From the NCBI GenBank assembly GCA_009784115.1, contig WRCH01000004.1:1-55110 (forward strand): 55,110 bases of DNA. The letters are read 5' to 3'. The notes beneath the pieces are model-generated. The model saw only the letters and a list, made by a program, of their open reading frames with translations, was not told the origin of the DNA and did no database searches. Positions within the stretch are counted from its first letter, which is position 1. Each line of letters starts with the position of its first letter. Positions 1 through 55,110 of the stretch are shown here, one piece after another. Source of the stretch: Chitinispirillia bacterium (GTDB lineage: Bacteria; Fibrobacterota; Chitinivibrionia; Chitinivibrionales; Chitinispirillaceae). A program made the position numbers and the translations under genes.

Positions 1-301
1 ATCAGATTTTAAAGAAAATATAGCCCTGTATCATAACCGTTTTAAATTTACAAATTAGCTTGTATCTTATGATATTTCAAGATGTTAGGGGCTATTATGC
101 CGAATAAATGTGAAAAAGTCGGGGGGTGAGATTATGAAAAAAGCAGTTAAGGCGTACAATCACGTTTCCACCACAAAAGGGGATTCATTATTATCGGAAA
201 ATTCTGTGGCGTAAAATGATTTGACAGCGTGTCAATTAAAAAACCTCAGCCCTTGTCCTTGTTATTCACATCCAGCATATACTATATTGATTATTAAAGC
301 A
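1..301. other. Gene-poor left edge of the window
   Basis: No convincing gene lies between the window edge and malQ. One 26-codon reading frame at 134-214 (+) begins ATG AAA AAA and is preceded by a purine-rich GGGGGGTGAG, which could act as a ribosome binding site. The peptide resembles nothing I know and may be chance or the remains of a gene cut off by the element at 302-464. The rest is AT-rich and featureless to me. Confidence 0.4.
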
Positions 302-464
302 TCTGTCCGGATGTATACCAAATTTCTTGACGAACACCTTTCTTTATGGGAATCTGTCTTTGAGCAGTACGTGCATGCCGCCCGCAAGGGCGGACTACAA
401 GCTGTCTTGAGCGGACAACCAACGTATAATGCGTGAAGGGATCAAGAAATTGGCTCCGGACAGA
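302..464. repeat. MITE-like element with terminal inverted repeats
   Basis: The left end (302-330) and the right end (442-464) are imperfect inverted copies of each other. Both read TCTGTCCGGA, then a short variable stretch, then AATTTCTTGA. The interior holds a perfect hairpin, CCGCCC-GCAA-GGGCGG, near 379-394. No transposase frame is present in the 163 bp, so this looks like a non-autonomous element. It sits directly behind malQ, and the last ~10 codons of malQ run up to its border. A second copy would be needed to prove mobility; I see none in this window. Confidence 0.55.
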
Positions 465-468
465 CTTT

Positions 469-1953
469 TTATAAACAATGACCCGACCCCGGCGCTCTCC
501 CATATATCTTTGTCAACTCCGCAAACCGCTCCATCTTCTTTTTCGCTGGCATAGCTTTTGTCAACCGCCACTGCCAGTTGCCCCACATCACTCCCGGAAT
601 GTTCATGCGATGACCCGTTCCAAGACCAAGTATATCCTGCATCGGTATAATACAAAGCCATGAGGCGCTTCCAAGCGCACAGCGCAGGAACGCATCCGCA
701 AAATTTTTCTCTGTGCAGTTTAAGTAATCACAGATTAACTTTTTGTATGGTTCTGACAAAAGGGAGAACCAGCTTTGCGAAGTGTCATTATCATGAGTGC
801 CCGTATAGGTCACGCTGTCTTTTGTAATGTTATAGGGAAGATAGGGGTTAGCCGGATTTGCGTCAAACGCGAATTGAAGAATTTTCATTCCGGGTGCGTT
901 TATATCTTCGCGCAGTTTTGTTACATCGGGGGTGATGTCGCCCAAATCTTCCGCTATAAAAGGCAGCTCGCCAAGAGCCTCTTTTATCGTTTGAAAAAAG
1001 TGAAGCCCCGGCCCCTTTCTCCACTCTCCGTTGATGGCGGTAGCGCTTGCCGCGGGAACGGCCCAATAAGAATCAAACGCTCTGAAGTGGTCTATGCGGA
1101 TATAATCAACAAGCTCCAATGTTTTTTGAATGCGGCCTCTCCACCACGCGTAGCCGTTCTCGCGCATTGTATCCCATCTGTAAAGAGGATTGCCCCACAG
1201 CTGGCCGGTCTCGCTGAAGTAATCCGGCGGAACGCCGGCAACGCTTATCGGCCTTGCCTCTGTGTCAAATAAGAATTCCGAAGGCTGCGCCCAAGTATCA
1301 GAGCTGTCATACGCTGTATAAAAAGGGATATCACCAATTATCAACACATTTTTCTGCTTTGCGTAAGCGCGTACTTTTCCCCACTGCTTAAAGAACAGAT
1401 ACTGGATAAATTTTTGATAACGCAGTTCCTGTCCATGCTCACTAATCACCGATTCAAGCGCAACGGCATCTCTAAGTTTATAAGCGCTCTCCCACTCCCA
1501 CCAAGGGCGCTCCTTATGGAGCTTTTTTATAACTCTGAAAAGAGCGTAATCCGCAAGCCACCAGTTTTCTTTATTGCAAAAGTCAATAAAATCATTCGTA
1601 TCTGTAAACTTACCAAACGCTTTGCGCAATAGTTTTTCTTTCTCGGTGATAACAGGCCCAAACTCCACATGTTCATCTGACAATTTTGGATAGGATTTCA
1701 AATCGGCTTTTGAAAGCAGGCCATCCTTTACAAGTTCATCGGGTGAAACAAGAAGAGTATTACCGGCAAAGGAGCAGAATGTCTGATAGGGAGAATCTCC
1801 ATACCCTGTAGGGCCAAGCGGACAAAACTGCCAGAACAGCTGCTGGTTTGAAGACAACAGATCTATCCATGCCAAAGCGGATTCGCTCAGATCCCCTATT
1901 CCGTAAGGGGATGGAAGTGAAGTGGGGTGGAGAAAAATACCGGAAGCTCTCAT
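469..1953 (-). CDS. malQ: 4-alpha-glucanotransferase (amylomaltase, GH77)
   Basis: MalQ transfers alpha-1,4-glucan segments between maltodextrins in the cytoplasm, producing glucose and longer chains for glycogen phosphorylase. The 494-residue length is typical of bacterial MalQ. The sequence opens with the characteristic ASGIFLHPTSLPSPYGIGDLS and carries the GH77 blocks DIPFYTAYDSSDTWA, DYIRIDHFRAFDSYWAVPA (catalytic Asp), IAEDLGDITPDV (acid/base Glu) and YTGTHDNDT. The start is supported by AAGGATAATCTT just upstream of ATG. The last residues after KIYGR (APGSGHCL) look like extra sequence next to the element at 302-464; most MalQ proteins end near that point. It belongs functionally with glgP (42810) and the GH13 and GH31 genes in this window. 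Confidence 0.95.
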   Translation of the reverse strand: MRASGIFLHPTSLPSPYGIGDLSESALAWIDLLSSNQQLFWQFCPLGPTGYGDSPYQTFCSFAGNTLLVSPDELVKDGLLSKADLKSYPKLSDEHVEFGPVITEKEKLLRKAFGKFTDTNDFIDFCNKENWWLADYALFRVIKKLHKERPWWEWESAYKLRDAVALESVISEHGQELRYQKFIQYLFFKQWGKVRAYAKQKNVLIIGDIPFYTAYDSSDTWAQPSEFLFDTEARPISVAGVPPDYFSETGQLWGNPLYRWDTMRENGYAWWRGRIQKTLELVDYIRIDHFRAFDSYWAVPAASATAINGEWRKGPGLHFFQTIKEALGELPFIAEDLGDITPDVTKLREDINAPGMKILQFAFDANPANPYLPYNITKDSVTYTGTHDNDTSQSWFSLLSEPYKKLICDYLNCTEKNFADAFLRCALGSASWLCIIPMQDILGLGTGHRMNIPGVMWGNWQWRLTKAMPAKKKMERFAELTKIYGRAPGSGHCL

Positions 1954-2042
1954 AAGATTATCCTTTTAATGGTCATTTTTAGTAATATTGCGTGTTTTTG
2001 ACAGACTCATAATATAATTTAATTCAGAGCAGCGGTGTTACT

Positions 2043-3203
2043 TCACCTCGATTTGTAGACACCTGTTATCTTCTTCACCTGCTTTTCAATATCATGCTCC
2101 CTGCGCGCATACTCTGCTCCGTGCATTCCCATCTCTTTTCGCATAGTTGGATTTTGAGCGAGCGTACAGAGATTTTTTGCTAATGCGTCAACATCTTTTT
2201 CTGCGCAGAGCAGACCTGAATGCTCATGAGATACTATATTTGGGATATCGCAGTGAAGAGTACCGACAACCGGAATTCCGGCGCACAGCGCCTCAATTAC
2301 TACAACCGGAGCGCCGCCTTCAGTATCTCCGTCTTTTGCGTGGATGCTTGGCGCGAGAACTATATCTATCGTTTTAAGCAGATCAAGGTATTGCGAAACA
2401 GGTTTCATTCCATGAAATACAGCTTTTTCCATAACACCCGCTTGTCTAAGGATATTTTCCATTGACTTGCGGTAAATTCCGTCGCCAAGCAGATGAAGCT
2501 CAAGATCAACAGAACAATCGTTAACAGCTTTTATGAATGCTTTCACAGCGTAGACAGCGCCTTTTTTTTCACGGCCAAGACCTGTAAATAAAATTTTTAC
2601 AGGTGAATTTTCCGGTTTAGGCGGATTTATACCGATTTTGCTTATGTCAATCCCAAGTTTAATAACATTAATTTTTTCACGGCTGCACCCGCGCTCCTCT
2701 AAACAGCGCCCCATGTGCTCGCCCTCAACAATGAAAGCTGCTCCAATGTCAAAAACTTTTCTGCTGCGGCTTGCCCAAAACGGTTTACGCAAAAGACTCG
2801 TCACATCCTGACCATAGCAGGTAGTTACAAGCGGAATTTTACTGCGTTTTATAAGATGATAATTACGCCATGATTCTAATAAAAAATGTCCGTGAAGAAT
2901 GTTTGGTTTAACTTGTTCGATGACAGTAGAATGCGGTTTTGCCGGGTACTGCTCAAAAAGTTTGTGAAAAAAGCGGGCGGGAACAGAGCGCAGTCCGGTA
3001 GAAGTACAGATCGGATATACTTCACTAAAAGGAAATTTTTCAGGACTAATCATTCGTTGACATAAAACAGTAGATGTACATTCTTTGTTATATATAAGCT
3101 GATTATAAATCCAGTTTTGAGTAACGGGCAGATAGTATGTGATAAAATGGCAGACTTTTAACGGCGCGGCGATGCTGTTAGTTGGATGATTGACAATATC
3201 CAT
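2043..3203 (-). CDS. Glycosyltransferase family 4 (GT-B fold)
   Basis: A 386-residue glycosyltransferase of the group 1/GT4 type, resembling the exopolysaccharide enzymes related to WcaL. The N-terminal half starts with a CHFITYYLPVTQNWIYNQL strand and carries NILHGHF and TCYGQDV motifs. The C-terminal nucleotide-sugar domain has FTGLGREKKG and the diagnostic EGGAPVVVIEALCAGIPVVGT block with its E-x7-E pattern. It would transfer a sugar from a nucleotide donor to a lipid or polysaccharide acceptor on the cytoplasmic side; donor and acceptor cannot be read from the sequence. It lies 8 bp downstream of the RNase D-like gene on the same strand, so they are probably co-transcribed. No strong Shine-Dalgarno precedes the start. 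Confidence 0.85.
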   Translation of the reverse strand: MDIVNHPTNSIAAPLKVCHFITYYLPVTQNWIYNQLIYNKECTSTVLCQRMISPEKFPFSEVYPICTSTGLRSVPARFFHKLFEQYPAKPHSTVIEQVKPNILHGHFLLESWRNYHLIKRSKIPLVTTCYGQDVTSLLRKPFWASRSRKVFDIGAAFIVEGEHMGRCLEERGCSREKINVIKLGIDISKIGINPPKPENSPVKILFTGLGREKKGAVYAVKAFIKAVNDCSVDLELHLLGDGIYRKSMENILRQAGVMEKAVFHGMKPVSQYLDLLKTIDIVLAPSIHAKDGDTEGGAPVVVIEALCAGIPVVGTLHCDIPNIVSHEHSGLLCAEKDVDALAKNLCTLAQNPTMRKEMGMHGAEYARREHDIEKQVKKITGVYKSR

Positions 3204-3211
3204 AAAATTTT

Positions 3212-4204
3212 TTAGGCTGCCGGTTGTAATGCTGAACTGTGTTTACGTTTTTTTCTTTTAGGCGGAGGTAATGGAAGATGCGGTGATTGCACCGCCTTAT
3301 CATACAGCGCCTGAATTGCTTGACGGCTTATCCGTTTGTGAACTTTTCTGCCCCGATTTATCTCAATTTCAATCGCAGATACCAAATCTTTACTGCTGTT
3401 AATAATGTTTTTAAGAGCGCTCTTTGACAAAATATATCCAACCGGACAGTTTAACTTTTCCCCGAGCAGTTCTCTAAAAATCCACACGGTTGCTGATTTA
3501 AGCCGCTTCTCATAACTCATCCGCATATAGCCCGGATATCTGACTTGATATTGACAGTGCTGATTTATAACAAAATTTCGCTCGCTTACGCTTATTGTTG
3601 AGTTAATGTATGTTGTATAAAGTTTTCTTTCAACAAGCTCATCCGCAAACTTTTGCTCGATCTCAAGCAATTTTAAAACGTCATTTATTGCGTATTCCAT
3701 AAGCTCGGGTTTTATTGGGCGGATAAGCCAGTTTGCTCTTTGGAAAGAGTCTTTTTTGTTTTTATCAATATTAAGATAGTTTGCGATATTTATCGGCAGT
3801 CCCAAAAGTTTTTGCGCTGCCGCGATATCATTCACAGGGGCAATAGTACAGCCAAGTACATTTTGCGCCATGAAGACATCGTTGCTAAAAGAGAACATGA
3901 TCTTCGTTATGTCCGCACAAGTAAGAAACTCTCTGAGTACAGGATTATTACCCATTCGCAATACATCAATAATTACCGACTCTTCTCCGTCAAAGCACTG
4001 AAATATAGAGATAGAATACTTGTAACGAAACGAACCTTGATCACCTTCCATATCAAGCGCAATCTTTTTAATCTGTTTTTTGCGCAGATTATCAAGGTAA
4101 TTTTTCAATTCCTCTTCGGTAACTATAACACGGTTAATAACCGTTCTTGGTTCCTGTGATTGGCATTTTTGCGGCTGACGAAAATTTTCTGTTGCTGAAA
4201 TCAT
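3212..4204 (-). CDS. RNase D-like 3'-5' exonuclease (DEDDy family)
   Basis: A 330-residue protein with an RNase D-type exonuclease domain at about residues 35-200. Motif I is LDMEGD (metal-binding Asp and Glu), motif II is the region KIMFSFSNDVFMAQNVLG, and motif III is YAINDVLKLLEI, which matches the Y-x3-D signature of the DEDDy subgroup. In other bacteria RNase D trims tRNA and other small RNA precursors. The C-terminal part (about 215-330) is basic, ends in PPPKRKKRKH, and may bind RNA; I cannot tell whether it is an HRDC domain. It is the first gene of a two-gene unit with the GT4 gene. Whether it is orthologous to rnd is unsure. Confidence 0.8.
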   Translation of the reverse strand: MISATENFRQPQKCQSQEPRTVINRVIVTEEELKNYLDNLRKKQIKKIALDMEGDQGSFRYKYSISIFQCFDGEESVIIDVLRMGNNPVLREFLTCADITKIMFSFSNDVFMAQNVLGCTIAPVNDIAAAQKLLGLPINIANYLNIDKNKKDSFQRANWLIRPIKPELMEYAINDVLKLLEIEQKFADELVERKLYTTYINSTISVSERNFVINQHCQYQVRYPGYMRMSYEKRLKSATVWIFRELLGEKLNCPVGYILSKSALKNIINSSKDLVSAIEIEINRGRKVHKRISRQAIQALYDKAVQSPHLPLPPPKRKKRKHSSALQPAA

Positions 4205-4386
4205 ATACTGTCGGTCAATTTTTGAGAATAATTATATCATACAAATTTATACGGATTACGTCAATTATGTATCGTGATTTTCGTTTCATAATTCTTACTG
4301 TAAAATACGTATTATGTCATTAAAAAGTAAACTTTTTGAAAAATTCATACGAAATTTGACTGGCATGACTGAAAATCATGATATAG

Positions 4387-4451
4387 ATTGGAATTGCGGT
4401 TTTGGGGTTGAGGGCTGAGGATTAGGGAATAAATGCAACTCTGTCCCCAAA
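4387..4451. repeat. R1 repeat, left copy flanking the KilA-N gene
   Basis: About 65 bp containing a G-rich tract (TTGCGG...GGGGTTGAGG), then TTAGGGAATAAATGCAACT and the core CTCTGTCCCCAAA. A second copy in the same orientation lies at 5576-5641, just behind the KilA-N gene, at roughly 80% identity by eye. The core is the reverse complement of the GGGGACGGAGTTGC motif found at several other places here. The rest of the 502-bp gap at 4205-4706 is AT-rich and I see no gene or RNA in it. Confidence 0.7.
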
Positions 4452-4706
4452 GTTTAAAAGTTTAAAATCCTGATAGAAATTAGCTTGTCTGTTCCGGTGT
4501 ATATTCGTATCCTAATTCTTTCAACTTTGATTTTGTAAAGTCCAAAATTTAAGGAACAAAAAAAATTTTGCCTTTAAGTACGAATTCTTGTATTTTTCTA
4601 TTCTATATCTCGGCAGTCTTATCTTTCTAAGTTCCCAATTTCAAAAATCTCACAGCATAATCCGGCATTTTAAATGTTGTTTATTAAACAATAGGGAGAT
4701 CATATT

Positions 4707-5564
4707 ATGGCAGACAGAGCTTTTAAGGGAAAAATTATTGCACAAGGTACAGAAATTGCCGTATTATCGCAAGGCAGAGATGATGACTTTATCAGTCTTA
4801 CCGATATTGCGCGATATAAAAATCTGGAATTTCCAAGTGATGTCATCCAAAATTGGATGAGAAACCGCAGTACCGTTGAATTTATTGGTCTATGGGAACG
4901 TATTAACAACCCAAATTTCAATTACCTCGAATTCGAGGTAATTGACCGAGAAGCCGGACGTAACGCTTTTGTACTTACGCCGCGAAAATGGATTGAGAGC
5001 GTTAACGCTATAGGTATGATTTCGAAACAAGGCAGATACGCCGTAACTTTCGCCCACAAGGACATCGCCTTCAAATTCGCCTCTTGGATTTCCGCTGAAT
5101 TCGAACTGTACATAATAAAAGACTATCAACGCCTGAAATCTGATGAAAACAGCCGCATTTCATTAGATTGGAATGTTAAACGGATACTTGCAAAGGTGAA
5201 TTACAGAATACACACCGACGCTGTACGCGACCATTTAGTACCGCCGGAACTAACAGCACGGCAAAAATCTTTCGTATACGCAGACGAAGCCGATTTATTA
5301 AACACCGCCCTTTTTGGTATGACTGCCGCCGAATGGCGAACAGCAAATTCGGAAAAAGACGGAAATATGCGCGATTACGCAACAATAGAGCAACTGCTCG
5401 TACTTGCCAACCTTGAAAATATTAACGCCCTTTACATCAGTAAAAGATTGCCGCCGAGAGAAAGGGTAGCGGAACTTAACCGCATTGCAAGAATTCAGCT
5501 CGCCGCGATAATCAATTCTAACGGGGTGAAACAGCTTGATGAGCTTGATGAAAGAGGCTCTTAA
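4707..5564 (+). CDS. KilA-N domain protein
   Basis: A 285-residue soluble protein. Residues about 8-135 match the KilA-N domain, a DNA-binding module common in phages and mobile elements: FISLTDIARYKN, IQNWMRNRSTVEFIGLWE, the FNYLEFEVIDREAG block, and FTLTPRKW-like VLTPRKWIE with HKDIAFKFASWIS. The C-terminal half (about 150-285) is helical and charged, resembling the tails of chromosomal KilA-N genes often annotated as hypothetical. ATG follows AGGGAGATCATATT, a good ribosome binding site. The gene is alone on the plus strand and bracketed by two R1 direct repeats, so it looks like a cassette. The function is unknown; DNA binding is inferred from the domain. Confidence 0.85.
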   Translation: MADRAFKGKIIAQGTEIAVLSQGRDDDFISLTDIARYKNLEFPSDVIQNWMRNRSTVEFIGLWERINNPNFNYLEFEVIDREAGRNAFVLTPRKWIESVNAIGMISKQGRYAVTFAHKDIAFKFASWISAEFELYIIKDYQRLKSDENSRISLDWNVKRILAKVNYRIHTDAVRDHLVPPELTARQKSFVYADEADLLNTALFGMTAAEWRTANSEKDGNMRDYATIEQLLVLANLENINALYISKRLPPRERVAELNRIARIQLAAIINSNGVKQLDELDERGS

Positions 5565-5575
5565 TATTGTGGGAA

Positions 5576-5641
5576 ATTGGGGTTGCGGTTGGCGGGGTTG
5601 AGGCTTGGGAGTTAGGGAAAAAACGCAACTCCATCCCCAAA
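5576..5641. repeat. R1 repeat, right copy flanking the KilA-N gene
   Basis: It parallels the 4387-4451 copy: a GGGGTTGCGG-type tract, TTGAGGCTTGGGAGTTAGGG, then ACGCAACTCCATCCCCAAA. It starts 11 bp after the KilA-N stop codon. With the left copy it makes a direct-repeat pair about 1.19 kb apart. Confidence 0.7.
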
Positions 5642-5681
5642 TTTAATATTTGCTGTGCATATTTTTTGCGTATTTAAAAAA

Positions 5682-5726
5682 ATAACTATTGCGAATAATT
5701 CGTAATTTAGTTATATTTCGTATAAT
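5682..5726 (+). promoter_or_regulatory. Operator palindrome and -10 box of the toxin-antitoxin operon
   Basis: 5682-5714 is a nested inverted repeat. The outer arms are ATAACTA and TAGTTAT; inside them is the near-palindrome TTGCGAATAATTCGTAA. A perfect -10 hexamer TATAAT follows at 5721-5726, then AAGGAG at 5738-5743 and the antitoxin ATG at 5750. Phd/YefM antitoxins repress their own operons by binding such palindromes, so this is the likely autoregulatory site. A clear -35 is not visible. Confidence 0.65.
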
Positions 5727-5749
5727 GGGTCTTTTTCAAGGAGATTTCT

Positions 5750-6025
5750 ATGAATTACCACATCCCTGTCAGCGAATTTAAGAACGAAATATCTGAGACT
5801 CTCAACCGCGTTGCATACTCCGGTGACAGTATTGCGCTCCAGCGGCACGGAAAGGACGTAGCTGTTATAATCTCTGTGAAGAAATACGAGCTTTTGGAGC
5901 ACATATTGGAACGCATGGAGGATGAAGAAGATATTAAAGACGCTCTTAAAGCACGCGAAGAAATTAAATCAGGCAAAGATAAGGTAATCAAATGGGATGA
6001 TGTCAAAGGAGAATTCGGCTTTTAA
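5750..6025 (+). CDS. Phd/YefM-family antitoxin
   Basis: A 91-residue type II antitoxin. The N-terminal half (YHIPVSEFKNEISETLNRVAYSGDSIALQRHGKDVAVII) is a typical Phd/YefM DNA-binding fold, including the pattern in which the antitoxin blocks access to a residue or gene by repressing it. The charged tail after residue 60 (EDEEDIKDALKAREEIKSGKDK) is the part expected to wrap the toxin. A strong AAGGAG site sits 6 bases before ATG. Its stop codon overlaps the toxin start (TAATG), giving tight translational coupling. It is probably controlled by the operator at 5682-5726. Confidence 0.9.
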   Translation: MNYHIPVSEFKNEISETLNRVAYSGDSIALQRHGKDVAVIISVKKYELLEHILERMEDEEDIKDALKAREEIKSGKDKVIKWDDVKGEFGF

Positions 6026-6291
6026 TGCCCTCTGTCTATACTGTTACTATTAAAGGAAGTGCGTTGAAAGTACTGCGAAAACTTCCAAAACTAATTGCCA
6101 AGCAAATATCTGGATACATAAACGGATTATCAGCGAACCCGCGCCCTGCCGGTTGTAAAAAACTTAAAGGTACAAACAGCTTGTACCGTGTCAGATCTGG
6201 CGATTTCCGTATTGTATATGAAATACATGACGCTAAGTTAATTGTGCTTGTGGTCAAGGTTGGCCATAGGAAAGATGTTTATCAGTTCTGA
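6025..6291 (+). CDS. RelE/ParE-superfamily toxin
   Basis: An 88-residue basic protein of the RelE fold: YTVTIKGSALKVLRKLPKLIAKQI at the start, NPRPAGCKKLKG in the middle, and LYRVRSGDFRIVYEIHDAKLIVLVVKVGHRKDVY at the end. The YRVR-GDFRIVYE and VGHRKDVY blocks are those of RelE-type mRNA interferases, which cut mRNA in the ribosomal A site. The final HRKDVY supplies the usual basic and tyrosine residues, so it should be active. It is paired with the upstream antitoxin with a one-base overlap. RelE rather than ParE activity is the better guess, but the fold alone does not settle it. Confidence 0.9.
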   Translation: MPSVYTVTIKGSALKVLRKLPKLIAKQISGYINGLSANPRPAGCKKLKGTNSLYRVRSGDFRIVYEIHDAKLIVLVVKVGHRKDVYQF

Positions 6292-6351
6292 TAATCACAG
6301 ACGCTTCACAAATTACTTTTGGGAGAAGCAAGGAGAACATTGATTTGGTAA

Positions 6352-6384
6352 GATAGGAAATAAGAGTAACAGCGTCCCCTAAGT
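6352..6384. repeat. Decayed R1-like copy behind the toxin gene
   Basis: GATAGGAAATAAGAGTAACA followed by GCGTCCCCTAAGTT resembles the R1 core (AGGGAATAAATGCAACT...GTCCCCAAA) with several changes. It would mark the right edge of the KilA-N/TA island. The similarity is by eye only. Confidence 0.35.
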
Positions 6385-6410
6385 TGAAATAGTTTATTTA
6401 TCATTGTTTT

Positions 6411-6872
6411 TCAGAAAATACGGAAGCATCCGCCTTCACTAATTACGGTATAATAATGTTCTTGTCTTAGTTTAGCATAATCTTTGAACGCTTCTTCCAA
6501 GCTATTTTTTGTATTTTCTGCCATTTCGTCTAATTGATTATTAAACTTCTCTATCCAAGATTTTTCGGCAAATTTTGCGACGATAGCCTCTGCCGATATT
6601 GTAACACCAAAACCGATCATGTGACCAATTATCGGTATTATTTTTCCAATTCCTTTTGCTCCACCCACTGCTGTTGTAGCTTTAGCTGATGCTTTAGTAC
6701 CGACTTTGGTTATAGTCCTTTGTAAAGCATCATCGACACATTTTGATATAATATCATATATCATAAAATTTGGTATTAATACTCCGTATTCACTTGTACA
6801 AGAAGATTCACAAACAGATTCATCGTACTCTTCATTTGTAAAAACAATTTTGTCCACCTGCCCGCTTCTCAA
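6411..6872 (-). CDS. Hypothetical protein with Gly-rich hydrophobic segment
   Basis: I do not recognise this 153-residue protein. It has an acidic, Cys-containing N-terminus (ESSCTSEYGV), then an Ala/Thr/Gly-rich stretch leading into a hydrophobic segment, GIGKIIPIIGHMIGFGVTIS, at about residues 73-93, which could insert in a membrane. A charged amphipathic C-terminus follows (FNNQLDEMAENTKNSLEEAFKDYAKL). It lies 11 bp downstream of the GH5 gene, but its content does not suggest sugar metabolism. The start is unsure: the frame opens with TTG only 2 bases after AAGGAG, and a GTG 15 bases further on is another option. The glycine-rich hydrophobic helix is a pattern seen in small toxins and EcsC-like proteins, but that is a guess. 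Confidence 0.55.
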   Translation of the reverse strand: MRSGQVDKIVFTNEEYDESVCESSCTSEYGVLIPNFMIYDIISKCVDDALQRTITKVGTKASAKATTAVGGAKGIGKIIPIIGHMIGFGVTISAEAIVAKFAEKSWIEKFNNQLDEMAENTKNSLEEAFKDYAKLRQEHYYTVISEGGCFRIF

Positions 6873-6883
6873 TTCTCCTTAGT

Positions 6884-7957
6884 CTAATACTTCCTTAACA
6901 CCTCAAGCACCGGATTATTTATTCTCTCAGGATTATTATACTGAGGCAGTTTCTCGTGAAGTTTTTCCCCGGTAGAGATTATCCCGAAATCCAAATTTTT
7001 ATAATTCCAGTATGAAAACCCTATTTCCATCTCTTTTAATACAGAAAGCAGATCGTTATACCACGCGAGCTGAGCGTTAAGCTCCACCGGAGTGTACACG
7101 CCGAACTCATTGCATATTATCGCGGCGTTATACTTTTTTCTAAACGCGTTGACAGGTTCCATCTCTTCCATGAAACGGTTTCTATCCCACTTGCCTTTTG
7201 AAAGCACAAGGCCATACTTACGGGTGAAACCCGGCCCGTAATCAGATGGGTAAGTCCGCGCAATCTGTATTTCCGGTTCGTTAATCATCCACGGGGCGAA
7301 TTGATGAGTGAAGAGAAGCGGCTCGTAAAAGTGTACGCTGTAAATTACGTTATCATCCTCAAACGGCGTAAGATCATTAAAAGTGCTTGGCCAGTTCCAC
7401 ATATTGGAACCTGTTACAATGGTTGACTTAGGAGCAAATTTGCGAATTTCAGCGCATAGTTGATCTTTTACCTTGTTCCAAATCTCAGCGGTCGGCGCTA
7501 CAGGCTCATTGAGTGATTCAAAGAGTACGTGGCTTTCATTACCGTAGCGTTCCGCGATGTAAGCCCATATTTTTTTCGCTTTGTTGATGTACGTTTCATC
7601 AGCAAAAAGTTTTTGAACCGGACTTTTCGTACTGTCCGCAAAATCATGGCCCGGGCATTCGTGAAGGTCAATCATAAGTTTAAGGCCGTTATCTTTTGAC
7701 AATTGTACCGCTCTATCAAGATTCTTGATTCTGTTCTCTAAAGGTTTCTCATCATCATCAAAAAACAGATAAGAATCTACCGGAATACGTACATGGTCAA
7801 ATCCCCACTTTTTTACATTTGCAAAATCGCCGTTACCTATAAAGGTTTCCATGTGGATGTCTATTCCGGGAAACCTTTCCGGGTCTTTCTCCTCTATTGC
7901 GTCTATCTGGCTTAGCCAGCCGCCAAAATTTAATCCGCGCATTCTTGTTGTGGTCAT
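6884..7957 (-). CDS. GH5-family endoglucanase-like glycoside hydrolase, cytoplasmic
   Basis: A 357-residue single-domain GH5 enzyme. The beta/alpha-barrel starts at MRGLNFGGWLS and shows KKWGFDHVRIPVD, LMIDLHECPG, the acid/base Glu in LFESLNEP (about residue 151), YSVHFYEP and the nucleophile Glu in IICNEFGVY (about residue 284), then FSYWNYKN at the end. GH5 enzymes cleave beta-1,4-glucans or related beta-linked sugars. There is no signal peptide, so it probably acts on imported oligosaccharides such as cello-oligomers. I chose ATG at 7957 because TTGGAGATAACAAA precedes it; a frame extending to 7999 would run into repeat R2 and lacks a binding site. It lies downstream of the GH13 gene on the same strand. 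Confidence 0.88.
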   Translation of the reverse strand: MTTTRMRGLNFGGWLSQIDAIEEKDPERFPGIDIHMETFIGNGDFANVKKWGFDHVRIPVDSYLFFDDDEKPLENRIKNLDRAVQLSKDNGLKLMIDLHECPGHDFADSTKSPVQKLFADETYINKAKKIWAYIAERYGNESHVLFESLNEPVAPTAEIWNKVKDQLCAEIRKFAPKSTIVTGSNMWNWPSTFNDLTPFEDDNVIYSVHFYEPLLFTHQFAPWMINEPEIQIARTYPSDYGPGFTRKYGLVLSKGKWDRNRFMEEMEPVNAFRKKYNAAIICNEFGVYTPVELNAQLAWYNDLLSVLKEMEIGFSYWNYKNLDFGIISTGEKLHEKLPQYNNPERINNPVLEVLRKY

Positions 7958-8000
7958 TTTGTTATCTCCAATTTTTGTTATGGGTTTGTCACAAAACAAA

Positions 8001-8053
8001 CCGCGATGGGTTAAAACCCACCGCTACACTCTTCGCTCCCCTAAAGGGGCGCG
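8001..8053. repeat. R2 repeat between the GH13 and GH5 genes
   Basis: Two small hairpins in series: GATGGGTTAAAACCCACC, then CTCCCCTAAAGGGGCGCG. The reverse complement matches the 50554-50604 copy (CCCCTTTAGGGG ... GGTGGGTTTTAACCC). The layout is that of REP-type elements. It fills the gap between the two glycoside hydrolase genes. Confidence 0.65.
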
Positions 8054-8060
8054 GGAAAAA

Positions 8061-9350
8061 TCAATTTGTAAACAAGACAATTTCCGACTGCTCTAATACA
8101 ATGTCGCCTTTGTTTTCGACAGGTACAGCTTTTTCATCGAAAAGTTTGTGTATGCGCTTAAAGTTTGCGAAATTAGAAGGAATTTCGTCTCTGTACACTG
8201 TGCGTTTGTTGTGCCAGTCTTTGTTGATGAGCACGCCCACGCGTTCCGAATTGTCATCGCTTCTTTTTTCAAGGAATAGAAGATCCCAGTCGTATCCGCT
8301 CATGGCGCTCCACTGACCCTCGTCGCAAAGTGTTTTTGAGCCGAGCTTTAAACCGTTTACATGGGCTATCCACGCGCTTAAATCCCAGCGCGGAGCGGCC
8401 ATGTCTGAGGGGCGGGTGGTTACAACATTTACCTGCTTGGTCGCGCCGTGCTCGTATCCCACGGGCATCAAAAGTCCTTTTGAAAAGATGGCCGACAACA
8501 AGTAACGGTTCTTCTGCATCTCAATAGTTCCGGGCTGATCCGCGGCGAGCCGTGTTGTATCGTGCGATTCGGGAAATGAGATGGATGGGGCGATGTGGCG
8601 GAAGCTGCTGTGCTGATCAAGGCACCAGGGGCCTTCAAAGTTCCACCATTTGCTTGAGTTGCACAGATAGTCAAAACCCGCGCCGTTGAGGTCTATTGTT
8701 TGTTCAACGGTGCAGCCAAGACTCTCGGCTATAAATATCGCGCACGGTTTACGTTTGCGGGCATTTTCGATGAGAGGAGCCCACATCATTTTTGGAATTT
8801 TATACGCCGCGTCACAGCGAAAGCCGTTTATTCCCATCTCCTGATAGAACGCGATCATATCGTCCCAATATTTTTTCATCCCCTCAAAATCGCTGTTGTG
8901 CTCGAACTCAATTTCGGAAAGGTCGCCCCACACCGTTACGTTTGATGGATTAGCGGGGTCGATTGCAAAGGGGTGTACGATCTGTCCGTTTCCATCGCGC
9001 TTGTACCATTTTGGGTGTTTTTTAATCAGGCCGCACTCATTGGCGGTGTGATTTATCACCAAGTCCATATAGATTTCGATATTACGGCTTTTGCACTCGC
9101 TTACAAAGTTTTTAAGAGGTGTAAAGTCGTCACTCTTTGCACCGGCTGGCAGAAACTGTGTGTTAAGTTTGTAATAATCTTTAACGGCGTACAAACTCTC
9201 CGAACCCCCAACCTCGTGGAATGGGTTTACAAATACGGAATTAAACTTCATTTTAGCGATTGAGTCAAGGTGTTTGCTCCAATCGTCAATTGTCTTAAAG
9301 AGACGCGGAAAGAGATTGTAAATCAATGGAGGTGTTTTTTTGTTTTGCAT
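8061..9350 (-). CDS. Alpha-amylase family protein (GH13)
   Basis: A 429-residue GH13 enzyme acting on alpha-1,4-glucans. All four conserved regions are present: I DLVINHTA (about 96-103), II GFRCDAAYK with nucleophile Asp180, III FIAESLG with acid/base Glu209, and IV SFPESHDTTR with Asp264. The N-terminus (LIYNLFPRLFKTIDDWSKHLD) and general layout recall the small GH13 enzymes related to GlgE and maltosyltransferases rather than secreted amylases. There is no signal peptide, so it should act inside the cell on glycogen or maltodextrin. Hydrolysis versus transfer cannot be decided from sequence. It is probably expressed with the GH5 gene below it and works in the same pool as MalQ and GlgP. 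Confidence 0.88.
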   Translation of the reverse strand: MQNKKTPPLIYNLFPRLFKTIDDWSKHLDSIAKMKFNSVFVNPFHEVGGSESLYAVKDYYKLNTQFLPAGAKSDDFTPLKNFVSECKSRNIEIYMDLVINHTANECGLIKKHPKWYKRDGNGQIVHPFAIDPANPSNVTVWGDLSEIEFEHNSDFEGMKKYWDDMIAFYQEMGINGFRCDAAYKIPKMMWAPLIENARKRKPCAIFIAESLGCTVEQTIDLNGAGFDYLCNSSKWWNFEGPWCLDQHSSFRHIAPSISFPESHDTTRLAADQPGTIEMQKNRYLLSAIFSKGLLMPVGYEHGATKQVNVVTTRPSDMAAPRWDLSAWIAHVNGLKLGSKTLCDEGQWSAMSGYDWDLLFLEKRSDDNSERVGVLINKDWHNKRTVYRDEIPSNFANFKRIHKLFDEKAVPVENKGDIVLEQSEIVLFTN

Positions 9351-9566
9351 TGGTGCTTCCCGTCCTTTTCATATTTTTTATTAAAGTTTGCTTTTAAAAC
9401 ATCAAAGCTGTTTTGTTTTTGCGAGTTTTTGGAAAGATATCTATATATTTTATATTAAATACTTAAATTTTTCCATAAAATTCTTTTTTACGGAGCTCAA
9501 CTCCGCGATTTTTTTCAAAACAGGTTCAGCAAAAAACATAAGCGGCCGCGCCGCAAAAAAATACTG

Positions 9567-9596
9567 TTGACAACACCCGTATCTATATATCATAAT
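9567..9596 (+). promoter_or_regulatory. Sigma-70-type promoter for the lipoprotein/OmpA operon
   Basis: A perfect -35 TTGACA (9567-9572) and a -10 CATAAT (9591-9596), 18 bp apart. The predicted start is near 9603, so the ~130-nt leader would contain repeat R3. The rest of the 386-bp gap (9351-9736) is AT-rich with short T-runs and holds no gene that I can support. Confidence 0.7.
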
Positions 9597-9600
9597 TATA

Positions 9601-9704
9601 TATTGGTGCGCGGCATAAATTGACACTGCACCGCACGCAACTGCACGTAGAGCCGTGAGGCTGCTTAGCGGCGCAGCGCCAATTTATGCCGTGATTCAGT
9701 ATAG
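9601..9704. repeat. R3 element, full-length copy with terminal inverted repeats
   Basis: About 104 bp whose ends are inverted copies: TATTGGTGCG then CGGCATAAATTG on the left, and CAATTTATGCCGTGATTCAG followed by TATA on the right. The interior (ACTGCACCGCACGCAACTGC, then CCGTGAGGCTGCTTAGCGGC) matches the copy at 23975-24069 in reverse. It has no coding capacity. It lies in the presumed 5' leader of the lipoprotein gene and could fold strongly in that mRNA. Confidence 0.75.
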
Positions 9705-9736
9705 TAGTTTTTCAATTTTCAACAAAGGGGTTTTAA

Positions 9737-10132
9737 ATGCCAAAACGTATGTTTACGCTGCCGGCGCTTTGTGCGCTGTGCTTCGTATTCGCTGTTTCAT
9801 GCGGCTCCTCCTTCCGCCACATTCAGGTGCGGACGGTATCGGAGGCCGAACAGCTTCAAGCGGAAGCCGCAGCGAAGAATCTTCAAGGTGAAGAGATCAA
9901 ACGCGCCGACGGTTTCTTAGCTCGGGCGAAAACAACCAAATCACAACAGGAATCTGCAGAACTTGCCGATCAAGCCTCCGCGTGGTACAGAGTTGCGCTG
10001 GCGCGCCAATCCGTTGAGGAGAGCGCTAACGCTCTTAAGCGGGCCGAAGCGGCGCTTAGAGCAAGCAAGGAACAGGTGAACAGGTATCAGGATATTTTTT
10101 CAGGGATAAACACCAGTGCGGGAGGACAGTAA
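9737..10132 (+). CDS. DUF4398-type lipoprotein
   Basis: A 131-residue precursor with a lipoprotein signal peptide: basic MPKRM, a hydrophobic stretch, and a lipobox ending AVSC at about residue 22. The mature part is helical and charged (AEQLQAEAAAKNLQGEEIKRADGFLARA, SAELADQASAWYRVALARQ), which fits the DUF4398 family often paired with OmpA proteins. It is expected to sit in the outer or inner membrane facing the periplasm and perhaps help the OmpA partner link to peptidoglycan. ATG is preceded by AAAGGGGTTTTAA. The next gene's start codon is 1 bp after its stop, so the two form an operon from the promoter at 9567. Confidence 0.8.
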   Translation: MPKRMFTLPALCALCFVFAVSCGSSFRHIQVRTVSEAEQLQAEAAAKNLQGEEIKRADGFLARAKTTKSQQESAELADQASAWYRVALARQSVEESANALKRAEAALRASKEQVNRYQDIFSGINTSAGGQ

Positions 10133-10133
10133 T

Positions 10134-11249
10134 ATGAACAGAATTATCGCAACCGCATTGACAGCTCTTCTGTGCGTATCCGGTATGGCCGCGGCGCATG
10201 AGAGAATCGGCGCCAGCGGCAGAGCCCCAACACGCGTTGACCTTAATCAATCGGAAGGCCGAAGCGCATCCAGCAAAGGCAAAGTAAACAAAAAAGTCAA
10301 CGATCTTAAAGAGCTTGAGAAGAAATTAGACGAAGAGTTCGAATTACTGAAAAAAGAGGGCGTCGCGTCGGCTACTCCGATGTACGCTGAAGCCAAGGGG
10401 CGGATTAAATCGGCAATCTTTATTGCACAGCCCAATCCGGGTACTAAAGAGGCCGCACTCGCATTCTCCGCTTGCTCCGCGCACGTTGCCGCGGTGTTGC
10501 TGCAGTTTGAGCGTGAGATGAATCTTGTTAAGGCGCGTAAAAAAGCCGCGGAGCGTGACTCTCTGCTTACCGTGCTGCATGGTCTGCATGAAGCGATCAG
10601 CCGTATAGAGGGCGGACGCGCGTATCGGTTGTCGCAGGAACTTGAAGCGACAAGAGGCAAGGCCGCGGGTCTGCAGAGCGACCTTGAGGCAACAAGCCGC
10701 CAAGCCGCGGATCTTCAGGCCGATCTCCAAGCCACACAAGCCGACCTTGACGCCGCTCAGGCCAATCTCGCCGCAGAACGCGAACGTTTAAGGCAGGTGA
10801 TGGAAGACGCGCAGAAACGTCTCAGAGAGCTTCAGAGCGATCTGATCAACGTAAGCAGAGATGCCCGCGGTACGATCATCTCCATGTCCGACATTCTTTT
10901 TGAAACCGGCAGAGCGAACCTGACTGCGAATTTGCAGACCAATCTGGCACGAATTGCGGGTATCCTTATGGTTTACAAGGAGCCTAATATCTTGGTTGAG
11001 GGTCATACCGACAACGTTGGTTCACGGGAACTCAATCAGAAACTATCCGAAGACCGCGCCACGAACGTGATGAACTTTTTGGGTGCAAATGGGGTGGGCG
11101 CTGAACGTATGACTGCGATCGGCAGCGCTTTCGATAAGCCGGTTGCCGATAACTCCACACCTGAGGGCCGTGCAAAGAACCGCAGAGTAGATCTGATCAT
11201 TATGGAAGAAGAGCTTGACTATGGTCAGAATGAAAGCGCTGCAGAGTAG
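10134..11249 (+). CDS. OmpA-family protein with periplasmic coiled coil
   Basis: A 371-residue exported protein. It has a signal peptide (NRIIATALTALLCVSGMAAA), a helical middle region and a heptad-rich coiled coil (about 165-245: SQELEATRGKAAGLQSDLEA and following repeats). The C-terminal OmpA domain is clear: DILFETGRANLT, ILVEGHTDNVGS, LSEDRATNVMNFL and GRAKNRRVDLII. That domain binds diaminopimelate in peptidoglycan, the conserved Asp and Arg being in HTDN and NRRVDL. No beta-barrel is present, so it is a Pal-like tether with a long stalk. I chose ATG at 10134 because GGAGGACAGTAAT precedes it; the frame opens 18 bases earlier. A terminator follows at 11300. Confidence 0.88.
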   Translation: MNRIIATALTALLCVSGMAAAHERIGASGRAPTRVDLNQSEGRSASSKGKVNKKVNDLKELEKKLDEEFELLKKEGVASATPMYAEAKGRIKSAIFIAQPNPGTKEAALAFSACSAHVAAVLLQFEREMNLVKARKKAAERDSLLTVLHGLHEAISRIEGGRAYRLSQELEATRGKAAGLQSDLEATSRQAADLQADLQATQADLDAAQANLAAERERLRQVMEDAQKRLRELQSDLINVSRDARGTIISMSDILFETGRANLTANLQTNLARIAGILMVYKEPNILVEGHTDNVGSRELNQKLSEDRATNVMNFLGANGVGAERMTAIGSAFDKPVADNSTPEGRAKNRRVDLIIMEEELDYGQNESAAE

Positions 11250-11266
11250 CAGTTTTTGTTAAACGC

Positions 11267-11286
11267 ATGCCGTGAATTCGGTATAG
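11267..11286. repeat. Solo R3 end
   Basis: ATGCCGTGAATTCGGTATAG closely matches the right terminus of the R3 element at 9601-9704 (ATGCCGTGATTCAGTATAG). No second end is visible nearby. It is probably a remnant. Confidence 0.45.
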
Positions 11287-11299
11287 AAGTAATTGTAAT

Positions 11300-11336
11300 G
11301 GGCAACCGTAAATAATGCGGATGCCCTTTTTATTTT
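11300..11336 (+). terminator. Rho-independent terminator of the OmpA operon
   Basis: GGGCAACCG and CGGATGCCC pair as a 9-bp stem with one mismatch around a 9-base loop, followed directly by TTTTTATTTT. It lies 50 bp after the OmpA stop and 8 bp before the end of the convergent CotH gene. Confidence 0.75.
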
Positions 11337-11344
11337 GAGCAGTA

Positions 11345-12952
11345 TCACCGCACCGGAACGCGTAAAACCTGTTTTTTATTGTCAACGGTAATATTTACAA
11401 CGTACATTCCTTTCGGCAGATTTTCAAGAGTTATCGTATGGTTTCCTCTTGTAAAATTTTGTTTGCGGACTACACTGCCGTTGAGGTTGATGACTTTTAT
11501 TGACGCGCTGTTTGACGCGTTTATCTTGAAGCCGTTTTTAACTGCGGCCAGGCTTTTACCGGGTTTTACCGGCTGGGCGGCGTAAGCTATGGAGGTTGGG
11601 TTTTGGTTTATGTCTCTTGTTGTGTCGATGTTCATTGCGTTTATCTGCTGACCAAAGAACGTCATGCGCTGTCCCCACCAAGTTTTAAGATCGTTAACAT
11701 GAGCCCTGTATGTCTGCTCGCTGTTGGGACGGGCACGAACCTCGTTGGGACCGCCGGTATAGGCGGCAAAATTAGCCTGAACTCTGCTTGACAATGTATT
11801 TGCTATGGAGTCCAAAAAGGCGGGCATGGCATTAAAGGTAAGCTGATGTCTGTCCCAATTTTTTTTGAATTTGGCCAAAAATACAGGGTCTTCCCAAAGC
11901 CGTTGGTAAAACGGGTGCCTGGGTCTTATGGGTTCCTGATAAGTTACATAATGTCTCGGCCAAGTATTACTCATAGGACCGCCCGAACCCGGATCAACCA
12001 ATCCCGCGGCGAGATCAAAATCCCAAAGAGGCCCGGCATGAATTCTTCTGCCGGCATCCTTATACGCGTAGTTTGAGCCTGGCTGCCCAAACTGCTCTGA
12101 CCTTTGTACCTTGCTGTTGAAGTCAAAGTTATCAATAAGCTGCTGAATCAGCACGTATTTTGCCCAGCTTTCAAGGTCTATCAAATCGCGGTATCCATTT
12201 TCCGGAAATCTGCTGTCTGCCATAGCTGTGAACAGCGCGTTTACCTGAGTCTGAACAAAACTGACAAGCGGATTACTGATATTGAAGTTGTTCTCAACCT
12301 CAGGATCTCTTACGCGCGCAGGCATGCTAATATTGCCTCCGGTCGTAGTGAATGTAATATGGTGCGATTCGGGAGTGTGATAATCAAATTCAACAAGCCA
12401 TCCCGCATTTTTGTCTACATCCACACGCCCGGGATTAACCTGTACTTGCTCCGTAAACAGATAAATTCCCATATATGTGTTGTTTATGTATACGTCTACA
12501 TGTCTCCATGAATTTGTGAATTCGAGTCCCAGCCGTTTGCCGAGTTCAAGAGCCATTGCGTTGAGCGAAAGAGTATAGTCATAGTAGTCGGCGAGCAAAA
12601 CCCAGCTTCTGGCAGATTCCAAGCCAAAGAGGCTTTGCCTGTTTTGAAACTTAAGCCTGTAAGGTTTCTTATTCGCGCCGGCAGTAGAGTTTCCGCGTAC
12701 ACGAACAGAATCTTGCAGGTTGCTTATTGTTAAATTATTACGGGAGTTGCCGGGATCTGTTATCTGAAAATTCGTGATACGAACGTAGTTGTTAGACGTG
12801 GTTCCCATACACATCCCCATAAATTGCATCCCGGTACACGTTTGATCAACCGCTTGATTATTTTGGGTAGTAATCCTAATGGTTGGTATTTGCGCAGATA
12901 CAGCAAAAACAGAGCAGACAACAAACATAAAAGCTGATTTCAATACTTTCAT
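11345..12952 (-). CDS. Secreted CotH-like protein with C-terminal sorting domain
   Basis: A 535-residue secreted protein. The signal peptide is MKVLKSAFMFVVCSVFAVSA. Residues about 50-400 form a CotH-type domain: VRVRGNST, KPYRLKF, SWVLLADYYDYTLSLNAMALELG, VYINNTYMGIYLFTEQV, and WDFDLAAG near residue 305. CotH proteins are atypical kinase folds first known from spore coats and found in bacteria next to polysaccharide systems. The final ~70 residues (KSLAAVKNGFKINASNSASI, ending VVNITVDNKKQVLRVPVR) form a beta-sandwich of the Por/T9SS sorting type used in Fibrobacter-like bacteria. It is therefore expected on the cell surface, but the substrate is unknown. AAGGGATATATT precedes ATG. Confidence 0.82.
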   Translation of the reverse strand: MKVLKSAFMFVVCSVFAVSAQIPTIRITTQNNQAVDQTCTGMQFMGMCMGTTSNNYVRITNFQITDPGNSRNNLTISNLQDSVRVRGNSTAGANKKPYRLKFQNRQSLFGLESARSWVLLADYYDYTLSLNAMALELGKRLGLEFTNSWRHVDVYINNTYMGIYLFTEQVQVNPGRVDVDKNAGWLVEFDYHTPESHHITFTTTGGNISMPARVRDPEVENNFNISNPLVSFVQTQVNALFTAMADSRFPENGYRDLIDLESWAKYVLIQQLIDNFDFNSKVQRSEQFGQPGSNYAYKDAGRRIHAGPLWDFDLAAGLVDPGSGGPMSNTWPRHYVTYQEPIRPRHPFYQRLWEDPVFLAKFKKNWDRHQLTFNAMPAFLDSIANTLSSRVQANFAAYTGGPNEVRARPNSEQTYRAHVNDLKTWWGQRMTFFGQQINAMNIDTTRDINQNPTSIAYAAQPVKPGKSLAAVKNGFKINASNSASIKVINLNGSVVRKQNFTRGNHTITLENLPKGMYVVNITVDNKKQVLRVPVR

Positions 12953-13161
12953 AATATATCCCTTGCAAGTAAGGATTTTTGATTAATTTTAGCGGGGTGA
13001 CTGATTGCCTTGATATTTTTAATATATAGTATTGATGCGGCATTTGCAAATAAAATGTTAAATATGTGTAAAGTTTGTGTTAAGCTCGAAAATCTCTCCT
13101 CGCGGAGAAAACAGCTGTAAATGTAAATTAATAAATAGCAGAAATAGACAATCAGGTTATC

Positions 13162-16100
13162 TTATGATTGATACAAGGCCGCTTTCTCCAATATCGCCGC
13201 CGCTTCAAGCGCTCGCTCCCGCACAGCTTCTGATATGAGATTTGTACGCAGCTGCACCTGAACATCATATAATACTTCAAATTGATATTGCGTATTTTCA
13301 AAGATGCGCCTGATACGCTCTTTTGCGGACTCCTGATCACCGTCAATATAGAGACTTAGAGCGCCGTCTTTACTAATGGCAACTCTTGCGCAGCCTGAAA
13401 GCTGTCCTAAAATTTTTACTTTCATGAGCAGGATAAGCGCTTTTGTGCTTTCCGGCAGCGGGCCGAAGCGGTCGGACAGACTGCGCTCAGTTTCCGCAAG
13501 TTCGTCTGCTGATTTTAGTGAGGAGATCTCCTGATAGATAGAGATTCGCGTAGTTCCATCTGCGATATAATCTGTTGGGATATAGGCTTGCAGGGAGATT
13601 TCAAGGCGTGTTTCCGGCACTTTTTGAACGCTTTCGATACCGCCCTTTAATTCGTCAACCGCTTCCTGTAAAAGTTTACAATAAAGATCAAAGCCTACCG
13701 CCGCGATAAATCCGTGCTGACGGTTGCCGAGGATGTTGCCCGCTCCGCGAATTTCAAGATCACGCATTGCTATTTGGAAACCGCTGCCAAGGTCTGTATA
13801 CTGTTCAAGCGCCTTTAGCCGTTTTAAGGAGTCTTCGCTGACCTGTTTAAACGGCGGGGTGAGGAAATAGGCGTAAGCCTGTTCAGATGAGCGCCCTACA
13901 CGGCCTCTTAGCTGATAGAGCTGAGATAAACCTAACGTGTCTGCGCGGTTCACTATTATTGTGTTGACGTTTGGGATATCAAGTCCGTTTTCGATGATGA
14001 CCGTTGAAAGCAGTATGTCGTAGCGTCCGGCTATGAACTCTTTCATTATGAGCTCAAGCTCGTCTTCGTTCATCTGCCCGTGGGCGCTTATGGATTTGCC
14101 TTTTGGGACAAGGGTTTCCAATTTATCTTGAAGCTGAGGAATATTTTTGATGCGGTTATTTACAAAATAGACTTGTCCGCCCCGCTCAAGTTCATTTTCG
14201 ATTGCATTTTTTACAAGTTCGTCATGGTATTCGGCGACCCTTGTTTCAATAGGCAGACGGTTTCTTGGAGGTGTGTTTATGGTTGACAAATCGCGGGCGC
14301 CGATTAGTGACATATGTAAAGTTCGCGGAATAGGCGTTGCAGTCATCGACAGTACGTCAACTTGGGATCGTAAGTGCTTCAATGCTTCTTTATGTTTGAC
14401 TCCAAAACGCTGCTCTTCGTCAATAATTAAAAGTCCCAGATTTTTAAATTTTATATCGGCGCTTAAAATTCTGTGGGTACCGATTAAGATATCAATATCA
14501 CCGCCGGCAAGTTTCTCCAAAGTAATTTTTTGCTCTTTGGCTTTTTGAAAGCGGCTCATGGCGCCTATACGTACGGGAAAATTTGCCATGCGTTCACAAA
14601 AAGTAGAAAAATGCTGAGCGGCAAGAATTGTTGTCGGCGCGAGAATCGCTACTTGATACCCCGACATTACCGCCTTAAAAGCGGCGCGCATTGCTACTTC
14701 CGTTTTGCCAAAACCAACATCGCCGCAAACTAATCGATCCATCGGTTTGATAGATTCCATGTCGCTTTTCACATCTTTAATTGCAAGCAGCTGATCGGGC
14801 GTCTCTTCGTAGATAAAAGAGTCTTCAAACTCTTTTTGCCAAACGTTGTCGAGTGCGAATTTAATCCCTTCCAAATGCTGACGCCGCGCGTAAAGCTCAA
14901 TGAGCTCCTGCGCCATTTCGCGCAGACTCTCTCTTGTACGCGTCTTTAATTTATCCCAAGAAGCTGTCCCGAGTTTTGAGAGCGGCGGCGCAACTCCCTC
15001 CTTGCCTACGTATTTTTGCACCTTGTAAAAATCTTCAACGGGAACGTAAACTTTCGCGTGATCGGCGTAGATGATGACCATGCAGTCTGAAACGGTATCG
15101 CCGGTTGTAATGCGCTCAATGCCTATAAATTTACCGATCCCGTGATCTTCATGTACGATGGTGTCTTGGGGCGCAAGTTGATCAAAACCGGTGAGCGGAA
15201 TGCCGGATTTTTGCTTACGGGTTTTTACGGGACGGTAAACGCGGTCAAAAAGCTGCTCTTCGGTGTAAATTAAGAGTTTTAGATCATTACAGATAAAACC
15301 ATGGTGAAGCGTGCCGGTATAAATCTCTACAAAAGGCGCGGCGTCTCCAAGAAGCTCATTCATCCGCTCAACATGACCTATATTTGGGGACACAATAATA
15401 CAGCGAAATCCATCCTCATTATGAGTGCTTAGATTCTGAACGATAGAATCCACCTCTTTTTGCAGGGGTGGCTGAGGCGCAAATGAAACAGAAAATGTTT
15501 CTGTATCTTCGGGAAAATCAAGAGTTTCTATATAAATATTATTGTAGAAAGATAACTCTTCTGTTATTTGATGATCTCTAAAAAGGAGCATATCCGGCGG
15601 AGAAACAAGAGGCGCGAAGAGTTCGGGAACCCGTTCAAGGTGGCGGCTGTAATTTTGCCGAGCTTCATCTAACCGTCGTTCGACAGGTACCATATCGTCC
15701 CAAATAATGGTAGTATTTGAGGGAAGGTAGTCCAAAATTGAGGTCGTTTCGACGTCAAACCAGTGTAAAAACCACTCGATACCCTCTAAATCGCCAACTG
15801 TTTTCCACTGATGTTCGAGTTTGTGTACGGAATTTGTGTCGATACTGTTTTTTTTGCAGTAATTCGCCATATTTTCAAGCGCAAGCTCAATTTGTTCATC
15901 AGAAAAGCAAAACTCACGCATCGGCATGATTTCTATAGACTTATGTGTATTTAAACTCTTTTGATTGAAAACATCAAAACTGCGGATAGAATCTACCGTA
16001 TCTCCCCAAAATTCAATGCGATACGGATTTTCCGCCAAAAAAGGGTATACGTCTAAAATCCCGCCCCGTATAGAGAACGCGCCAAGATTGGTAGTTTGAT

Positions 16101-16611
16101 TTTCCCGCATAAACCCGCTGTCTGTGAGCCACTGCGCAAGTTTTTCAATCGGCGCTTCATCGCCGGCTTCAAGATGGATAATTGAGTTAAACAGCGCGCG
16201 TCCGGGTGTAAGTCTTTGCAGAAGCACAGTATAAGGGGCTATTATAAGCTGACGTTTTCCGCCGAGAAGTCCTGAGAGTACGCCGAAACGCGCTTCTACA
16301 TTTGGGCCGAAGGGAGATTTCATGTTGTAGGGGACAGCATCACGCGAGGGGAGATGCGCCGCCGCTTCATCATCCCCAAGAATAGCCCTGCACTCATCGC
16401 AGAGCATCTCCGCGCGCTTGCTGTTTTCAACAAGCACTAATACGGTGGATTCAGCACGGCGATATAGATCAACGGCTAAAAAAGCGTCGCTTGAACCCGC
16501 CATCCCTTTAAAAAGAGCGTTTTTAGGGCTCAATTCGCGGTAGCGCGAAACCTGGGGGAAAGTGATCTGCGATAGAGAATCAGACAGCTTGGTTGTTTTT
16601 AGCATTAGCAT
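13162..16611 (-). CDS. mfd: Transcription-repair coupling factor
   Basis: Mfd pushes stalled RNA polymerase off DNA lesions and recruits UvrA. The 1149 residues match the normal length. In order: a UvrB-like N-terminal module (FKGMAGSSDAFLA), the RNA polymerase-interacting domain (PQDTIVHEDHGIGKFIGIER), helicase motif I GDVGFGKTEVAM, motif II LLIIDEEQRFG, motif III SMTATPIPRTL, motif VI QLYQLRGRVGRSS, and the TRG region after it. The C-terminal TRCF domain has VPETRLEISLQAYIPTDYI. The start is not firmly fixed: ATG CTA ATG offers two choices two codons apart, with no clear ribosome binding site. It is separated from the downstream CotH gene by about 210 bp without visible genes. Confidence 0.97.
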   Translation of the reverse strand: MLMLKTTKLSDSLSQITFPQVSRYRELSPKNALFKGMAGSSDAFLAVDLYRRAESTVLVLVENSKRAEMLCDECRAILGDDEAAAHLPSRDAVPYNMKSPFGPNVEARFGVLSGLLGGKRQLIIAPYTVLLQRLTPGRALFNSIIHLEAGDEAPIEKLAQWLTDSGFMRENQTTNLGAFSIRGGILDVYPFLAENPYRIEFWGDTVDSIRSFDVFNQKSLNTHKSIEIMPMREFCFSDEQIELALENMANYCKKNSIDTNSVHKLEHQWKTVGDLEGIEWFLHWFDVETTSILDYLPSNTTIIWDDMVPVERRLDEARQNYSRHLERVPELFAPLVSPPDMLLFRDHQITEELSFYNNIYIETLDFPEDTETFSVSFAPQPPLQKEVDSIVQNLSTHNEDGFRCIIVSPNIGHVERMNELLGDAAPFVEIYTGTLHHGFICNDLKLLIYTEEQLFDRVYRPVKTRKQKSGIPLTGFDQLAPQDTIVHEDHGIGKFIGIERITTGDTVSDCMVIIYADHAKVYVPVEDFYKVQKYVGKEGVAPPLSKLGTASWDKLKTRTRESLREMAQELIELYARRQHLEGIKFALDNVWQKEFEDSFIYEETPDQLLAIKDVKSDMESIKPMDRLVCGDVGFGKTEVAMRAAFKAVMSGYQVAILAPTTILAAQHFSTFCERMANFPVRIGAMSRFQKAKEQKITLEKLAGGDIDILIGTHRILSADIKFKNLGLLIIDEEQRFGVKHKEALKHLRSQVDVLSMTATPIPRTLHMSLIGARDLSTINTPPRNRLPIETRVAEYHDELVKNAIENELERGGQVYFVNNRIKNIPQLQDKLETLVPKGKSISAHGQMNEDELELIMKEFIAGRYDILLSTVIIENGLDIPNVNTIIVNRADTLGLSQLYQLRGRVGRSSEQAYAYFLTPPFKQVSEDSLKRLKALEQYTDLGSGFQIAMRDLEIRGAGNILGNRQHGFIAAVGFDLYCKLLQEAVDELKGGIESVQKVPETRLEISLQAYIPTDYIADGTTRISIYQEISSLKSADELAETERSLSDRFGPLPESTKALILLMKVKILGQLSGCARVAISKDGALSLYIDGDQESAKERIRRIFENTQYQFEVLYDVQVQLRTNLISEAVRERALEAAAILEKAALYQS

Positions 16612-16681
16612 CTAAAGTATAATCAAATCTCATGCAAAAATCAACAAGGATTTGAAAAATCGGCGAGCACGGGAGCTCAGC

Positions 16682-19159
16682 CTAAATCAGCTTGCGCTCT
16701 ATTGCGATGCGTACGGCGCCGGCAATATTATTGACGTTTAACTTCTTGTAAACTTTATCAACCGCGGAGTTTACCCTTTGTACAGACACCTCAAGCTTGT
16801 TTGCAACTTCCATTCTAGAAAATCCATTATGTAAATGATACAGAATTTCACTCTCTTTGGGTGATAAAGCGGTAATTCCATCTGTATGTTTATTGCCGGC
16901 AATCAATAATGACTGCTGCTTGGCGTAAAAGGACGCTTTACAGCTGATGTTTTCCAGCCATTTAGACGGTATCTTGCAGGACGCATTTAAAGCCGAATTC
17001 GCAAGAGTCCTCATATCTCTGCCAAGTTCAATAAACGGCATTATAATATCGTTAGGGCAACCGTTTTCATAAGCGTTTTGCAGCGCGTCAAAAGCGGCCG
17101 GTTTATTGTTCATTTGATAATGTACGCACGCTTCAAGCGCGAGCATCTCCACCCGCCCGAACAGTATGGATTCACGCTGTTTCATTTGATCAATGTACAT
17201 CAATAAGGGCTGATAATTCTTTGTAAGGTAGCAATAACGCGCTTTTATTTGATTTCCAAAATTTTCAATAGAGCTTGCGGTGACGTATGGAGAAAACGCC
17301 TCCCTTAACCATTGAGGAAACATTTCCGGCCTGCGGAAGATATAGTGATACCAGCCGAAAGAGATGTCAAGCGTTGTAAAACGCTGCAAATATTTTTTCT
17401 GATTAAGCAGAATTTCCATGCCGCCTACCGCTTTTTCAAGCTTTTCACGGTTTCCCGCGAAAACGGCAATTCTCATCATATAAAACAGTGCCCTGTGCAA
17501 AGTGTCATAAGCCATTCCCTTTTCGGCGCTCTCTATCGCGCGGATAACGAAAGGCTCCGCGGCTCTTATATTGCCCTGATAAAAATGCAATTCGCCCTGA
17601 ACTAATTCGTCTGCTCCCGCCGTTATGCCGCCGGTACAGCGCGCCGAGCTTTTTTCAGCACACATCATAGCTTCCATAAATTTTTGCGGGGAGCCTTTTT
17701 TAGATGAATAAGCCATGCTGACCCAGGGGCCGTGCGGAAAGTCAATTGAAAAAAACAACTCCTTGAAGTCTTCCGGCATGTACTCATACATCTTGTTATA
17801 GTAAACGTTAAAATCGCAATTGTCGTCTAAGAAAAATACCGACTGCACCATACCCTTGCAAAGGTATATACCGCACAGCTCACTGTTTCGCAGCGCGTTG
17901 TCCTGCGGAAGCGCAAGGAATTTACGCTCATAGAGTTCGGCCAACTCAAGAAAGTCCTTAACTCTGCCGAGATGCACAATAACTATGAGGTGCATTGAGG
18001 CGAAAAACTTTACCCTGTCAACGGTTCCGGCAGGGGCGCGTTCAAATATCCCTATTGCGCACCGCGCGATATCAAACGGCATTACCATAGTGAGTTTAAG
18101 CAATATGGATACGATAGATTCGTATTCCCCTATTTTTTCATAATAAGTGAGCGCGTCAGCAATAAACCCGTTTTCGCGGCACCAGCCGGCAGCCAATTTA
18201 TATGTTTTATATTTTTCGCCGTCTGTGATTGTATCATGTTTCGTGCGGAGGAAATCAAGAAACAGGTGATGAATCAGATAAGCTCCGGTATAACAGTCAT
18301 AGCGGATATAAGCGTTCTGCCGCCTGAGTTCACTCAGCAGAGTTTCATTTTCCTCAGATATAAGTGAAACCAGCTCTATTGACATATGGTCAATCATGGA
18401 GAGGCACAGCAAAAAACGCTTAAGACTTTCCGAAAGTTTCCTCCATACCTCTTTTTCCATTAATTCAAATATATTGCGCTTCATTGAGTTACGGACATAA
18501 CCCGAATAACAGGGAGAATTACGCAGCGACCGCACTATAAGATTTATGGAAAAGGCCCAGCCGCTTGTATCCTGAATTATTTCATAAACAGACTGCCTGT
18601 CAATAGAGATCTTTTGTTCGGCTATATACCGGCTCAATTCATATTCCGTAAAGTTCAGCTCTTTTTCGGTAATGTCGGGAATATCTCCCCTTATTCTTAA
18701 GCTATTAATATCAATTTTCGGATAATCGCGGCAAATCATAATAACCGGTATGTTCAATAACAATTTATGCATCATCATGCGTTCTAACAATTCAAGTACG
18801 GCAGAGTCTTCAATGAGATGAATATCGTCTAAAACGGCTATATCCGGCCGGCTTTCCGCTTTTTTATGTATCATATCTATAATTTGATTCTGCCTGTCTT
18901 TAGTATCGGGAAATCCGAATGCAATTAGTTCTTCTGCAAGAGGTTTATTTGACTGTTTTATCGCATTTGTAAAGTTATCCCAAAAACACGGCCATTTATT
19001 GTCGCGTTCGCTTAACTGTATCCACAGGGCGGTGATATTTTGTTCTTGCAGAAAATCGGAAACGGCGCGTGTTTTACCGCTGCCCGCTCCGGCACATATA
19101 ACTGCTAGATGGCTTTTTACCGCTTGTGTCAAAATTGTACATATACGAGGTCTGATCAT
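16682..19159 (-). CDS. MalT-like LuxR-family transcriptional regulator (LAL type)
   Basis: A large ATP-dependent activator of about 825 residues, similar in architecture to MalT. The N-terminal STAND NTPase has Walker A AGAGSGKTRAV (about 23-33) and Walker B IAVLDDIHLIED (about 107-118). The long middle is helical TPR-like, and the C-terminal 60 residues are a LuxR HTH: LSPKESEILYHLHNGFSRME, then VANKLEVSVQRVNSAVDKVY. MalT activates maltodextrin genes on binding maltotriose. Glycogen and maltodextrin genes occur in this window, so it may regulate them, but its inducer cannot be read from sequence. I chose ATG at 19159 because GGAGCTCAG precedes it; the frame extends to GTG at 19189 without a site. 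A 36-bp palindrome lies just upstream. Confidence 0.87.
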   Translation of the reverse strand: MIRPRICTILTQAVKSHLAVICAGAGSGKTRAVSDFLQEQNITALWIQLSERDNKWPCFWDNFTNAIKQSNKPLAEELIAFGFPDTKDRQNQIIDMIHKKAESRPDIAVLDDIHLIEDSAVLELLERMMMHKLLLNIPVIMICRDYPKIDINSLRIRGDIPDITEKELNFTEYELSRYIAEQKISIDRQSVYEIIQDTSGWAFSINLIVRSLRNSPCYSGYVRNSMKRNIFELMEKEVWRKLSESLKRFLLCLSMIDHMSIELVSLISEENETLLSELRRQNAYIRYDCYTGAYLIHHLFLDFLRTKHDTITDGEKYKTYKLAAGWCRENGFIADALTYYEKIGEYESIVSILLKLTMVMPFDIARCAIGIFERAPAGTVDRVKFFASMHLIVIVHLGRVKDFLELAELYERKFLALPQDNALRNSELCGIYLCKGMVQSVFFLDDNCDFNVYYNKMYEYMPEDFKELFFSIDFPHGPWVSMAYSSKKGSPQKFMEAMMCAEKSSARCTGGITAGADELVQGELHFYQGNIRAAEPFVIRAIESAEKGMAYDTLHRALFYMMRIAVFAGNREKLEKAVGGMEILLNQKKYLQRFTTLDISFGWYHYIFRRPEMFPQWLREAFSPYVTASSIENFGNQIKARYCYLTKNYQPLLMYIDQMKQRESILFGRVEMLALEACVHYQMNNKPAAFDALQNAYENGCPNDIIMPFIELGRDMRTLANSALNASCKIPSKWLENISCKASFYAKQQSLLIAGNKHTDGITALSPKESEILYHLHNGFSRMEVANKLEVSVQRVNSAVDKVYKKLNVNNIAGAVRIAIERKLI

Positions 19160-19171
19160 CTGAGCTCCATT

Positions 19172-19207
19172 TATACTGCATAACGGCACGTGCCATGTAC
19201 CAGTATA
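19172..19207. promoter_or_regulatory. 36-bp palindrome in front of the LuxR regulator
   Basis: TATACTG at 19172 and CAGTATA at 19201-19207 are exact inverted arms, and the centre GGCACGTGCC is also palindromic. It lies 13-48 bp before the chosen ATG, a place where an operator would control the gene. The arm TATACTGCATAACGGCA also resembles the R3 terminus TATACTGAGTAACGGCA, so it could instead be two fused R3 ends. Confidence 0.6.
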
Positions 19208-19385
19208 GTTCTTTAATTTGGTTTAAATTATATATAGCATAATAGTACATGTCAAGCAGTTTTTTCTGCCCAAAAATACACATTATTTTGCGAGTTTTAA
19301 ATTCGTGTGCGTGAGTACATGGGTCTCTTTGTAGAGTGTAGGGGAGGTATCATGGGATCGGGACGCTTCAGGAGTCACCCCTTTC

Positions 19386-19687
19386 TTATTCTATTTGTTG
19401 AATAAATTTATCAATAACATACAATGGTACATTTGTCATCCACTCCTCTTTGCGGTAGTTTGATAAAGAGGTGCGAACAGCTGTTTTAGGTTGAAATTTT
19501 CATGAAAAATTTCTCTTGGGGCGTCCTTTTCCTCAAAATTGATATACAGCATTTGACGAAATTCTGTTCGCCCGAACTCCTTAAGAAGCCAGGTTTTTCC
19601 AACCTGTCTTGCTCCAAGAAATATGAGCGGCTTTTTAATTACGCTAAATTTCCACTCTATTAACGCTTTAATAGCTGTGCGATACAT
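19386..19687 (-). pseudogene. AAA ATPase (DUF4143-type) gene with internal deletion
   Basis: The first ~70 codons are a normal start of a chromosomal AAA ATPase with DUF4143: MYRTAIKALIEWKF, KPLIFLGARQVGKTWLLKEFG (Walker A) and MLYINFEEKD. Full proteins run to about 400 residues. Here the frame runs straight into a shifted frame that reads RTSLSNYRKEEWMTNVPLYV and then IDKFIQQIE before a stop at 19386-19388. I read that as the usual C-terminus of the same family. So roughly 300 central codons are missing, with the junction near 19483 and out of frame. The two parts cannot make one protein. No transposon is seen at the junction. Confidence 0.75.
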
Positions 19688-19729
19688 TTTTCTCTCATGC
19701 GTACGGCACAGAATGTTTATTGTGTATAT

Positions 19730-19882
19730 TCATACATTGCCTTTTTGTATTTTCTCTTTGCTGACACCCTGCTTATCCGCCAAAGACAAAAACTTGCGGG
19801 CAAGCCGGTAGATAAGCGAAATTGCAAAGAGGTTGACTAAGGTACGCATAAACCAAGGTTTTGTCCGCTTTCTTTTAAACAT
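19730..19882 (-). CDS. Small basic protein (50 aa), hypothetical
   Basis: A 50-codon frame starting MFKRKRTKPWFMRTLVNLFA, then hydrophobic ISLIYRLARKFL, then a charged tail ending QKGNV. A weak AAGG precedes ATG. The positive start and hydrophobic centre suggest a short membrane-associated peptide. It is divergent from the PPC-domain gene and lies behind the broken ATPase gene. I do not recognise it, and it may not be expressed. Confidence 0.35.
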   Translation of the reverse strand: MFKRKRTKPWFMRTLVNLFAISLIYRLARKFLSLADKQGVSKEKIQKGNV

Positions 19883-19937
19883 GTTAATTTACCTTTTTTA
19901 GCGAATGTTGATCACAATTAGAAAGGAGTGTTGAAAG

Positions 19938-20390
19938 ATGGAATATACTACAGGCACAGTCGGCAAGTGTATTTGTTTGAGGCTTCATGAAAATGATCCC
20001 GTCTATAAGAGTATAGAGTGCGTTTCTGAGACCGAAAAAATTGAAGCAGGTGTTGTATTCGTAATCGGCGCTGTTAAAAATGGAGCTGTCGTTGTCGGGC
20101 CTGTTGATCAGGATGAAAGACCGCTGCGGCCAATAGTCGAACGCTTTGATGGAGCGAGAGAGATCGCCGGGATCGGGACGCTTTTTAAGAATGAAGCCGG
20201 TGAGACGAAACTCCACATGCACGCATCTATCGGTCACGGTAAAGAGATTGTCGTAGGGTGTCCGCGCGTGAATCTTGATTGCTGGCTTATCAATGAGATT
20301 ATAATTCTTGAGCTTAAGGGACTGAATGCGGTAAGGGCAAAAGAGGCTTCGGGGCTTGAATTGTTGAAGTTAGCCGGGGTTAGTTTATAA
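19938..20390 (+). CDS. PPC/DUF296-domain protein
   Basis: A 150-residue protein made of a single PPC (plants and prokaryotes conserved, DUF296) domain: YTTGTVGKCICLRLHENDP, then EIAGIGTLFK and the metal-binding signature KLHMHASIGHGKEIVVGCPR, where the histidines of HMHASIGHG would bind zinc. In bacteria this domain usually forms trimers without an AT-hook; its job is poorly known. AAAGGAGTGTTGAAAG gives a strong start. It overlaps the downstream thiE gene by one base (TAATG), so the two are translationally coupled, which suggests a shared process involving thiamine or metals. That link is an inference from position only. Confidence 0.8.
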   Translation: MEYTTGTVGKCICLRLHENDPVYKSIECVSETEKIEAGVVFVIGAVKNGAVVVGPVDQDERPLRPIVERFDGAREIAGIGTLFKNEAGETKLHMHASIGHGKEIVVGCPRVNLDCWLINEIIILELKGLNAVRAKEASGLELLKLAGVSL

Positions 20391-21052
20391 TGACGACAAG
20401 GACAATAAGGATGAAAAGAGTATTCCTTTCACGATTTGGATTTTATTCCGTGTTGACAGATCCGATAAAAGGATATGAATATCTCACAGAACTGCTTGTT
20501 GATGAAGAGATACCTTTTGTTCAGCTTAGAATGAAAAATGTGTCTGAAAAACAGATTGTTGATACTGCTTTGCGGATGCGGAAGATCACCGAGGGCAGTA
20601 ATACATTGTTCATCGTAAATGATAATCCGCACATAGCTAAAGAGGTTATGGCTGACGGAGTGCATATTGGGCAGAGTGATATGCCGTATCAGCAAGTAAG
20701 AGAGATTGTTGGTGATGATATGATCATCGGTATATCAACACATAATCCTCAGCAGACAAAAAACGCGTGTGACGAGAAGCCTGATTATATTGGGGTAGGC
20801 CCTGTATGGGCTACGCCTACTAAACAGATTGCAGACCCTGCCATTGGACTTGATGGAATGAAAGAGATGTTATCCATATCAACAGTCCCCGCGGTTTGCA
20901 TAGGCGGAATAGACCTGTCGAATCTCGCGTCTGTTTTGGAATCGGGAGCGCAAAATTTCTGCATGGTCCGGCAGTTTACTCAGAGTGAAAATCCTAAATT
21001 GGTGCTTGGGGATATGAAGCGGATTTACGATGATATTTATGTTAAGTGCTGA
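20390..21052 (+). CDS. thiE: Thiamine-phosphate synthase
   Basis: ThiE joins HMP-pyrophosphate and thiazole phosphate to make thiamine phosphate. The 220 residues form a TIM barrel with YSVLTDP, the VQLRMKN strand, IVNDNPHIAKEVMADGVHIG (substrate site), IGISTHN, YIGVGPVWATPTK and VCIGGIDLSNLASVLESGAQ. All key blocks look intact. The frame opens at 20390, overlapping the PPC gene; an internal ATG at 20411 with AAGGACAATAAGG in front is an equally good start and removes seven residues. No other thi genes and no TPP riboswitch are visible nearby. The last codons, AAG TGC TGA, form one arm of a palindrome shared with pyrC. Confidence 0.88.
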   Translation: MTTRTIRMKRVFLSRFGFYSVLTDPIKGYEYLTELLVDEEIPFVQLRMKNVSEKQIVDTALRMRKITEGSNTLFIVNDNPHIAKEVMADGVHIGQSDMPYQQVREIVGDDMIIGISTHNPQQTKNACDEKPDYIGVGPVWATPTKQIADPAIGLDGMKEMLSISTVPAVCIGGIDLSNLASVLESGAQNFCMVRQFTQSENPKLVLGDMKRIYDDIYVKC

Positions 21053-21067
21053 TAATTATCAGCACTT
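21044..21067. terminator. Perfect palindrome shared by the converging ends of thiE and pyrC
   Basis: 24 bases of perfect dyad symmetry: AAGTGCTGAT, AATT, ATCAGCACTT. Both genes end with the codons AAG TGC TGA (Lys-Cys-stop), one on each strand, so the coding ends are the two arms of the hairpin. It could terminate or protect both transcripts. No T-run follows on either side, so it may stabilise RNA ends rather than terminate. Confidence 0.6.
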
Positions 21068-22399
21068 ACCGCGATACACAATCTTCCCGCCAAGAACCGT
21101 ATAAGCGGCAACCCCCGTAAGCTCCATACCTAAAAACGCGCTGTTTCTTGATTTTGAGAAAAATGCTTCTGCGTCAACTGTCCATTTTATTGACGGGTTG
21201 ACTATTGTGATATCGGCAACAGAACCAGCTTTGAGCGTTCCGCCGTTAAGACCCAAAATTTGATTTGGCGCTACGCTCATTCTCTCTACCATCTGCGCAG
21301 GTGTGATAACTCCTTTATGTACAAGATATGTGAGGACTGCTCCAAGGGATGTTTCAAGGCCGACTACTCCAAACATCGCGGCGTCAAACTCCACGTCTTT
21401 TTCTTCTGATACGTGCGGAGCGTGGTCGCTTGCGATTGTGTCGATTGTCCCATCCGCAAGACCCGCTATTATCGCGTCCCTGTCTACAGCGGTGCGCAAT
21501 GGAGGATTCATTTTTTTATTTGTATCATACATCCCTATATCTTCATCAGTCAACACAAAATAATGAGGACACGTCTCCGCCGTAACTTTCACCCCGCGCG
21601 ATTTCGCTTCACGGATAAGACGCACCGACCCGGCAGTTGACACGTGGGCAATGTGAACTCGCGCGCCTGTGTATTCAGCCAGCAAAAGATCACGTGATAC
21701 GGCGATATCCTCAGCAATAACAGGGATCCCTCTCACACCAAGCCTTGTAGACACAAGTCCCTCATTCATGTGCCCCTTGGCGCTGAGCGTCGGCTCCTCG
21801 CTGTGGCATATCACGGGGATATTAAATGACTTTGAGTAATTAAGCGCGTTGCGCATTACGTTTGATTTGGCGACCGGCTTTCCATCATCAGAAACCGCTT
21901 TCGCGCCTGTCTTCACCATCTCACCCATCGGAGCAAGCTCTTCTCCCTCAAGCGCTTTTGTTATCGCGCCAACAGGATATATCCGGCACGGACACCCCTC
22001 GCCGCGCTGTATGACATAGCGGATTTTTGCCTCTTCGTCAAGCACAGGATTTGTATTTGGCATACACGCCACCGCTGTAAATCCGCCCGCAGCCGCGGCT
22101 TGAGTTCCTGTGGCGATTGTCTCCTTATCCTCGCGGCCCGGCTCGCGCAAATGTACGTGCATGTCAACAAGACCCGGCACAACCCACATCCCGTTGGCGT
22201 CTATCTTTTCGGCGTCATTATATTGCGGCGGGATATCGGCGCAAACCGCTTTTATCACCCCATTTTCAACGATGACATTATATGTTCCGTCAACACCCGC
22301 TGACGGGTCGATCACTCGGCCGCCAACAATAACAAGCGGTTTCGCGGCAGCGTCGCTATTGACAGGATATTCTACACAACCATTTTTTCTGTTGACCAT
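21059..22399 (-). CDS. pyrC: Dihydroorotase
   Basis: The third step of pyrimidine synthesis: interconverts carbamoyl aspartate and dihydroorotate. At 446 residues it is the longer class I type. The zinc site starts with MWVVPGLVDMHVHLREPG (HxH motif). Later features are AAAGGFTAVACMPNTNPV, VICHSEEPTLS, VHIAHVSTAG and the catalytic IASDHAPH. It is the last gene of pyrR-pyrB-pyrC, starting 5 bp after pyrB, and its C-terminus (GGKIVYRGKC) overlaps the palindrome at 21044. The start ATG at 22399 is preceded by a weak purine stretch; the first codons could be trimmed. Confidence 0.95.
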   Translation of the reverse strand: MVNRKNGCVEYPVNSDAAAKPLVIVGGRVIDPSAGVDGTYNVIVENGVIKAVCADIPPQYNDAEKIDANGMWVVPGLVDMHVHLREPGREDKETIATGTQAAAAGGFTAVACMPNTNPVLDEEAKIRYVIQRGEGCPCRIYPVGAITKALEGEELAPMGEMVKTGAKAVSDDGKPVAKSNVMRNALNYSKSFNIPVICHSEEPTLSAKGHMNEGLVSTRLGVRGIPVIAEDIAVSRDLLLAEYTGARVHIAHVSTAGSVRLIREAKSRGVKVTAETCPHYFVLTDEDIGMYDTNKKMNPPLRTAVDRDAIIAGLADGTIDTIASDHAPHVSEEKDVEFDAAMFGVVGLETSLGAVLTYLVHKGVITPAQMVERMSVAPNQILGLNGGTLKAGSVADITIVNPSIKWTVDAEAFFSKSRNSAFLGMELTGVAAYTVLGGKIVYRGKC

Positions 22400-22404
22400 C
22401 TTAT

Positions 22405-23331
22405 TTATTCCCCTCCGCCCAAAAGATAAAGAACCGCCATTCTCACCGCGACACCGTTTGTCACTTGATCCAATATCACCGCGTTCTTTGAGTCCGCCAC
22501 ATTTGAGGCAAGTTCGACACCGCGGTTTATAGGCCCCGGGTGCATTATCACCACGTTTTCTTTAAGTTTTGAAAGCCGGTCAAGATCAACCCCGTATCTG
22601 TCGCGATATTCCCGATTAGAAGGAAAAACCGCGCTTGACTGACGCTCAAGCTGAATCCTTAAAAGCATGACAACATCCGCTCCGTCAAGCGCTTCGTCCA
22701 AGTTATCAGTCACGGGCACACCAAGGCTTGCGGTATGAGCGTGCTGGGGCAGAAGCGTGGGCGGACCGCACAGCACAACGTCCATCCCCATTGTCTTCAT
22801 CCCCCAAGCGTTCGAACGCGCTACGCGGCTATGAAAAATATCACCGATTATGGCGACCTTAAGCCCCTCAAGTTTTCCAAATTTCTGCCGGATAGTCATC
22901 ATATCCAAAAGCGCCTGAGTCGGATGCTCGTGGAATCCATCCCCTGCGTTTACAATCACCGCGTCTGTACATTTTGTCAAAAAGTACGGTACACCTGCCG
23001 CACTGTGCCGCACGACCACCATGTCAATTTTCATCGCCTCGATATTTTGAATTGTGTCTCTAAGGGTTTCGCCCTTGTTTACTGAGCTTGTGGATGCCGC
23101 GAAATTAAGAGGATTTGCTGACAGTCGTTTTTCGGCTAATTCAAAGGAGATACGGGTGCGGGTGCTGTTTTCGTAGAATAGATTGACAATTGTTTTACCT
23201 CTGAGAGTGGGAACAACTTTTATGTCCCGCTGGAGAACCCCGTAGAAATTATCCGCTGTGTCAAGAATCAGATTAATATCTTCACGGGATACGCCCTCTA
23301 ATCCAAGAAGGTGCTGTATCTGAAGCGCCAT
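22405..23331 (-). CDS. pyrB: Aspartate carbamoyltransferase catalytic subunit
   Basis: PyrB condenses carbamoyl phosphate with aspartate, the committed step of pyrimidine synthesis. 308 residues is the standard length. The carbamoyl phosphate loop is ENSTRTRISFELAEKRLSA, followed by FAASTSSVNKGETLRDTI (the mobile loop Ser and Lys), NAGDGFHEHPTQALLDMMTI and LLRIQLERQ. No regulatory pyrI gene is present; control is probably through PyrR. It follows pyrR by 5 bp and precedes pyrC by 5 bp. Confidence 0.96.
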   Translation of the reverse strand: MALQIQHLLGLEGVSREDINLILDTADNFYGVLQRDIKVVPTLRGKTIVNLFYENSTRTRISFELAEKRLSANPLNFAASTSSVNKGETLRDTIQNIEAMKIDMVVVRHSAAGVPYFLTKCTDAVIVNAGDGFHEHPTQALLDMMTIRQKFGKLEGLKVAIIGDIFHSRVARSNAWGMKTMGMDVVLCGPPTLLPQHAHTASLGVPVTDNLDEALDGADVVMLLRIQLERQSSAVFPSNREYRDRYGVDLDRLSKLKENVVIMHPGPINRGVELASNVADSKNAVILDQVTNGVAVRMAVLYLLGGGE

Positions 23332-23336
23332 ATTTT

Positions 23337-23885
23337 TTAATCACCCTCCTCAAGTTCTGTTAACCAAAGAGAATCTTCGCCGTCTTTTTCACTAACTTTT
23401 AAAGCGACTTCCTGTTTAGCAAGAGTCGTAATCTTTTTTCCAACATAATCCGCTCTTATCGGAAGCTCCCTGTGCCCCCTGTCAATAAGCACCGCAAGCT
23501 GTATAGTACGGGGCCGCCCCATATCCATAAGCGCGTCAAGCGCCGCGCGCACCGAACGTCCGGTAAAAAGCACATCGTCAACGAGGATAACGTCTTTTTT
23601 GCTGATATTGAATGGAATATCCGTAGTTCGCACAGCGGGCTGCGCGAAAGCGGTGCGGTAATCATCACGATAAAGAGTCACGTCAAGTATACCGCAGTCA
23701 AGCGTTACATTTTCTAATCCGCCGATTTTCTGCGCGAGCCGTTTAGCCAAAAACACACCCCGTGTCTGCATCCCGACTATGCAAATATTGTCAAAACCGG
23801 TATTATGCTCCAAAATCTGATGCGCCATGCGCGTTAAGGCGAGGTCGAGGGAGTGAGCGTCCATGATAAGCTGTAACTTTTTCAT
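23337..23885 (-). CDS. pyrR: Bifunctional pyr operon regulator / uracil phosphoribosyltransferase
   Basis: PyrR binds pyr mRNA in response to UMP and attenuates transcription; it can also make UMP from uracil. 182 residues, with the PRPP-binding motif VILVDDVLFTGRSVRAALDA and the preceding LDVTLYRDD. It heads the pyrR-pyrB-pyrC operon. I looked for the usual PyrR-binding loop and a terminator in the ~170 bp leader and found none, so regulation may work at another step. Repeat R3 (23975-24069) occupies part of that leader, which may have displaced the original regulatory site. Confidence 0.95.
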   Translation of the reverse strand: MKKLQLIMDAHSLDLALTRMAHQILEHNTGFDNICIVGMQTRGVFLAKRLAQKIGGLENVTLDCGILDVTLYRDDYRTAFAQPAVRTTDIPFNISKKDVILVDDVLFTGRSVRAALDALMDMGRPRTIQLAVLIDRGHRELPIRADYVGKKITTLAKQEVALKVSEKDGEDSLWLTELEEGD

Positions 23886-23974
23886 AATACATAATATAAA
23901 TTTAGCGGTGAACTCTTTCCCTGTTTTTTTGATTTTTCACCGTATTTCAGATTTTGATCGAAACTCGACCGATG

Positions 23975-24069
23975 TACGGTACAATTTTACACTATGCCGC
24001 TAAGCAACCTCACGGACCTGCATGCAGCTGCGTGCGGCGCAGTGTAAAGTTATGCCGTTACTCAGTATA
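23975..24069. repeat. R3 element between GH31 and pyrR
   Basis: In reverse complement it begins TATACTGAGTAACGGCATAA, passes through ACTGCGCCGCACGCAGCTGC and CCGTGAGGTTGCTTAGCGGC, and ends near AATTGTACCGTA, matching the 9601-9704 copy along its length. The terminus encodes the last residues of the GH31 enzyme and its TAA stop (TAT ACT GAG TAA). It also lies in the upstream region of pyrR. Confidence 0.75.
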
Positions 24070-26376
24070 GCTTTTCACTGTTCTCCTTGAAAACGTGCTA
24101 AGATAATTACGTTTACTTAAGAGTGTGGGCTGAGCAGTCTTAAACTCTACCGTTATTTTCTCTTTGATGTCAGTTGTACTCATTGTGATCTTCATACACT
24201 GTTTTGCGCGGTCGTAAATATTGCGCGAATCAAACGGCTTACCATCTGACAGCACGTTTATTTCGCACTCGTCCGTTATACCAAAAACTTCAAATGTCCA
24301 CGTGCGTTTTTTAGGAATATGAGAACTCTCTCCCTTAATTGCCTCAACATTTATTTCAAGATTGACGGTATCCCATTTTTGTCTGATAACTGTCTCGCAA
24401 AAACTTCCGTTCTTATAATTCAATGTTTGACCGTCGTCCTCATAAAGAACAAATTCGCTGCTCTCTCCGGCAAAGATTTTGGCGGTAAATGAGTGAGGAC
24501 TTTTATCAGCTTCCAAACACTCCGGCGCGGCGCAAACTACGATTGCGCCGGCCTTTGCGTATACTGGAATTATATCAAGCCCGCCGCTGATTTCTACTGT
24601 TTGTCCGCCCTTTACATATTCCCCTGTAAAGAAATTGTACCAGCCCCCGTTTGGCAGCCATACATTGTGAGTTGACAATTTGGTCTGCGGACAAACAGGC
24701 GATGTAAAGGGCGCGGCTATAAGAGAGGTTCCAAAGTAGTATTGCCCGCTGTATTCGTATGCCTCCTGCGATTGAGAATGTTCTATGTACATGCTTCTGA
24801 TAAAAGGTATAGATTCTTTTTCTGTGACACGGCAGCATGAGTAGATATAAGGGATAAGAGAGTGACGCAAGCGCATCGCGCCGCGTATCTCCTTTAAGGT
24901 ATCCATGTCATAAACAAACGGTCTTCTGTCCTGTTTGGGATCATTTGAACAGTGGATACGAAAGACAGGGCTGAACACTCCGAACTGAATCCACCGCAAG
25001 TAAAGCTCAGGGTCTTCCTGACCTTTATAATGTCCGCCGATATCGTGGCTCCAATAGCAGAAACCAACATTTGCCGCCGCCGCTGTAAACGCCGGTTGAA
25101 ACGCCAAACTCTCCCATGTAACATGAGTGTCGCCGGAAAAACCTATCGGATACCGATGAGCGCCAAAGCCGCAGTAACGGGAGAGGATAAGAGGGCGTTT
25201 ACCGCTGCGCATCATATCCAAAGTGTGCAGATGATTTAGCTGATAGAGCGGATCAAGTCCCTCAATTGACGAATCAGATCCCTGCTGCCAGTCTATCCAC
25301 CAAAAGTCAACTCCCTGCTTTTCAAGCGGATGGTGCAGATGCTGAAAATAAGCGCTCATGAATTTTGAATCACCCGCGTCGAACTCAACAGCTTTTCCGC
25401 TTTGAGGATCAATACCCATATGATCGGCTATAGCGGCGTAAGGTTCTTCGTGTGGATGTACTCCGTCTGCCGGATGGAGATTCAGGCAGGAGCGGATTCC
25501 TTTGTTGTGAAGATACTCAAAAAACTTTTCAGGATCAGGGAATAATTTGCTGTTCCATGTATAGCCTGTCCAGCCTTTGTGGTGAGGATTATCTACAATA
25601 TGCCAATCCATATCCGCAACACAGACAGAGAGCGGTAAACGGTGTTGATCAAAATCCTCAACAAGCTCAATGAGTTCCTGTTGACTGTATGCCCGGTATC
25701 TGCTCCACCAGTTGCCAAAAGTAAAGCGGGGCGGCAGAGCTATCGAACCGCTTAGCGCGCAAAATTCTCTAAGACAGTTTTTGTAATCTGTGCCGTATCC
25801 AAAAAAATATATATCTGAACTGCCGGCTTCCCGTGCAGCCGGCCAAAAGTTTTCATCGTAGACTAATGTTTGAGAATCATCAAGCACTCCCCACCCGTTT
25901 TTTGAAAGAAGTCCGGGAGGCAGCGGAACCGCTCCATTGACTTTGTCAAGCGTCCTCAAGGTACCGCCAAGATTCAGATCATCCTTATCACCATAGCGCC
26001 ATCTCTTATTTTCATTCAACAGATCAACGTATAGCGTATCACCGCTTAACGGCGAGAGGGTATCTTCACAAACGAGATGCAGCGCGGCGGTTATGATCTC
26101 TAATCTATTTTCACCGTACCGCACCGTAAATTTTACAGCCGGACGGCTTCTAAACCATATTTGCTGAGAGGGGCGGTTTTCAAATTTTTTTGCGCCGTTA
26201 TATTCGATACGCAAAACAGTCTGTGACAAAACGGTAACACGCAGATTATTGGAAACTTTTACGCAAACAGGATGAGCGCGCGGTTCGCAGTTAAAATTCC
26301 ACTGTGAACATTTTTCGCCGCGTGCAGTTTGGAGATCGCAAATTTCACGGGTATCATCAGCTTGAAGTGTATTCAT
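24058..26376 (-). CDS. Alpha-glucosidase family protein (GH31)
   Basis: A ~772-residue GH31 enzyme, probably releasing glucose or xylose from the ends of alpha-linked oligosaccharides. The N-terminal beta-sandwich holds VLRIEYNG and the WGVLDDSQTLVYDE block. The barrel has PPRFTFGNWWSRYRAYSQQE, VADMDWH, the nucleophile Asp in DFWWIDWQQG, the acid/base Asp in GFSGDTHVTWESL, and CYWSHDIGGH. The C-terminal domain carries FYEDDGQTL-like LYEDDGQTLNYKNG. There is no signal peptide. I chose ATG at 26376: the open frame reaches 26496 but that extension overlaps the SDR gene and has no homology that I recognise. The last codons and stop come from repeat R3. Partner genes are malQ, glgP and the GH13 gene. 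Confidence 0.9.
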   Translation of the reverse strand: MNTLQADDTREICDLQTARGEKCSQWNFNCEPRAHPVCVKVSNNLRVTVLSQTVLRIEYNGAKKFENRPSQQIWFRSRPAVKFTVRYGENRLEIITAALHLVCEDTLSPLSGDTLYVDLLNENKRWRYGDKDDLNLGGTLRTLDKVNGAVPLPPGLLSKNGWGVLDDSQTLVYDENFWPAAREAGSSDIYFFGYGTDYKNCLREFCALSGSIALPPRFTFGNWWSRYRAYSQQELIELVEDFDQHRLPLSVCVADMDWHIVDNPHHKGWTGYTWNSKLFPDPEKFFEYLHNKGIRSCLNLHPADGVHPHEEPYAAIADHMGIDPQSGKAVEFDAGDSKFMSAYFQHLHHPLEKQGVDFWWIDWQQGSDSSIEGLDPLYQLNHLHTLDMMRSGKRPLILSRYCGFGAHRYPIGFSGDTHVTWESLAFQPAFTAAAANVGFCYWSHDIGGHYKGQEDPELYLRWIQFGVFSPVFRIHCSNDPKQDRRPFVYDMDTLKEIRGAMRLRHSLIPYIYSCCRVTEKESIPFIRSMYIEHSQSQEAYEYSGQYYFGTSLIAAPFTSPVCPQTKLSTHNVWLPNGGWYNFFTGEYVKGGQTVEISGGLDIIPVYAKAGAIVVCAAPECLEADKSPHSFTAKIFAGESSEFVLYEDDGQTLNYKNGSFCETVIRQKWDTVNLEINVEAIKGESSHIPKKRTWTFEVFGITDECEINVLSDGKPFDSRNIYDRAKQCMKITMSTTDIKEKITVEFKTAQPTLLSKRNYLSTFSRRTVKSYTE

Positions 26377-26465
26377 AGAATGATTATTATCCGATCTGTT
26401 TAATTTAAAAAAATAGGGAGTACGCACCTGATATTGCTGCTTACCCGCTCTAAAACCATATAATT

Positions 26466-27230
26466 TCAAATACAGGTCATAACATTCCCGCCGCAAACAG
26501 GAATAAACGCCCCGGTAATAAAACCCGCAAGATCCGAAGCCAAAAACGCTACCGCATTCGCAATATCCTGATCAGTCCCCATCCGCCGCATCGGAACAGT
26601 TGACGCATAAGTATCAGCACCCTCAGGCTTACTGTCATTGAACTTTTCAGACATCGTCCAGCCCGGCGCTACTTGATTTACAGTGATCCCAAAAGGACCA
26701 ACTTCGCGGGCTAAAACTCTCAAAAGTCCATCCATCCCTCTTTTAGCGGCAGCGTAAGCGGATTGATTTGGAAGCATCTGCATGGAGCATTCGGTATTGA
26801 TTGATATCACCCGTCCGAATTTGCTTTTTACCATATCGGGCACAAACGCTTTTATCATATACACATTGTGCATCACACACGATTTAAACTGGCTTTCGTA
26901 ATCGTCAAGACTCTGTTCAAGAACGCTTTGCCACGGCGAGTATTGTATCACGGCATTATTTATGATAATTTGCGGAGCGCCGAGAGTGTTTACGACCGCC
27001 TCTTTCATCGCGTCAATATCGGATGATTGTGTGATATCCGCCTGAAAAATTTCTGCCCGCCGGCCCATAGCCTGTATCTGTGAAGCGAGCTTGAACGCGG
27101 AATCTTTATTTCTATGATAGTGAAGCGCGGCATCTGCCCCGCACTGCGCGCACGTACGCGCTATCACCCGGCCAAGTTCTCCCGAGGCGCCTGTTATCAG
27201 GACTGTTTTGTTGCTGAGATCAATTTTCAT
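26466..27230 (-). CDS. Short-chain dehydrogenase/reductase (FabG-like SDR)
   Basis: A 254-residue classical SDR. The NAD(P) site is TVLITGASGELGRVIA (TGxxxGxG), followed by DAALHYHRNKDSA, where a basic residue after the second strand favours NADP. It has IIINNAVIQ (NNAG-like), the catalytic Ser at SINTECSMQM, YAAAKRG (YxxxK) and QVAPGWTMSEKFND. The substrate is unknown; candidates are ketoacyl thioesters and sugars. It ends 90 bp before the start chosen for GH31, and co-transcription is likely. Confidence 0.85.
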   Translation of the reverse strand: MKIDLSNKTVLITGASGELGRVIARTCAQCGADAALHYHRNKDSAFKLASQIQAMGRRAEIFQADITQSSDIDAMKEAVVNTLGAPQIIINNAVIQYSPWQSVLEQSLDDYESQFKSCVMHNVYMIKAFVPDMVKSKFGRVISINTECSMQMLPNQSAYAAAKRGMDGLLRVLAREVGPFGITVNQVAPGWTMSEKFNDSKPEGADTYASTVPMRRMGTDQDIANAVAFLASDLAGFITGAFIPVCGGNVMTCI

Positions 27231-27602
27231 ATTTTTATCCCTTTTATCCTTCTTATAATTAAATTACATTTTGGGAGACGGTAACGCTTTTTAATCTTGC
27301 AGATAAAAATGTCACCTATAAATTGTGCTAATATATTATTTTCTCTCATGGTTAATATTATAAACAGAGCGGTTGTCAAACCGGATAAAAGAGTGTTTTT
27401 GTTGTTGATTGTTGATTATTAGTATCGATTGATGCGGATGAATCCGCGAAAAATAGAAATACCGCTTACATCGCAGGCGGGGCAGTTTTGTTAACAGGAA
27501 TATCCGTTTACCTGTTTTTTTAAGGGATAAATAGCAATATCGCTCTGCTTTGTTTACGCGGATATAGTATTTTGTGATAGAATTACGGAGGCATAATTAA
27601 CA
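27231..27602. other. Gene-free AT-rich gap
   Basis: 372 bp with no supported gene between the divergent SDR and MNT genes. It holds T-rich stretches and a few short inverted repeats but no member of families R1-R3. A possible -10 TAGAAT at about 27576 and GGAGG near 27587 precede the MNT gene. Nothing else can be recognised. Confidence 0.4.
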
Positions 27603-27890
27603 ATGCGTATCAGTAATCACGAGAGAAACGCGATAGTAAAATCTGTGAAAGACGCCGATGAAACGGCGAAAGTATGGCTTTTCGGATCACGGGCTGATAA
27701 TACCAAAAAAGGCGGTGATATTGATATTGCGATTCTCTCCGATAAAATAAACCGCATTCAAAAATTTTATATAAGATATGCGATAGAAGAGAAAATCGGA
27801 CTGCAAAAAATAGATATTGTCGTCTCGAAAGATTTGACCGACCCGTTTTTCGCCGATGCGATATCGCAAGGAGTGAGATTAGATGAATAG
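27603..27890 (+). CDS. mntA: MNT-domain nucleotidyltransferase (MntA-like antitoxin)
   Basis: A 95-residue minimal nucleotidyltransferase. The catalytic signature is VWLFGSRADNTKKGGDIDIA, that is GSX9DXD with Asp39 and Asp41, and a third acidic residue in KIDIVV (Asp71). In the HEPN/MNT system MntA adds AMP to the tyrosine of HepT and so silences the toxin. ATG follows GGAGGCATAATTAACA. Its last codons overlap the HEPN gene by 8 bp, the usual order for this pair. Confidence 0.88.
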   Translation: MRISNHERNAIVKSVKDADETAKVWLFGSRADNTKKGGDIDIAILSDKINRIQKFYIRYAIEEKIGLQKIDIVVSKDLTDPFFADAISQGVRLDE

Positions 27891-28338
27891 AAGAACTCCC
27901 AATAAAAATATGCTTAAAAAGCATTTGGAAAATCTTAACAAAAGCATTGACCGCCTTTTGTATTCTTATGATATTTGCAGTAAGATAAGCTCCGAACGCG
28001 GGCATAAAAATGAAGAATACTGGGAACACTATGAAGCATTAACGGCGAGGTACGGAAGAAGCGTTGATATCTTAGTGAACAGTGTTCTGCGCTATATTGA
28101 CGTTATGGAGTATATCGAACCTGGAACCACAATTGATGTTACGAACCGCGCGGAAAAAAGAGGGTTTGTAGACTCAGCGCAAGACTTGCGCGTATTAAAA
28201 GATTTACGCAATGAAATTGTTCACAATTACGACAGCGATGATTGTGAAGGGGTGTTTGATGATTCGCTGCGATTGATACCTGATTTACTTGAAATAATAA
28301 ATAAAGTTAAAATATACTGCGGCAGATTTTTGGAATAA
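27883..28338 (+). CDS. hepT: HEPN-domain protein (HepT-like toxin)
   Basis: A 151-residue helical protein whose RNEIVHNY motif (Arg109, His114, Tyr116) is exactly the RX4HXY active site of HepT-type HEPN ribonucleases. In the well-studied pairs HepT cuts RNA and MntA inactivates it by AMPylating the motif tyrosine. The motif is intact here, so the toxin should be functional. The gene overlaps mntA. Alternatives such as a non-toxic HI0074-type partner cannot be excluded. The pair lies at an accessory-looking spot beside a broken surface-protein remnant. Confidence 0.82.
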   Translation: MNRRTPNKNMLKKHLENLNKSIDRLLYSYDICSKISSERGHKNEEYWEHYEALTARYGRSVDILVNSVLRYIDVMEYIEPGTTIDVTNRAEKRGFVDSAQDLRVLKDLRNEIVHNYDSDDCEGVFDDSLRLIPDLLEIINKVKIYCGRFLE

Positions 28339-28358
28339 TAAGGATAGAGATTGATTAT

Positions 28359-28544
28359 ATGAGCGAAAACCGGTGTCTGAGCGCAGCCGAAGACACCTCC
28401 CGCCGAATCATCGGCCAATGGGATTTGCGCGACCAAAGAGGCCGTACTGTATCTGCGGGTACCTATTTGATCAGGGGCGTGATCACCGCGTCTGACGGCA
28501 AGCGTGAGTGTGTATCGGTGATGGTTGGTATTAGAGATCGTTAG
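28359..28544 (+). pseudogene. Orphan C-terminal sorting/FlgD-like domain fragment
   Basis: A 61-codon frame reading IIGQWDLRDQRGRTVSAGTY, then LIRGVITASDGKRE, then CVSVMVGIRDR. This is the final beta-sandwich of large secreted proteins in Fibrobacter-like bacteria (pattern WDxRDxxGRxVxxGTYLxRG). It has no upstream body, signal peptide or membrane segment. I read it as the remnant of a deleted surface protein, possibly removed when the HEPN/MNT pair arrived. ATG is not preceded by a good binding site. Confidence 0.6.
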
Positions 28545-28595
28545 TTGTGGTGTGCGGGTTTCGCTATCTTCAAAACAAATCAGGATTTAATATAA

Positions 28596-30806
28596 TTGAT
28601 GATTAAAATATTCATAATAGGGGTAATACTCTTATTATTGGTTTTATTTACCTTGATTATGCTTATCAAAAAGCATAAACAGAGCAAACTTCTCGAAAGT
28701 CAAGTGGCGCGGCGTACCGCTGAACTTGAGGCTATTGTCAAAAAATATAAAGGGATTATTTGGAGCATTGATAACAGCGGCATTATAACAACTTTTGAGG
28801 GACAGCTTTTAAAAGATATCGGGCTTGAGCCCTCGTCTGTAGTTGGGGAGACAATAGAGTCTCTGCGCGGCAGGCACGTTTACCTGGATGTTATCAACAA
28901 TGCCGGCGATTATCTGCTTGACGGGACGCATGAGTGGGTTAATGAGATTGAAAACCGAATCTTAAAATCCCGCACAGCCCCCATAGCCGACACGCACGGA
29001 AACGTGATAGGCATAGCCGGCAGTACAGATGATGTGACTATAACCGTTAAAAATCAGATGGCGCTTACAAACGCGCTTGAGGCCGCGAAAGCGGCGTCGA
29101 AAACGAAGTCCGCGTTTCTTGCCAACATGAGCCATGAGATACGCACGCCCATGAATGGTATCATTGGCTTTTCGGAAATTGCGATGGATGACGATATTTC
29201 TCCGAAGACAAGAGAGTTTTTGGATAAGATCTCGCGCAGCGCAAAGGCGCTCTTGGAGATTATAAACAATATTCTTGATATCTCGAAAATAGAGGCGGAT
29301 AAAATAGAGCTTGAAGCGATCCCTTTTTCTCTGCACGATGTATTGGAGCAGTGCCAAACTATAATTACCCCCAAAGCGCTTGAGAAAAATATAATGCTCC
29401 ATTTTTACGCGGAACCTCTCATCAGCAAAAACCTCATTGGCGATCCGACGCGTTTGCGTCAGGCGCTCATTAACATTCTTGCAAACGCTGTAAAATTCAC
29501 CAATATAGGCACTGTAAAACTCTCGGCGGTTATTGAAAACACGACGCACGATACCTGCACGATCCGTTTTAGAATCACAGACAGCGGCATAGGCATGACC
29601 TCTGAAAAGGTAAAGGATATTTTTATCCCCTTTGTTCAAGCCGACAGCAGTACTACGCGCCAGTACGGCGGAACGGGGCTTGGACTTCCAATAACAAAAA
29701 ATATCGTTGAGATGATGGGCGGGAAGATCACTGTAGAAAGCGTGCCTGATGTAGGCAGTAAATTTACTTTTGATATAACATTCAAAACTACCGCCGTTCC
29801 TATGCACGAATCGGTTAACACCGGCGCAAATATCCGCCAAAAACCGATATTTAACGGTGAAGAGATTCTTATCTGTGAAGACAACGATATGAATCAGGCT
29901 GTTATAACCGAACATCTTTTAAAAGTCAATCTCCGCGCGGTAATCGCCGAGAATGGCAAGATAGGGGTGGAGACAGTAAAACAGCGTCTTGACAATTGCG
30001 AAAAACCGTTCCCGCTTATCTTTATGGATATGCACATGCCTGTTATGGATGGTCTTGAGAGCGCGGCGATAATAAGTGAAATGGGAGTGAAATCGCCTAT
30101 AGTCGCTATGACGGCAAATATTATGTCTAACGATATAGACAATTATAAAAAATGCGGTATAAATGACTGTGTAGGAAAACCGTTTACAACTCAGGAGCTG
30201 TGGGAGTGTTTACTGCGTTACATTGTTCCTGTGTCAACAAGTGCAAATACTGCTTTGCAGCAAACAGAGGTGAATAGCGGTGATAAACTGCATAAGCAGC
30301 TGCTTGTAAGTTTTGTAAAAGGAAACCGGACAAAATTTGAAGAGATTGCAGAGGCGATTAAGCGCGATAATATTAAACTCGCGCACCGCTTGGCGCATAC
30401 TTTAAAAGGAACCGCTGCACTTATTGGCAAAACGTCTCTGCAAAAGGCTGCCGCAGATGTTGAGGCGGCGCTTTGTGAGGGGAAAAATGAGACTACAAAA
30501 ATTATTTTGGATGAATTGAAAAATCAATTAGACGCTGTTTTAAGCGAACTCGAAGAGCAGATTAAAAAAGAGGAAATAGCCGCTGCGCCGCAAAAGTATT
30601 TTAAGTTTCTAAGTATTGGAGAGACTATTGATCTTATCGCTAAATTAGAGCCGCTTCTTAAGGGCGGCAGTTCAAAATGTCTTGATTATATTGACGCCCT
30701 TAAGGGCGTTCCGCAAAGTGAAAAACTTATAGAACTGATGGAAGATTTTGAGTTTGAATCAGCCTTTAATATGATTGAAGAGATGAAGAAAGGATTGGGG
30801 ATTTGA
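28596..30806 (+). CDS. Hybrid sensor histidine kinase (TM-PAS-HisKA-HATPase-REC-HPt)
   Basis: 736 residues containing a full phosphorelay. One membrane helix (about 3-24), a short coiled link, a PAS domain (about 50-155), HisKA with the His in FLANMSHEIRTPMNG (H180), and HATPase_c with NILANAVKFTN, DSGIGM and GGTGLGL. Then a receiver domain (EEILICEDNDMNQ; phosphoacceptor Asp in IFMDMHMPVMDG), an HPt domain with His in LAHTLKGTAALIG, and a short tail. The signal is unknown. TTG at 28596 and ATG at 28599 are both possible starts. The 4-base overlap with the REC-GGDEF gene suggests that the HPt passes phosphate to that regulator. Confidence 0.92.
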   Translation: MMIKIFIIGVILLLLVLFTLIMLIKKHKQSKLLESQVARRTAELEAIVKKYKGIIWSIDNSGIITTFEGQLLKDIGLEPSSVVGETIESLRGRHVYLDVINNAGDYLLDGTHEWVNEIENRILKSRTAPIADTHGNVIGIAGSTDDVTITVKNQMALTNALEAAKAASKTKSAFLANMSHEIRTPMNGIIGFSEIAMDDDISPKTREFLDKISRSAKALLEIINNILDISKIEADKIELEAIPFSLHDVLEQCQTIITPKALEKNIMLHFYAEPLISKNLIGDPTRLRQALINILANAVKFTNIGTVKLSAVIENTTHDTCTIRFRITDSGIGMTSEKVKDIFIPFVQADSSTTRQYGGTGLGLPITKNIVEMMGGKITVESVPDVGSKFTFDITFKTTAVPMHESVNTGANIRQKPIFNGEEILICEDNDMNQAVITEHLLKVNLRAVIAENGKIGVETVKQRLDNCEKPFPLIFMDMHMPVMDGLESAAIISEMGVKSPIVAMTANIMSNDIDNYKKCGINDCVGKPFTTQELWECLLRYIVPVSTSANTALQQTEVNSGDKLHKQLLVSFVKGNRTKFEEIAEAIKRDNIKLAHRLAHTLKGTAALIGKTSLQKAAADVEAALCEGKNETTKIILDELKNQLDAVLSELEEQIKKEEIAAAPQKYFKFLSIGETIDLIAKLEPLLKGGSSKCLDYIDALKGVPQSEKLIELMEDFEFESAFNMIEEMKKGLGI

Positions 30807-31738
30807 CAACGACACCAACTGCCGCAGAAGAAAAAAACCACATACTTCTTGTAGATGATGAGAAGATGAACCTTATGGTTCTTGATAACCTTTTGCGCGA
30901 TGACTACGATATTTTTATGGCGAAGAACGGACAAGGCGCAATTGACAAGGTAAAGGAGTGCCATCCTGACCTTATTTTGCTTGATATCATAATGCCGGAT
31001 ATGAACGGCTACGAAGTGCTTCAAAAAATAAGAGAGCTTGATTGCGCGTTGAAAAACACCCCCGTTATTTTCATTACAGGTTTAAACAGCGAAGATAACG
31101 AGGAAAAGGGGCTTGATCTTGGCGCTGCGGATTATATAGCAAAACCGTTTAACAGCGCAATTGTTAAGCTGAGGGTTAAAAATCAATTGCAAATTGTCAA
31201 TCAATTGCGTATTATAGAACGCTTAAGCGAAATCGATCAGCTCACAGCAATCCCCAACCGCCGCAGTCTTGATAAACAGATGTATATGCAGTGGGGACGA
31301 GCGATAAGAAGCAGCATCCCTTTAGGGTTTATGATGATTGACGTTGACAAATTCAAAGTGTTTAACGATACGCACGGCCATCAATTAGGGGATCTTGTTT
31401 TGCAGACGGTGGCAAAGGTTTTTGGCCGCGTGGTAAAACGCTCCGGAGATTTTTTCGCCCGCTACGGCGGTGAGGAGTTCTCTGTAGTGCTTCCTGATAC
31501 AAGTATGAGAGGGGTTTTAAAACTTGCCGAACAGATCCGCAAAAATGTAGAAGAGACGGTTATTACTTATGACGATGGCAAAACCGTACAGGTAACGGTA
31601 AGCATTGGCGCGCATTCGCATACACCGCTTCAAAATGAATCCATGAAAGATTTTATCGCCTGTGCGGACGCGGCGCTTTACAAAGCAAAAGAGATGGGAA
31701 GAAACAGAGTGTGTTCAAGCGGCGACTTGCAGCCTTAA
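30803..31738 (+). CDS. REC-GGDEF response regulator (diguanylate cyclase)
   Basis: A 311-residue PleD-like regulator. The receiver domain has HILLVDDE and the phosphoacceptor Asp61 in LILLDIIMPDMNG, with AKPF at its end. The GGDEF domain has the active site GGEEF (222-226) and an inhibitory I-site RSGD exactly five residues upstream. It should make cyclic di-GMP on phosphorylation and be inhibited by its product. It begins with TTG overlapping the kinase stop codon (TTGA), with AAAGGATTGGGGA as binding site. The stop overlaps the end of the convergent GT2 gene. Confidence 0.92.
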   Translation: MTTTPTAAEEKNHILLVDDEKMNLMVLDNLLRDDYDIFMAKNGQGAIDKVKECHPDLILLDIIMPDMNGYEVLQKIRELDCALKNTPVIFITGLNSEDNEEKGLDLGAADYIAKPFNSAIVKLRVKNQLQIVNQLRIIERLSEIDQLTAIPNRRSLDKQMYMQWGRAIRSSIPLGFMMIDVDKFKVFNDTHGHQLGDLVLQTVAKVFGRVVKRSGDFFARYGGEEFSVVLPDTSMRGVLKLAEQIRKNVEETVITYDDGKTVQVTVSIGAHSHTPLQNESMKDFIACADAALYKAKEMGRNRVCSSGDLQP

Positions 31739-32880
31739 CGCTCGGTGCGTTTCCAAACCGCGGATTTTATACCGCTGCTAAAGCGCACCGCTCCAAATAA
31801 AAGCGCAAGGTTCATTGCGAAAAAATAAAATATGTGACGGTTTATCCTTAAAGGAATCTGATGATATAGAAGTCCTGAGAGTGAAAATATTATTCCGCAT
31901 GAGAGCAGAAATTTATATATCTGTCCTCCCCCAAGCGCTACTACAAAAATAGATGAAATCAGGCAAAAAAGTATAAAAAACGGTGAGAACCATCTTGTTA
32001 CCTTATGAGAGATATAACAGAACGACGGCCAGCCCCACATTGGATTAAAAAAATTAAACAGCCAAAAAAACGCCTGAAAATTGCCGGCGCCAATGCGTAC
32101 ACGGCGGTCAAATTCCGATTTTACTTTTTCGGTTATGTCCTCTTCGGAAACCGCTTCCATTTCGTATATGATTCTATACCCTTGACGTATGATACTCATG
32201 GGGATTAACACGTCATCATTTGAGTACGCGTTTTTTGGAATAGGCTGAAATAGACTTTTGCGTATGGCGTAAGAGCCGCCGAATGCCGAGATTGTACTGT
32301 GGAGTTTGCCTTCCAAAACTTTTTGCCTTGATTCAAAACTGCGGTATACAGTTTCGGCATTTTCGTTTGCTTCAGAGGTTTTGTGCTCAATGTGCCCGGC
32401 TACGCCGCCTACGGTTGGATCAATAAAATGTTTCACCATCTCCTTGAGACAGTCTTTGTGGTGCATGGTATTAGCGTCTGTCAGCAAAATAATTTCACTT
32501 TGAATTTGAGGGACAAGGCCGTTTACTATGCCCGTTTTGCCGCCGCGTTTCGGCGAACGCCAAAAGTGTACCCTTGGGTTATTTATCCCCCGCACGATCT
32601 CGTCTGTTTTATCGTCGCTGCAGTCGGAACCTACCCATACGGAGAGTTTGCCGGCAGGGTAATCCATCGATAAAATATTCTCAATCTTGCGCTGTATTAC
32701 TTTTTCTTCATTATACGCAGGGACGAGTACCCCGATTTGAGGAAGATAATCACCGGTGCCGGTATTTGTAGGACGGCCGAAGAGGCGCGCGAAAATAAAC
32801 AAAAACAGAGGGTATATAAAATATGAATAAATAACGGCGGCAAGCGAGAACCAAAATAAAAACTTAAAAAAAAGTATCAT
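31735..32880 (-). CDS. Membrane glycosyltransferase, family 2
   Basis: A 381-residue processive-type GT2. An N-terminal membrane helix (about 5-33) is followed by the cytoplasmic domain with VLVPAYNEEKVIQRKIENIL, WVGSDCSDDKTDEI, the DXD-like ILLTDANT, and EEDITEK plus RRVRIGAGNFQ in place of QxxRW. Three or four helices follow (WFSPFFILFCLISSIFVVAL, KFLLSCGIIFSLSGLL, FYFFAMNLALLFGAV). It probably makes a membrane-exported polysaccharide or adds sugars to a lipid carrier. A c-di-GMP-producing gene lies next to it, but no PilZ domain is seen in this protein. Confidence 0.88.
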   Translation of the reverse strand: MILFFKFLFWFSLAAVIYSYFIYPLFLFIFARLFGRPTNTGTGDYLPQIGVLVPAYNEEKVIQRKIENILSMDYPAGKLSVWVGSDCSDDKTDEIVRGINNPRVHFWRSPKRGGKTGIVNGLVPQIQSEIILLTDANTMHHKDCLKEMVKHFIDPTVGGVAGHIEHKTSEANENAETVYRSFESRQKVLEGKLHSTISAFGGSYAIRKSLFQPIPKNAYSNDDVLIPMSIIRQGYRIIYEMEAVSEEDITEKVKSEFDRRVRIGAGNFQAFFWLFNFFNPMWGWPSFCYISHKVTRWFSPFFILFCLISSIFVVALGGGQIYKFLLSCGIIFSLSGLLYHQIPLRINRHIFYFFAMNLALLFGAVRFSSGIKSAVWKRTER

Positions 32881-32890
32881 AGCCTGTACC

Positions 32891-34363
32891 TTAAGTTTTA
32901 TCTGTCCGCTTAAGCAGATATTTTATAAAAGTAAACCCTGCCTTAATAATGCGTTTAGCTTCTTGAGGATAGGCAAATACTTGCTTGAGTTTTGAAAACA
33001 GGTACGCGGGCCGCAGATAGAACTCTTTTCTTGCGCGGTCGCAAAACTTTACAAGCTCTTCGTAAGTAAGAGAGGGGTTTGAAACCACAGATGAGTGCAG
33101 CCCGTCTGAAGTGAGCCATTTTCTAAAATCGTCGGAAACTATCCACCCTTTCTCTTTAAAATACTCGTAGTCGCTTGTGCCGGGATATACCATTATTGGG
33201 TAAAACTGAGCGGTATCGGGATTGATTTCCTTTGCGAATTTCAAAGTTTTTTCTAACGTTTCACCTGTTTCGCCGCGGTTTCCTACCATAAAACAGCCGT
33301 GTACCAAAATACCGGCCTTGCGGGCGTTTTGAGTGAAATCAGAAATTTTTTCAAGAGTTATGGATTTTTCTATGTTATCAAGTATAGACTGCTCGCCGCT
33401 TTCAAATCCTACGCAAAAAAGACGGCACCCCGCTTTACGCATGAGACACATTGTATCGTAATCTACATCCGCTCTTGAGTTTGCAGACCAGGGGATGCGG
33501 TGTCCGCCTGTAGCTATAAGCGCCTCTGAGAGTTCCCGGCAGCGCTTTTTGTCTGCCGTCAGCGTGTCGTCTTCTATCATTATCTCTTTTACATCGGGGA
33601 AATTGTCCCTTATGTACAAAAACTCCTGTACGATAGATTCAATAGAACGCTTGCGGTATTTGTGCCCCTGCAAAGTCTGCGGTACAACACAGTATGTACA
33701 GCGAAACGGACAGCCCCTGCCTGTAACAAGCGTTACTATGGGATGGCGGCTGTGGCCGTAAAAATATGGTTTTATGTCAAGATGTCTGTGATAAACTTGC
33801 GATACAAACGGGATATCGTCAAGATTTTCCATAAATGGACGGGAATCGTTTTTATGAACAGCTCCCTCACTGTCTCTAAAGGCAAGTCCGCGCACCTTTA
33901 AGAGCGCCTGAGCGTCGCGGCCGCTTTCAGTCAGTACAGAAGCGAGTTCTTTGAGAGTCTCATCATACTCCCCAAAGGCAGCGGAATCTATTTGAGGCGA
34001 AAGCGAGAGAGTTTCAAGCGGCAAAGCCGATACATGAACTCCCACAAGTACAATAAATGTACCGGGGTAAGCACGTTTGAGCGCTTCTCCAACCTCTACA
34101 TCGTTATAAATGGATGGGGTTGAGGTATCAAGCACAATCATATCAGGAACAAACTCTCCGAGCGCCGCCGTTATCTCCTCAACAGAAAGCCCGGACGCCG
34201 GAGCGTCAAAAAGCTCTATGTCGTGCCCGGCCTTTTCGAGGTACCCCGCGGCGTAGCAAAGCCACATCGGATAGTATAGCGTTCCGCTCCTTGTTACTGC
34301 CGGGGAACGTGATTCCCGAGAGAATTTTGGCAGAAACGGCGGATTTAAAGCAAGTATTTTCAT
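32891..34363 (-). CDS. B12-binding radical SAM protein
   Basis: About 490 residues. The N-terminal half is a cobalamin-binding Rossmann domain (KILALNPPFLPKF, PMWLCYAAGYLEKAGH, DMIVLDTSTPSIYND), followed by the radical SAM cluster GRGCPFRCTYCVVPQ (CxxxCxxC) and a barrel with IMIEDDTLTADKKRC. Family members methylate or rearrange unreactive carbons, often in lipid, hopanoid or natural-product modification. The substrate is unknown. I chose ATG at 34363, which begins MKILALNPPF; the longer frame to 34399 adds an unlikely basic tail. It follows trxA by 45 bp and precedes the GT2 gene by 10 bp. Confidence 0.87.
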   Translation of the reverse strand: MKILALNPPFLPKFSRESRSPAVTRSGTLYYPMWLCYAAGYLEKAGHDIELFDAPASGLSVEEITAALGEFVPDMIVLDTSTPSIYNDVEVGEALKRAYPGTFIVLVGVHVSALPLETLSLSPQIDSAAFGEYDETLKELASVLTESGRDAQALLKVRGLAFRDSEGAVHKNDSRPFMENLDDIPFVSQVYHRHLDIKPYFYGHSRHPIVTLVTGRGCPFRCTYCVVPQTLQGHKYRKRSIESIVQEFLYIRDNFPDVKEIMIEDDTLTADKKRCRELSEALIATGGHRIPWSANSRADVDYDTMCLMRKAGCRLFCVGFESGEQSILDNIEKSITLEKISDFTQNARKAGILVHGCFMVGNRGETGETLEKTLKFAKEINPDTAQFYPIMVYPGTSDYEYFKEKGWIVSDDFRKWLTSDGLHSSVVSNPSLTYEELVKFCDRARKEFYLRPAYLFSKLKQVFAYPQEAKRIIKAGFTFIKYLLKRTDKT

Positions 34364-34408
34364 AATTATAACAAGTGTACGGGTACGGTTTACCCGCACC
34401 CCTTTCTT

Positions 34409-34738
34409 TTAGCCAAATACGCTCTCTATTTTTGCCTTAAGCGGCCCCTTGGCCAAAAGACCTGTGTGCTGATCGATAATAGCGCCATTCTTAAAAAAAA
34501 GCATTGACGGAATGCTGTTTATCCCATATTTGGCAGCTGTATTAGGATTTGAATCAACGTCAAGTTTGCCTATTACAACGCGGTCTTCCAAATCAACGGA
34601 TAACTCCTCAATTATTGGAGTAAGCATTTTGCATGGGCCGCACCACTGCGCCCAAAAATCTACAACCACAGGCAGCGTACTCGAAAGCACTTCCTGTGAA
34701 AAATTTTGATCCGTAAACTCCTTAAGGCTGCCGCCCAT
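34409..34738 (-). CDS. trxA: Thioredoxin
   Basis: A 109-residue thioredoxin with the active site WAQWCGPCKM and the cis-proline region SIPSMLFFKNG. It reduces disulfides in cytoplasmic proteins. It is complete and of standard size, with no signal peptide. Its start MGGSLKEFTDQNF follows AATATGGGCGGCAG. It sits between the small secreted protein and the radical SAM gene on the minus strand and may supply reductant to the latter, which is an inference only. Confidence 0.95.
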   Translation of the reverse strand: MGGSLKEFTDQNFSQEVLSSTLPVVVDFWAQWCGPCKMLTPIIEELSVDLEDRVVIGKLDVDSNPNTAAKYGINSIPSMLFFKNGAIIDQHTGLLAKGPLKAKIESVFG

Positions 34739-34749
34739 ATTCTATCCCC

Positions 34750-35049
34750 CTATTTCGTAGTAAACTGCTCATTTATCGTGAGAAGAATCGATTCATTAAA
34801 TTCTCTCCAGCTTTTTGGGTCACTCTTCTTTTTCTCTAAAAACTCAATCGCGCCCTCAGTTGTAACGCCGCACACCGACAAAAGTTCCCTGTAAAAGACC
34901 GCCGTGCTGTCCGCTCTCAAATTGCGCTCTGCCCTTAGCATTGCTACGCCCGCGAAAAAACAGGTATAATCCTCCTGGCGTTTATCGCCGCTCCAAACGC
35001 TAAAAGCGGAAGCGGTAATTACGGCGCATATTAAAATAGTTTTCCGCAT
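34750..35049 (-). CDS. Small secreted protein, hypothetical
   Basis: A 99-residue protein with a signal peptide, MRKTILICAVITASAFSVWS. The mature part is helical, with two cysteines (CFFAGVAML and LLSVCGVTTEGAI) that could form a disulfide, and ends in a charged region (KKKSDPKSWREFNES). I do not recognise the family. It lies 9 bp behind the Ser/Thr kinase gene and 11 bp before trxA in a compact minus-strand cluster, so it may be a partner of the membrane kinase. Confidence 0.6.
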   Translation of the reverse strand: MRKTILICAVITASAFSVWSGDKRQEDYTCFFAGVAMLRAERNLRADSTAVFYRELLSVCGVTTEGAIEFLEKKKSDPKSWREFNESILLTINEQFTTK

Positions 35050-35058
35050 GGTTAAAAG

Positions 35059-36207
35059 TCATCTCAAAAACAGCAATAACACAGTCCCGCTTACCGCTAC
35101 CCCCGCCGCGGCCGCGGCTGCTATAATGGGCCAAAGTTTTTTTCCGCCGCCGCTCGATGCCGAATTCTTGCCTACGGTTTGGGCCGCTGGCGGCGTCCAA
35201 GCCGGGATGGAGGCGGGATCGTTCATACAGCGCACAAGCGCGTCGTAAGGTGACAGATCGGAAACCTCACGAAACACCCCGTAAATATCATACCCCATTT
35301 CAGAGGCGCTGCTATAGCGGTCGTGAGGACTAAGCGAGAGCGACTTTTCAATTATCTTTACTAACCGCTCCGGGAAAACCATGTTGTGGCTGTTAAGCGG
35401 CCTGTACTGTCCGGATGTTTTCTTATGCACAAGTTCAGTAAGTGTTTTCTGAGGGAACGCCCGGCCGCCTGTGACCATTTCATATAATACTGTGCCTAAT
35501 GAAAAAATGTCGCTTCTGTGATCTAAAGATTGACCGTTGAGCTGTTCGGGGCTCAGGTAAACAAGCGTCCCCATGATTTTTGATCCTACGGTATGCAGGC
35601 TCACCTCTGTTGGCCGCGCGATACCAAAATCCATCAGCTTTACTATGCCGTCTGTGGATATAAGGATATTTTCAGGTTTTACATCTCTATGAATCAACCC
35701 GCGGTAGATTTTACCGTAGAGCGAATAATCTTTAATATGCGCATAGTGCAGCGCCTGAGAGACAAAGTAAGAGATTGAGAGCGCCGCGGCAAGCGGCAGT
35801 TTTGTAAGTTTGGCCAAAAGCTGTTTTATGGAGATACCATCTACAAACTCTAACTCAAGATACGGATAGGGAAACTTCCCCCCCGCGTAACCGATATTAA
35901 ATATCTCAATAATATTTGGATGGCGGATGTCCGCAAGGATCTTGGCTTCTGTGAAAAAGCGCTCCCTTGCGTCTTCCTTGTCTCCATCCTTTAATATTTT
36001 TACAGCGCGCACAACCTCAAGTTCCTCATGCCACACCTTAAATACGCTTGCGCTGCCCCCCTCGCCTATAATGCCTTGAACAATGTTGGGGCCTAATTTT
36101 TCCCCCACCGCAGGCATTTTGAAATAGGTTTCATAGGGATTAGCCGACGCGGAGGCGGCATCTATCGGACAGTTTTGCTGTGGTTGGGAAGGGTGTGCGT
36201 TATTCAT
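35059..36207 (-). CDS. Serine/threonine protein kinase with C-terminal membrane anchor
   Basis: A ~382-residue PknB-type kinase. It has the glycine loop GIIGEGGSASVFKV, the catalytic Lys in VRAVKILKDG, HRDVKPENIL, DFGIARPT, and MGTLVYLSPEQLNG. A proline-rich linker leads to one helix at the very end (LWPIIAAAAAAGVAVSGTVL), so the kinase faces the cytoplasm and hangs on a C-terminal anchor with no external sensor domain. I chose ATG at 36207 (MNNAHPSQPQ); the open frame reaches 36345 but that part overlaps an R1 repeat and shows no family similarity. Confidence 0.9.
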   Translation of the reverse strand: MNNAHPSQPQQNCPIDAASASANPYETYFKMPAVGEKLGPNIVQGIIGEGGSASVFKVWHEELEVVRAVKILKDGDKEDARERFFTEAKILADIRHPNIIEIFNIGYAGGKFPYPYLELEFVDGISIKQLLAKLTKLPLAAALSISYFVSQALHYAHIKDYSLYGKIYRGLIHRDVKPENILISTDGIVKLMDFGIARPTEVSLHTVGSKIMGTLVYLSPEQLNGQSLDHRSDIFSLGTVLYEMVTGGRAFPQKTLTELVHKKTSGQYRPLNSHNMVFPERLVKIIEKSLSLSPHDRYSSASEMGYDIYGVFREVSDLSPYDALVRCMNDPASIPAWTPPAAQTVGKNSASSGGGKKLWPIIAAAAAAGVAVSGTVLLLFLR

Positions 36208-36299
36208 AATGTATAAATATAGTAGATGGGGAAGCTGTCGGTGGGGAAAACCTTTTTTCTGTGTATTCAAATAAAGTATATTTCCAATTCGGGCAATTC

Positions 36300-36314
36300 G
36301 GGGACGGAGTTGCG
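36300..36314. repeat. R1 core upstream of the Trm112-like gene
   Basis: GGGGACGGAGTTGCG, followed 15 bp later by ATCGTCCCCAAATCATCCCC. It is the same core as at 37388-37401, 53716-53729 and in mnmE. It lies in the shared upstream region of the kinase gene and the Trm112-like gene. Confidence 0.7.
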
Positions 36315-36385
36315 TTTGTTTCAGATCCAATCGTCCCCAAATCATCCCCTAATCAACAAAACATCCGCAGAAACGGAGCGCAAAA

Positions 36386-36643
36386 ATGGTAGATAAGGAA
36401 CTTCTTGATATCCTCTGCTGTCCCGAAACCAAGCAGAATGTGGCACTGCTTGATGAAGAGAGCGTGAAAGCAATCAACAAGAAAATTAAGGATGGAGAGT
36501 TAAAAAACCGGGGCGGCGAAGCTGTTAAGGATACTGTAGACGGCGCGCTTCTGAGAGAAGACCGCAAGTATTTTTACCCGATAAGAGAAGATATTCCGAT
36601 TATGCTCATTGATGAGGCTATTGAATTCACCGTACACACCTGA
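36386..36643 (+). CDS. Trm112-family zinc-ribbon-like protein
   Basis: An 85-residue protein starting VDKELLDILCCPETKQNVAL with the usual CP motif and ending YFYPIREDIPIMLIDEAIEF. That final block is the signature of the Trm112/UPF0434 family. Archaeal and eukaryotic Trm112 activates methyltransferases; the bacterial role is uncertain. Only one Cys pair is present and the second is missing, so zinc binding is doubtful. GGAGCGCAAAA precedes ATG. The last 17 bp overlap the convergent SUMF1-fold gene. Confidence 0.82.
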   Translation: MVDKELLDILCCPETKQNVALLDEESVKAINKKIKDGELKNRGGEAVKDTVDGALLREDRKYFYPIREDIPIMLIDEAIEFTVHT

Positions 36644-37412
36644 ACCCCACGCTCACCTCCGCGAAATTCGGTGAGAACCAGTGGCGGTTTTGAATTCTGA
36701 GCTCATTAGGACCGCTGTAGAAGCCGCCGCCGCGGATCACTCTGTAAAATCCGGCATTGGGGCCTCTTGGATCTTTGTTTTCCGAAAAGGAGTAGAAATC
36801 CTGTTCGTAAAAATCTCCAACCCACTCCCATACATTGCCGGTCATGTCATAAAGCCCGTAGCCATTAGGCGCAAAAGAGCCGGCATTGTGCAGAGATGAG
36901 AGTGCGCAGCGGCTTTTGTCCGGCGGACTATTACCCCATGAATACCGCGCTGACTTTGCTCCCCCCAAAGCGGCATACTCCCACTGAGCTTCTGAAGGAA
37001 GCCTCATCCCAACGTTTCTGCAGTAGTCGCGCGCTTGAAGCCATGTAACGCATACTACGGGAAAATTCGGTCCTCGGAACTGACTTGGGACAGTGACGTT
37101 TATAAACTGTGTGCCTGTCCACTGTAAACATCTGCCGTCGTCATAGTGAGCAGGCGTACATCTGCCCGCGTCAACGCATCTTTTATACTGCGCTTCCGTG
37201 ACGGTTTTTGCCATCATGCCAAATGGGGATATTTCAATCTCTCTTACAGGTCTTTCATCGGCGCTGCCGTCGTTGCTGCCGCGGGCAAATGTACCGCCGG
37301 GGATGCTTACGGTATTTGCGCCTGTTTGGGCGAAAATCTGAATATCAGCGAATATTATTATCATTATCATCAATACGATGGTAAACCGGGGACGGAGTTG
37401 CTTTTTTTGCAT
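36627..37412 (-). CDS. Secreted SUMF1-fold (FGE-sulfatase-like) protein
   Basis: A 261-residue exported protein. The signal region is MQKKQLRPRFTIVLMIMIII, followed by FADIQIFAQ. The SUMF1 fold is clear: VSIPGGTFARGSNDG, KTVTEAQYKRCVDAGRCTPA, WLQARDYCRNVGMRLPSEAQ, YDMTGNVWEWVGDF, RVIRGGGFYSG and VGFRCVR. The copper-binding Cys pair of true formylglycine-generating enzyme is absent, so a structural or ligand-binding role is likelier. The first ~10 residues are encoded by R1 sequence at 37388-37401. An ATG 13 codons later is possible but would lack a basic N-terminus. Confidence 0.82.
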   Translation of the reverse strand: MQKKQLRPRFTIVLMIMIIIFADIQIFAQTGANTVSIPGGTFARGSNDGSADERPVREIEISPFGMMAKTVTEAQYKRCVDAGRCTPAHYDDGRCLQWTGTQFINVTVPSQFRGPNFPVVCVTWLQARDYCRNVGMRLPSEAQWEYAALGGAKSARYSWGNSPPDKSRCALSSLHNAGSFAPNGYGLYDMTGNVWEWVGDFYEQDFYSFSENKDPRGPNAGFYRVIRGGGFYSGPNELRIQNRHWFSPNFAEVSVGFRCVR

Positions 37413-37506
37413 AGTTGATTTCTGTTAGCTTCCGGCATTTTGGGACGGTTGCTTTTTTGCGCAGTTGATTTAAACAAATTAGTGCAATTAACGCAACTCC
37501 GTCCCC
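37388..37506. repeat. R1 cluster: inverted pair of cores
   Basis: GGGGACGGAGTTGC at 37388-37401 and its reverse complement GCAACTCCGTCCCC at 37493-37506, with a half-copy GGGACGGTTGC near 37442-37452 between them. The left core lies inside the start of the SUMF1-fold gene. Confidence 0.75.
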
Positions 37507-37626
37507 AATTAAAAAAGAAAAATACATATTGGCAGCACTGATATACCGAACAGAGATGCCTTTAGTTATATTTATTCCATTAAACAGAAGAATCTTCAGT
37601 TATATTTACTCTGATAAGGAGACCGC

Positions 37627-38436
37627 ATGCTTACCACAAAGCGTTACGAATACCTTGAATTTGACCGTATCGCAGTGCATCCCACTGTAGGCAATCACCG
37701 TCAAGTCAATCAGTCAAAAGTCGCTCATTTAGAAAGCGACATTCTCAAAAACGGACTGCTTGAGCCGCTTGTCGTATGGGAACGATCACCCAATGAGTTT
37801 TATCTTGTAGGCGGATTTCACCGCGCGACTGCGATTAAAGAGATAAGAGGCAAAAATCCGGGGTATTTTGACCGTGTAGACGTACGCGTTGTGGCGGGTG
37901 AGCATGATGAGATCCGCGCCCTTAATCTCAAGCTCAACGCAGATCGTCTTGACATAAAGATCACCGACTATTTTGAGACCGTAATCTATCTGAACAATGT
38001 AAACTGGTCATCAGAGCGCATTGGTGATTTTCTTGACAAAAGCAGCGCGTGGATTGATGAGATCATAAAATTCGCGCCGATGATAAATGAGAGTCTGCGC
38101 GCTAAACTTGAAGCGGGGGAGATGTCTTGGAGCAGGGCTAAAGAGATCATAAGCAGAACGTTATCCGCAAAACCCGGCGAAGAGAAAGCGGTGATGGATG
38201 AAGAGCTTGCTAAACAGCAGTCTAAGGTGATCAAACCGCTTACTTTTAAATCCGCTTTCAGCCATTTTGACAAAATAAAACGCAGTAATCCATCCGCGAC
38301 ATATACCTTAAAACTCGATGATATTTCATCATTGCTAAAAGTTCTGCAGGGTAAGGCGTATAACAAAACGGATGTTAAAGCTGTGAGCGCGATATTTCCT
38401 GAACTGTTTCCGAAAAAGGGCGGCAAGGCGAGCTGA
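37627..38436 (+). CDS. ParB/Srx-domain protein (orphan, not parB)
   Basis: A 269-residue protein with an N-terminal ParB-like domain. FDRIAVHPTVGNHRQVNQSK is followed by DILKNGLLEPLVVWERSPNE, then FYLVGGFHRATAIKEIRG, where GGFHRATA replaces the GERRxRA of ParB. An HTH-like part follows (WSSERIGDFLDKSSAWIDEI). It has no ParA partner here and is separate from the true parB at 48729. Similar orphans regulate genes or bind CTP at other sites. AAGGAGACCGC gives a strong start. Which DNA it binds cannot be told. Confidence 0.82.
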   Translation: MLTTKRYEYLEFDRIAVHPTVGNHRQVNQSKVAHLESDILKNGLLEPLVVWERSPNEFYLVGGFHRATAIKEIRGKNPGYFDRVDVRVVAGEHDEIRALNLKLNADRLDIKITDYFETVIYLNNVNWSSERIGDFLDKSSAWIDEIIKFAPMINESLRAKLEAGEMSWSRAKEIISRTLSAKPGEEKAVMDEELAKQQSKVIKPLTFKSAFSHFDKIKRSNPSATYTLKLDDISSLLKVLQGKAYNKTDVKAVSAIFPELFPKKGGKAS

Positions 38437-38448
38437 TCCATTAAAAAC

Positions 38449-38478
38449 TTGACTCAAACAGAAGCATATTTGTATATT
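38449..38478 (+). promoter_or_regulatory. Promoter for tpiA
   Basis: TTGACT (38449-38454) and TATATT (38473-38478), 18 bp apart, 113 bp before the tpiA start. AAGGATCACTGT follows as ribosome binding site. Confidence 0.6.
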
Positions 38479-38591
38479 ACTATGCTTGATAAATCATTAT
38501 CCGTCTTTTATATGCTTTTCCGTCAAATGGCGGGATTGCGCAAAAAATTGCGAAACCAAAGAAGATCACCTTAAAAAGGATCACTGTAAAA

Positions 38592-39347
38592 ATGTCGAGA
38601 AAAAAGATTATTGCCGGTAACTGGAAGATGAATACAACTGTTGAGGAAGCGGCAGCTCTTGCAAAAGACGTCGCGGCGGTTGTTGGTTCAGTCAGCGATG
38701 TAGACGTTGCGGTTTGCCCCCCTTATGTCAATCTTATGGCGGTAGCTGAGGCGATTAAGGGTTCTAACGTAAAACTCGGCGCTCAGGATGTACACTGGGA
38801 AGCTAAGGGCGCGTTCACAGGCAAAGTAAGCTGCGCAATGCTCAAGAGCATCGGCGTTACTTATGTAATTATCGGCCACAGCGAACAGCGTCAGTATTTT
38901 GGCGAAACTAATGAAACTGTAAATAAAAAGACAAAAGCGGCTCTCGCCGCCAGTCTTCTTCCAATCGTTTGCGTTGGAGAAACTCTTGACGAAAGAAACG
39001 GCGGTAAGATGGACGCCGTGATCGACGCTCAAGTACGCGGCGGCTTTGAAGGAATCAGCGCGGCAGATGCCGCAAAGTGCGTTGTTGCTTATGAGCCTGT
39101 ATGGGCTATCGGCACCGGAGTGACAGCGACTTCCGCCCAAGCGAACGAAGCGCATATTTTTATTAGAAAAATATTGACGGAGCTTTTTGGAAAAGAAACC
39201 GCGGATACAATACGTATACAGTACGGCGGCAGCATGAAGCCCGATAACGCTAAAGAACTTCTCTCCATGAGTGATGTTGACGGCGGTCTTATCGGCGGTG
39301 CGGCTCTTAAGGCATCTGACTTTGCGGGAATTGTTCAGCCTAAATAA
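38592..39347 (+). CDS. tpiA: Triose-phosphate isomerase
   Basis: Interconverts dihydroxyacetone phosphate and glyceraldehyde 3-phosphate in glycolysis. 251 residues, standard length, with KIIAGNWKMN (catalytic Lys), VIIGHSEQR (His), the catalytic Glu in VAYEPVWAIGTG and YGGSMKPDNA, GLIGGAAL at the end. It is complete. It is followed 104 bp later by secG, an arrangement common in bacteria. Confidence 0.98.
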   Translation: MSRKKIIAGNWKMNTTVEEAAALAKDVAAVVGSVSDVDVAVCPPYVNLMAVAEAIKGSNVKLGAQDVHWEAKGAFTGKVSCAMLKSIGVTYVIIGHSEQRQYFGETNETVNKKTKAALAASLLPIVCVGETLDERNGGKMDAVIDAQVRGGFEGISAADAAKCVVAYEPVWAIGTGVTATSAQANEAHIFIRKILTELFGKETADTIRIQYGGSMKPDNAKELLSMSDVDGGLIGGAALKASDFAGIVQPK

Positions 39348-39451
39348 TAAAATAAAAGTTATCAGTTATCAGAATTTGATTTTCATACTGAAAACTGTAA
39401 GCTGAAAACTAAGTTGTTGTTTGTTTTAACTTATTAAGAATTGGTGGTAGT

Positions 39452-39871
39452 ATGATTTTTGGTTTATTGCTTGTGCTTTTTCTGTTAGTTTGCGTCTTCT
39501 TGTGTCTTCTTGTATTGATTCAGTCCGATAAGGGCGGCGGCTTGTCCGGTACTCTCGGCGGTTTGAGCGGAGCAAGCAACTTTTTGGGGACTCAGGATAC
39601 TGCGAATGTTCTTACAAAGGGTACATATATCTTTGGCGGTGTTTTTTTGCTGCTTTGCATACTTATGACATTTTTCGCACCCGGCGGTCAAGGCGGTGCG
39701 GGTAAGTCTGGTATGCAGAAACGCGCTGAGAGAGCTGGGATTGTAGTTCCTGCGGTAACTCCCGGAATCACTTTCAGTGATGCTGCGGAAGAGGGCCCCG
39801 CAATTCTTCACGGTCTTACCGAAGAAGAGAGCGCCGCCGCTATTGAAGGCATAATTCAGAGCGAAGAATAA
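39452..39871 (+). CDS. secG: Protein translocase subunit SecG
   Basis: SecG helps the SecYEG channel during export. 139 residues with two helices (about 1-22 and 52-75): FGLLLVLFLLVCVFLCLLVL, then IQSDKGGGLSGTLGG (the conserved cytosolic loop), then ILTKGTYIFGGVFLLLCILM-like. The C-terminus is longer than usual, basic at first (KRAERAG), then acidic. A Gly-rich segment links the two parts. TTGGTGGTAGT precedes ATG. tRNA-Leu follows on the same strand. Confidence 0.9.
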   Translation: MIFGLLLVLFLLVCVFLCLLVLIQSDKGGGLSGTLGGLSGASNFLGTQDTANVLTKGTYIFGGVFLLLCILMTFFAPGGQGGAGKSGMQKRAERAGIVVPAVTPGITFSDAAEEGPAILHGLTEEESAAAIEGIIQSEE

Positions 39872-39927
39872 TGGATGAGAAGAGACAAGGCATGCCTTGT
39901 CTGTACGGATATTACGATATATAAAAA

Positions 39928-40010
39928 GCGGTTGTGGTGAAATTGGTAGACACGCTACTTTGAGGGGGTAGTGGGCTATGCCTGTGGCGGTTCGAGTCCG
40001 CCCAACCGCA
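39928..40010 (+). tRNA. tRNA-Leu (anticodon GAG)
   Basis: A class II tRNA of 83 nt. The acceptor stem GCGGTTG pairs with CAACCGC, the D-loop has GGTAGAC, the anticodon stem CTACT/GGTAG encloses the loop TTGAGGG with anticodon GAG at 39962-39964, a long variable arm follows, and the T arm is CGGGTTCGAGTCCGCC-like (CGGTTCGAGTCCG). CCA is not encoded. It reads CUC and CUU leucine codons. Confidence 0.95.
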
Positions 40011-40027
40011 TTTTTAATTTATAAAAA

Positions 40028-40057
40028 GGCTGTTTCAATATTGAGACGGCCTTTTTT
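40028..40057. terminator. Bidirectional terminator between tRNA-Leu and the SUMF1 gene
   Basis: GGCTGTTTC pairs with GAGACGGCC (two G-U pairs) around AATATT, followed by TTTTTT. AAAAA on the left gives a T-run on the other strand too, so it can serve both the tRNA and the convergent large SUMF1-fold gene that ends at 40083. Confidence 0.75.
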
Positions 40058-40082
40058 ATTATCAGGGATTCAGACATTTTCT

Positions 40083-42479
40083 TTACGGAACACACCCGCC
40101 CGCCGGACACGGCGCCGGTACGTAGCCCGACGCCGGAAGATCGAATCCGGGATTTCTCGGGGCAGTAAGACCTATTACTCCTGCGTTGGGCGTCATTATG
40201 AGGATTCTGACGTCTCCGCGCTCGTAGGCGGAGAAAGATATCGTGTATAAATGGCGCCGGCCCTCTTTTTCGATAACGGTGTAGAGATAATCCCAAACCA
40301 TTACTCCGCTAAAACTGCGCGCTACGCGCAGAAACATATCGTTTACCGTAATGAAGCGCCCTCTCGCCATACCGTTTATGTCCATCCCGCTTACACGCGG
40401 TTCGTAAAAGACATACAGCATGCTGTCGGGGGCGATAACGTCCATGCGGTAACGGTGCGTGCCGCCGCCGTAGGCCGACGCGTCGCGCCACCACGCGCTG
40501 TCCGCTCCGTTAAACAGACGCGGATCCCACCGGCACGCGCCGGAGGAGAGGCAGTGGTCAGAGTGGATATTGGTCATATCAACCATTCTGTGATTATAAG
40601 GCGCCGGCGGTTGAATACTCGGGACGGTTGGTCTTGTAGGCGGCGTCCATGGATCGCGCACCCTTTCCAGTCTTCCGATAGGCATACCGCTCTCTAATCC
40701 TTTGTTGTTGATAGTTGACACAAGGCCGTCGCTCAAAAAGATATACGGGATGACTATCGTATCACCCGACGCGGGTACAACCACGAGCGCAATGTTGTTT
40801 GTAGTATACCAATAACCGCCGATCGGAGCGCCGATATCGTCCGGGGGCATTATAAGAGCGGAACCGTCATCCCAAACTTTCATAGTGGTTATGATGGCGG
40901 GATACCATAATACGTCTCCGCCTCTCCACATATAATCGTCGCCTGTGACCCATCTCGTATCGCGGTAAGAGTTCACAAAACTGCCGTCGTTCATCGCGGG
41001 CGGCAGCTGGATATTACACGCTCCAACCATGCCCGGCGGAAGAGAACTGCCGTCCGCGGATAAAGCTATGCGAAATCCAAGCGACGGGTCTGCGCCGTTA
41101 ATAGAACGGATACGGCGGGCGGCAACATGACGTGTAATATCGTCACCCTGATGCCAGCCGCCGCGGCGTACTTTGCGCGTAGAGTGTATCATTCCAAGAC
41201 CGTCTGTGGGATCCGTGCGCCCCCGCCTGATTTCATGCTTTAAAGTCCATGTATCCCATACCCATTCATCAATGTTGCCGGACATATCGTATATGCCGAG
41301 TTGATTGGGCGCAAGACTTTTCACATCGCGCACGCTTGCGCCGGAGACCGCCACATCATTGTGAGTATTACTGCCGGAAAAACGGAAATTTTGATTACCG
41401 TTTCTTCCCCCCTTGGCGGCAAACTCCCACTCCGCCTCCGTCGGCAGACGATACATCTTACCTGTCAATTGATTTAATCTGCACAAAAACTCGTGAACGT
41501 CATACCACGAAACTGTCGCTTGAGGACGGTTACCGCCGGATGCCGGACGATTTTGACCCATAACGGCACGCCAAAGATTTTGCGTTACCTCTGTCTCACC
41601 GATGTGGAAATTGCTGACCGTTACGTCTCTTGCGAGCGCTGCGTCATCCGGACAGTTCGCGCCCGCGCATCCCATATCGTAAGTACCGCCCTCTACGTAT
41701 ACCATTGTAAACGCTTCTCTAAACGCGGCGTTCGCTCCCGCGGTTTCCGTGAAGTTATTTGCGGGCGGCGGTACGATCGGGTTGTCGGTTGGATTCATCA
41801 TAAAAGTGACAAGCCGATTATTCCTCCCGGCCACAAGGGTGCTAAGTGTGCGTGTGTTGGGATGGAATCCGTCCGCCGACGCGGTTAAAGTCCATTCCAC
41901 ACTATTTGCGCCTGCCTGTATGCCTGATACGTTTTCATTTCCGATGAACGTTACATTGATATTCAGACCTCCGCCCCGGTGCGTCAGGCGGGTTGTGAAA
42001 GAGTTTGCGTTTGTTCCGCTGACCGTGAGCAGGTAGACGCCCGAGCCAACATTTTTGCGCGATACGCTTTTAACCGCGTCCGATGACGCCGCCTTACTGC
42101 GCAGAATCCGCTCACCTTTTACGTTGTAAAGCGCGATCACCGCGTTTTTGTAGCTTTGCGCCGGCAGATTGAGGGTGATTTTTCCGTTAGATCCGGTGAT
42201 AAGCGCAGGGGTATTGACCCGTGTCTGCGTTCCGTGAGTCAGTGAGGTTGCGCCGATTCTTGGTATGGGGAGGCGCAGGGTATCCGTTATGTTCGACGTC
42301 ACATTCCTTGTGACAGGCGTTCCCCCATCCGGCGTTGCCGCCGTGATCGCAGCGTTTACGGTCGCGACAACCGGTACGAATGCGGTGTCAACTATCTGCG
42401 CCGATACACCCGTTGATAAAAACGCCGCTGTCATTACGCATAAAAGCGCATAAACTCCGCCTTGAACGGATATTTTCAT
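40083..42479 (-). CDS. Large secreted SUMF1-fold protein with internal sorting-like domain
   Basis: A 798-residue exported protein. The signal peptide is YALLCVMTAAFLSTGVSA. Residues about 95-170 look like a Por/T9SS sorting beta-sandwich (KITLNLPAQSYKNAVIALYN, GERILRSK, GSGVYLLTVSG), normally C-terminal but here near the N-terminus. Then a PEGA-like part, and the SUMF1 fold (about 255-475): MVYVEGGTYDMG, YRLPTEAEWEFAAKGG, GIYDMSGNIDEWVWD, VRRGGWHQG and LGFRIAL. The C-terminal 320 residues are unique to me, Pro- and Trp-rich, ending CPAGGCVP. The formylglycine-enzyme Cys pair is missing. Its GC content appears higher than its neighbours by eye. Confidence 0.78.
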   Translation of the reverse strand: MKISVQGGVYALLCVMTAAFLSTGVSAQIVDTAFVPVVATVNAAITAATPDGGTPVTRNVTSNITDTLRLPIPRIGATSLTHGTQTRVNTPALITGSNGKITLNLPAQSYKNAVIALYNVKGERILRSKAASSDAVKSVSRKNVGSGVYLLTVSGTNANSFTTRLTHRGGGLNINVTFIGNENVSGIQAGANSVEWTLTASADGFHPNTRTLSTLVAGRNNRLVTFMMNPTDNPIVPPPANNFTETAGANAAFREAFTMVYVEGGTYDMGCAGANCPDDAALARDVTVSNFHIGETEVTQNLWRAVMGQNRPASGGNRPQATVSWYDVHEFLCRLNQLTGKMYRLPTEAEWEFAAKGGRNGNQNFRFSGSNTHNDVAVSGASVRDVKSLAPNQLGIYDMSGNIDEWVWDTWTLKHEIRRGRTDPTDGLGMIHSTRKVRRGGWHQGDDITRHVAARRIRSINGADPSLGFRIALSADGSSLPPGMVGACNIQLPPAMNDGSFVNSYRDTRWVTGDDYMWRGGDVLWYPAIITTMKVWDDGSALIMPPDDIGAPIGGYWYTTNNIALVVVPASGDTIVIPYIFLSDGLVSTINNKGLESGMPIGRLERVRDPWTPPTRPTVPSIQPPAPYNHRMVDMTNIHSDHCLSSGACRWDPRLFNGADSAWWRDASAYGGGTHRYRMDVIAPDSMLYVFYEPRVSGMDINGMARGRFITVNDMFLRVARSFSGVMVWDYLYTVIEKEGRRHLYTISFSAYERGDVRILIMTPNAGVIGLTAPRNPGFDLPASGYVPAPCPAGGCVP

Positions 42480-42809
42480 AATTGTATACTCCGTTTACAT
42501 TGTGGATGAATAGACTTTGCATCTATAAAAGAAATTTCCATTATAATTATGAATATACATGAGAGCAATCGACGGATTATATTTTTTTTTGGGATGGGGC
42601 ATTTCTTTGGCAGAAGCTTGAATCGATTGACATCCTGATTGTCATATTTTAAATTTATACGATGATATTAATGACACTTTGGACAGGATAAAACGCAACC
42701 CCGTCTCCAAGTAAACGTCCCACCATTAAAAAAACGCGGACATCCGTCTTGTTGTTGACAGATATCCGCGCGTCATACTGTGAAGAAGCTATAGTATAAT
42801 TTCTAAAAA
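42480..42809. other. Gap with a decayed R1 copy
   Basis: 330 bp without a gene between the SUMF1-fold gene and glgP. The right part holds a decayed R1 core (ACGCAACCCCGTCTCCAA, 42693-42710) and the glgP terminator listed separately. Nothing is recognised in the left half. Confidence 0.5.
42728..42770 (-). terminator. Rho-independent terminator of glgP
   Basis: On the minus strand CGCGGATATCTGTC pairs with GACGGATGTCCGCG around AACAACAA, followed by TTTTTTT. It lies 39 bp after the glgP stop. It is a strong stem of about 13 base pairs. Confidence 0.85.
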
Positions 42810-45338
42810 TTACACGTTAAGCGAAACATTCGTCGGCTTAACATTCCAAATATCTTTCGCGTATTCCGCAATCGATCTGTCAGAAGAGAATTTACCCATT
42901 CTCGCGACGTTTAAAATAGACTTCTTTGTCCACTCGTCGGTGTTGTTATAGCATTTCGAAACATCGGCCTGAGCTTTTACAAAAGAGTCAAAGTCCGCCA
43001 TGATCATGTAACGGTCTCCGTGGTTAAGCAGAGTGTCATAAATCGGAGCGAACATCGCCGGGTCTTCCTGACAGAAATAACCGCTTGATATAAGGTCAAT
43101 CACCTGACGAAGCACAGGGCTCTTGTGATAGTAATCCCAAGGGTTATATCCCTGCGTCTTAAGCTCGTCAACCTCGTTTGTACGAAGACCAAAGATGAAG
43201 AAGTTTTCGTCGCCGATCTCTTCGTGCATCTCAACGTTTGCACCGTCCATTGTTCCGATTGTCAATGCGCCGTTAATAGCAAACTTCATATTACCCGTAC
43301 CGCTGGCTTCTGTACCCGCGGTTGAAATCTGTTCGCTAAGATCTGCCGCCGGAATCAGGTACTCCGCCATAGAGACCCTGTAGTTGGGAAGGAACTGTAC
43401 TTTGAGAAGTCCTTCTGTGGCAGGATCACTGTTGACTACACTTGCGATACTGTTAATGAATTTGATAATAAGCTTTGCCATGTAATAACCGGGCGCCGCC
43501 TTACCGCCAAACATCACTGTACGCGGTACAAAGTTTTTAGTATCGCCGCTCTTTATCTGATTGTAGAGCGCAATGCAATGGAGCGCATTCATAAGCTGGC
43601 GCTTGTATTCGTGAATTCTCTTTATCTGTACGTCAAACATTGTATCGGGATTAATCACGATACCGTCCCATTTATTGATCTTATTTACAAACGCCATCTT
43701 GGCATCGCGTTTAGCTGTTTGCCATTTTTTGCGGAATTCTTTATCGTCAGCAAACTTTTCGAGTTTCTTGAGTTGATAAAGGTCAGTGACCCAGCCTTCG
43801 CCGATGCTGTCGTTAATGAGATCGCGCAAAGACGGGTTACACTTATGGAGCCAGCGGCGCTGAGTGACGCCGTTTGTCTTATTGTTAAACTTCTCAGGCC
43901 ACATCTCGTAAAAATCTCTAACAAGGCCGTGGCTCAAAAGCTCTGAGTGCAGTGCGCTCACACCGTTTATTGAGTGGCTTGCCGCTATCGCAAGATAGGC
44001 CATGCGCACCTGTTTGTCGTCACCCTCTTCGATGAGCGACATGCGGCGGAGTCTGTCGAGATCGCCGGGGAACTTGTAAGAAACCGCGCGCAGAAAGTGG
44101 TGATTTATCTCGTAGATAAGCTCCATGTGGCGCGGCAGCAGATGGCTCATAAGACCAACAGACCACTTTTCAAGCGCTTCGGGCATGAGAGTGTGGTTTG
44201 TATAGGCGAATGTTTTCTGTACTATGTCCCACGCCTCATCCCATGAGAGCCTGTGCTCGTCAATAAAAAGACGCATAAGTTCCACAGTAGCAATCGCCGG
44301 GTGAGTGTCATTAAGCTGTATGGAAACTTTTTCAGGGAACGCTTTGAAATCTTTATTTGTTCTAAGATAACGGCGGATAATATCCTGAAGCGACGCAGAG
44401 GAGAAGAAAAACTGCTGCTTGAGGCGAAGCTCACGGCCTGAGATATTATTATCGTTAGGATAAAGCACTTTTGAGATGTTTTCACTTGAAAACTTATCTT
44501 GACAAGCGCCGATATAGTCGCCGCTGTTAAAAAAGTCTAATTTAAATTCCTGAGCGCTGCGCGCTGACCAAAGTCTGAGCGTATTGACATTAGCTACTCC
44601 ATATCCCGGAACAGGAATATCATAAGGCATCGCGACAACATCTTCGGTGTCTATCCACGTCACTACATTTTTTCCGCCCTGTTCCTGATACTGCATTGTG
44701 CGTCCGTAAAACTTAATTGTCACCTTGTATTCAGGACGCTCAATTTCCCAGGGATTTTTAACCTGCAGCCACTGCTCAGGCGTTTCGTGCTGATAGCCGT
44801 TTACGATTTTTTGATTAAAGATACCAAAATCATAGCGAATCCCATAACCCATAGCAGGCAGCTTTAAGGTAGCCATAGAGTCAAGATAACAGGCGGCGAG
44901 ACGGCCCAAGCCACCGTTGCCAAGACCGGCGTCAGCTTCCTGATCGATCATCTCTTCTACGTCAAGACCAAGATCGCGCATCGCGTCGGTGCTTGCTTTA
45001 GTCAATTGAAGATTCATCATGGTGTCGCCAAGGAGACGTCCCATGAGAAATTCCATTGAGAGGTAGTACACTCTCTTGGCGTTATCATCGTTATACTGCT
45101 TGCTTGTAGAGATCCAGCGCTCAATAACGCGTTCGCGTACGGCGTAAGAGAGAGCTAAAAATTGGTCATACTGCGAGGGGGAAATCCGGTCTTTGGAAAT
45201 GTTGTATTCCAAGTTGTTAAGGAAGCTAAGGCGCATGTCGGCTTTATTCATCCCCTTAAAATTGATCTTCCAATCTTTTGCGGGATTGTTTTCTGTTTTA
45301 GCTGTTTTTGATTCATCTTTCTTAGCAGTTTGACTCAT
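42810..45338 (-). CDS. glgP: Glycogen/maltodextrin phosphorylase (GT35)
   Basis: Releases glucose 1-phosphate from alpha-1,4-glucans using PLP. 842 residues, normal length. It has NGGLGRLAACYLDSMATLKL, PMGYGIRYDFGIF-like AMGYGIRYDFGIFNQ, the active-site IQLNDTHPAIATVELMR, MFDVQIKRIHEYKRQLMN, and the PLP Lys in EASGTGNMKFAING, followed by GTMDGANVE. It works with MalQ and the GH13 and GH31 enzymes here to break down glycogen. GGAGATGATTTC precedes ATG, and a promoter and terminator are visible. Confidence 0.97.
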   Translation of the reverse strand: MSQTAKKDESKTAKTENNPAKDWKINFKGMNKADMRLSFLNNLEYNISKDRISPSQYDQFLALSYAVRERVIERWISTSKQYNDDNAKRVYYLSMEFLMGRLLGDTMMNLQLTKASTDAMRDLGLDVEEMIDQEADAGLGNGGLGRLAACYLDSMATLKLPAMGYGIRYDFGIFNQKIVNGYQHETPEQWLQVKNPWEIERPEYKVTIKFYGRTMQYQEQGGKNVVTWIDTEDVVAMPYDIPVPGYGVANVNTLRLWSARSAQEFKLDFFNSGDYIGACQDKFSSENISKVLYPNDNNISGRELRLKQQFFFSSASLQDIIRRYLRTNKDFKAFPEKVSIQLNDTHPAIATVELMRLFIDEHRLSWDEAWDIVQKTFAYTNHTLMPEALEKWSVGLMSHLLPRHMELIYEINHHFLRAVSYKFPGDLDRLRRMSLIEEGDDKQVRMAYLAIAASHSINGVSALHSELLSHGLVRDFYEMWPEKFNNKTNGVTQRRWLHKCNPSLRDLINDSIGEGWVTDLYQLKKLEKFADDKEFRKKWQTAKRDAKMAFVNKINKWDGIVINPDTMFDVQIKRIHEYKRQLMNALHCIALYNQIKSGDTKNFVPRTVMFGGKAAPGYYMAKLIIKFINSIASVVNSDPATEGLLKVQFLPNYRVSMAEYLIPAADLSEQISTAGTEASGTGNMKFAINGALTIGTMDGANVEMHEEIGDENFFIFGLRTNEVDELKTQGYNPWDYYHKSPVLRQVIDLISSGYFCQEDPAMFAPIYDTLLNHGDRYMIMADFDSFVKAQADVSKCYNNTDEWTKKSILNVARMGKFSSDRSIAEYAKDIWNVKPTNVSLNV

Positions 45339-45394
45339 GAAATCATCTCCAAAGAGTAATGGTTGAGAAATTTGGAATTTTTACAAAGATATAT

Positions 45395-45423
45395 AATATA
45401 ATGAATGGGAGGGGGGTTTTCAA
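45395..45423 (-). promoter_or_regulatory. Promoter of glgP
   Basis: Minus strand: -35 TTGAAA (45418-45423), a 17-bp spacer, -10 TATATT (45395-45400). The -35 overlaps a strong GGGGGGTTT/AAACCCCCC hairpin (45411-45433), which may end the DAHP synthase transcript and compete with promoter use. Confidence 0.65.
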
Positions 45424-45433
45424 TAAACCCCCC
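45411..45433. terminator. G/C-rich hairpin between the DAHP synthase and glgP genes
   Basis: GGGGGGTTT and AAACCCCCC pair over a short loop. It lies 31 bp beyond the end of the DAHP synthase gene. The T-run on the plus side is modest (GTTTTATT) and there is none on the minus side, so termination is uncertain. Confidence 0.45.
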
Positions 45434-45463
45434 GTTTTATTGATATTATATAGATATGCCGGT

Positions 45464-46492
45464 TTAGCAATTTTCAGCTAAATCAAGAAGCAATTTTTCT
45501 GTATCCGCCCAGCCCAGGCAAGGATCTGTAATTGACTTACCGTATACGTCCTCATCAGCCTTTTGCGCGCCCTCTTCAAGATAACTTTCGATCATGAGTC
45601 CGCGGATAAGGTCTTTCAACATGAGATCGTGTTGACGGCTTCGCATCACTTCAAGAGCGATTCGGGGCTGTTCCTTAAAGCGCTTTCCGGAGTTGTCGTG
45701 ATTAGTGTCTACAAATATGGTTGGATTTTTCATATCGCGTTTGACATATGCGTTTGCCGCGTCAATCAGATTTTCATGATGGTAATTTGGATGCGGTTTT
45801 CCATCACTCGAAACCCATCCTCTTAAAATAAGGTGAGCGTGCCGGTTCCCTTCTGTCGCTACCTCATATCCATTATAAGAAAAAGTGTGCGGTATCTGCG
45901 CGGCTAAAACGGAATTAAGAGCTACGTTTATATCTCCGCTTGTAGGATTTTTCATACCTACCGGAATGTCAAGCCCGCTTGCCGTGAGGCGGTGCTGCTG
46001 ATTTTCTACAGACCTTGCGCCGATTGCTACATAGCAAATCAGGTCGTCTAAATATGGATGATTATTAGGATAAAGCATCTCATCAGCCGCGCTTAGTCCC
46101 GATTGTGTAAAGGAGCGGATGTGCATCTTACGGATGGCGATGATACCCTCTGCGATGTTAGGTTCTTTGAGGTGATCGGGCTGATGCGCCATTCCCTTAT
46201 AGCCCTGACCGGTTGTCCGCGGCTTATTTGTATAGATTCTTGGGATGAGGATAAGTTTCTCTTTTACCTTTTCCTGAATTGCGGCCAGACGATTTACATA
46301 TTCGCATACTGCCTCTTCATCATGCGCGGAACATGGCCCTATCACTACGATAAACCGATTATCCTTTTTTTCAAAAACATTTTTTATCTCTATATCTCTT
46401 TTGACTTTTTTCTCAAAAAGCTCTTTTGAAAGAGGTACAATCTCTTTAATTTCTGTTGGGGTCGGAAGTTTTCTGATCTCTTGGAAACTCAT
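45464..46492 (-). CDS. aroG: 3-deoxy-7-phosphoheptulonate synthase (class I DAHP synthase)
   Basis: First enzyme of the shikimate pathway, joining PEP and erythrose 4-phosphate. 342 residues of the class I type. It has VVIGPCSAHDEEAV (metal/PEP site Cys and substrate loop), LILIPRIYTNKPRTTGQGYKG (PEP site Arg), LSAADEMLYPN, ARSVENQQHRLTASGLDIPVG, NPTSGDINVALN and VDTNHDNSGK. A regulatory N-terminal segment of ~40 residues is present, so feedback by an aromatic amino acid is possible. Which isozyme (AroF, G or H) it is cannot be read reliably. No leader attenuator is evident in the ~450 bp upstream. Confidence 0.93.
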   Translation of the reverse strand: MSFQEIRKLPTPTEIKEIVPLSKELFEKKVKRDIEIKNVFEKKDNRFIVVIGPCSAHDEEAVCEYVNRLAAIQEKVKEKLILIPRIYTNKPRTTGQGYKGMAHQPDHLKEPNIAEGIIAIRKMHIRSFTQSGLSAADEMLYPNNHPYLDDLICYVAIGARSVENQQHRLTASGLDIPVGMKNPTSGDINVALNSVLAAQIPHTFSYNGYEVATEGNRHAHLILRGWVSSDGKPHPNYHHENLIDAANAYVKRDMKNPTIFVDTNHDNSGKRFKEQPRIALEVMRSRQHDLMLKDLIRGLMIESYLEEGAQKADEDVYGKSITDPCLGWADTEKLLLDLAENC

Positions 46493-46857
46493 ATAATTTA
46501 ACCTTTTTTGTTAGATTAGGTTGATAGACAAGTGATAATTTGTTCACATCTTAAATATAAATCTTGAACGAGGGTAAAAACTACCCTTGTTAAATTTGCG
46601 CAGTATGACGAAATTATAATGTTGATTTTTTCATGAAAATTGATTATACTTTAAGATATAGTGGAATATGACTTTCGGATTGAAATCGTATCAAATAAGT
46701 GATGTTATCGCGGCACTATTGGAAAGAGGGTTGTTATAAAATAAGGAGCTGATTTGCACCGCAAAGCCGTTCTCACTGCGTCTAAACGGGGAATATCGCT
46801 GAATAGGTTAGTTGAAAGTGCGATTCGGCAAACAGTAGATTCTTAAAAGCCCCAGCG
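46493..46857. other. AT-rich gene-free gap upstream of the DnaA-box array
   Basis: 365 bp with no gene. There is a small hairpin AGGGTA...TACCCT near 46568-46590, and a generally AT-rich content (for example AAATTATAATGTTGATTTTT near 46611). Such an AT-rich stretch beside DnaA boxes is what an unwinding region would look like, though none can be pinpointed here. Confidence 0.45.
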
Positions 46858-46898
46858 TTATCAACATGTTATCAACACTTATCAACATCTATTCAACT
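46858..46898 (+). promoter_or_regulatory. Phased DnaA-box-like array A
   Basis: TTATCAACA occurs at 46858, 46869 and 46879, and a variant TATTCAACT at 46890. The spacing is 11, 10 and 11 bp, about one helical turn. Each differs from the E. coli consensus TTATCCACA at one position, a variant known as a functional DnaA box in other species. All lie in one orientation just upstream of rimI. Either an origin or a DnaA-regulated promoter region fits. Confidence 0.6.
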
Positions 46899-46909
46899 TG
46901 TTTACTAAA

Positions 46910-46938
46910 TTGACCCAAAATTCGTTGTTTTATAATAA
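46910..46938 (+). promoter_or_regulatory. Promoter of rimI, possibly giving a leaderless mRNA
   Basis: TTGACC (46910-46915) and TAATAA (46933-46938) with a 17-bp spacer, or TATAAT (46931-46936) with 15 bp. The ATG is at 46942 and no Shine-Dalgarno lies in front of it, so transcription would begin almost at the start codon. Confidence 0.5.
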
Positions 46939-46941
46939 ATT

Positions 46942-47397
46942 ATGAACGAAATTGATAACATAATTTTCAGACCCGCACAGCTTGATGACCTTGACCGCAT
47001 CTACTCCATCGAACAGCTCTGCAATCCAAATCCGTGGAGCCGCGCGGGGCTCTCTGTGGAATTAACGAAAACATCGGCGCTTTTTCCAGTCATCGAAAAT
47101 CACCAAAAATTAATTATTGGTTTTGCCTGTTCTGTATTGATTTTAAATGAATTACATATATTTGAAGCCGCCGTTCATCCTCAATATCAAAACAGAGGTT
47201 TAGGAGCATCATTAATAAAACATCTGCTGAGTGAAGCAATTTTAGTCGGAGCCGACACTGCGCTCCTTGAGGTAAGGGTCTCAAACCACAGTGCCATAAG
47301 AGTTTACGAAAAATGCGGCTTTAAAAGAGATGGCCTTAGAAAAGGGTACTATCAGGACGGTGAAGACGCGCTTTTGATGTCAAAAACGCTGAATTAA
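46942..47397 (+). CDS. rimI: Ribosomal protein S18-alanine N-acetyltransferase
   Basis: RimI acetylates the N-terminal Ala of S18 and possibly other proteins. 151 residues of the GNAT fold: FRPAQLDDLDRIYSIEQLC, the EAAVHPQYQNRGLGASLIKH acetyl-CoA site (Q/RxxGxG/A), LLEVRVSNHSAIRVYEKCGF, and YYQDGEDALLMSK at the end. It is alone on the plus strand between two DnaA-box-like arrays, against the direction of the genes on both sides. It may be leaderless. Confidence 0.9.
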   Translation: MNEIDNIIFRPAQLDDLDRIYSIEQLCNPNPWSRAGLSVELTKTSALFPVIENHQKLIIGFACSVLILNELHIFEAAVHPQYQNRGLGASLIKHLLSEAILVGADTALLEVRVSNHSAIRVYEKCGFKRDGLRKGYYQDGEDALLMSKTLN

Positions 47398-47442
47398 CAA
47401 CTTATCCACAAATTATCAACCTGTTATCACCTTGTTTAAACA
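47394..47442 (+). promoter_or_regulatory. Phased DnaA-box-like array B
   Basis: A perfect DnaA box TTATCCACA at 47402-47410, then TTATCAACC at 47413 and TTATCACCT at 47424, 11 bp apart, with a weaker TTTAAACAC near 47435 and TTAACAACT at 47394. Same orientation and phasing as array A, about 540 bp away, with rimI between them. It overlaps the rimI stop and the end of the bactofilin gene. Confidence 0.65.
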
Positions 47443-47789
47443 CTTACGGCACTGCTTGATTTCTGCATCGAACAATTACCGTGGAACACCGCGCCCTCGC
47501 TGATCACAAGCTCTTTTGCGTGCAAATCGCCAATGACCGTGGCGCTCGCTTGAAGTTCTACGCGATCTTCAATGTACATACTGCCGATAACTTTTCCAAA
47601 AATAAACGCGCTCTGCGCCTTAATCTCCGCTTCCACAACGCCGCTGTCGCCGATTGTAACAGACTCCTGGGTCTGAAGTTTGCCTTTAAACGAGCCGTCG
47701 ATGCGGATGCTGTGGGGTACGTCTATCGTTCCTTCAAATACACTTCCCGGGCCGATGATATTGAGTAGTCCTTTTGCGTGTTTGTCCAT
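47436..47789 (-). CDS. Bactofilin
   Basis: A 117-residue cytoskeletal polymer protein. The bactofilin core is a right-handed beta-helix: NIIGPGSVFEGTIDVPHSIR, then IDGSFKGKLQTQESVTIGDS and the repeats VVEAEIKAQSAFIFGKVIGS and HAKELVISEGAVFHGNCSMQ. The conserved IDGxxxGxI/L motif is present. Bactofilins form filaments that shape cells and often recruit M23 peptidases or work with ParAB. Both neighbours are present here: an M23 peptidase follows upstream at 47876, and parAB beyond it. Likely the last gene of this operon. Confidence 0.93.
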   Translation of the reverse strand: MDKHAKGLLNIIGPGSVFEGTIDVPHSIRIDGSFKGKLQTQESVTIGDSGVVEAEIKAQSAFIFGKVIGSMYIEDRVELQASATVIGDLHAKELVISEGAVFHGNCSMQKSSSAVSV

Positions 47790-47875
47790 CTTTAAAACTC
47801 CTTTTTTAACGGTGACCGCAAGTGTTCATACAAACACCGCAGTCTGCAAAGAGATAATATTCATTTTACTATTAG

Positions 47876-48718
47876 TTAATGTTTCTGCCCGCTTGCGGCA
47901 TAGTCCATTGGGTTTACGGGTCTGCCATCTTTTAAAATTTCATAATGTAAATGAGGCGCGGTCGAACGGCCGGTGTTGCCGACTAAAGCGATCGTCTGCC
48001 CTCTGTTAACTCTGTCACGCACCGATACAAGAACCTGCGAACAGTGCCCGTAGCGGGTTACAAATCCATGATCATGACGGATTTCTACCATTAAACCGAA
48101 ATATTTATGGTGGCGGATATCTTCCACAACTCCCATAGCCGTTGCCCTTATGGGCGTACCGCTCGCGGCGGCGAAATCTGTGGCGAGATGCAGATCTTCG
48201 GGATCGTCCGAAAAGTGCCGCGTTATCCATCCGTTAACAGGCAGGATACTGGGCACAGACGCGGCGAACTGTTCATTGTTGACAAGCGTACTTCTATGTG
48301 TTTCCGCGGCTACTGCCGGGGCAGTCTCAACCGGACGCTGCGGTCTTGACTCTTCGGGAGGCGGCGTTGTCCTTCTTGGAGGAGGAACGGCCGCCGCCTG
48401 TACATCACTTTGAGGAATAATTGCAAGCCTGTGGAGATAAACGGTAAGACTCTCTATACTTGCGATTTTTTCCGCTGATATTTGTAAACTCTCATTATCT
48501 GTTCTTAAACGGTTGTTGTCCTCTTTTAACGCGTGGATAAGCTGAAGCCTTAAGGCGATTTCTCCCGACTTGTATATAAGAACCGCACCGCCTAAAATAA
48601 ATAAAGAAATTGACACTATCAATAACTTAAGCGTACCGCGATGCACCTTAAGCGAGAATGGAGCGCCATTCCCTTCAGGAAAAAACATTAGTGTATAGTG
48701 CTTTTTTTTGTTTTTCAT
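47876..48718 (-). CDS. Membrane-anchored M23 metallopeptidase
   Basis: A 280-residue peptidoglycan endopeptidase facing the periplasm. A short basic cytoplasmic tail (MKNKKKHYTLMFFP) is followed by one helix (LKLLIVSISLFILGGAVLIY), a coiled coil (LKEDNNRLRTDNESLQISAE), a Pro-rich linker, and the LytM/M23 domain with HLATDFA (HxxxD) and APHLHYEI (HxH). All zinc ligands are present, so it should be active. I chose ATG at 48718; the frame reaches 48790 but that part overlaps parB. The neighbour bactofilin probably positions it for cell-shape control. Confidence 0.9.
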   Translation of the reverse strand: MKNKKKHYTLMFFPEGNGAPFSLKVHRGTLKLLIVSISLFILGGAVLIYKSGEIALRLQLIHALKEDNNRLRTDNESLQISAEKIASIESLTVYLHRLAIIPQSDVQAAAVPPPRRTTPPPEESRPQRPVETAPAVAAETHRSTLVNNEQFAASVPSILPVNGWITRHFSDDPEDLHLATDFAAASGTPIRATAMGVVEDIRHHKYFGLMVEIRHDHGFVTRYGHCSQVLVSVRDRVNRGQTIALVGNTGRSTAPHLHYEILKDGRPVNPMDYAASGQKH

Positions 48719-48728
48719 TTTACAAAAT

Positions 48729-49679
48729 TTACTGATTGTTATTATTTCCGCTTTGTTTACGCGGCGCAGCCTCTTCCAACAACAAATCAAATACTCTTAT
48801 TAAATCGTCATTATTATAATATTCTATCTCTACCTTACCCTTATTTTCACCCATTGTTTTGAGCTTTACAGATGTACCGAATTTGTACTGCAAACGCTCT
48901 AACTGAAAAGTAGTATTTGCGTCGTGTTCCTGTGCTGTTTTTGTCGGTTTTTCAGCTGCTGCTTTCGGTTTGGTTTCCTTTGTCTGAGAAGCGATCGTTT
49001 CAATATCTCTTACTGTCAACCCGTTTTGGGCAGCGCGGCGCGCCTCTTTGAGCTGAGTTTCACCGCACTCTATCGCAAGAAGCGCTCTTGCGTGACCCAT
49101 ACTGAGTTCGTTTTTACGAACCATCATTTGGATCTCTTCGGGCAAATTCAAAAGACGCAAACTATTGGTGATTACCGTGCGGCTCTTGCCTACCTGTTTT
49201 GACAACTCTTCATGCGTGTAACTGAACTCAAGGATTAATTTTTGGTAAGCTATCGCTTTCTCAATCTCGTTGAGCTGTTCGCGCTGAATATTTTCCACAA
49301 GCGCAAGCTCTAACATCTCTTTATCGGTAACGTCCTTTTTAACTATACAGGGGACGCTCTCTTTTTTGAGATGCCTGAAAGCACGGAAGCGGCGCTCGCC
49401 GGAAATAATCTCATACTTGGCGCCCTTTTGCCGAATGACAACCGGCTGCAAAAGTCCCTGATTGTTAATTGACTGCGCGAGACCCTCTATCTCATCATCG
49501 TCAAAATCAATACGCGGCTGAAACGGGTTGGGCACTATTGCGTTTATGTCAATAAGCCGGATCTCTTTATCGTTGGCATTAACGCTATCATCACCGTCAT
49601 CCTGCGGAGCTGGACGAATAAGACTGTTAATACCCCTGCCAAGGCGCGAGGGTTTTGGTTTACTTGCCGATTTATTCAT
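48729..49679 (-). CDS. parB: Chromosome-partitioning protein ParB
   Basis: ParB loads on parS, spreads as a CTP-dependent clamp and drives origin segregation with ParA. 316 residues with the ParB domain INAIVPNPFQPRIDFDDDEI, YEIISGERRFRAFRHLK (CTP motif GERRxRA), the HTH YTHEELSKQVGKSRTVITNS, and a C-terminal dimer domain (KVEIEYYNNDDLIRVFDLLL). Two perfect parS sites occur at 53311 and 54926. parA overlaps it by 8 bp upstream. Confidence 0.96.
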   Translation of the reverse strand: MNKSASKPKPSRLGRGINSLIRPAPQDDGDDSVNANDKEIRLIDINAIVPNPFQPRIDFDDDEIEGLAQSINNQGLLQPVVIRQKGAKYEIISGERRFRAFRHLKKESVPCIVKKDVTDKEMLELALVENIQREQLNEIEKAIAYQKLILEFSYTHEELSKQVGKSRTVITNSLRLLNLPEEIQMMVRKNELSMGHARALLAIECGETQLKEARRAAQNGLTVRDIETIASQTKETKPKAAAEKPTKTAQEHDANTTFQLERLQYKFGTSVKLKTMGENKGKVEIEYYNNDDLIRVFDLLLEEAAPRKQSGNNNNQ

Positions 49680-50454
49680 TATTCATAATTTCCTTAGCTA
49701 ATGTTAAATAATTTTCGGCGCCGTTAGACATGATGTCATATAAAATAATCGGTTTGCCAAAAGAGGGCGCTTCACTAAGTTTTACATTACGTGATATAAC
49801 CACTTCAAACACCCTCCCCGAAAAACAGGAACGCACATCCGCCGCAACCTCTTTTGAAAGAGTAAGACGGCCGTCATACATTGTTAAAAGCGCACCCTCT
49901 ATCACAAGTTTGGGATTCAAATTTTTCTGAACCAAATTAATAGTATTCAAAAGCTCCGCAAGACCCTCAAGCGCGTAATATTCGCATTGAACAGGTATCA
50001 AAACGGAAGTTGCGGCTGTAAGCACATTTACAGTTAAGAGGCCAAGAGAAGGGGGCGAATCAATGATAATATAATCGTACTCATCCTGTATGGATTCAAG
50101 CGCCGCCTTGAGCCGCTTTTCCCGCGCCATCGTGTTGACTAATTCAATCTCTGCCCCAGCCAAATCAGGCGTAGCGGGCGCAACATCCAAAAACTTCATA
50201 AAGTCAACTGATACGCGGATATCCCGAATAGTAACCGTTTTGTCGTTTAAGTTCTTCTCGGTGATAACATCGTACATCGAAAGCTCAATCTCATTTTTAT
50301 CTATGCCAAGACCCGTAGTGGCGTTTGACTGGGCGTCCATATCAACCACAAGTGTCCGCCGCTCCGCGGCAGCGAGACACGCCGCCAGGTTTATTGACGT
50401 CGTAGTCTTGCCAACACCGCCCTTTTGATTACAAACCGCTATAATTTTCGCCAC
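49672..50454 (-). CDS. parA: Chromosome-partitioning ATPase ParA (Soj)
   Basis: A Walker-type ATPase that moves ParB-parS complexes. ~260 residues with deviant Walker A AVCNQKGGVGKTTTSINLA, DMDAQSNATTG (A'), IIIDSPPSLGLLTVN (Walker B) and the C-terminal SKEVAADVRSCFSG block. I chose GTG at 50454 because TGAGG lies 6 bases before it; the frame opens four codons earlier. Overlaps parB. Repeat R2 (50466-50604) lies just upstream, between it and rsmG. Confidence 0.95.
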   Translation of the reverse strand: MAKIIAVCNQKGGVGKTTTSINLAACLAAAERRTLVVDMDAQSNATTGLGIDKNEIELSMYDVITEKNLNDKTVTIRDIRVSVDFMKFLDVAPATPDLAGAEIELVNTMAREKRLKAALESIQDEYDYIIIDSPPSLGLLTVNVLTAATSVLIPVQCEYYALEGLAELLNTINLVQKNLNPKLVIEGALLTMYDGRLTLSKEVAADVRSCFSGRVFEVVISRNVKLSEAPSFGKPIILYDIMSNGAENYLTLAKEIMNNE

Positions 50455-50465
50455 CGAGAGCCTCA

Positions 50466-50604
50466 CAGTCCCCCGGGGCTGAAACCCCGGGTTACAATCT
50501 TAATGTCCCTGCGGGACATGGGAAAAACGTAATCCACACAACCCTATCTACTTGCCCCTTTAGGGGCTAAAGATTGCAGCGGTGGGTTTTAACCCGCCGC
50601 GATG
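50466..50604. repeat. Two R2 repeats between rsmG and parA
   Basis: The left unit is CCCCCGGGGCTGAAACCCCG with TTACAATCTTAATG and a GTCCCTGCGGGAC hairpin. The right unit (50554-50604) is GCCCCTTTAGGGGC, AAAGATTGCAG and GGTGGGTTTTAACCC. Each has two short hairpins joined by AGATTG or its complement. The family also occurs at 8001-8053 and 55034-55087. Confidence 0.75.
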
Positions 50605-50606
50605 TT

Positions 50607-51287
50607 TCACACAAACTCCATCGACACCAAATTCAATCCGTGTATTAATCCGCCTAAATCATACTGAGCGATTTCGCTTATTTTTATTCTGTCTTCATCT
50701 TTATTGACTGTTATTAAATTCAATTCATCAACAAATGATTTCGTTTTGAACGTATACATATGCCCGTCGGGCGCCAAAAGCGGCTTTGCGAGAGCGGAAA
50801 ACTTTTGCAGCGTTCCAAGACCGCGGCCCATTACATAATTTGCCTTAATGTCAAGAGACGAGCTCTCCGCCTTGGCACAGTGAATATCTACATTGTCAAA
50901 ATCAAGCCTTGTTCTGACCTCTTTTAAAAACGAGGCTTTTTTGCGGTTCGATTCAAATAGCACAAAGTTAAGATCGGGACGGAAAATTCTTATAGGTATT
51001 GATGGAAACCCGCCGCCGGCGCCGATATCAAACACCGTGGCTCCCTTTTTAAATCCAAACAATAAAAGCGGCTGAATTGAATCGCAAAAATGGCGCAAAA
51101 AGATATTATCCTCATCCACAGCAGGTATAAGCGCGGCCTCTTTATTATGTGTGAGCACAAGACTCATATATGTCAAAATCAAACTTCTCTGATCAAGATC
51201 CGGCGAAAGACCAAGTTTCTCCAACTCCTTTAACTCGTAACTCTCTTTCGCCCGCTCTAAAAAAGAAACCATCTGTGTTGCACTCAT
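50607..51287 (-). CDS. rsmG: 16S rRNA (guanine-527-N7) methyltransferase
   Basis: RsmG methylates G527 of 16S rRNA using SAM. 226 residues with FLRHFCDSIQPLL, the SAM site VFDIGAGGGFPSIPIRIFRP and LDFDNVDIHCAKAES, plus VMGRGLGTLQKFSALAKPLL. It has the usual place between mnmG and parA. Slightly longer than E. coli RsmG. The C-terminus ends at an R2 repeat. Confidence 0.93.
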   Translation of the reverse strand: MSATQMVSFLERAKESYELKELEKLGLSPDLDQRSLILTYMSLVLTHNKEAALIPAVDEDNIFLRHFCDSIQPLLLFGFKKGATVFDIGAGGGFPSIPIRIFRPDLNFVLFESNRKKASFLKEVRTRLDFDNVDIHCAKAESSSLDIKANYVMGRGLGTLQKFSALAKPLLAPDGHMYTFKTKSFVDELNLITVNKDEDRIKISEIAQYDLGGLIHGLNLVSMEFV

Positions 51288-51298
51288 GTATATTCCTT

Positions 51299-53263
51299 TT
51301 ATAAATTATTCCGCTTTAACAAATACATTGCTAAAACAGAAATATCCGCAGGGGTTACTCCCCCAATCCTTGACGCTTTGCCAAGCGTGTCGGGATCTAT
51401 TTTTTTCAACTTTTCACGCGATTCGAGGCCAAGACCCTCAACCTCGTTATAATCAAAATTTGCAGGGATGTACGTATTTTCAAACCTGCGCAATTTTTCT
51501 ATCTCGTTTTGCTGCTTTCTTACGAATCCTTCGTATTTTATGTCGGATTCGACTCCCAATATCAGATGCCGGTTTATCTCCTGGACATCTTCGAATCGTG
51601 GATGATCATCACAATTTTGGCGATGATCATCTTTACAATTCAGATGATTACTCCCGCAAGACGGGCGACCGCAAGGGATCGCCCCTGCGAGATTGTATTG
51701 CGGATGATTACAAACCGCCATCACGTGATGAAATTTCACCTCCGGACGTTTCAATAAATCACCGGCTGACTCGCTCTTGGTTATACTTGCGCCCGTTGCT
51801 TCGTTAAACGCGTTGGGGGTAATTTTTACACTGTATAACCAATCTATAACCTCTTTTTTCCGATCCCAAAACCTGCGGCGCTCGTTGTACTGATCATCCG
51901 ATACCGTCCCAAGACTATGCGCAATCGGCATCAATCTCTCGTCACAGTTATCCTGCCTGAGCAGTAACCGATACTCCGCCCTCGAGGTGAACATCCTGTA
52001 CGGCTCGTCTGTCCCCTTTGTGACAAGATCATCAATAAGTACACCGATATACGAACTGTCCCGGCCCAAAACAACCGGCTCATCCCCTAAAATATTTTGA
52101 ACCGCGTTGATCCCGGCGATAAGACCCTGACAGGCCGCCTCCTCATAGCCGGAGGTTCCGTTTATCTGACCCGCGAAAAACAGGTTGCGCACAATTTTTG
52201 ATTCAAGGGTAGACTTAAGCTGCAGCGGCTGGAAATAATCGTACTCAATTCCATATCCCGGACGCGTAATTTTGGCAGCTTCCAACCCCTCTATACTTTT
52301 AACCAAACTCTCCTGAACATCGTAAGGAAGAGAGGTCGAAAAACCATTGATATAAATCTCTTTATGAGAGAGAGTCTCTCTTTCTAAAAATAATGTATGG
52401 CCACCCCGTTCTCCAAATCTCACGATCTTATCCTCTATCGACGGACAGTAACGGGGGTACGCTCCGGTCGCTTTTCCGCTGTACAAAAACGTCTTATCTT
52501 TATTATCGACAACGAGTTTGTGGGTGAGTGTATTTGTTTTAGCCGTAAAGCAAGTCATCTTGTTGACGAGCTTTTCCTTAGTGAAAAACGAAAACGGCCA
52601 AGGGTCGTCATCGCCATGCTGGGGGGTCAGTTTCGAATAATCAACACTCTGCGCGTCTATCCTTGGCGGCGTTCCTGTAGTGAGCCGCCCCGAAGAGATC
52701 CCAAACTTGCCGATGCACTCCGTCAACCCCAAAGATGCAGGCTCCCCCGCCCGTCCTCCGGCAAACGTGTTCAGCCCGATATGAATCGTTCCGTTTAAGA
52801 AAGTTCCGGCGGCCAAAATGACCGCTTTTGCAGCGATTATTTCACCATTATCCAAGGTAACGGTACGGATTCTTTCTCCAGAGACACTTAATTTCGTGAC
52901 CATCGCCTGTAAAATCATAATGTTAGGGTTGTTTTCGATTGACTGACGGGCAAGCGTTTTGTAGTGATCTTTATCCGCCTGAGCGCGCAAACCCCACACC
53001 GCACTCCCCTTGCTACTGTTGAGGACGCGAAAGTGGATACCGCTGCGGTCGATAAGCGACGCCATGAGTCCCCCAAGCGCCCCGATCTCCCGAACAATAT
53101 TCCCCTTAGCCACCCCGCCGATCGCCGGATTGCAAGGCATCATCCCTATAAAATCAATGTGGCTCGTCACCATCAAAACGGAGACGTTTCGTTTAGCCGC
53201 GATATTTGCGGCCTCGATAGCGGCGTGTCCGCCGCCGATTACTATGAGGTCGAAAGTGGTCAT
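51299..53263 (-). CDS. mnmG: tRNA modification enzyme MnmG (GidA)
   Basis: With MnmE, MnmG makes the carboxymethylaminomethyl group on U34 of some tRNAs. FAD binding is seen at LIVIGGGHAAIEAANIA, then GGVAKGNIVREIGALGG, GTFLNGTIHIGLN (catalytic Cys is replaced or nearby), YPRYCPSIEDKIVRF, and the C-terminal VESDIKYEGFVRKQQNEIEK. 654 residues are about 30 more than normal. The excess is at about residues 510-555 in the helical C-terminal domain, where HHVMAVCNHPQYNLAG and a Cys/His/Asp-rich run (SNHLNCKDDHRQNCDDHPRF) replace a normal ~24-residue stretch. That DNA has hairpin repeats of its own (51595-51735). Confidence 0.93.
   Translation of the reverse strand: MTTFDLIVIGGGHAAIEAANIAAKRNVSVLMVTSHIDFIGMMPCNPAIGGVAKGNIVREIGALGGLMASLIDRSGIHFRVLNSSKGSAVWGLRAQADKDHYKTLARQSIENNPNIMILQAMVTKLSVSGERIRTVTLDNGEIIAAKAVILAAGTFLNGTIHIGLNTFAGGRAGEPASLGLTECIGKFGISSGRLTTGTPPRIDAQSVDYSKLTPQHGDDDPWPFSFFTKEKLVNKMTCFTAKTNTLTHKLVVDNKDKTFLYSGKATGAYPRYCPSIEDKIVRFGERGGHTLFLERETLSHKEIYINGFSTSLPYDVQESLVKSIEGLEAAKITRPGYGIEYDYFQPLQLKSTLESKIVRNLFFAGQINGTSGYEEAACQGLIAGINAVQNILGDEPVVLGRDSSYIGVLIDDLVTKGTDEPYRMFTSRAEYRLLLRQDNCDERLMPIAHSLGTVSDDQYNERRRFWDRKKEVIDWLYSVKITPNAFNEATGASITKSESAGDLLKRPEVKFHHVMAVCNHPQYNLAGAIPCGRPSCGSNHLNCKDDHRQNCDDHPRFEDVQEINRHLILGVESDIKYEGFVRKQQNEIEKLRRFENTYIPANFDYNEVEGLGLESREKLKKIDPDTLGKASRIGGVTPADISVLAMYLLKRNNL
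51595..51735. repeat. Hairpin element (R4) inserted in frame in mnmG
   Basis: Contains GGGCGACCGCAAGGGATCGC, which pairs with itself, and three GATGATCATC-type palindromes or variants. It lies exactly over the non-conserved ~45 residues of MnmG and keeps the frame open. The GGGCGA...TCGCCC hairpin type is shared by interspersed repeats in many bacteria. Confidence 0.55.
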
Positions 53264-53310
53264 TAGTATAAAAATACTATTTGGCGGGGTGATAGTGATC
53301 TGATGATTGA

Positions 53311-53326
53311 TGTTTCACGTGAAACA
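53311..53326. promoter_or_regulatory. parS site, between mnmE and mnmG
   Basis: TGTTTCACGTGAAACA, a perfect match to the bacterial parS consensus. It lies 5 bp beyond the mnmE stop, 48 bp before the mnmG start. Confidence 0.95.
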
Positions 53327-53330
53327 TCCC

Positions 53331-54914
53331 CTACTTCCCAATACAAAACTTGTCAAATATATTATTCATAACCTCATCATTTGTGACATGCCCCGAAAAC
53401 TCCGACAGGAGATTCAGCGCGTTTCTCAGGTATTGAGCGGCGATCTCTTCCCTTTCGATATTATCAATCGTTTGCTTTAGTTCACGGAGAGCAGAACTGA
53501 TCACGCCGCGATGACGATCGTTTACGATTATTTCCGGGGGGGCTATCTGCCCCGTTATCTCTCGGATATTGAGGGCTGTATCAGCGAATAATTTTTCGAT
53601 ATTGATTTTTTCTTTGATGCTGATTTCGATGTGTTTTAGGTTGTGGGCGGCGCAGAACCCTCGGGCGTTGCCCGGGGTTAAGTGATGGCGCCCCTTTGGG
53701 GTGCGGAATAAATGCAACTCCGTCCCCAATTTATCAATTTTGTTGATCACCACCAACGTCTTTTCCGCGTTTTCTAAAATCTCTCTCTCCTCTTGATGAC
53801 CCATAACCTCATCCGCTGATGTCACCCACAGAATAAAATGCGCCTCTTTTACCGCAGATAATGTCCGCTCAATTCCCTTTTGCTCGATGTCGTCTTGGGT
53901 TTCTCTTATCCCGGCGCAGTCAAACAGTTTAACCGTTATCCCGTCGAAACTGACTTTTTCAGAGATTACGTCGCGGGTGGTTCCCGCGCGGTCGTGGACT
54001 ATTGAGCGGTCAAATCCCAATATCTCATTAAAAAGGCTAGACTTGCCAGCGTTCGGCGGACCGGCGAGAGCCAAAATTATCCCCTCATCAAACCTCTTTA
54101 TCAACTCACTTCGGCGCAGCTCTTCCTCAAATTCCCCGGCGATTTTTTCTATATCGGTTTTGGTATTGACCTGAGAATTCGCCACTGCATCCTCTTCACC
54201 GAACTCTATCCGGCTCTCAATGTCCGACAGCAGATCAATTATTTTTGATTTGTAGTTTTCAATTTTGTTCCGCTGATTTCCCTGATAAGCGATGAGCGCG
54301 CTTTCATGATGTTTCTCGGTTTGGCTGTCAATGAGGCTTGCGATGCTCTCCGCCCTGAGAAGATCTATCTTGCCGTTAAGCAGCGCGCGTCTCGAAAACT
54401 CTCCCCGGCCCGCGGGCTGCGTCCCTGCGCGAAACAGACGGTCTAAGATTTTCGCGGTGATTATAGTCCCCCCGTGGCAGAGGATCTCCACCATATTTTC
54501 GCCGGTGAAGGATTTAGGGGAGCTGTATTTTATGGCGGTTACTTCGTCGATGATTTGCGTAGGGCAAATCCCCGGGCGATGCCCGGGGTTAAATGATGGC
54601 ACCCCTTCAGGGTGCGGAATAAAAGCAACTCCGTCCCCAAATTCCGATTCAGTATCGGGGACGGAGTTGCTTTTATTCCGTATCGACTTGTGAAATAAAG
54701 TCAACTCCGTCCCCAATTTAGTCCCAACGGGGTTATTATCAACAACCGTATAAATCCCAATCTTACGATTCTCTTCCTTTTGAAATTTCTCTTTTTCGCT
54801 GATCACCGACGCAAAAATCTCATGGGCGTCGTCCCCTGTCATACGGATAACGGCTAACGCCCCGCGTCCCGGCGGGGTGGAGAGGGCGGCGATTGTGTTT
54901 GTGGAGATGTTCAT
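53331..54914 (-). CDS. mnmE: tRNA modification GTPase MnmE, with repeat insertions
   Basis: MnmE is a GTPase partner of MnmG. The core is intact: N-terminal folate-binding domain (TIAALSTPPGRGALAVIRMT, SPKSFTGENMVEILCHGG), G1 GPPNAGKSS (about 285-293), G2 AGTTRD, G3 DCAG, G4 NKID (391-394), and the C-terminal DKFCIGK with its Cys. The total is 527 residues against ~455 in relatives. The excess is in two blocks, at about residues 64-119 in the N-terminal domain and about 396-425 just after G4. Both are encoded by R1/R2 repeat DNA. Whether the loops are tolerated in the folded protein or removed is unknown. It is the first gene of the mnmE-bactofilin cluster. Confidence 0.94.
   Translation of the reverse strand: MNISTNTIAALSTPPGRGALAVIRMTGDDAHEIFASVISEKEKFQKEENRKIGIYTVVDNNPVGTKLGTELTLFHKSIRNKSNSVPDTESEFGDGVAFIPHPEGVPSFNPGHRPGICPTQIIDEVTAIKYSSPKSFTGENMVEILCHGGTIITAKILDRLFRAGTQPAGRGEFSRRALLNGKIDLLRAESIASLIDSQTEKHHESALIAYQGNQRNKIENYKSKIIDLLSDIESRIEFGEEDAVANSQVNTKTDIEKIAGEFEEELRRSELIKRFDEGIILALAGPPNAGKSSLFNEILGFDRSIVHDRAGTTRDVISEKVSFDGITVKLFDCAGIRETQDDIEQKGIERTLSAVKEAHFILWVTSADEVMGHQEEREILENAEKTLVVINKIDKLGTELHLFRTPKGRHHLTPGNARGFCAAHNLKHIEISIKEKINIEKLFADTALNIREITGQIAPPEIIVNDRHRGVISSALRELKQTIDNIEREEIAAQYLRNALNLLSEFSGHVTNDEVMNNIFDKFCIGK
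53643..53735. repeat. R1/R2 composite inserted after G4 of mnmE
   Basis: Read on the coding strand: GGGGACGGAGTTGCATTTAT, a hairpin ACCCCAAAGGGGC, then ACCCCGGGCAACGCCCGAGG. The frame gives LGTELHLFRTPKGRHHLTPG. About 85% identical by eye to part of the insertion at 54558-54722, but read in another frame there. Confidence 0.85.
54558..54722. repeat. R1/R2 composite inserted in the N-terminal domain of mnmE
   Basis: Holds three R1 cores. In coding order: one read LGTEL, one inverted and read NKSNSVPD, one read GDGVAFIP. Then the two hairpins seen in the 53643-53735 copy, read PEGVPSFNPGHRPGICPTQ. All three forward frames or orientations remain open. Confidence 0.85.
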
Positions 54915-54925
54915 ATTATGATATA

Positions 54926-54941
54926 TGTTTCACGTGAAACA
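54926..54941. promoter_or_regulatory. parS site, upstream of mnmE
   Basis: TGTTTCACGTGAAACA, perfect. It lies 12 bp upstream of the mnmE start codon, so ParB binding could also affect mnmE transcription. Confidence 0.95.
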
Positions 54942-55033
54942 TTCGGGGTTATGGTGTTGTGTGTGTATCATCCCCCCCGGGTTGACACCAATGCAGTCAA
55001 CTTAAGGATTTTTCTACATGTTTCTCCGTTTCC

Positions 55034-55087
55034 AGCGCCCCTTTAGGGGAGCTTAGATTGTAACCCAGGGCTTCAGCCCTGGGGTTG
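55034..55087. repeat. R2 repeat at the right edge
   Basis: CGCCCCTTTAGGGGAGC, then TTAGATTGTAACCCAGGGC and TTCAGCCCTGGGGTTGCG. Matches the left unit at 50466-50520 in reverse and shares the first hairpin with 8001-8053. The sequence from 54942 to here has no gene visible. Confidence 0.75.
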
Positions 55088-55110
55088 CGTGCGCGTAACC
55101 GTACCAGCGC

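Follow-up and report, generated by a model that had tools for sequence, protein, structure and literature searches.

Our data show that in a Chitinispirillia bacterium the rimI gene is flanked by two arrays of DnaA boxes, A and B, and that these arrays are a real feature, conserved in the sister species. On balance we lean towards reading them as oriC-proximal DnaA-binding satellite clusters, which would sit some 13 kb left of the actual oriC and sequester DnaA; control of rimI by array A may come in addition. The window analysed here (55,110 bp) is one entire contig, C4, of an assembly (G000) that consists of 205 contigs and is 89% complete. The features on which the argument draws are these:

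46858 to 46887, plus strand: array A, three exact TTATCAACA boxes at 46858, 46869 and 46879 (motif search and direct reading)
46890 to 46898, plus strand: doubtful fourth box of array A, TATTCAACT, three mismatches (direct reading)
46910 to 46936, plus strand: possible rimI promoter, TTGACC at 46910–46915, a 15-bp spacer and TATAAT at 46931–46936 (read by eye)
46942 to 47397, plus strand: rimI, ribosomal protein S18-alanine N-acetyltransferase family (TIGR01575)
47402 to 47432, plus strand: array B (motif search and direct reading)
48729 to 50466, minus strand: partition genes parB and parA (ORF list and family profiles)
50607 to 54914, minus strand: run of rsmG, mnmG and mnmE (ORF list)
53311 to 53326, no strand assigned: parS, perfect TGTTTCACGTGAAACA
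54926 to 54941, no strand assigned: parS, perfect TGTTTCACGTGAAACA

The boxes of array A stand head to tail in steps of 11 and then 10 bp. In array B an exact TTATCCACA at 47402 is followed by TTATCAACC at 47413 with one mismatch and TTATCACCT at 47424 with two, in steps of 11 and 11 bp and all on the plus strand. An earlier note on this DNA had given the box positions, the common direction and the 10–11 bp steps (11, 10 and 11 in A if 46890 is included, 11 and 11 in B), and all of these stand, as do the three exact boxes of array A. The variant that it added at 46890 is very weak, and because of its three mismatches it is not to be counted. The same note had proposed counting boxes across the genome: there are 123 exact ones in the whole assembly versus 31 for a reversed control, and tandem pairs are exclusive to the two arrays. 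The pattern TTATCMACA-N1-3-TTATCMAC has three matches in all 2,865,785 bp, each at array A or B, and its reversed form has none. Within the window the three tandem pairs compare with zero in 120 first-order Markov surrogates of the window, and the seven exact boxes with a mean of 0.98 in the same surrogates. The arrays are compact DnaA-box clusters that lie outside the inferred oriC. The exact boxes of the assembly are strand-biased (86 forward and 37 reverse, on contigs that are presumably oriented arbitrarily), and those of the sister species number 87 and 86. An Rfam scan of 46400–48000 returned nothing up to E = 1.

It is quite improbable that these repeats bind another regulator or are chance look-alikes of DnaA boxes. 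Sequence alone cannot name a binder, and the group has two DnaA paralogs, whose C-terminal regions carry different signatures (GGRDHSTV in DnaA1, mostly GGRDYSTV in DnaA2). Nevertheless, the boxes match exactly those found at the oriC of this order and upstream of dnaA2, tandem pairs do not arise in surrogates, and the arrays are conserved in the sister species.

The rimI product scores 107.8 bits against TIGR01575, for which the cut-off is 86.4. The gene runs on the plus strand among minus-strand genes (glgP, aroF, bactofilin, M23 peptidase, parB, parA, rsmG, mnmG and mnmE), and the surrounding genes and strands, with everything from aroF to mnmE on the minus strand, are as first described; profile checks cover rimI, aroF and the ParA and ParB families, and the remaining gene names were assigned by eye. 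The MnmE (53331–54914) and MnmG (51299–53263) of this genome have, also by eye, odd-looking low-complexity inserts. Counted from the rimI start codon, array A spans –84 to –55 and immediately precedes the possible promoter, whose TATAAT stands 5 bp ahead of the ATG and whose spacer is short. Our promoter scan (5 matches in total versus 2.8 expected in shuffles) does not include this TTGACC-N15-TATAAT. The AT fraction is 0.79 over the 42 bp that follow array A, between it and the ATG. Array B starts 4 bp past the rimI stop codon in this genome and in the sister species alike, and here it falls between the convergent rimI and bactofilin genes.

Such a layout makes it conceivable, though we consider it doubtful, that the arrays are mainly operators: DnaA at array A would activate or repress rimI, array B would stop or insulate convergent transcription, and neither would have a real role in timing. 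Control of rimI by array A is the chief competitor of the sequestration reading. The end of array A, 55 bp ahead of the ATG and upstream of TTGACC-N15-TATAAT, fits with this, but the place of array B past the stop codon is unexpected for a rimI operator, and we are aware of no reason for DnaA to control an S18 acetyltransferase.

Comparison with relatives bears on the operators from both sides. We searched 41 genomes, among which the sister species (G001) alone shares the genus of our bacterium. Its relaxed tandem pattern has two matches genome-wide, one on either side of rimI and both in the direction of the gene: one is just past the stop codon and the other 115–134 bp ahead of the start (boxes at –134 and –123). 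A stretch of 19 bases of array B, TTATCCACAAATTATCAAC, is identical in the two species. Together rimI and its arrays have been kept despite a different left neighbour (aroF/glgP here versus another ORF there), as would suit operators. Beyond the genus, weak arrays are found upstream of rimI in two genomes of genus g10, G010 (boxes with one and two mismatches) and G015 (four boxes with one mismatch), at places similar to that of array A, those of the sister species being farther upstream. This partly conserved position at the rimI promoter favours control of rimI over pure titration. On the other hand, no array was seen at rimI in the flanks examined of G018, G020, G021 and G023, and in such flanks it is lacking in four of the eight g1 and g10 genomes with a close rimI homologue; the satellite clusters of relatives, moreover, sit at other genes. 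Six loci with 52% identity or more came from the search for rimI homologues, each of them in a Chitinispirillales or Fibrobacteria MAG, and 74 distant homologues were left out. Among the matches listed, relaxed tandem pairs in relatives number 27, in 16 of the 41 genomes (reversed control, 5), and several of them fall inside ORFs of other genes. The earlier suggestion of a titration-type site or of DnaA control of rimI survives as a putative function and gains strength from the fact that both arrays are conserved in the sister species.

It had also been proposed that this locus is a candidate origin, with the suspicion that the origin lies rather to the right. The relatives, which are Chitinispirillales MAGs (their termite-gut source is read from sample names), have a gene run mnmE–yidC–rnpA–dnaA–dnaN that continues the rsmG–mnmG–mnmE order of the window, and the contig ends just past mnmE. 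Over 4,818 bp of dnaA1–dnaN gap they have 30 exact boxes, spread over 13 of 16 genomes (there is no exact box in this gap of G015, G025 and G031), and the rnpA–dnaA1 gaps of 16 genomes, 7,029 bp in total, contain none. These counts come from 34 loci chosen for holding the gene cluster, with gap edges that are tblastn edges and so approximate, and array A is outside every gap of that table, as aroF is absent from its gene list. The cumulative GC-skew minimum, which the earlier note had suggested computing, is found at dnaA/dnaN on all three long contigs of relatives examined: at 33,153 in G001 (dnaA1 at 33,464–34,867), at 119,920 in G005 (119,150–120,493) and at 95,566 in G008 (96,007–97,368; contig C7, covered except for its last 418 bases). 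Genome sizes of relatives are rounded. In the window itself the cumulative skew falls toward the right end and reaches its minimum at 54870, not at rimI. The right end of the window has five boxes where 0.36 are expected (Poisson P = 3.6e–5, for a region chosen post hoc). An origin at rimI is therefore rejected from skew and synteny together, and the suspicion of one to the right is supported.

In the sister species the arrays are 12.5–13.1 kb from the start of dnaA1, and the gene order of our genome is the same up to the end of the contig. By synteny, then, its oriC is probably in the dnaA–dnaN gap, beyond the right end of the contig and some 13 kb away from rimI, and the closeness of arrays A and B to oriC is likewise a matter of synteny. 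Neither a match to dnaN nor a dnaA1 beside it was found in the 205-contig assembly; the origin contig is absent from it, and therefore the position of oriC in this genome rests on synteny. We regard it as very improbable that the locus is nonetheless the origin, either by itself or as half of a bipartite one with rimI in the loop. It has the only tandem box pairs of the available assembly, two arrays that flank a gene as in bipartite origins and an AT-rich stretch between array A and the ATG, and the missing dnaA1–dnaN region makes a direct comparison impossible. But the skew minima at dnaA/dnaN in three relatives, the fall of the skew across the window and the conserved boxes of the dnaA1–dnaN gap all argue against it. 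A weak further point is that the rimI regions have no run of five DnaA-trio-type triplets; the dnaA–dnaN gap of the sister species, a positive region, has none either, and since the search is empty in test and positive regions alike, it is uninformative.

Two matches to PF00308 (E < 1e–30) are present in 27 of the 41 genomes. The single DnaA of our assembly (L005:3677–5122, contig C24) belongs to the second paralog: it shares 75% identity with the copy on contig C45 of the sister species and 43% with the dnaN-adjacent one. Locating dnaA, which the earlier note had also proposed, gives a gene on C24, and the dnaN-adjacent one is absent from the assembly. As an origin marker the C24 gene was rejected: it is the second paralog, and its neighbours are ORFs that look by eye like pdxJ and maf, with dnaN not next to it. 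Of 19 dnaA2 loci, 16 have a listed box cluster directly upstream of the gene. DnaA1 of genus g10 is short, with an open frame of 348–371 aa (G010, L084:6400–7425; G015, G019, G020 and G023), and that of G010, the one scanned, is without the Pfam DnaA_N domain, which DnaA2 of our genome has.

Exact boxes are also in excess around the origin of relatives. Within 20 kb of dnaA1, with dnaA1 and the oriC gap excluded, we counted 60 in 17 genomes, whereas 200 permuted motif pairs gave 7.3 on average and never more than 22; the excess is partly general, because the motif is also in excess genome-wide, as the count in our own assembly shows. In the rsmG–parA gap, which totals 4,234 bp, 15 of 25 genomes have exact boxes, 21 altogether; the parB–M23 gap holds six, in G021 and G023, and mnmE holds 13 over 17 loci, namely nine in G010, three in G015 and one in our genome. 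Other genes and gaps of this gene run outside the oriC gap have nearly none. The mnmE of G010 (L084:1071–2852) has an in-frame low-complexity insert of NVDNI repeats, the codons of which spell TTATCCACA boxes, and five of its nine boxes are inside this insert. Clusters of G004, G005 and G008 stand 2.9–3.7 kb beyond the dnaA1 start on the dnaN side, and those of other relatives elsewhere within about 15 kb of dnaA. A satellite cluster is common but not universal, since several dnaA1 regions are without a cluster or have one at the oriC gap only. Five of the 16 dnaA1 regions (G011, G015, G020, G025 and G031) have no compact cluster of at least two exact boxes, G025 and G031 having no exact box at all in the regions scanned; in G009, G014, G016, G006 and G032 the compact cluster is at the oriC gap only, and in the regions scanned G009 and G011 have dnaA–dnaN boxes only. 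Separately, in another family of the same order, a 5-kb contig (G036:C24, L143:3179–3388) packs nine exact TTATCCACA boxes into some 200 bp, an origin-like cluster with no recognised neighbour gene.

A rule by which satellite boxes point to the origin was considered and rejected, with 36 boxes toward it versus 24 away within 20 kb in the 17 genomes. All seven exact boxes of the window do point toward the inferred origin. The directional bias reflects base composition, because permuted motifs share it (901 to 568).

Since clusters wander among genes yet stay near oriC, we favour sequestration of DnaA by arrays A and B. Because the boxes are head to tail with a period of 10–11 bp, 1–2 bp apart, DnaA molecules would be placed on one face of the helix and could bind cooperatively. 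The arrays would then keep DnaA in the neighbourhood of the origin and so dampen initiation or set its timing, in the manner of the oriC-proximal clusters of B. subtilis, and DnaA at array A might also alter transcription of rimI, given the position of this array upstream of the possible promoter. That DnaA binds the arrays, is sequestered there or affects rimI is our inference; sequestration and control of rimI may both hold at once. Titration capacity would be modest, as the locus has four exact boxes and the assembly 123.

Known systems offer partial parallels. According to an excerpt of a review (PMC5295017), B. subtilis initiates early when its six DBCs are deleted, and the same excerpt assigns these DBCs no individually significant roles, which counts against the sequestration reading. 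Arrays A and B resemble them as compact DnaA-box clusters outside oriC and, by synteny, near the origin; they differ in that two head-to-tail arrays flank rimI, in a full form found in this genus only, and in that relatives have two DnaA paralogs. In E. coli DnaA is titrated and boxes are enriched near oriC, as stated in part of PMC12371093. The datA, DARS1 and DARS2 sites of E. coli are likewise non-origin DnaA-box clusters and act on the availability or activity of DnaA, whereas A and B are direct repeats that all face the same way and lie some 13 kb from the inferred origin. That DnaA on the arrays changes its ATP/ADP state, and is not merely held there, seems to us improbable: datA looks like a tight box cluster outside oriC (excerpt of PMC5295017) and two arrays 0.5 kb apart could pair, but every box here has the same direction. 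Low-affinity sites of E. coli oriC are also adjacent, and their 2-bp spacing is tied to facilitated cooperative binding in the part of PMC6727663 consulted; unlike them, the boxes of A and B are exact or near-consensus and the locus is not an origin.

A wider and rather improbable reading is that in this order DnaA1 and DnaA2 share one box language and that in many lineages a satellite cluster stays tied to oriC, at a distance of no more than about 15 kb, but changes its place: it would be found on both sides of rimI, ahead of parA, in the parB–M23 gap, past dnaN or in the in-frame mnmE insert. The satellite would be a place of competition or exchange between the two proteins and would couple initiation to the par genes and rimI.

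Our literature search returned no paper on oriC-proximal DnaA clusters in Chitinispirillales or Fibrobacter (the latter judged by title), and as far as it goes, the present clusters would extend this phenomenon to a new group. It appears that the position of a cluster can shift between genes while staying near the origin, as expected if near-origin dosage, and not control of one gene, is selected. With its two DnaA paralogs the group may be a useful test of how the supply of initiator is partitioned.
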